The notes below the pieces were generated by a model that was not told the DNA's origin, did not search any database, and was given only the letters and a program-made list of their open reading frames with translations. The position numbers and the translations under genes are program-made. A DNA stretch of 20,724 bases from the IMG/VR virus record IMGVR_UViG_3300035204_000686, positions 1 to 20,724 of that record. One strand, given 5' to 3'. Of the stretch, positions 1 through 20,724 are shown one piece after another. Source of the DNA: a virus. Position 1 is the first letter of the stretch. Every line of letters begins with the position of its first letter.

Positions 1-83
1 GGATCGGCCCCAGCGGGTGCGGCTGACGAGGGCGGGACTGTAACGGTCGACGACCCACCCGGAACTGTGACGGAGTTCGCCAC
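1..83 (-). CDS. Partial CDS, Pro/Ser/Thr-rich virion protein candidate (cut by window edge)
   Basis: The minus strand after the stop at 86-88 is open to the window edge from a GTG at 83-81, giving 27 residues. They begin MANSVTVPGG and continue as a Ser/Thr/Pro/Val-rich stretch in which TVP occurs more than once. A TGAGGG element inside the last codons of the upstream gene sits at SD distance, and the GTG lies two bases after that gene's stop, as at other junctions of this operon. The composition resembles the N-terminus of a distal virion protein. No domain can be named. The frame and start are inferred from spacing and the lack of stops. Confidence 0.5.
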   Translation of the reverse strand, partial: MANSVTVPGGSSTVTVPPSSAAPAGAD

Positions 84-85
84 GC

Positions 86-457
86 CTAACCCTCAACAGA
101 AATCTTCTGGAGGGCGACGCTGAAGGTGAACGTCTTCCCATCTGCCGTCGCGTCGGCTTGCGTCGTGTAACTTGGCGCGTTCATGCACGGGATCGGAACA
201 GACTGGAAGTCTGCTGTGCTCGTTACGGACGTGAAGTCAAACTCCACCTCGTAGATGACGGGGGACGTGGCGAGGGTAGATCCGTCACGGATTGTCACTG
301 TGACCTTTCCACCTGTGGAGCCGAGTGTCGCCCACGCTCCAATCACAAGAACCCCCGCCTGACCATAGCTCAGAAGGCTAGTGGATACCGGCGCAGAGTC
401 TGATGCGGTGAGGCTGATCGCAGAGTTGTTGAGATAGAGGGGGAGGGAACGTGCCAT
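86..457 (-). CDS. Small beta-rich virion protein, unknown function (123 aa)
   Basis: I do not recognise the family. The 123 residues are rich in Ser, Thr, Val and Ala and alternate hydrophobic and small residues, which suggests a beta-sandwich. There is no signal peptide, membrane segment or catalytic motif. The start is the ATG at 457-455, preceded by a strong AGGAG SD. The gene follows the 191-residue gene after 46 bp that contain an inverted repeat. Its place downstream of the tail-tip genes suggests a tail-tip accessory, fibre-associated or surface decoration protein. That role is inferred from position only. Confidence 0.65.
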   Translation of the reverse strand: MARSLPLYLNNSAISLTASDSAPVSTSLLSYGQAGVLVIGAWATLGSTGGKVTVTIRDGSTLATSPVIYEVEFDFTSVTSTADFQSVPIPCMNAPSYTTQADATADGKTFTFSVALQKISVEG

Positions 458-479
458 TCTTCGAGTCTCCTAGGCTTGC

Positions 480-501
480 CGACAGTGCTCGCGAGCTGTC
501 G
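480..501. repeat. Intergenic inverted repeat (possible mRNA hairpin)
   Basis: CGACAG and CTGTCG flank a 10-base centre containing CTCGCGAG, itself a palindrome. The element lies just after the stop of the 191-residue gene and before the SD of the next gene. No U-run follows on the minus-strand transcript, so it is not a classic intrinsic terminator. It could be a processing or stability hairpin. Confidence 0.35.
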
Positions 502-503
502 AC

Positions 504-1079
504 TTAATTCATGTCAAGAGCATAGATTGCATACTGCCCAACGATACCAGCGGTCGCCCCGCTTGCCATCGATGCAGTGATGAAGGCCCCAGAACCAAAC
601 TTGATGCGACTCGCTCCGTTGGTCCCACGGTCATAGATGTTGTCGTAGATGCCCTCGTCGGCAAGGCTTAGTCCATCGATCAGGGTGTCCGCGCTCGTGG
701 TGGCGTCTGCGGCGGCACCGATGTCAATCGTGCAAGCACCCGAAGACCCTGTTGTGAGCTGGATGACAACCCGCAAGACAACCAAGTCCGTACCATAAGT
801 GTTCTCCACAGCGAAGACCCCACCCGCTGCGTCGTCAGCCGAGAGAGCGCCCTGCAGCCACATCCCGGCAAACTTCGATACGTCGTCCCTACCCACGCCG
901 TTGGACTTGGAGGATCCGGCGGTCTTGACCTGGAGCTTTCCGGTGGAACTGTTCACCTCGATGGTGTCAGCGTCGGCGCATGTGCTCTTTAGGGCTTTGT
1001 CTCCGACAGACTGCGAGGTGATCTCGCCCCCGTCTTCAACAACAGTCAGGTCTCCGATGTACGAAATTCCACCCGGCAT
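504..1079 (-). CDS. Beta-rich virion protein, probable tail-tip accessory (191 aa)
   Basis: The family is not recognised with certainty. The N-terminal 60 residues contain a repeat-like stretch (TIEVNSSTGKLQVKTAG) of the kind found in phage fibre and decoration proteins. The rest (about residues 75-191) is a Gly/Ala/Ser/Thr-rich beta pattern with alternating hydrophobics (VVLRVVIQLTTGSSGACTIDIG). No catalytic motif, membrane segment or signal peptide is visible. The start is ATG at 1079-1077 with a TAGGAG SD, nine bases after the stop of the 652-residue tail gene. The context suggests a receptor-binding or tail-tip accessory protein, an inference from operon position and composition. Confidence 0.65.
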   Translation of the reverse strand: MPGGISYIGDLTVVEDGGEITSQSVGDKALKSTCADADTIEVNSSTGKLQVKTAGSSKSNGVGRDDVSKFAGMWLQGALSADDAAGGVFAVENTYGTDLVVLRVVIQLTTGSSGACTIDIGAAADATTSADTLIDGLSLADEGIYDNIYDRGTNGASRIKFGSGAFITASMASGATAGIVGQYAIYALDMN

Positions 1080-1088
1080 TCTCTGCTC

Positions 1089-3047
1089 CTATTCGACATC
1101 AGGGACTTCGCCACGCTGGCTGTTGTCGCTGACGTTGTCGCCACGGATCTTGCTTCGTTCCGTGCTGTGATCAATGTGATAACTCGTGATCTGAACTTGT
1201 TGTAAGTCGAAGTCATACCGCATCTTGCGAACCATGCCCACATCTGAGTTGATGCCCACCATATCGTACTGGATAGCATCGCCCATCTCCACCCGGAAAG
1301 ACCGAACCCCGTGGGTGGCCTGAACGGTGCGCTGTGGCTGGGATCGCTCCTCTCCTAGGGACCAAGCAGCCGAAGAGTTCCCCTTCGCGCCATAGTGCAA
1401 CCAGTGCTCTGCTTTGATGCTCGACGTAACTACAGAGTTCTCCTTGGTCGGTCCCTGCTCCGCTGTGTCCGAATGTTGGTATCGCTCTACGAGGACAGGG
1501 GAGATGTTGTCCTCTCCTCCCGAGGTTGCCGTTGTGGACGCCACCGTTGGGTGCCCATAGTGGGGGGGCGTATCAACGAACACCCTGTTCGCATACTTGC
1601 CGTCCGCATTGTCGTATTGAGAAACTGCGGGAGGATCGGTCCTCGACATGTCTTCCACCCCAAAGCGATATGCGGGAGTTGTGTCGAATGACGACCTCCA
1701 CATCGGATAGACCCTCCAGTCGTCTGCGATTGGGTCATAGCGCTGGGCGAAGTCGAAAGGAAAGAACTGGGCCAAGGTCCCAAAGGCCTCCCTAGCGGAA
1801 AGGGGGTCGTCCGAGGGGTCGAGGGGCACAACGCAAGCAAGGTTTGCGTATTCGCTGGGGTCGACCACGGTCGGTATTGATGCCCGGAAGTCGGCTATCG
1901 CTGTCGTTCCTAGGGCGTCTGGAAGGTTCAGCATGTCGGGTCGGGAAATCGCGTCCTCGATCACCTCCCACACAGCAGCCCTCGTGACCCCGGTGTCCGC
2001 ATAAACAGACACGGGATAGTTTCCGCTCGTGTCAGTCTCATAGCTGGAGTGCTGACCAACGTAGGTCCCTTTTACCCGAGCAAACGCCCGAGACTTCGCC
2101 CCACCTGCGGGAGACCACCACACAAAGCTGAACGCAGAGGTAGAGGGGACTCGGATCCTTACACAAGTTCCCGCTGGGCCCATCGTCGGATCCAAGAACT
2201 CAATGGTCTCGATGGAGTGAGCCAGCAACTCGAGTGGGGTGTTTTCTCCGGCTGTGTTCTCATAGAAGACCTCGGAGACATAGCAGTTCCTCTGAGGGGA
2301 AACCCAGCAGAACACATACGTCTCCGAGAGGCTGATTGGGTGCCTTCCGAAGGGAATCAGCTCGCGCCAAACATAGTCGTCTGAGATAACAGACCCGTTG
2401 CCGAAGTTTAGGCCCAGGAACTTGCCGATGTGGTCGGGGTTCAGCATGTATTGCGTCGGGGCGTAGTTGTGTGTTCCTCCGGTGTTTGGGTAGGTAAACA
2501 CGTCGTCGATGTCGGTCGGGATCGCGCCTTGAGGCCAATCTAGGGTTGGTGGGAACAGCGGGTTGATGTCCATCACTAGCTGAAACGTGTTGGCGTTGAT
2601 TGAGCTTGGGTTTCGATCCAGCGTCCCGCGCCCCATGACCTGGGTGTCGCCCGTGTCTAGATCCAGCAACCAGAGCCTACACTCGCGCCCCTTCCACCTT
2701 CCAAAGACAATGTCCCTGCGAAGATCGCCCGCTGCCGGCACAGAGGACTGGGGGCCCCCAGAAATATCTACATTGAAGGTCAAGTCAGAGATTGCGCCAA
2801 TGAACTGGTCGATGTTTCCCATCGTAAGGTCCATCGACGCGCGCCCTATCCTGGCTTCCCACACACAAGTGTCTGCGACCCCCTGCCCTGGATACGAGGG
2901 GACCGGGACCGTGAGCCCGCTGCCTACCCTTCCCTTTGGCCCACACCAGTGAACCATCCGCTCCACACCGTTCTCGTCGTGATAGGTGGCCTCAAAGAGA
3001 TAGGCGAGGCTCAGCGCTCGCTCTCTGGTTGTCCAGTCAATGGGCAT
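1089..3047 (-). CDS. Tail hub / baseplate-like protein candidate (652 aa)
   Basis: Large protein without signal peptide or membrane helix. It follows the tape measure gene and one tail-tip gene, where siphophages encode hub and tip proteins. The C-terminal third (about residues 440-620) has the loose pattern of tail hub proteins: a modelled YRF..D segment, an aN.VFV strand, then a late GDAIQYDMVGI...GMVRKM segment like the recurring GD.i....G....G.v of hub domains. Cysteines and tryptophans are frequent in the first 130 residues. The start ATG at 3047-3045 overlaps the preceding stop as TAATG and has no clear SD, so translation is probably coupled. The hub role is inferred from position and this weak pattern. 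Another tip protein is possible. Confidence 0.6.
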   Translation of the reverse strand: MPIDWTTRERALSLAYLFEATYHDENGVERMVHWCGPKGRVGSGLTVPVPSYPGQGVADTCVWEARIGRASMDLTMGNIDQFIGAISDLTFNVDISGGPQSSVPAAGDLRRDIVFGRWKGRECRLWLLDLDTGDTQVMGRGTLDRNPSSINANTFQLVMDINPLFPPTLDWPQGAIPTDIDDVFTYPNTGGTHNYAPTQYMLNPDHIGKFLGLNFGNGSVISDDYVWRELIPFGRHPISLSETYVFCWVSPQRNCYVSEVFYENTAGENTPLELLAHSIETIEFLDPTMGPAGTCVRIRVPSTSAFSFVWWSPAGGAKSRAFARVKGTYVGQHSSYETDTSGNYPVSVYADTGVTRAAVWEVIEDAISRPDMLNLPDALGTTAIADFRASIPTVVDPSEYANLACVVPLDPSDDPLSAREAFGTLAQFFPFDFAQRYDPIADDWRVYPMWRSSFDTTPAYRFGVEDMSRTDPPAVSQYDNADGKYANRVFVDTPPHYGHPTVASTTATSGGEDNISPVLVERYQHSDTAEQGPTKENSVVTSSIKAEHWLHYGAKGNSSAAWSLGEERSQPQRTVQATHGVRSFRVEMGDAIQYDMVGINSDVGMVRKMRYDFDLQQVQITSYHIDHSTERSKIRGDNVSDNSQRGEVPDVE

Positions 3048-4279
3048 TAGCGGATCTGCTCGATCTTCAAAGAGCCAGACATATAGTCCGCGCTCTCTCC
3101 AACGAAGGTATCCAAGGAATACTCCTGCAACGCCCCCCAGACCAGAAACCCCTTGTCTGCCTCACCCTGGGCCCCGAAGGCCCCACTGGTGATGTCGTCC
3201 CACCTGAGGGCCCAAAGGAGGCCTTCTGCTTTTCCGTGTCGCACCACCCCTTGAATTACTGTGCGATAGTCGGCAGCTCCCCATGCGTCGAAGGAGAGGG
3301 GGACGTTCCATCTCCGAAGTTGGGTGACGGGGTAGTAGTTGTTGATCCCAAGTCCTCGCTGCGGCTGCTGCATCCCGTGACCAGCAAGGGTTGTGATGGT
3401 CCTCGTCGCGCTCCACGTAGGATCAAAGGCCTTGCAGAGACCGACCTTGTGTCGACGGACCTCGTCTTGGTGTCTCCAGATCCACATCCAATAGCGCTCC
3501 GAAGCTGCCACCCCCGAGTTGTGAGCGAGTCGGATCGGGTTTTCTGGGTTTGTGGGAGCTGGAGAAAAAGTCAAGGATGTGCTCGCTGATGAGGACCAAC
3601 TTTGAACATCAAAGGCCAGCACCGTCGAGTTCCCGTAAACATTGATGGACGATCCATCTGCCGCGTCATCGACGCCCCCCGAGACATCCACGTCACAGAG
3701 CCACGCCGACATGTCTGCGGTGCTGTCCCCTTTGTCAAAGAGAATCATGGTGGTGGTGTCGTAGCGGTATTCGTCCGCAAAAACATTCACTGTTGCGGTT
3801 GTGTCCGCAGACGGATCGAAGCCCAACTCCTTGGCGAGGCTGGTCCCGTCCCCGTCACTTCCGTGGACCCCAGTCTTCCAACGGAAGTAGACCGTCCCAG
3901 ACGCTGCAGTAAAGACGAACTTTCCTGAATAGTGATACGTGCAGTACCACCCGGTATACGGACCAGACGCCTGCAGTTGCGTTGTGATCGCTGCAGCGAG
4001 CCCGACTGGAGAATAGAGACCGTAGGGAATGTCATAGGTGGTAATTGAGCCAGCGGGGGTGGCGCTGATCTCGATATATCGGTTGCTTGCGTCAACAGTG
4101 AACACGTTGAGCGAGCTGCCTTGCGCATAATCATCCGCTCCCGTAATCCACCGAACCCGAGGCCTAGGATCAGAGACGTTGTCGACGTAATTCCCGTCCT
4201 GGGCTGGGGTTGCCGAATAGTTTGATCGGTTGGCAATGTTTCCCTTGAACTTGTCGGTAAGAAAGAATGCGGTGAGCAT
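3047..4279 (-). CDS. Tail-tip / distal tail protein candidate (410 aa)
   Basis: First gene after the tape measure gene, the usual place of the distal tail protein. Residues about 65-175 form a self-contained module (YSPVGLAAAI..., then FVFTAASGTVYF..., then LAKELGFDPSAD). This pattern of G.Ys...la..i, a tested strand and a closing LGF recurs in phage structural proteins. The C-terminal 120 residues (RRWNVPLSFDAW through SGSLKIEQIR) look like a beta-rich attachment domain. The start ATG overlaps the tape measure stop as TAATG, and AGGAG lies 8 bases upstream. I see no enzyme motif. Dit-like function is inferred from gene order and not proven by sequence. Confidence 0.6.
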   Translation of the reverse strand: MLTAFFLTDKFKGNIANRSNYSATPAQDGNYVDNVSDPRPRVRWITGADDYAQGSSLNVFTVDASNRYIEISATPAGSITTYDIPYGLYSPVGLAAAITTQLQASGPYTGWYCTYHYSGKFVFTAASGTVYFRWKTGVHGSDGDGTSLAKELGFDPSADTTATVNVFADEYRYDTTTMILFDKGDSTADMSAWLCDVDVSGGVDDAADGSSINVYGNSTVLAFDVQSWSSSASTSLTFSPAPTNPENPIRLAHNSGVAASERYWMWIWRHQDEVRRHKVGLCKAFDPTWSATRTITTLAGHGMQQPQRGLGINNYYPVTQLRRWNVPLSFDAWGAADYRTVIQGVVRHGKAEGLLWALRWDDITSGAFGAQGEADKGFLVWGALQEYSLDTFVGESADYMSGSLKIEQIR

Positions 4280-6411
4280 TAGACGTACTCCTGTCGGACC
4301 CGGTTCCCGTAAGCGAGCCCGCGCTCTTGTTGGCGAACGAGGTAGGTGTCCACAGACTCACCGAGGACCCTTCCGTCCAGCTCGACTGTAGTCCTGATGG
4401 TCTGCTCTCCACCACCACCCTGCATCTGCGCCTTTTGGATTGCGAGCATCTCGGTGATGTGCTTAGTCCCCACGGGATCGACCAGCGTCTCGTCGTTCCG
4501 CATGACGATGGCAGAGTGGTTGTTGAGCCCGGCTTTCCTGAGGACATCCCCGGTAAGCCCCGCGTCACCGATGCCCTGAATGCTCGTGCCTACGATAGTC
4601 GCGATCTCTGCCGCACCAGCAACGCCTGCTGCTATCCCGAGGGGAATGTTGGGCACAGGGGGGACGGCAAGCGCTTCAGAAACAGCCCTTGCCGTGTTCA
4701 CGGTGGCTGTCGCCAGGGCAAAAGCCTGCGAAATATGGAAGAGCGCGACGGCATGCTTCTTAGCCTCCTCATCACCCCTTTCGTAGGCAAGCATCGCAAG
4801 CTCAGACAAGGAACTGAACAAACTAGAGAAACTCTGAGTAACCTGCCCTGCGGTGTCGAGGGAGCGCTCCATCGCTTCCCGCTCTATGTCTGCCTGCTTT
4901 GCGGCTGACTCTTGGATTAGTTTGATCTTCCCGTCGCTATATTCTTTATCGGCCACCGCGCGCAGCCGCAGAGACTCTTCATATTCAAGGCCCCCCAACC
5001 TAAGAGCCTTAGAGATAGTGTCGTGCTCTCTCGACCACCGTTCAGTCAGTTCGGTCTCTGGGGTCTTGTAAAACGTCTCATACAGAGCGTTCTGCAAGCC
5101 CTCCATCTCCTTGTTTTGAGCTTTAATCCACCTGAGCAACTCCTTGGCGGCATCCGTCTGACCTTCGGTTGCCTTCGTGTCTTTCTTTCTGTTCCCAGCT
5201 AGCGCGGCTATGTTTTGCCTGAGCTTCTTGCCGTCAAACAACTCCTTTCCTTGACCCTCAACGTGTTTTCTGTGCTCTGACCGGAGCGCACCATAAGCCT
5301 TCTCCTGGGTCTTCAAGTTGCGGTTTGCGCGGGAAAGGGCTTCGTTGAGCGCTGCCGTGGCGTCTTTCGCGCTCTTAATTGAGTCACTGTAGAGACCCAC
5401 CGACTTCAGTGCTTCCTTAAACCCCATCCCGGCTTGCATCTCCAACAGAGCGTCATCAAGCGAGCTTATGCGGTCTTCTGTTGCCTGTATCTGAACCTCA
5501 ACTTGGCGCATGTCTCCGACGAGCGTGTTCGAGAACGTCTTGCCTGACTGTTTTTGAATGCCGAAGAAGGCCTGCGAAACAAGAAGCAAGCCCTCTGCCA
5601 AATCAAGGACCTTTATAAGGAAGTCGGATATTGCTCTTCCGTCTAACGCAACAAGGAAGTTTGTAAGCGCTGTTGCTGCCGAAACAAGTGCCGGGATCAA
5701 CTCCCTCCCCATCTCGATCTTTAGCCCCCGGAAAGCGTGCTCAAGGTCTGCCTGTGCGTCAACCAGGGACTCTGAGCTTGCGAGAACGTCCTCGCTCATA
5801 ACAGCGTCAAGGTCCTCAAGGACGGACTTCATGTCGGTGATCCCCTTGGACCCGCCCGCCATCATGTTCGCCATCTCGGTGCCGGATCGCCCCAAGAGGA
5901 GCATCATCGAACCTGTGCGCTCTGCACTTGGCCCCATCGCAGCAAACCTATTGGCTAAATCGAGAAAAACATCATTCACGTCTCGCAGAGTGCCGTCGCT
6001 CTTCATCAGTTCGATGTCAAGAGCCTCAAATGTCTCCTTGATTTGCCTGGATCCGTTTCGAGCATCGACCATGACGCGACCGAGCTTCTTTAGTCCGTTA
6101 GATACGTGCTGGACGCTCGTTCCTGCGCGCTTCGCCGCGAACTCGAAAACCTGATACTGCTCTGCAGTGACGCCGACCATCCTGGCCTGCTTCGCGAGCC
6201 TGTCTCCAAGAACCGCAAGCTCCACCCCCGCCTGCTTGAAAGACCCAATAAGCAGCCTCCCCGCTGCGTCTAGTGCCTTATAAGCAAGCACTGCCGCGCC
6301 CGCCTTAACAGCCAACGCACCCATCCCCGCGCCCGTTTTCTTCGATTGCTTTGAGACCTGCCTTAGCCCGCGAACCGCCCCCCTTACGTTCGCTCCGATC
6401 TTGAGGTTCAT
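4279..6411 (-). CDS. Tail tape measure protein (710 aa)
   Basis: Sets tail length and spans the tail lumen before ejection. The N-terminus (residues 1-60) is basic and Gly/Ala-rich, as in many tape measures. Residues 60-230 carry the typical LGDRLAKQARMVGVTAEQYQVF region followed by VF.DLANRFAAMGPSAERT and LLGRSGTEMANMM, characteristic of TP901-type tape measures. Hydrophobic segments lie near 235-285 and 585-615, with a charged coiled-coil-like middle (about 300-560). The C-terminus ends with NHSAIVMRNDETLVDP and ELDGRVLGESV. It follows the frameshifted chaperone pair, as expected, with an ATGA overlap and a good CAGGAG SD. By the rule of about 0.15 nm per residue the tail would be near 105 nm (inference). 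Confidence 0.93.
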   Translation of the reverse strand: MNLKIGANVRGAVRGLRQVSKQSKKTGAGMGALAVKAGAAVLAYKALDAAGRLLIGSFKQAGVELAVLGDRLAKQARMVGVTAEQYQVFEFAAKRAGTSVQHVSNGLKKLGRVMVDARNGSRQIKETFEALDIELMKSDGTLRDVNDVFLDLANRFAAMGPSAERTGSMMLLLGRSGTEMANMMAGGSKGITDMKSVLEDLDAVMSEDVLASSESLVDAQADLEHAFRGLKIEMGRELIPALVSAATALTNFLVALDGRAISDFLIKVLDLAEGLLLVSQAFFGIQKQSGKTFSNTLVGDMRQVEVQIQATEDRISSLDDALLEMQAGMGFKEALKSVGLYSDSIKSAKDATAALNEALSRANRNLKTQEKAYGALRSEHRKHVEGQGKELFDGKKLRQNIAALAGNRKKDTKATEGQTDAAKELLRWIKAQNKEMEGLQNALYETFYKTPETELTERWSREHDTISKALRLGGLEYEESLRLRAVADKEYSDGKIKLIQESAAKQADIEREAMERSLDTAGQVTQSFSSLFSSLSELAMLAYERGDEEAKKHAVALFHISQAFALATATVNTARAVSEALAVPPVPNIPLGIAAGVAGAAEIATIVGTSIQGIGDAGLTGDVLRKAGLNNHSAIVMRNDETLVDPVGTKHITEMLAIQKAQMQGGGGEQTIRTTVELDGRVLGESVDTYLVRQQERGLAYGNRVRQEYV

Positions 6412-7270
6412 TTGTTCCGTCTCCTGGCTCGCTCTGACTCAATTTCTGAGTGATGAGCGGATACAAGCTGTGATTCAGTCTCGATAATACCTATGGCATC
6501 GAGGAGGCGGGCGTCTTGTTCTGAGAGCGGACCCCCTTCGGGCAGAGCCTTGAATCGAGACCATGCACTCCACTGATGGATAGCAGACCAGATCCAGGGC
6601 TCGCACTCCCGCAGCGGACACCCGGACATCTTGCGGTCTACGGGATAGCACCCTTCGGGTCGGTTGCGAGGCAGCTTGACTGGGGTGCGGAAGCGAAGCC
6701 TTCCTTGCTCATCTGGATCCCCGTCAAGGCACCTCGTCCCTCGGCACGCGCCCCACAACTTGCACCCACCCCACCCACTCTTTGACCAAAGTTCTGACTC
6801 TTCTTTCGTGGGCTCGCTCTTCGCGACGTACTGGAAGGCTGCCCTTAGTCTTTTCCCTCTTCCTCGCTCACCGACCCCTCCTCGATGATGTGCGCGCAAA
6901 GATCCGCAGACAGGTCCTCCAACTGAACCAACGCCTCGAGCAACTCGTCGCGAGAGGGAACCTCGTCGTTGATTGTCAGGTCTCGGCATCCGACCACAAG
7001 ATCCCGCATCAAGTCTCCCCGGAATCGAGCCATCATCTCGTGCGCCTCTTGCTGGGACGCGACGACCCCCTCGATGGCACCCTCGGAAAGAGCCTCTGGG
7101 TCGCCTTGAGTGGCCTCTGAGAGCCCGGTGACTGCCTTCTGGATCCGAAGAGACAACTCTAGGTGCCTCGTCCTCCATCCGTGGGTTATAGGTCGGTACA
7201 GGATGACCGCAGTGTCTCCACTTGCGTCCTCCATCCTGAACTCTCGGACGTTCCATGTATTGAGTTCCAC
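6408..7270 (-). CDS. Tail assembly chaperone GT fusion made by -1 frameshift (287 aa)
   Basis: Ribosomes slipping back one base on GGGAAAA (6857-6851) leave the G frame after Lys140 and continue with RLRAAFQYV for 147 more residues to the TGA at 6410-6408. The -1 frame is open throughout and has no plausible start near the junction; its next ATG is in KMSGC. The extension contains six cysteines in two sets (C-x5-C-x4-C, 26 residues, C-x9-C-x4-C), suggesting a metal site. A tryptophan-rich segment (EPWIWSAIHQWSAW) then GGPLSEQDARLLDAI recalls the T domain of siphophage chaperones, which in lambda recruits tail tube protein to the tape measure. It ends in ATGA overlap with the tape measure gene. 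The frame fusion is inferred from sequence. Confidence 0.82.
6845..7270 (-). CDS. Tail assembly chaperone G-like protein (141 aa)
   Basis: Short soluble acidic protein between the tail tube and tape measure genes, the lambda G position. It starts with a beta-rich segment (residues 1-40), then a helical, Glu-rich body, and ends VSEEEGKD just after the slippery heptamer. In lambda G is made in excess over GT and coats the tape measure during assembly; the same is inferred here. The start is GTG at 7270-7268 with GGAG 7 bases upstream. There is no enzymatic motif. The identification rests on position, length and the frameshift site more than on sequence similarity. Confidence 0.82.
   Translation of the reverse strand: MELNTWNVREFRMEDASGDTAVILYRPITHGWRTRHLELSLRIQKAVTGLSEATQGDPEALSEGAIEGVVASQQEAHEMMARFRGDLMRDLVVGCRDLTINDEVPSRDELLEALVQLEDLSADLCAHIIEEGSVSEEEGKD
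6851..6857 (-). promoter_or_regulatory. Programmed -1 ribosomal frameshift site GGGAAAA
   Basis: On the minus strand the zero-frame codons read GAG GGA AAA GAC TAA, so the heptamer is G GGA AAA, which fits the X XXY YYZ rule and is one base from the lambda G-T site GGGAAAG. The zero-frame stop is two codons downstream. An SD-like GAGGAAGAG abuts it upstream and GAGGAGGGG lies further upstream at 6875-6883. A short AAGG/CCTT stem could form downstream, but it is weak. Confidence 0.85.
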
Positions 7271-7298
7271 CGTGGTGCTCCGGTGTTAGTGGTTAAGG

Positions 7299-8702
7299 TC
7301 AGCCGACCATCAAGTAAATCTCTGTTTCTGCAGCGGTCCCCTTGGCCTGTCCGGTCAACGATACCGTGACCTCGTCGCCGCCCCGATCCATGTCAGGCTC
7401 CTCGAACTGGAAGGTGGGCATCTCGATACCCAAAATCGCATTCTCGGCCTCTCCCTGCTGGGCAATGACCGAGAGAGCCTCCCGGCTGCGCGACTGCATG
7501 GCCCGAACGAGCGTGGAGTCATAGAAACTCCACCCGTCGAGGGTAGCGGTGACGTTCCGCATTCCACCGACGTATCCATCCACGACGTAGCCATCACCGT
7601 GCACGTTCTCACGGTAGATGATTCCCTGGTCAACCTCGATAGAGATCGTGCCAGCCTGAAGCGCTGCGCCGTCCACGAGTAGCTGTCCAGAGGTCGCTGG
7701 AATTGGCGTCCCGGCATAGGTCCCTGCCGGCTGGTATGGGTACATCTGAGAACCGTCTGCGTGCGTGGCTGCCGCTCCGCCCCCAGCGTAGACCCCGCGC
7801 GTGTCCACAGTAACGGTGTTTCCAGAGATGCCGATGACCTTGAACACTTCGCTGTCAATCTGGAAGTAGTAAGGAGTTGAGGCCGAGGCGTCCGAAGGGA
7901 TCGCCGCTCCGCTGGTCACATCAAAGGTTACGTCCGAGGCGTTCAGGGTTCCACCGTGATCCAGCGTCGTCTGAACCATCCGATTGTCCTGCCGACCCGT
8001 TCCGCTGAAGGTGATCCGAGCTGCCTCGTCGCCGCCCATTGCAATGCTCTGGGTACCGACGACGCCACCGATGATGCGGTCTGCGCTGTTGTTGTTCATT
8101 GCCCACAAGGTAAGGGCGTCAGGGGTCGTGTCCTTGGCGTCCTTGGGCTTATACATGATGGCACCCTTGACGTTCGCAGACGCAGCGGGGGTGTTGATGA
8201 GCGCGGGGGAGACCGCAAGGTCTGTTCCTACCGTGTCAACCCCTGTCACTCTGCGGATCTCGTATGCCCCGGTGCCGTTGCCGGTCTCCACAATCACAGC
8301 ATCCCCAACCAAAAACCCAGTGGAAGACGCAACATCAACGCGCGTCGTCGTGCTTGAGCCTCCCGAGACCGTCGTGGTCGTCGCAGAGCGATTCGTAACC
8401 TCTTGCCAACCACCCGAAGTCATCAAATCGATCCAGTCTGGAGCGGTTCCTCGGGTTGTCAGGTAGGCGTAGCACTCAAGGCTGAACTCAGCAGTCCGCT
8501 TCTGGTCAATGACGCCGAGGGCTGTTGAGGTGCCTCGCTTGTCCTCAAACATCGCGAACGGTGACTTCCCGTTGACTGATGCCGTGATCACCCGAATCGC
8601 GTCCGCAGCCACGGGATAGTCTGTCGCAGCTTCCTTGAAGGTGCTCTGTGGATCCGCGAAGAGTACGAGGTCGCGTCCGATGTCTGTTGAGGGCCCGGTC
8701 AT
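7299..8702 (-). CDS. Major tail tube protein with inserted beta modules (467 aa)
   Basis: Forms the tail tube around the tape measure. It begins TGPSTDIGRDLVLFADPQSTFKEA-like, the usual start of siphophage tube proteins, and sits between the terminator candidate and the chaperones. At 467 residues it is longer than simple tube proteins of about 150-250. Two extra modules explain this: residues about 120-168 (DVASSTGFLVGDAVIVETG, RRVTGVDTVGTDL) and about 256-320 (VTFDVTSGAAIPSD, FKVIGISGNTVTVDTRGVY, THADGSQMY). Both resemble short beta modules common in phage virion proteins. The end returns to tube-like strands (NVTATLDGWSFYD, EVTVSLTGQAKG). ATG start, AGGAGG SD nine bases upstream, one base after the previous stop. 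Confidence 0.8.
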   Translation of the reverse strand: MTGPSTDIGRDLVLFADPQSTFKEAATDYPVAADAIRVITASVNGKSPFAMFEDKRGTSTALGVIDQKRTAEFSLECYAYLTTRGTAPDWIDLMTSGGWQEVTNRSATTTTVSGGSSTTTRVDVASSTGFLVGDAVIVETGNGTGAYEIRRVTGVDTVGTDLAVSPALINTPAASANVKGAIMYKPKDAKDTTPDALTLWAMNNNSADRIIGGVVGTQSIAMGGDEAARITFSGTGRQDNRMVQTTLDHGGTLNASDVTFDVTSGAAIPSDASASTPYYFQIDSEVFKVIGISGNTVTVDTRGVYAGGGAAATHADGSQMYPYQPAGTYAGTPIPATSGQLLVDGAALQAGTISIEVDQGIIYRENVHGDGYVVDGYVGGMRNVTATLDGWSFYDSTLVRAMQSRSREALSVIAQQGEAENAILGIEMPTFQFEEPDMDRGGDEVTVSLTGQAKGTAAETEIYLMVG

Positions 8703-8703
8703 C

Positions 8704-9246
8704 TTAATAATCCTCCTGCATCCGAACCGAGTAAGTGGTCCGAAGCATCATGTTTGGCGTCGATGCCTGAATCTCAGGATCGAATGCCAGATCATTGGTT
8801 TCGATAGTACAGCGAATCACTCGTCCTGTGGCAACCGTTCCACCGTTCGACAAGGTCCACCCCTGCCGCCCCATAGGAAGGCGACGAAGGAAGATTTTCG
8901 TAAGGGCGTCTCGGTAACGGCACATAGCAAGACCCACATCTGCCTCACTGCCGTTGATATTGAGGTCCAGGACCGTGATCCGGCTCTCAAGAGAGACGTT
9001 GATCATCCTAGAGTTTGGCTGCTGCTCTGCCGTGTCCGAATTGTAAATCGTACACATGTGTGGGAACTGCCTAGCCTGCATCCCCTTTGGGTAGAACTTC
9101 TCGAACTGAGAGATGTCTGGAAGCTCCGCAGTAGAGAGGCTCTTCTCGGATCGCATCGTCGCGAGCTGAGCGTTGAGCCCATAGGTCCCGTCTGTCAGGA
9201 ACTCGCCCATTGCCTCCACTGCAGCCTCAGCCCCGTAGTACGCCAC
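8704..9246 (-). CDS. Tail terminator / tail completion candidate (180 aa)
   Basis: I cannot assign a family by motif. It lies directly upstream of the tail tube gene, where siphophages place the tail terminator. It has a helical N-terminus (AAVEAMGEFLTDG), a central beta region (SLESRITVLDLNI), a helix with a Cys-Arg-Tyr-Arg motif (MCRYRDALTKIF) and a C-terminal beta segment (NMMLRTTYSVRMQEDY). That alpha/beta order fits terminator folds. The start is GTG at 9246-9244 with GGAG six bases upstream, two bases after the preceding stop. Function is inferred from position. Confidence 0.65.
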   Translation of the reverse strand: MAYYGAEAAVEAMGEFLTDGTYGLNAQLATMRSEKSLSTAELPDISQFEKFYPKGMQARQFPHMCTIYNSDTAEQQPNSRMINVSLESRITVLDLNINGSEADVGLAMCRYRDALTKIFLRRLPMGRQGWTLSNGGTVATGRVIRCTIETNDLAFDPEIQASTPNMMLRTTYSVRMQEDY

Positions 9247-9248
9247 CC

Positions 9249-9884
9249 CTATCTCCAGGTGCCGTTGACCATCTTCTTGATAGTCGCCCGCGCGCCAGCC
9301 TCGCTCTCAGCGTGCTTCTTGCCGAACGAGCGCTCGATCTCTGGCTTGAACACCCTGCGACGGGCGAGGACAATGTGCGCCTGCATGATTTGGCCTAGGG
9401 CATAGGCGAACTCGCTCTTGTTCGATGCGTCTCTTCCGAAGCGGACGGGGGGGCGAGGCTCTTTGTTGGCTCCCGCATAGGCGTTGCCCCTCCCCTTCTG
9501 GTGCGCCTCGGCATAAGTGTGGAGCCTCGTGCCCTTCCTTATGCCGATCTCCATGCTCTTTCGGTTGCGCTTAAAGAGAGAACCCGGACCTCCCTCAACC
9601 AAAGCGTTATAAAGCACCTTATCCCGCTGTAGAATCGGGAGGCCAGGGTAATGGCGACTCTTCCACCCTGGATAGGTCTTGCCTTGAAGGGTGGCAAACC
9701 TCTCCCCGGTGGTCGTTCCCTCGGAGTCCAGGTGCTGTCGCTCGTGGTTGCGGAACAGCTTGCGGACATCGGTCCACGCTCTTCGCCAGTCCTTCACTTC
9801 CGCCGCCCAGCCCTCAAACGCCAGCGTGAGATGCTTCATCTCTGGCTCAAAGGTGAAGGTGAAGGTCTGATCAGCGGGGGGCAT
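9249..9884 (-). CDS. Mu gpG-like phage virion morphogenesis protein (211 aa)
   Basis: Resembles the phage virion morphogenesis family (Mu gpG, P2 tail completion gpS), involved in head or tail completion and head-tail joining. Evidence: basic, Arg/Lys-rich protein with a helix near residues 15-50 (VKDWRRAWTDVRKLFRNHERQHLDSEG), a WK...H central core (TYPGWKSRHYPGLPILQRDKVLYNALV) typical of the LxxSGxLxxS-like region, and a C-terminal basic helix (ARRRVFKPEIERSF). The start ATG overlaps the adaptor candidate stop as TAATG. In Mu the gene is near the protease; here it sits after the adaptor. Confidence 0.8.
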   Translation of the reverse strand: MPPADQTFTFTFEPEMKHLTLAFEGWAAEVKDWRRAWTDVRKLFRNHERQHLDSEGTTTGERFATLQGKTYPGWKSRHYPGLPILQRDKVLYNALVEGGPGSLFKRNRKSMEIGIRKGTRLHTYAEAHQKGRGNAYAGANKEPRPPVRFGRDASNKSEFAYALGQIMQAHIVLARRRVFKPEIERSFGKKHAESEAGARATIKKMVNGTWR

Positions 9885-10378
9885 TAGAGGTCATCCCCAT
9901 CCTGGAACGCAGGAGGGACAGCGTACTCTCGGTCGCCCGTTCCGGGGGTGTAGTCGAAGTCTGGATCGGAGTCCTGGGTCCAGTTGGACTTAGACCAAAT
10001 CGACGGTCCAGTGGTCGTCCCCGTTGCCCCGTTTGCTATGAGGAAGGTCCGCTGATCCCAAAGCTGACCAAGGAGGAGGTTTCCCCTAGCAATCAACTCG
10101 TCTGCAGTGGCCTTGCCGTCTGCCCCGATGCTTCCCTTAGCAAGCAGGATGTTTCCACTAGCCAGGAACATCTCTGCGCTCTGCGCCATGTTCTCGGCAA
10201 TGGAGGACGCTGTGAAGGTATCTGCCATACCCGCAGCAATGAAGGCGAGGCGCACCTCGTTGTACGCCTTCTCCCAGACCACATTGGCTTGCGTCAGCGT
10301 GGGCGTCGTGCTTGAGCTTAAAGTCCCAAGCTGAGGAGCCATGCTCGTAGCAGTCGCGATGTCTGCGTTGTATGCCAC
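9884..10378 (-). CDS. Head-tail adaptor / connector candidate (164 aa)
   Basis: Predicted mainly helical: NVVWEKAYNEVRLAFIAAGM, SSIAENMAQSAEMFLASGNI and TADELIARGNLLLGQLWDQRTF are three Ala-rich helices like those of gp6/gp15-type adaptors that bind below the portal. The C-terminal 45 residues are Gly/Asp/Pro-rich and likely an extended arm. It lies between the capsid genes and the gpG-like gene. Start is GTG at 10378-10376 with AGGAG eight bases upstream. No sequence family is recognised, so the adaptor role is an inference from helix pattern and order. Confidence 0.6.
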   Translation of the reverse strand: MAYNADIATATSMAPQLGTLSSSTTPTLTQANVVWEKAYNEVRLAFIAAGMADTFTASSIAENMAQSAEMFLASGNILLAKGSIGADGKATADELIARGNLLLGQLWDQRTFLIANGATGTTTGPSIWSKSNWTQDSDPDFDYTPGTGDREYAVPPAFQDGDDL

Positions 10379-10389
10379 GAGATGGACTC

Positions 10390-10566
10390 CTAGTCGGCTG
10401 CCTCAGCCTTGGCCTTCTTCTTGGTGGTGGACTTTTTGGGGGCGGCCACTGCCATCCCCCTGCGGACCAGTCGCTCCGCGTTGTCCTCGTCAACATCGAT
10501 TCGGTCGCCGGGCTTGTGCTCGACCCCCGCAATCTCGCAGACGCACTTCAGAATTAGCTTAGGCAT
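10390..10566 (-). CDS. Small DUF7210-like virion-module protein, Lys-rich tail (58 aa)
   Basis: The real start is ATG at 10566-10564 (MPKLILKCVC), with GGAGG six bases upstream; the longer open frame to 10614 is only the overlap with the preceding gene. The overlap with that gene is 8 bp. Residues 1-40 match the pattern of small phage proteins with a 'GxxhxPGDxIdVDExxAxxLVxxGxA' core (GVEHKPGDRIDVDEDNAERL). The C-terminal 17 residues are a Lys/Ala tail (KKSTTKKKAKAEAAD). This family recurs near capsid or head-tail genes of phages, function unknown. The match is from pattern memory, not a search. Confidence 0.7.
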   Translation of the reverse strand: MPKLILKCVCEIAGVEHKPGDRIDVDEDNAERLVRRGMAVAAPKKSTTKKKAKAEAAD

Positions 10567-10924
10567 TCTCAGCCTCCAGCTCCCCCAAGCGCTCCTCAAT
10601 AAGATCCCTTCCACCCTTTCGACCGTCTGCCTCGTGCATCTCTAAGAGAAGTTGCGAGTCGTCAATGTCTTTGAGGATGTTGGGGAGGAGGCGCAGGGGG
10701 ACGTTTGTAATCGAAGAGGGGTCCGACGAATCAAACCCCGAGACCGATGTCGTCCTGGCCTGTGGCTCAGGGGCGGGACGATCAACAGCCTTCTCTTCGA
10801 TCAGACGAAGGACCCCGGCAGCGCAGAGCCCGTCTGCATCTACGCCGCTAGGGGCAATCGACCCAGCAGGATACTTGATCCCACTGTGGATAAGGCACTG
10901 TCCTTCGCGGACTTCGTAAGACAT
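10559..10924 (-). CDS. Virion-module protein, unknown function (121 aa)
   Basis: Start chosen at ATG 10924-10922 (MSYEVREGQ): GAGAGGAG lies about eight bases upstream, while the longer frame to 10963 would overlap the previous gene. Residues 1-45 resemble the same GIKYPAGS...LCAAGVLRLIEEKA pattern as the next gene (a small beta domain). A Pro/Ser linker follows, then a helical end (LPNILKDIDDSQLLLEMHEADGR and DLIEERLGELEAEN) like the helical ends of Mu-type head-tail region proteins. I cannot name a function; it may be a capsid-linked or head completion factor. Confidence 0.65.
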   Translation of the reverse strand: MSYEVREGQCLIHSGIKYPAGSIAPSGVDADGLCAAGVLRLIEEKAVDRPAPEPQARTTSVSGFDSSDPSSITNVPLRLLPNILKDIDDSQLLLEMHEADGRKGGRDLIEERLGELEAENA

Positions 10925-10944
10925 GAGGGGTGCTCCTCTCTCTT

Positions 10945-11289
10945 TTATTGACAAAGAGCCCAAGACTCTCCGTTACAAACCATGAAGGCTGCCTGCCCTG
11001 CCCCGATAGAAACTGCGGGGTCCAGGGCATCACCCGCTGAGTCGTGGATGTTGAGGTCGTCAGCGTCGTCCGACAGGTTTTCGATCCTAAAGAAGAGGCC
11101 TGAAGATGCCCCCTCTTGAGGAAGGTTTACTTGCCTGGGTGCCCCGGCTGGGTCGAGCAGCAAAAACTGCGCATCCTGAGGAGTTAGCGACTTGGTGCCG
11201 CTAAGTTCCTCGTAGAGGTAGCCGAGTCGCACGCGCAACCCGTTGACCGGGTTCGACGCAACACCTTGGTAAAGCAGAGTTTCTGCCAT
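10945..11289 (-). CDS. Small beta-sandwich virion protein, possible decoration protein (114 aa)
   Basis: Unknown function. The central part (LTPQDAQFLLLDPAGAPRQVNLP, then LFFRIENLSDDADDLNIHDSAG, ending CNGESW) fits a recurring phage pattern, 'LtxxDaqxxxLDpxGaxRxVxLP ... N ... D.aG ... cdGxsW', seen in small head-associated or fibre-base proteins. No membrane or enzyme motif. ATG start with GTAGGAGG SD; it follows the major capsid gene by 9 bp, so a capsid-surface role is inferred. Confidence 0.65.
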   Translation of the reverse strand: MAETLLYQGVASNPVNGLRVRLGYLYEELSGTKSLTPQDAQFLLLDPAGAPRQVNLPQEGASSGLFFRIENLSDDADDLNIHDSAGDALDPAVSIGAGQAAFMVCNGESWALCQ

Positions 11290-11298
11290 GACAACCTC

Positions 11299-12255
11299 CT
11301 ACGATACGACGGTGGTGTACAGGTAGCCGAGGTCCGTGGTCGGAGCCGCGAACTGGTCGTTCCACACCATGTCAATCTGCTCGACGTAGGGAGTGGGCTC
11401 CCACCGACGCACAGCACCGTCCGAGGATCCCTGGAAACGCCACCGCTGGAGGCACGACTGGGGAGTCATCGGGGAGGGCGAGGAGCGAAGGCGCGCAAAC
11501 AGGAGGCTCTTGCCCCAGATATACGCATTGGTTGCCGTCTGTCCCTCGGCTGCGGTGTTAGCCACTGCCTTGCCAACCCAGATCGTCTCGACATCGAGAG
11601 CGCGAGCTAGGTCCTCGTTGGTCAGAAGACCGACGCGGCTGCTGGTACGCGAGCAATACTCAAGGATGAGCGGGTGCTGGCGAAGAGCCTTGTAGACCTC
11701 GTAACCCATGATCGCGACGTTGGGGGTCTCGCCACTGTTCTGGATCACCGTGTCTCGCGCCGACTGGGCGGTGCTGATCGGATCAGATGCCGCATTGTCG
11801 AACCGGTCCGAGCCGCTGAGGGCTGCGGTCTTGCCCGAGAACACCGTCCCCGAGAAAGCAACAGCAGCAGCCGCGCGCTCGCGGTTGATCGCGCACTCGC
11901 GAGCGAGGACAGCGGTGTTCGCCTGTCGCAGGTTCAGACCGTTGCCCTGAGCGTAAGCCTCAGAGGTCTTGCTGATCTGGACACCGAGCCCGTTCGCGTC
12001 CACTTCCCACCCGTCGACCTTGCTGACCGAGGTGCTGATCTGGAGAGGCGAGGCCTGTCCGTCAGCGATCACCATGTCGTGACCGGGGGAGGCGGAGGCG
12101 AAGCCACCGTCTACGTTGTAGAACTTCCCGGTTTTCGTAGGAACGTCTACCGAGGGAAAGATGTCGTCAGCAATGAAGCTGCCGAGGGAGGGGCCGAGGA
12201 GCCGACTGTACTTAGTCAGCATCTTGTCGTGAATGTACCCATGAAGATTGGACAT
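11299..12255 (-). CDS. Major capsid protein (318 aa)
   Basis: Builds the capsid shell. It follows a protease/scaffold gene and a cement-like gene, as capsid genes do. The N-terminal region contains DDIFPSVDVPTKTGKFYNV, a motif common near the start of HK97-fold capsids of the Mu/siphophage type, then an Ala-rich helix (AVAFSGTVFSGKTAALSG) and a VAIMGYEVYKALRQHPLILEYC segment that is typical of capsid spine/P-domain regions. The C-terminus ends ...EQIDMVWNDQFAAP. About 318 residues is a normal HK97-type size. ATG start; TAGGAG SD nine bases upstream. The family fit is by pattern; no cleavage site is mapped. Confidence 0.87.
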   Translation of the reverse strand: MSNLHGYIHDKMLTKYSRLLGPSLGSFIADDIFPSVDVPTKTGKFYNVDGGFASASPGHDMVIADGQASPLQISTSVSKVDGWEVDANGLGVQISKTSEAYAQGNGLNLRQANTAVLARECAINRERAAAAVAFSGTVFSGKTAALSGSDRFDNAASDPISTAQSARDTVIQNSGETPNVAIMGYEVYKALRQHPLILEYCSRTSSRVGLLTNEDLARALDVETIWVGKAVANTAAEGQTATNAYIWGKSLLFARLRSSPSPMTPQSCLQRWRFQGSSDGAVRRWEPTPYVEQIDMVWNDQFAAPTTDLGYLYTTVVS

Positions 12256-12280
12256 TTTTGCTATCTCCTATCGATGTCTA

Positions 12281-12679
12281 CTAAGTGGTTTCAATCCAGG
12301 CGGGGGCCCAAAGGAAGGCGGCAACGTCGCCGTTAGCGGCGTCTTGGAGGGCGATCCCGAATGTGTGGGAGTCCGTCCCGCCGCCGGCAGCTCCAGCGAC
12401 GGCTACGGCGTTTCCGCTGCCATCCGACCCGGCCTGTTGACCGGCGTTGATGCTTCCGCCGCACTTCACCTTGATGATGCCGCCAACCTGGACCGGAAGA
12501 TACACTGCCGTCGAGGAGCCATCAGCTACGTCGTTGGTCAGCGCACCAATCGCGAGGTCGTTTGCACCACAAACGTCCATGTCGTCGCTGCCGTTGGGCT
12601 TAACGAGAAGCCATTCGCTAGAAGACATGTCGGCGGCAGTTCGCCGCGTAAGGATAGAGGGGTCAAAGGGGGTGCTCAT
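12281..12679 (-). CDS. Capsid cement / decoration protein, DUF2190-like (132 aa)
   Basis: Small beta-rich, Gly/Ala-rich protein between the protease/scaffold and capsid genes, where phages often encode cement or decoration proteins. The middle (LPVQVGGIIKVKCGGSINAGQQAGSDGSGNA) and end (HTFGIALQDAANGDVAAFLWA) match the 'G.....V.aGd.i..Gd.v..d.dG....G.a.....aGd...v' pattern of DUF2190-type cement proteins, which stabilise the shell. ATG start at 12679 with AGGAG SD; its SD overlaps the preceding stop. Confidence 0.75.
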   Translation of the reverse strand: MSTPFDPSILTRRTAADMSSSEWLLVKPNGSDDMDVCGANDLAIGALTNDVADGSSTAVYLPVQVGGIIKVKCGGSINAGQQAGSDGSGNAVAVAGAAGGGTDSHTFGIALQDAANGDVAAFLWAPAWIETT

Positions 12680-12690
12680 CGTAGAGTCTC

Positions 12691-13212
12691 CTAGGAGTCG
12701 AGGTTCTCGGCATCGTATGCCGCGAGCTTGGTGGGGTCGGAAAGAACAGCCTGCATCGCGCGAGCGAACGCTGCTGCCGGGTCAAGGCCTTCCTCTGCCG
12801 AGATTTTCTCGGCCAGAGCGGTGCATTCAGCAGAAACAGAAGAGCGCTGAACCCGCTCAGCGTCTGTTCCGGCGTTGCCAATTTCGGTGACGCCAATTCG
12901 GTTCAAGAAATAAGCGCGGTTGGCGCGCTCTTCGCCGCAGTGTGTATAGATGTCGAGGTAGTCGTCACGCTCGCTGGCTGCGATTCGACCATCAGCACAA
13001 GCCCGATCAAGCATTCGCTCAATCTCCTTGGCCTCAAGCTCTTCAAACTTGGCTTTGATGGTGTCTCGGTCTTCAGTCACCGTGTCGAGAGCCTCAGAAA
13101 GCGAGTCAGCCTTGGCCGCGCGCTCTCGGAGAGACTCAATCTCAGCGAGAATCTCAGTCTCTGTGACGCCTTCGCCCAGAGAAAGAGCTTGCGAAATATT
13201 CGATGTACCCAT
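12691..13212 (-). CDS. Nested capsid scaffold from internal start (173 aa)
   Basis: In-frame ATG at 13212-13210 (Met328 of the protease gene) has an SD AAGAGGA eight bases upstream, better than any start at the front of the gene. Translation from it gives only the C-terminal scaffold region: a Glu/Ala-rich coiled coil (TETEILAEIESLRERAAKA, then ELEAKEIERMLDRACADGR) and a short end that could bind capsid. Phage Mu gpZ and lambda Nu3 scaffolds arise the same way from an internal start in the protease gene. Its existence here is inferred from sequence. Confidence 0.6.
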   Translation of the reverse strand: MGTSNISQALSLGEGVTETEILAEIESLRERAAKADSLSEALDTVTEDRDTIKAKFEELEAKEIERMLDRACADGRIAASERDDYLDIYTHCGEERANRAYFLNRIGVTEIGNAGTDAERVQRSSVSAECTALAEKISAEEGLDPAAAFARAMQAVLSDPTKLAAYDAENLDS

Positions 13213-14193
13213 GTCTGGATTCCTCTTTTCAGATGCTGCCACTGGCTGCATGCCAGCGACGAAAGGTTCGTTGGTAAGAGTGCCGCCGATCAGAGCCCAC
13301 TCTCCGAGCTTTTCGCCCGTCTTCTTCGACCGAGCACCGTCCGCAGGGACTGCTTCGATGCTGAATCCATCAAACTCCCCAGCCCGAATCCTACGCTTGG
13401 CTTCTTCGGTCCACCTAACGGTTCCCATAAGGCTTGCCGAACCGTCGTCGTTGGCTCGAACATGAACGTCGATGATGCGCCCGGCAGCCTTGGTGCTCTC
13501 TGCGTCGAGGGCTCCCGAGATAGCCGCATGGTTGTACCCCACAGGCGCCCCGGTGGAAAACCAGCCCTCGGACTTAATGAGGGCATAACCACGAGACATC
13601 GATTCGATGTCTTCTACAGAGAGGGACACCTTGCGGTCTGAGGCTCTCCCGTAGTGTGTTCCCGAGCGAGCCAGCTCGACGGTCTTGTCAATTTCGACAT
13701 CGTCAAGCCGAAGAGCCTCTGACCATTCAGACATCTGCTCGACTTCGCGAGAGGCTTCCTGCTGGTCCTCTTGGATCTCTTCGCTCTCCTCTGGGGTCTC
13801 GCTCATGTCCTCTTCGCGCTCGCCCTCAAGAATCTTGCGCCCCTTGGCCTGGACCTTAGCGATGATGTCTGCCGACAACTTTGCCTTGGGTGCTTGCGCG
13901 ATTGCGTTGCGGAGATGCGGAAGGTCTACCTTCCCCGTGGCGTCTCGGTAAGGGAAGTAGCGAAGCGAGCGGGGAGTGGTGCGACCGTCGTCGTCCTTCT
14001 CGCCGCCCGGAGCGATATACAGAAACGCGGAGTCAGGCAAATCATTAATGAATGCCGTCGTCCATTCTGCGTAGGTCTGCTCCACTTCCTCGATCATGCG
14101 CTTAGTTTGCGGAAAAGACCGCCAGTTTCGCAAGGACGACCAGGACAAGGAAACTAGAAGTCGTCTCCGCGCCGACCCTTTCGGGACAGCCAT
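12691..14193 (-). CDS. Mu gpI-like prohead protease fused to scaffold (500 aa)
   Basis: Cleaves or matures the prohead. Domains: residues 33-110 form a DUF6582-like module (INDLPDSAFLYIAPGGEKDDDG, TTPRSLRYFP, LPHLRNAIAQ); an acidic linker lies at 123-160; the protease core at about 165-320 carries GYNHAAI (His222), GEFDGFSIEAVP (Ser278) and LTNEPF, matching the catalytic His/Ser and the 'LTN.P' motif of Mu I-type proteases; residues 328-500 are a coiled-coil scaffold. The start is uncertain: neither the ATG at 14193 (overlapping the previous gene by 40 bp) nor ATG 14097 (giving 468 residues) has a good SD. ATG 14097 is plausible. Confidence 0.87.
   Translation of the reverse strand: MAVPKGSARRRLLVSLSWSSLRNWRSFPQTKRMIEEVEQTYAEWTTAFINDLPDSAFLYIAPGGEKDDDGRTTPRSLRYFPYRDATGKVDLPHLRNAIAQAPKAKLSADIIAKVQAKGRKILEGEREEDMSETPEESEEIQEDQQEASREVEQMSEWSEALRLDDVEIDKTVELARSGTHYGRASDRKVSLSVEDIESMSRGYALIKSEGWFSTGAPVGYNHAAISGALDAESTKAAGRIIDVHVRANDDGSASLMGTVRWTEEAKRRIRAGEFDGFSIEAVPADGARSKKTGEKLGEWALIGGTLTNEPFVAGMQPVAASEKRNPDMGTSNISQALSLGEGVTETEILAEIESLRERAAKADSLSEALDTVTEDRDTIKAKFEELEAKEIERMLDRACADGRIAASERDDYLDIYTHCGEERANRAYFLNRIGVTEIGNAGTDAERVQRSSVSAECTALAEKISAEEGLDPAAAFARAMQAVLSDPTKLAAYDAENLDS
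13221..13227 (-). promoter_or_regulatory. Internal Shine-Dalgarno for nested scaffold
   Basis: AAGAGGA on the minus strand, eight bases before the in-frame ATG at 13212-13210. It is the only strong SD found in front of any start in this gene, which suggests it drives separate scaffold synthesis. Confidence 0.6.
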
Positions 14194-14366
14194 TGGCTGC
14201 GATAGGGCTCTGAGGCTGGGGGGATGTCGTTGACTTCACGCAGGTAGCGAACCCCTTGCGTGGAGATTGCCTCTCCGTTTTCCTGAGCGATGACAGAGAC
14301 GACATAGTCGGGATAGAGACCGATCCCTTCTGGGAGGTCTGTCCGCTTTGGTCTTCCGCCGGCCAT
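14154..14366 (-). CDS. Unknown small protein, head module (70 aa)
   Basis: No family recognised. It starts at ATG 14366-14364, which overlaps the portal stop as TAATG, and it overlaps the annotated protease start by 40 bp. The sequence is hydrophilic, with a basic start (GGRPKRTDLPEG) and end (SRKGRRGDDF), and has no membrane segment or cysteine. Between portal/MuF and protease genes it could be a minor head factor. The reading frame is supported by exact fit between genes and not by homology. Confidence 0.6.
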   Translation of the reverse strand: MAGGRPKRTDLPEGIGLYPDYVVSVIAQENGEAISTQGVRYLREVNDIPPASEPYRSQWLSRKGRRGDDF

Positions 14367-16855
14367 TACTCAAACAACCCAATGATGAGGCAGTTGCACA
14401 TGTTGTCTGCCTCGCACCACGATGCGGGGGTTGCATAGATCGGGAGCGCCGCCGCTCCGAAGGTCTCCCCGTCGTGCTCCTCGCAGGGAGAGCAGCTCCG
14501 AGACTCTGCAAGATTGGAGTACATGTATCTCCTTGCCCCAGAGGACCGAAGCCCTTGCGCCCTCCCCAGTCCGTAGGTCAGGTTGGACATCTGTTGAGCT
14601 AACCGGAAGTCAACACCAACAGAGAGGGCGGCAAGAGCCCCCGCCACTGCCACCAATCCTATACCGGGGGGTGGAACCGCGCCACCTACTCCTGCGGACT
14701 GCACGCTAGAGATCGCCACCCTTTGGATCCTGTCTGCGGCATCCCTAGCAGCGTTCGCTGCAGTGTTTGCGATAGCGTCCTCTGGGTCGATGTCGTCGAT
14801 GTAGCTTTCGTCTTCGTCGTCAAGCGGGGTCGGAGCTGTTACTGGCTCCGCTAGGACAAAAGGGACCTCGAATAGATCGATCTGGTCTCCCTTCATCCTA
14901 GGCTTTGCTTCCCCGTCTTCGATTCTCGCGCGGAGAGAGGGGTCCTTCTCTTGGCGCTCAATCTCCCGGTCCACTGCCTCGACGCCCTTACCGTAGACAT
15001 CCCGAAGTTCATCGATCAGTAGTGCCTCGAGTTCGTCTGTCCGGGGGATGGGAACCAGAAGCATCTCTTCGACGCTGTCTTCCTCTGCGAGCGAGGCTGA
15101 GTAGTCATCGATGATGCTGTTTCGCCACTCCGTCACCGTGTCTGCGATTGCTTGGTTCGCTTCGTCTTTTACTCCGGTTACCTCGGAATATCGGACGCAC
15201 TTCTCAACCTCTCGCACCTCTCTGCCTCTGGGCCCTTCGATGAAAACGTCCATCTTGACCCGGTCGTTGAGCGCGATAGGCGTGTGGTTGCAGTCGTGAA
15301 GAGTCTCCTCTTCTCTCCTTGCCTGCTCTTCTCCTCGGCTTGAGGCGGATGGTTCTCCCCCCGCAGGTTGGGGATCGTCGGGGGGAGAACCTTCTGCTGG
15401 CCCATCGTCGTCGCCGGGCTCTACTGGCGCGTTTTGTCCGGGTCCTGTGGACGGGTCCACATCGATGGGCCGGGCTGCGTTGTCCACCCGTTGGGGGAGG
15501 GAGAGGACATCGCGGATCTTTGCTTCAATCTGATCGTCAGGGGTGACAACCCCTGCGTCTACTGCGGTCTTGACTGCTTCCACAAGCTGCTTCGGATCAC
15601 CGACCCGGATCTCGCCTGCCTGGATGTAGGGATACTCTGTGATCCCGGAGTAGTTCCAGTTGACCAGCCGCTTAATGATGGCATGCGGACCCTGAGACAT
15701 CGTCGTCGCGATGTTGTTGGCTGCTTGCTGCAGTGCCATCGTGTAGTGATCGAGCTGCCCCTGGATAAGCGAGTAGGCTCCCGCAGACTCTCCGGTAAAC
15801 AAGAATTGACAGAGTGCCGCACGAGCCATGTCCTGCCCTGCGGCGATCCGAGCGTGGCGGATCGCGTCTGCCTTCATCGGACATTCGGTCCACTCAAGGT
15901 TGAAACCCTTGGGGAACATGGCGAAAGCCCGAATGCCGGCGCGCAGCTCGCGGAGAATGATGTTCACCTGCTCCACGTCGCCAGGGTTCGCTCCCGGCTC
16001 CACCGTGCATGTGGGGATTCCGTAAGCGCTCCGCTCATATCCTGTGGCTTCCAGCTTGAGGTAGGTGCGTCGTTGTCGCCACGAGGAGTAGCCGGGACGC
16101 AAGATCCCCATGGGCTCTGGATTGTCGCCCTCTGGTTGGAAGCGGAAGAGTACGATCTTGTCTGGGGGGAGGGTCGCCCCGGCGTAGGTGTTGGATTTGC
16201 TGCTTCCCTTTGGGGGATCGGCGGGATCTGCAAACTGACTGAAACCGTAGCGACCGTCTGGGTATTTTTGCCACTCGTCAATCGTCCACGGGAGGCGCGG
16301 GGCAAGGCTGTCAATGACGGTTGCGCCCAACTCTTTGTCAAATCTCGCCACTATTTCAAAAGCCGCGAGCCCCCTCCATGTGAACTGAACAGCCTGTTCC
16401 AGAAAGTTCGCCCACCCCCCTCGCATGTGCTCAAACAGGCAGTTCTGCACAAATTCGGCAATTTCGATGTTTTTGGGGTCATCTGATGCCGGCTGCACCG
16501 ACCACTGCACAGAAAGGAGCGGAAGCGTCCATGCGAGACGTATTGCTTGGGCAACCGGGTCCTCTCGGACCATCTGATCGACGATTCCGATGTCGTCGTA
16601 GCTGCCGCGCCAGTCATAACTGTCCAGATTTGGGTTGTGATCAAGGTCAATCGTGCCCCCAATCAGGGGGATCCCGACGTATCCTGCGTCTTTTGACATC
16701 CCCCTGGCCTCTGCCAGTACGGTGGGATCAAAGGTTTCGGGGTAAACCGTGGCGGGAATTCCGGCCTTATTGGCCCGATCTACGTCCTCTGTGGAGACGC
16801 TGATCGGCCATTCCTTGCCTACCTTGGCATAATCTTCGGGCTTTAGGTCGCTCAC
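14366..16855 (-). CDS. Portal protein fused to MuF-type domain (829 aa)
   Basis: Two proteins in one. Residues about 80-455 are a Mu gp29/DUF935-type portal: QMVREDPVAQAIRLAWTLPLL, FEIVARFDKE, FLFTGESAGAYSLIQGQ (the usual late portal motif) and the DPKQLVEAVKTAVDAG end. A Pro/Asp/Gly/Glu-rich linker covers 458-520. Residues about 540-829 are MuF-like, with a hydrophobic segment at 727-750 and a C-terminal Cys cluster at 788, 791, 814, 820 and 822 fitting the 'R.C..C....G......C...C.C' of MuF domains, injected or minor head proteins. In Mu these are separate genes. Start is GTG (16855-16853) with GAGGGGG upstream. No SD was seen for an internal MuF start. Confidence 0.88.
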   Translation of the reverse strand: MSDLKPEDYAKVGKEWPISVSTEDVDRANKAGIPATVYPETFDPTVLAEARGMSKDAGYVGIPLIGGTIDLDHNPNLDSYDWRGSYDDIGIVDQMVREDPVAQAIRLAWTLPLLSVQWSVQPASDDPKNIEIAEFVQNCLFEHMRGGWANFLEQAVQFTWRGLAAFEIVARFDKELGATVIDSLAPRLPWTIDEWQKYPDGRYGFSQFADPADPPKGSSKSNTYAGATLPPDKIVLFRFQPEGDNPEPMGILRPGYSSWRQRRTYLKLEATGYERSAYGIPTCTVEPGANPGDVEQVNIILRELRAGIRAFAMFPKGFNLEWTECPMKADAIRHARIAAGQDMARAALCQFLFTGESAGAYSLIQGQLDHYTMALQQAANNIATTMSQGPHAIIKRLVNWNYSGITEYPYIQAGEIRVGDPKQLVEAVKTAVDAGVVTPDDQIEAKIRDVLSLPQRVDNAARPIDVDPSTGPGQNAPVEPGDDDGPAEGSPPDDPQPAGGEPSASSRGEEQARREEETLHDCNHTPIALNDRVKMDVFIEGPRGREVREVEKCVRYSEVTGVKDEANQAIADTVTEWRNSIIDDYSASLAEEDSVEEMLLVPIPRTDELEALLIDELRDVYGKGVEAVDREIERQEKDPSLRARIEDGEAKPRMKGDQIDLFEVPFVLAEPVTAPTPLDDEDESYIDDIDPEDAIANTAANAARDAADRIQRVAISSVQSAGVGGAVPPPGIGLVAVAGALAALSVGVDFRLAQQMSNLTYGLGRAQGLRSSGARRYMYSNLAESRSCSPCEEHDGETFGAAALPIYATPASWCEADNMCNCLIIGLFE

Positions 16856-16864
16856 GACGCCCCC

Positions 16865-18328
16865 TCACCAGTTGTCCGGGTGGTCAGCAGGATCTGACCA
16901 AGCATGCCCCCCGATGATGGTTGACATTGGCGGGGGATTCAAGTTTTGAATCTGAGGCGCCGCCATTACACCGTGACGATTGATCACATAGTAGCGGAGC
17001 GCATCCATCGCGTGGTCTTCGCGCCCTGTTTTCGCTGGCATCGCATCGTTGTTCTTGTTCTTGGGGTACGAGTAGCCCATCAGCGACCCGTGGATCCCCA
17101 CTGCGCCGTCTGGGTAGCGAGCTGTGCGCTTGCTCTCTGTTAGGTGCTTGGCGACGAAGAGCTTGCGGTCCCCTTTGTGGTTCTGGAACAAACCCCGGAC
17201 AGCCTCGACACCCGAGGGGATGTGCCGGTCCACCTTCGAGGTAGTGAAACGCATCGCGCCGGCAAGCACTCCCTCTTGCCTGAAGATGCTCTCGTAGACC
17301 TGCATCGACGACATGTTAGTCTGTGCGTTTCGATTCGCCCCAGCGGGGTCGCAGAACACATCGTTCATCACGACACCGTAAGACTTGAGCATCTGGGCGC
17401 ACTCATGTGCGTGCGTAGTCTCTAAGGTGTCAGCCCCCACCACCTCCTCGATAATCACCTCTCCTTCGATCCCGTCAACGTCTCGATCTTGAATCAGCGC
17501 GAAGAACGGACGACGACCACCGAAGTCGAGTGCTCCCCAGGAGGCTGCGTCTGGATCCGGCTTTATGTCCACCAAACTCTCACCGAGCCTTGGCTCATAG
17601 GTGAAGTAGACGACACCCTGAAGGACAACGAACTCTCCCTCTAGGTAGGCTCGAGCCATTCGGTCAGAGAGGTTTAGAGAGTCGACGTAGTCGTCGGGCA
17701 GGTAGGGGTTGTCCCTCGATGAGGCCCGAACATAGGCTCTGCCCGGCAGATCCTTAGCCAGCTCGTCGTACATCCAGTTCATTGCCGGCACAGAAGAGAT
17801 TGATCTGCGATGGATCGGCGCTCTAGGGTCTCGAATACGAGAGTTGAAGATCCGCCACGCTTCATGGGTAGCCAGTCGGGCCTCATCCATGACACCCCAA
17901 CCGTAAGTACCACCCTCGATAGAGCCCGGATCATCGACCGAGCCAAAGAACCAGTCGGTTCCTCCCCGGCTAGTCGGGCTCTTCGGTGAACCGATGTCGA
18001 GGGTGAGCACCCTGTCCTGGGCGTTCCACTCGCGAGCCATGGGCCCGAGGCAGTCTTTCGCCTTCTCTCTTCCTCTAGGCCAGCGGCTCGCGCCCGGAAG
18101 CAGGGACACAATGGTGGGGTAGAGGGTCTTTCTCTGGACCGGGAAGGTGGGAGAGCAGAGGATTCCGGGGATCCCCGGCAGGAAGCAGGTGTTCCTGAAG
18201 GCCTCTGCGATAGCCCAGGTGGTCTTCCCCGAGCCCCAGCCTCCGAGATAGCCGACAATCGGCTCTGGGCGCGCGTGCGCCTCCAGCTGCTTCTTGAATG
18301 GCTTGTAGTTGAGGGTAAGGTCTGCCAC
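16865..18328 (-). CDS. Terminase large subunit (487 aa)
   Basis: DNA-packaging motor ATPase and headful/cos nuclease. Walker A is GGWGSGKTT at residues 29-37 and Walker B is GVMDE with Asp148-Glu149. The C-terminal nuclease has the RNase H-like acidic residues in GALDFGGRRPFFALI, FCDPAGANRNAQ and HAMDALRYYVINR. Length is typical. The start is GTG at 18328-18326, overlapping the small subunit stop as TAGTG, so translation is coupled. It acts with the portal at the head vertex. The nuclease Asp residues are assigned by pattern. Confidence 0.95.
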   Translation of the reverse strand: MADLTLNYKPFKKQLEAHARPEPIVGYLGGWGSGKTTWAIAEAFRNTCFLPGIPGILCSPTFPVQRKTLYPTIVSLLPGASRWPRGREKAKDCLGPMAREWNAQDRVLTLDIGSPKSPTSRGGTDWFFGSVDDPGSIEGGTYGWGVMDEARLATHEAWRIFNSRIRDPRAPIHRRSISSVPAMNWMYDELAKDLPGRAYVRASSRDNPYLPDDYVDSLNLSDRMARAYLEGEFVVLQGVVYFTYEPRLGESLVDIKPDPDAASWGALDFGGRRPFFALIQDRDVDGIEGEVIIEEVVGADTLETTHAHECAQMLKSYGVVMNDVFCDPAGANRNAQTNMSSMQVYESIFRQEGVLAGAMRFTTSKVDRHIPSGVEAVRGLFQNHKGDRKLFVAKHLTESKRTARYPDGAVGIHGSLMGYSYPKNKNNDAMPAKTGREDHAMDALRYYVINRHGVMAAPQIQNLNPPPMSTIIGGHAWSDPADHPDNW

Positions 18329-18813
18329 TACGCAGACTCGATGTCCGCAAATGGCCCAGCGGGCAGATTCATCGCAACCTGCATAGGCTCGCCCTGCGAC
18401 GTGACATCAACGCGACCGATCAGAAGCCCTTGGAGTTTCGCGAGGTGTGACTCCCACTTCAGAAGAGCCATCGAATAGCGGAACTCGTCTCTGGGGTGCA
18501 TGTCGTAGGTTGCTATCCCCCTGCTATCAGGTCGCCCCTCGATGTTCCACCGGATCCTACGGATCTCTTCCATGCAGTTCTCGATAGCCAGCGACAGGTT
18601 GCCGGCCTGCTGCTCTTTTCCCTGCTGCGCCCACTGTTCGTAGACCGCCTTGATGTCTTTCTGGATCGTGGACTGGGCCACCCCGTACTTCACAGCCAGG
18701 GCCTTCTTAACCTCACCGTAAGAGACTCTCTTGGCGAGCATCTCGGAGACTTCGGCTCGACGGACGGAACGGCTCGCGCCTTGCGGAGTGATCTTTCTTA
18801 GAACTTTAGGCAT
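18328..18813 (-). CDS. Terminase small subunit (161 aa)
   Basis: Recognises the packaging site and recruits the large subunit. An N-terminal basic segment (PKVLRKITPQGASRSVRRAE) precedes a helix-turn-helix of about residues 18-62 (MLAKRVSYGEVKKALAVKYG, VAQSTIQKDIKAVYEQW), the winged or HTH fold of small terminases. The middle is helical (LSLAIENCMEEIRRIRWN) and the end may bind the large subunit. It is the first gene of the late operon. The ATG at 18813 has no clear SD upstream; an internal Met25 is possible but has no SD either. Confidence 0.82.
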   Translation of the reverse strand: MPKVLRKITPQGASRSVRRAEVSEMLAKRVSYGEVKKALAVKYGVAQSTIQKDIKAVYEQWAQQGKEQQAGNLSLAIENCMEEIRRIRWNIEGRPDSRGIATYDMHPRDEFRYSMALLKWESHLAKLQGLLIGRVDVTSQGEPMQVAMNLPAGPFADIESA

Positions 18814-18888
18814 CGCGGATATTGCAGTCTTTGGCGAAAAGGTTTACGGTGTTGATCATTCTAACTGATTTTCCGAAAGGACAAGGAA
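18814..18888. promoter_or_regulatory. Divergent intergenic region with candidate late promoter
   Basis: This 75 bp spacer separates the minus late operon from the plus early operon, so both promoters probably lie here or just inside the flanking genes. The best minus-strand hexamer is TAGAAT (18858-18863, 5 of 6 to TATAAT) with a poor -35-like TTGTCC (18879-18884) and a 15 bp spacer. On the plus strand I see no good pair; AAAGGA is the SD of the HTH gene. Assignment is weak. A phage sigma or activator could be used. Confidence 0.35.
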
Positions 18889-19113
18889 ATGACAACGCTG
18901 CAAAACCTAAGACCCCTTTTGAGTGCGCCCCAGGTGGCCGAGCTGCTGAGCGTGAAGCTGAGGACAGTCTACGACCTCGCCAACCTTGCCGAAGAGGAGC
19001 CTAGCAACCCTAAGGCTCTGGGCTTTATGTTTCGTGTTGGTGGATCTTGGCGGGCACGCCCTCAAGATGTCGAAGCGTGGTTGGAAGAGCGGGCCACCGT
19101 TCGATACCGCTAG
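18889..19113 (+). CDS. Small helix-turn-helix DNA-binding protein (74 aa)
   Basis: Excisionase/MerR-type HTH of the HTH_17 kind: LLSAPQVAELLSVKLRTVYDLAN (residues 9-31) then a wing and GSWRARPQDVEAWLEE, the typical 'R....dleaWl' end. It would bind DNA. ATG at 18889 with AAAGGA seven bases upstream. It is the first early gene, 17 bp before the replication gene and divergent to the late operon, so an operon regulator acting on the spacer is likely (inference). An Xis role is possible by fold but no integrase is in the window. Confidence 0.75.
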   Translation: MTTLQNLRPLLSAPQVAELLSVKLRTVYDLANLAEEEPSNPKALGFMFRVGGSWRARPQDVEAWLEERATVRYR

Positions 19114-19130
19114 CGGGGAGGGAGAGGACA

Positions 19131-20240
19131 ATGACAAAGAAGAGATGGAGCGCGGTGACGCGCGCAATGTGGACTGACGAGCGCTTTCTCGGACTGTCTG
19201 GACCGGCACCCAACGCCCAGACCCTGTGGCTTTACCTACTGACCAACCCTCACCAAATATCGATCCCCGGACTATTGCCCCTGGGCGCGGGAGCCATCGC
19301 GGACGGACTCGATTGGTCGAAAGAAGAAGTGAAGGTCCACCTAAAGGAACTCGAGTCGGCAGGAATGATCGAGGTTTGTCATCGACCAGCCCTGATTTTC
19401 CTACCCAACGCGATCCACCACAACCAACCCGCAAATCCGAACCAAATAAAGGGTTGGAGGAACGGTTTCGATAACCTGCCCGATACCCGTCTGAGACACA
19501 TGGCGATTCTGTCTCTTCGGAAGGGTTTGCGACCCTCACTTGTCCACAGCTTCGACTCGTTCTTCGGTGACGCGCTAGACCGCGCCAATGCTCAGTTACA
19601 GAAAAAGAAGAAACCAACCCGAAACGGTTCCGGTAACGGTATCGGTAACAAAGAACAAGAACAAGAATATATTGTCCGAGGAAAAAAACAGGTCGAAACA
19701 AAGCCTCGTCAGGGTCCCACTCACCGTCATGTGAAGAAGGAGGTCCGGGAGGCGATGAAGGTGGAGTCTCGTCGTCTCGCTCGGGTTCTTCGGGATGTGA
19801 TAGCGACCCATAGCCCTGACTACATCGAGACTCAGGTTGATGAGTCGCGGTTGGGCTCGTGGGCTTTGGTCATCGATCAGATGTTGAGGTTGGATAAGGC
19901 TAAGCCGGAAGAGGTTGAGACTGTGATTCGGTGGGCTCATGTTGACGACCAGAAGGGTTTTTGGAGATCGAACCTTTTGTCTGCCACCTCGCTCCGAAAG
20001 CAGTTCACCCGGCTACGGGTTCAGCTTGTGAACCTCGGTCGGATCCACAACCTCAAGACGATTGATGACTGGAAGGCTGAGTACGGAACGTGGGCGATTC
20101 GGATCGCAGAGCGCTCGCTCATCACCTCGGGGTCCTTGGACGGCAATTACCTCATCGAGGCTGCAAAGCTCGAAGGAGTACCCACTCCAAACCCAAAAGA
20201 CGCAGAAACTATCGCATCGTGGGCTGTAACCCGTGTCTAA
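19131..20240 (+). CDS. Replication initiator / replisome organizer-like protein (369 aa)
   Basis: Likely opens the origin and recruits the host helicase or its loader. Residues about 1-110 fit the winged-helix N-terminus of phage replisome organizers: WTDERFLGLSG, TLWLYLLTNPH, IPGLLPLGAGAIADGLDW, EVKVHLKELESAGMIEV, then LPNAIHHNQPANPNQIKGW. A low-complexity linker lies at 150-190 (KKKKPTRNGSG, EQEQE). Residues about 285-320 (VIRWAHVDDQKGFWR, SLRKQFTRLRVQL) match the DnaD/DnaT-like C-terminal 'FW..ni.S...LRk.f..L' pattern. Start ATG 19131 has GGGAGAGGA upstream; the longer frame to 19047 only overlaps the HTH gene. Initiator role is inferred from architecture. Confidence 0.75.
   Translation: MTKKRWSAVTRAMWTDERFLGLSGPAPNAQTLWLYLLTNPHQISIPGLLPLGAGAIADGLDWSKEEVKVHLKELESAGMIEVCHRPALIFLPNAIHHNQPANPNQIKGWRNGFDNLPDTRLRHMAILSLRKGLRPSLVHSFDSFFGDALDRANAQLQKKKKPTRNGSGNGIGNKEQEQEYIVRGKKQVETKPRQGPTHRHVKKEVREAMKVESRRLARVLRDVIATHSPDYIETQVDESRLGSWALVIDQMLRLDKAKPEEVETVIRWAHVDDQKGFWRSNLLSATSLRKQFTRLRVQLVNLGRIHNLKTIDDWKAEYGTWAIRIAERSLITSGSLDGNYLIEAAKLEGVPTPNPKDAETIASWAVTRV
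19623..19690 (+). repeat. Periodic repeats in initiator gene, candidate origin of replication
   Basis: Four CGGT units at exactly 6 bp spacing (starting 19625, 19631, 19637, 19643) make a 12 bp tandem repeat, CGGTTCCGGTAA / CGGTATCGGTAA, 10 of 12 identical. AAGAAC, AAGAAC and AAGAAT follow at the same 6 bp spacing (19651-19668), then AT-rich tatatt and an A7 run. This lies in the linker of the initiator gene, as lambda ori lies in O. Candidate only. Confidence 0.4.
19737..19744 (+). promoter_or_regulatory. Internal perfect Shine-Dalgarno in initiator gene
   Basis: AAGGAGGT is a perfect anti-SD match, 10-11 bases before the in-frame ATG at 19755 (Met209). It could start a 161-residue C-terminal product. 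It may simply be chance from Lys-Glu-Val codons. Confidence 0.35.
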
Positions 20241-20246
20241 GACGAG

Positions 20247-20291
20247 CAACACACCCCCTACAATCAATCCTCACCCCAAAACCCACACCCT
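20247..20291 (+). other. C-rich, G-free intergenic tract (rut-like)
   Basis: The 66 bp between the initiator stop and the zinc-ribbon gene holds 45 bases without a single G and over half C. Such unstructured C-rich RNA is typical of Rho loading (rut) sites. No hairpin or U-tract is present, so an intrinsic terminator is not supported. Function is an inference. Confidence 0.35.
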
Positions 20292-20306
20292 GACGCGGAG
20301 ATCCTA

Positions 20307-20492
20307 ATGAAAAGCCAAGGAACGGCCTCTGAGAGCCTCGTAGAAGAGATGGAAGATCGAGCCTGTGTTGAGTGTGAAGCTATCTGGCTAGGCACCCTCG
20401 AATGTCCTTACTGCGGAGCACCTGGAGAGCCCCTAGTAGATGCTGGTGAGACAGTAGAACAGGAGGATCCATGTCCAAAGCTATGGAACTGA
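20307..20492 (+). CDS. Small zinc-ribbon protein (61 aa)
   Basis: Acidic protein with a C-x2-C-x9-C-x2-C motif (Cys20, 23, 33, 36: ACVEC and ECPYCGAPG), a zinc ribbon of the treble/rubredoxin-like kind, followed by a Glu-rich end. Such ribbons in small phage genes often bind a protein or nucleic acid partner. GGAG lies seven bases before ATG 20307. It follows the C-rich tract and overlaps the next start by 22 bp. The function is unknown. Confidence 0.75.
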   Translation: MKSQGTASESLVEEMEDRACVECEAIWLGTLECPYCGAPGEPLVDAGETVEQEDPCPKLWN

Positions 20493-20724
20493 TCCTGTGG
20501 GGTCGAGAGCGCAGTGAGTTACCTGAGATCCCCAAGGGAGACTGGAGAGGAGTTGCTGCTAGGTGCTACCAGAACGCTGTCTTGGAGAACGAGCGCTTCG
20601 GTAACGAGAACTGGATCCGACTCATCTGTGGAGCCCTGGCTGTGAGAGCCATGAGGAGAGGATGGCAAGACCTAGCCGAGCAGTATCACCGAAGGTACTG
20701 GGAACGCACTGATGAGATCGACAG
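20471..20724 (+). CDS. Unknown early protein, cut by right edge (84+ aa)
   Basis: ATG 20471 is preceded by a perfect AGGAGG (20461-20466) four bases away, and the frame is open to the window edge. It overlaps the zinc-ribbon gene by 22 bp, so it is probably co-expressed with it. The visible part is helical and Arg/Glu-rich with several Trp (WGRERSELPEIP, GVAARCYQNAVLENERF, NWIRLICGALAVRAM). I do not recognise it; it may be a DNA-metabolism or regulatory early protein. The C-terminus is outside the window. Confidence 0.7.
   Translation, partial: MSKAMELILWGRERSELPEIPKGDWRGVAARCYQNAVLENERFGNENWIRLICGALAVRAMRRGWQDLAEQYHRRYWERTDEID

Follow-up and report, generated by a model that had tools for sequence, protein, structure and literature searches.

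The protease-scaffold gene of this virus very probably contains a second, SD-directed start at position 13212 that makes the scaffold domain alone (173 aa), besides the long protease-scaffold protein. The computed support for this reading consists of a conserved start codon, an SD and low RNA structure at a domain boundary, and the position of the start is homologous to that of the Mu Z start. A sequence-only reading of the window (the whole stretch of 20,724 nucleotides analysed here) had already proposed a scaffold from a nested start with its own SD, and the comparison with relatives described below supports that proposal. The features at issue are the following.

12691–14097, minus strand: protease-scaffold gene in its likely extent, 468 aa (ORF; start corrected from relatives; matches to PF10123 and phrog_328)
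12691–13212, minus strand: nested ORF in the same frame, whose 173-aa product is predicted to be a scaffolding protein equivalent to gpZ (conserved ATG, aligned to the Mu Z start)
13210–13212, minus strand: nested start codon ATG (Met328 of the ORF as first drawn, Met296 of the likely gene)
13221–13227, minus strand: SD AAGAGGA of the nested start (−6.0 kcal/mol, 8-nt spacer; SD kept in all relatives)

We propose that the product of this gene is a head maturation protease of the Mu type, followed at the C terminus by a scaffold domain. Ribosomes entering at 13212 would produce the scaffold, and ribosomes starting at 14097 would produce the protease with the same scaffold tail. Through this shared tail, a minority of protease molecules could co-assemble into the prohead and later digest the scaffold. 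From the sequence we infer translation at 13212, an excess of scaffold over protease, and a capsid-scaffolding function of the nested product.

The long gene and its own start

The sequence-only reading drew the ORF from 14193 to 12691 on the minus strand. Opposite the N-terminal 32 residues of this ORF, several relatives show in-frame stops or sequence that does not code, and all relatives begin at the Met corresponding to 14097. A start at 14193 is therefore almost certainly an error, and the real start likely lies at 14097. The nested Met, which was numbered correctly as residue 328 of the drawn ORF, would then be residue 296 of a 468-residue protein. The accompanying claim that the gene's own start has no good SD holds for either position. 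Computed against a canonical anti-SD, which is assumed for the host, the duplex energy is −2.1 kcal/mol at 14193 and −0.1 kcal/mol at 14097; an SD is found at neither, and most other genes in the window have one. The weak own start is typical of the window's clade, not universal in the family: close relatives range from −2.9 to +2.7 (L002, L008, L012, L041, L046, L050), L004 is intermediate (about −4 to −5.5), and more distant members have an SD at this position (L014, −7.7; L018, −9.3).

The stretch ahead of the likely start and the parts of the encoded protein are located as follows.

14098–14153, minus strand: non-coding, conserved leader ahead of the protease gene, lacking an SD (alignment of relatives)
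13819–14070, minus strand: N-terminal domain (AEWTTA...DLPHLRNAIAQ), not present in the Mu-type protease and found on unrelated phage proteins too
13273–13689, minus strand: protease core (PF10123 match; invariant His in YNHA and Ser in GEFxxxS; beta-rich part of the model)
13165–13263, minus strand: disordered linker with the nested SD and start (AlphaFold2 pLDDT below 50 at residues 279–311; indel-rich alignment)
12994–13161, minus strand: continuous 56-residue helix of the scaffold, likely a coiled coil (models, mostly pLDDT 73–95)
12697–12837, minus strand: three helices at the C terminus of the scaffold, which may bind the capsid (models; role by analogy with the P22 and phi29 scaffolds)

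The leader lies between the stop of a small ORF and the protease start, and contains the conserved blocks TAGTTTCCTTG, TCCTTGCGGA, CGCA, and CTAG before the ATG. Since the Mu record has a late promoter annotated just upstream of gene I, a promoter or a non-SD control element in this leader is possible. Read-through or frameshifting from the upstream small ORF was ruled out because the frame across the leader differs between clades. A candidate RNA hairpin comprises only 4 pairs and lacks covariation, and an Rfam search of the window returned no match.

Predicted protein and neighbouring genes

The protease assignment is based on matches to PF10123 (Mu-like_Pro, E=1.6e-13; 51.4 bits against a cut-off of 25.2) and to phrog_328 (head maturation protease, E=4.4e-21). 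H190 and S246 are invariant in 15 relatives (NHA and GEFxxxS motifs) and are likely the catalytic residues. In L006, the corresponding ORF (4965–6476) carries a 17-residue tandem duplication (TMSLMGSVRWTEEAKRR) within the protease core, perhaps an assembly artefact. The N-terminal domain shares 52% identity with part of a 661-aa protein of Thermoanaerobacterium phage THSA-485A and matched nothing in Pfam or NCBIfam. This domain is mobile: it precedes a Mu-type protease here, is joined to a protease of the ClpP type in L025, and elsewhere forms part of long proteins.

Phage scaffolding proteins generally consist of a long helix with additional helical parts, which is the form predicted here by AlphaFold2 models of medium overall confidence. 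The sequence-only reading had described the 173-residue product as only a coiled coil. This description was too narrow, as the models predict a C-terminal helical part in addition to the 56-residue helix, with a short helical unit between the two. Judging from these models and from the helix-loop-helix of the P22 and phi29 scaffolds (PMC3185693), the long helix may act as a coiled coil and the C-terminal part may bind the capsid. A PDB fold search with the full model gave no significant match; a viral fold search matched phage proteases and scaffolds, with low TM-scores for this medium-confidence model.

The protease gene is flanked on one side by a Mu-type portal gene (PF06074) and a 70-codon ORF, and on the other by a D-like gene with the major capsid gene behind it. 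The small ORF (14154–14366) starts on the stop codon of the portal gene (TAATG) and is conserved in relatives; profile searches found no family match for it. The D-like gene, which is the next gene (12281–12679), has as its best PHROG match phrog_673, a family labelled head scaffolding protein (E=4.7e-17). This match would suit a reading in which the nested start is used but its product has another role, the scaffold being made from 12281–12679 instead. We consider this very improbable. The homologue of Mu gpZ is the nested product, not the product of 12281–12679, and the latter gene occupies the place between protease and major capsid gene that is held by lambda D and by gene h of PaMx73, a proposed decoration gene (PMC4378225). 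Its product did not match the gene h family (phrog_1731). By its position only, 12281–12679 would encode a decoration protein, and the scaffolding label of phrog_673 may be wrong.

The proposed nested start and its conservation among relatives

The minus strand around the nested start reads ...GCATCTGAAAAGAGGAATCCAGAC ATG GGT ACA..., and from this ATG the frame runs for 173 codons to its end at 12691. The sequence-only reading had placed the SD AAGAGGA and the 8-nt spacing before an in-frame Met correctly, but in calling this SD strong it overstated the case: most other SD-led genes in the window reach −6.4 to −11.3 kcal/mol. The nested SD is only moderate, and by strength alone it would not stand out from chance, with −6.0 kcal/mol or better in 13% of the in-frame 15-nt windows of the protease-scaffold family genes. 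SD strength was dropped as proof of a nested start, since 13–23% of in-frame windows are equally good. Two other Met codons were rejected as candidates. That of KEIERM (alignment column 443) has a stronger chance SD in the window (−8.5), an SD that is missing from three close relatives, and that of MSDW/MSEW (Met154 of the drawn ORF) is kept in close relatives only, without a consistent SD.

What sets the nested site apart from chance, as far as sequences can tell, is conservation rather than SD strength. The sequence-only reading had suggested conservation of ATG and SD among relatives as a check, and the outcome was positive. Among relatives gathered from viral contigs, with identities as low as about 41%, every one of the 22 junctions examined (window included) has at the protease-scaffold boundary a Met preceded by an SD at a distance of 4–9 nt. 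The SD energies range from −5.4 to −8.5, and the site is kept even where indels change the length of the linker by as many as about 24 codons. For comparison, start codon and SD occur together at 51 of 8268 in-frame codons, a background of 0.6% per codon. The nested-start column is the only conserved Met column with an SD in every member; in another near-invariant Met column the count is 4/14. A search of genome contigs added one relative, from an uncultured proteobacterium, with a start codon and SD in the same column, and a search of plasmid records for relatives gave no match.

The SD itself takes several forms among relatives (AAGAGGA, ACAAGGA, CGCAAGGAG, AACAGGAGT, CCGGAGA). In the ten closest junctions the pair AAG AGG is invariant and Arg is always encoded by AGG, which accounts for about 4% of other Arg codons, while the codons from this pair to the ATG are variable, with an indel of one codon among them. 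A synonymous-recoding test on 16 representatives gave individually modest values and a combined Fisher P of about 3e-7, which is indicative only since the sequences are related. The test was not significant in L018, L055 and L057 (P 0.4–0.8), because in these the SD lies in Lys-Glu or Pro-Glu codons that provide it almost for free. Low RNA structure is expected at true translation starts. In each of the 21 genes tested, a 45-nt stretch around the nested start has less structure than the background of its gene (mean rank 0.90; P=6e-5, again indicative only for related sequences).

The scaffold might instead be released only by proteolysis, the protease cutting the linker near VAASEKR, with the ATG and the SD-like sequence as by-products of a cleavage motif. 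P2 gpO works without a known nested start, and the conserved VAAS stretch before the SD, within a linker predicted to be disordered, would suit a cleavage site. We regard this explanation as very improbable. The residues that encode the SD vary (KR, TR, RKE, NRS, PE), yet SD and start codon persist; the start residue turns to Val only as GTG, and RNA structure is low, none of which a cleavage motif would require. That the site is merely an ordinary Met behind a purine-rich coding stretch is hardly credible, for although SDs of equal or better energy are frequent in the family genes and the later KEIERM Met has a stronger, non-conserved one, all relatives including Mu keep the nested site at the same boundary, far above the per-codon background.

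Relation to lambda and to Mu-like phages

In the Mu records (NC_000929/AF083977) the start of gene Z is internal to gene I. An alignment of Mu gpI with the family puts Met179 of gpI, the annotated Z start, into the column of the window's nested Met, and an SD is present. In an independent profile check against phrog_328, residue 1 of Mu Z fell at profile position 173, and residue 5 of the nested product of the window at 179. About 7–8 annotated Mu-like phages besides Mu keep a start codon in this column. Start codons with an SD of −5.6 or better occur there in phages of Pseudomonas (three), Vibrio, Mannheimia, Klebsiella, Myxococcus and Meiothermus; four of these phages use GTG, and GTG177, GTG183 and GTG202 of the Pseudomonas and Vibrio phages stand in the nested-Met column. 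In a Helicobacter prophage, an ATG with a strong SD lies 8 residues from the column, at a point where the alignment is gapped. For PaMx73, Val177 with its SD had been put forward earlier as a putative internal start at the same place (PMC4378225), and our alignment recovers it.

A wider reading, which we offer tentatively and hold to be somewhat doubtful, is that the whole Mu-like protease family shares the nested scaffold start as an ancient, near-universal hallmark, and that in the window's clade the SD-less protease start and its leader of ~56 nt hold down or regulate the protease separately, while the scaffold is initiated freely. Already on the main reading, many environmental phages that would be annotated with one protease gene also encode the scaffold in a second, hidden gene. 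A simple rule for finding it is to look for a start codon preceded by an SD directly behind the protease domain. The protease-to-scaffold ratio in this family becomes a testable question of translation initiation.

Lambda C/nu3 and Mu I/Z are known systems that invite comparison, and the sequence-only reading had cited both as precedents. Lambda Nu3 is sound as an analogy, not as a homologue. As in the window, the lambda scaffold gene occupies, in frame, the 3' end of the protease gene, and the D gene and then the capsid gene follow in the same order. However, C is annotated as an S49-family peptidase (NC_001416), whereas the window protease matched PF10123 and no S49 model, and the SD strengths are opposite to those of the window: C has a strong SD (−12.0), nu3 a weak one (−2.7). 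The window gene is not a member of the lambda kind.

The Pseudomonas Mu-like phages of the PaMx73/D3112/Ab30 group share with the window the putative internal start, at Val177, and its SD. They differ from the window in their GTG start codon, in the absence of the extra N-terminal domain, and in an identity of about 30% over the matched stretch.

The Mu gpZ precedent stands as a homologous one. Mu I (protease) and Z (scaffold, p20) correspond to a homologous protease-scaffold protein (PF10123, phrog_328); where the protease domain ends, both have an in-frame nested start with its SD in the same alignment column. The window protein is unlike that of Mu in its extra N-terminal domain of about 90 residues, in the own start without SD behind a conserved leader, and in the gene order of portal, small ORF, protease, D-like gene and capsid gene. 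With an in-frame internal start in the Mu Z column and an SD upstream of it, the window gene is, by its sequence, a further member of the known Mu I/Z kind of nested overlap.
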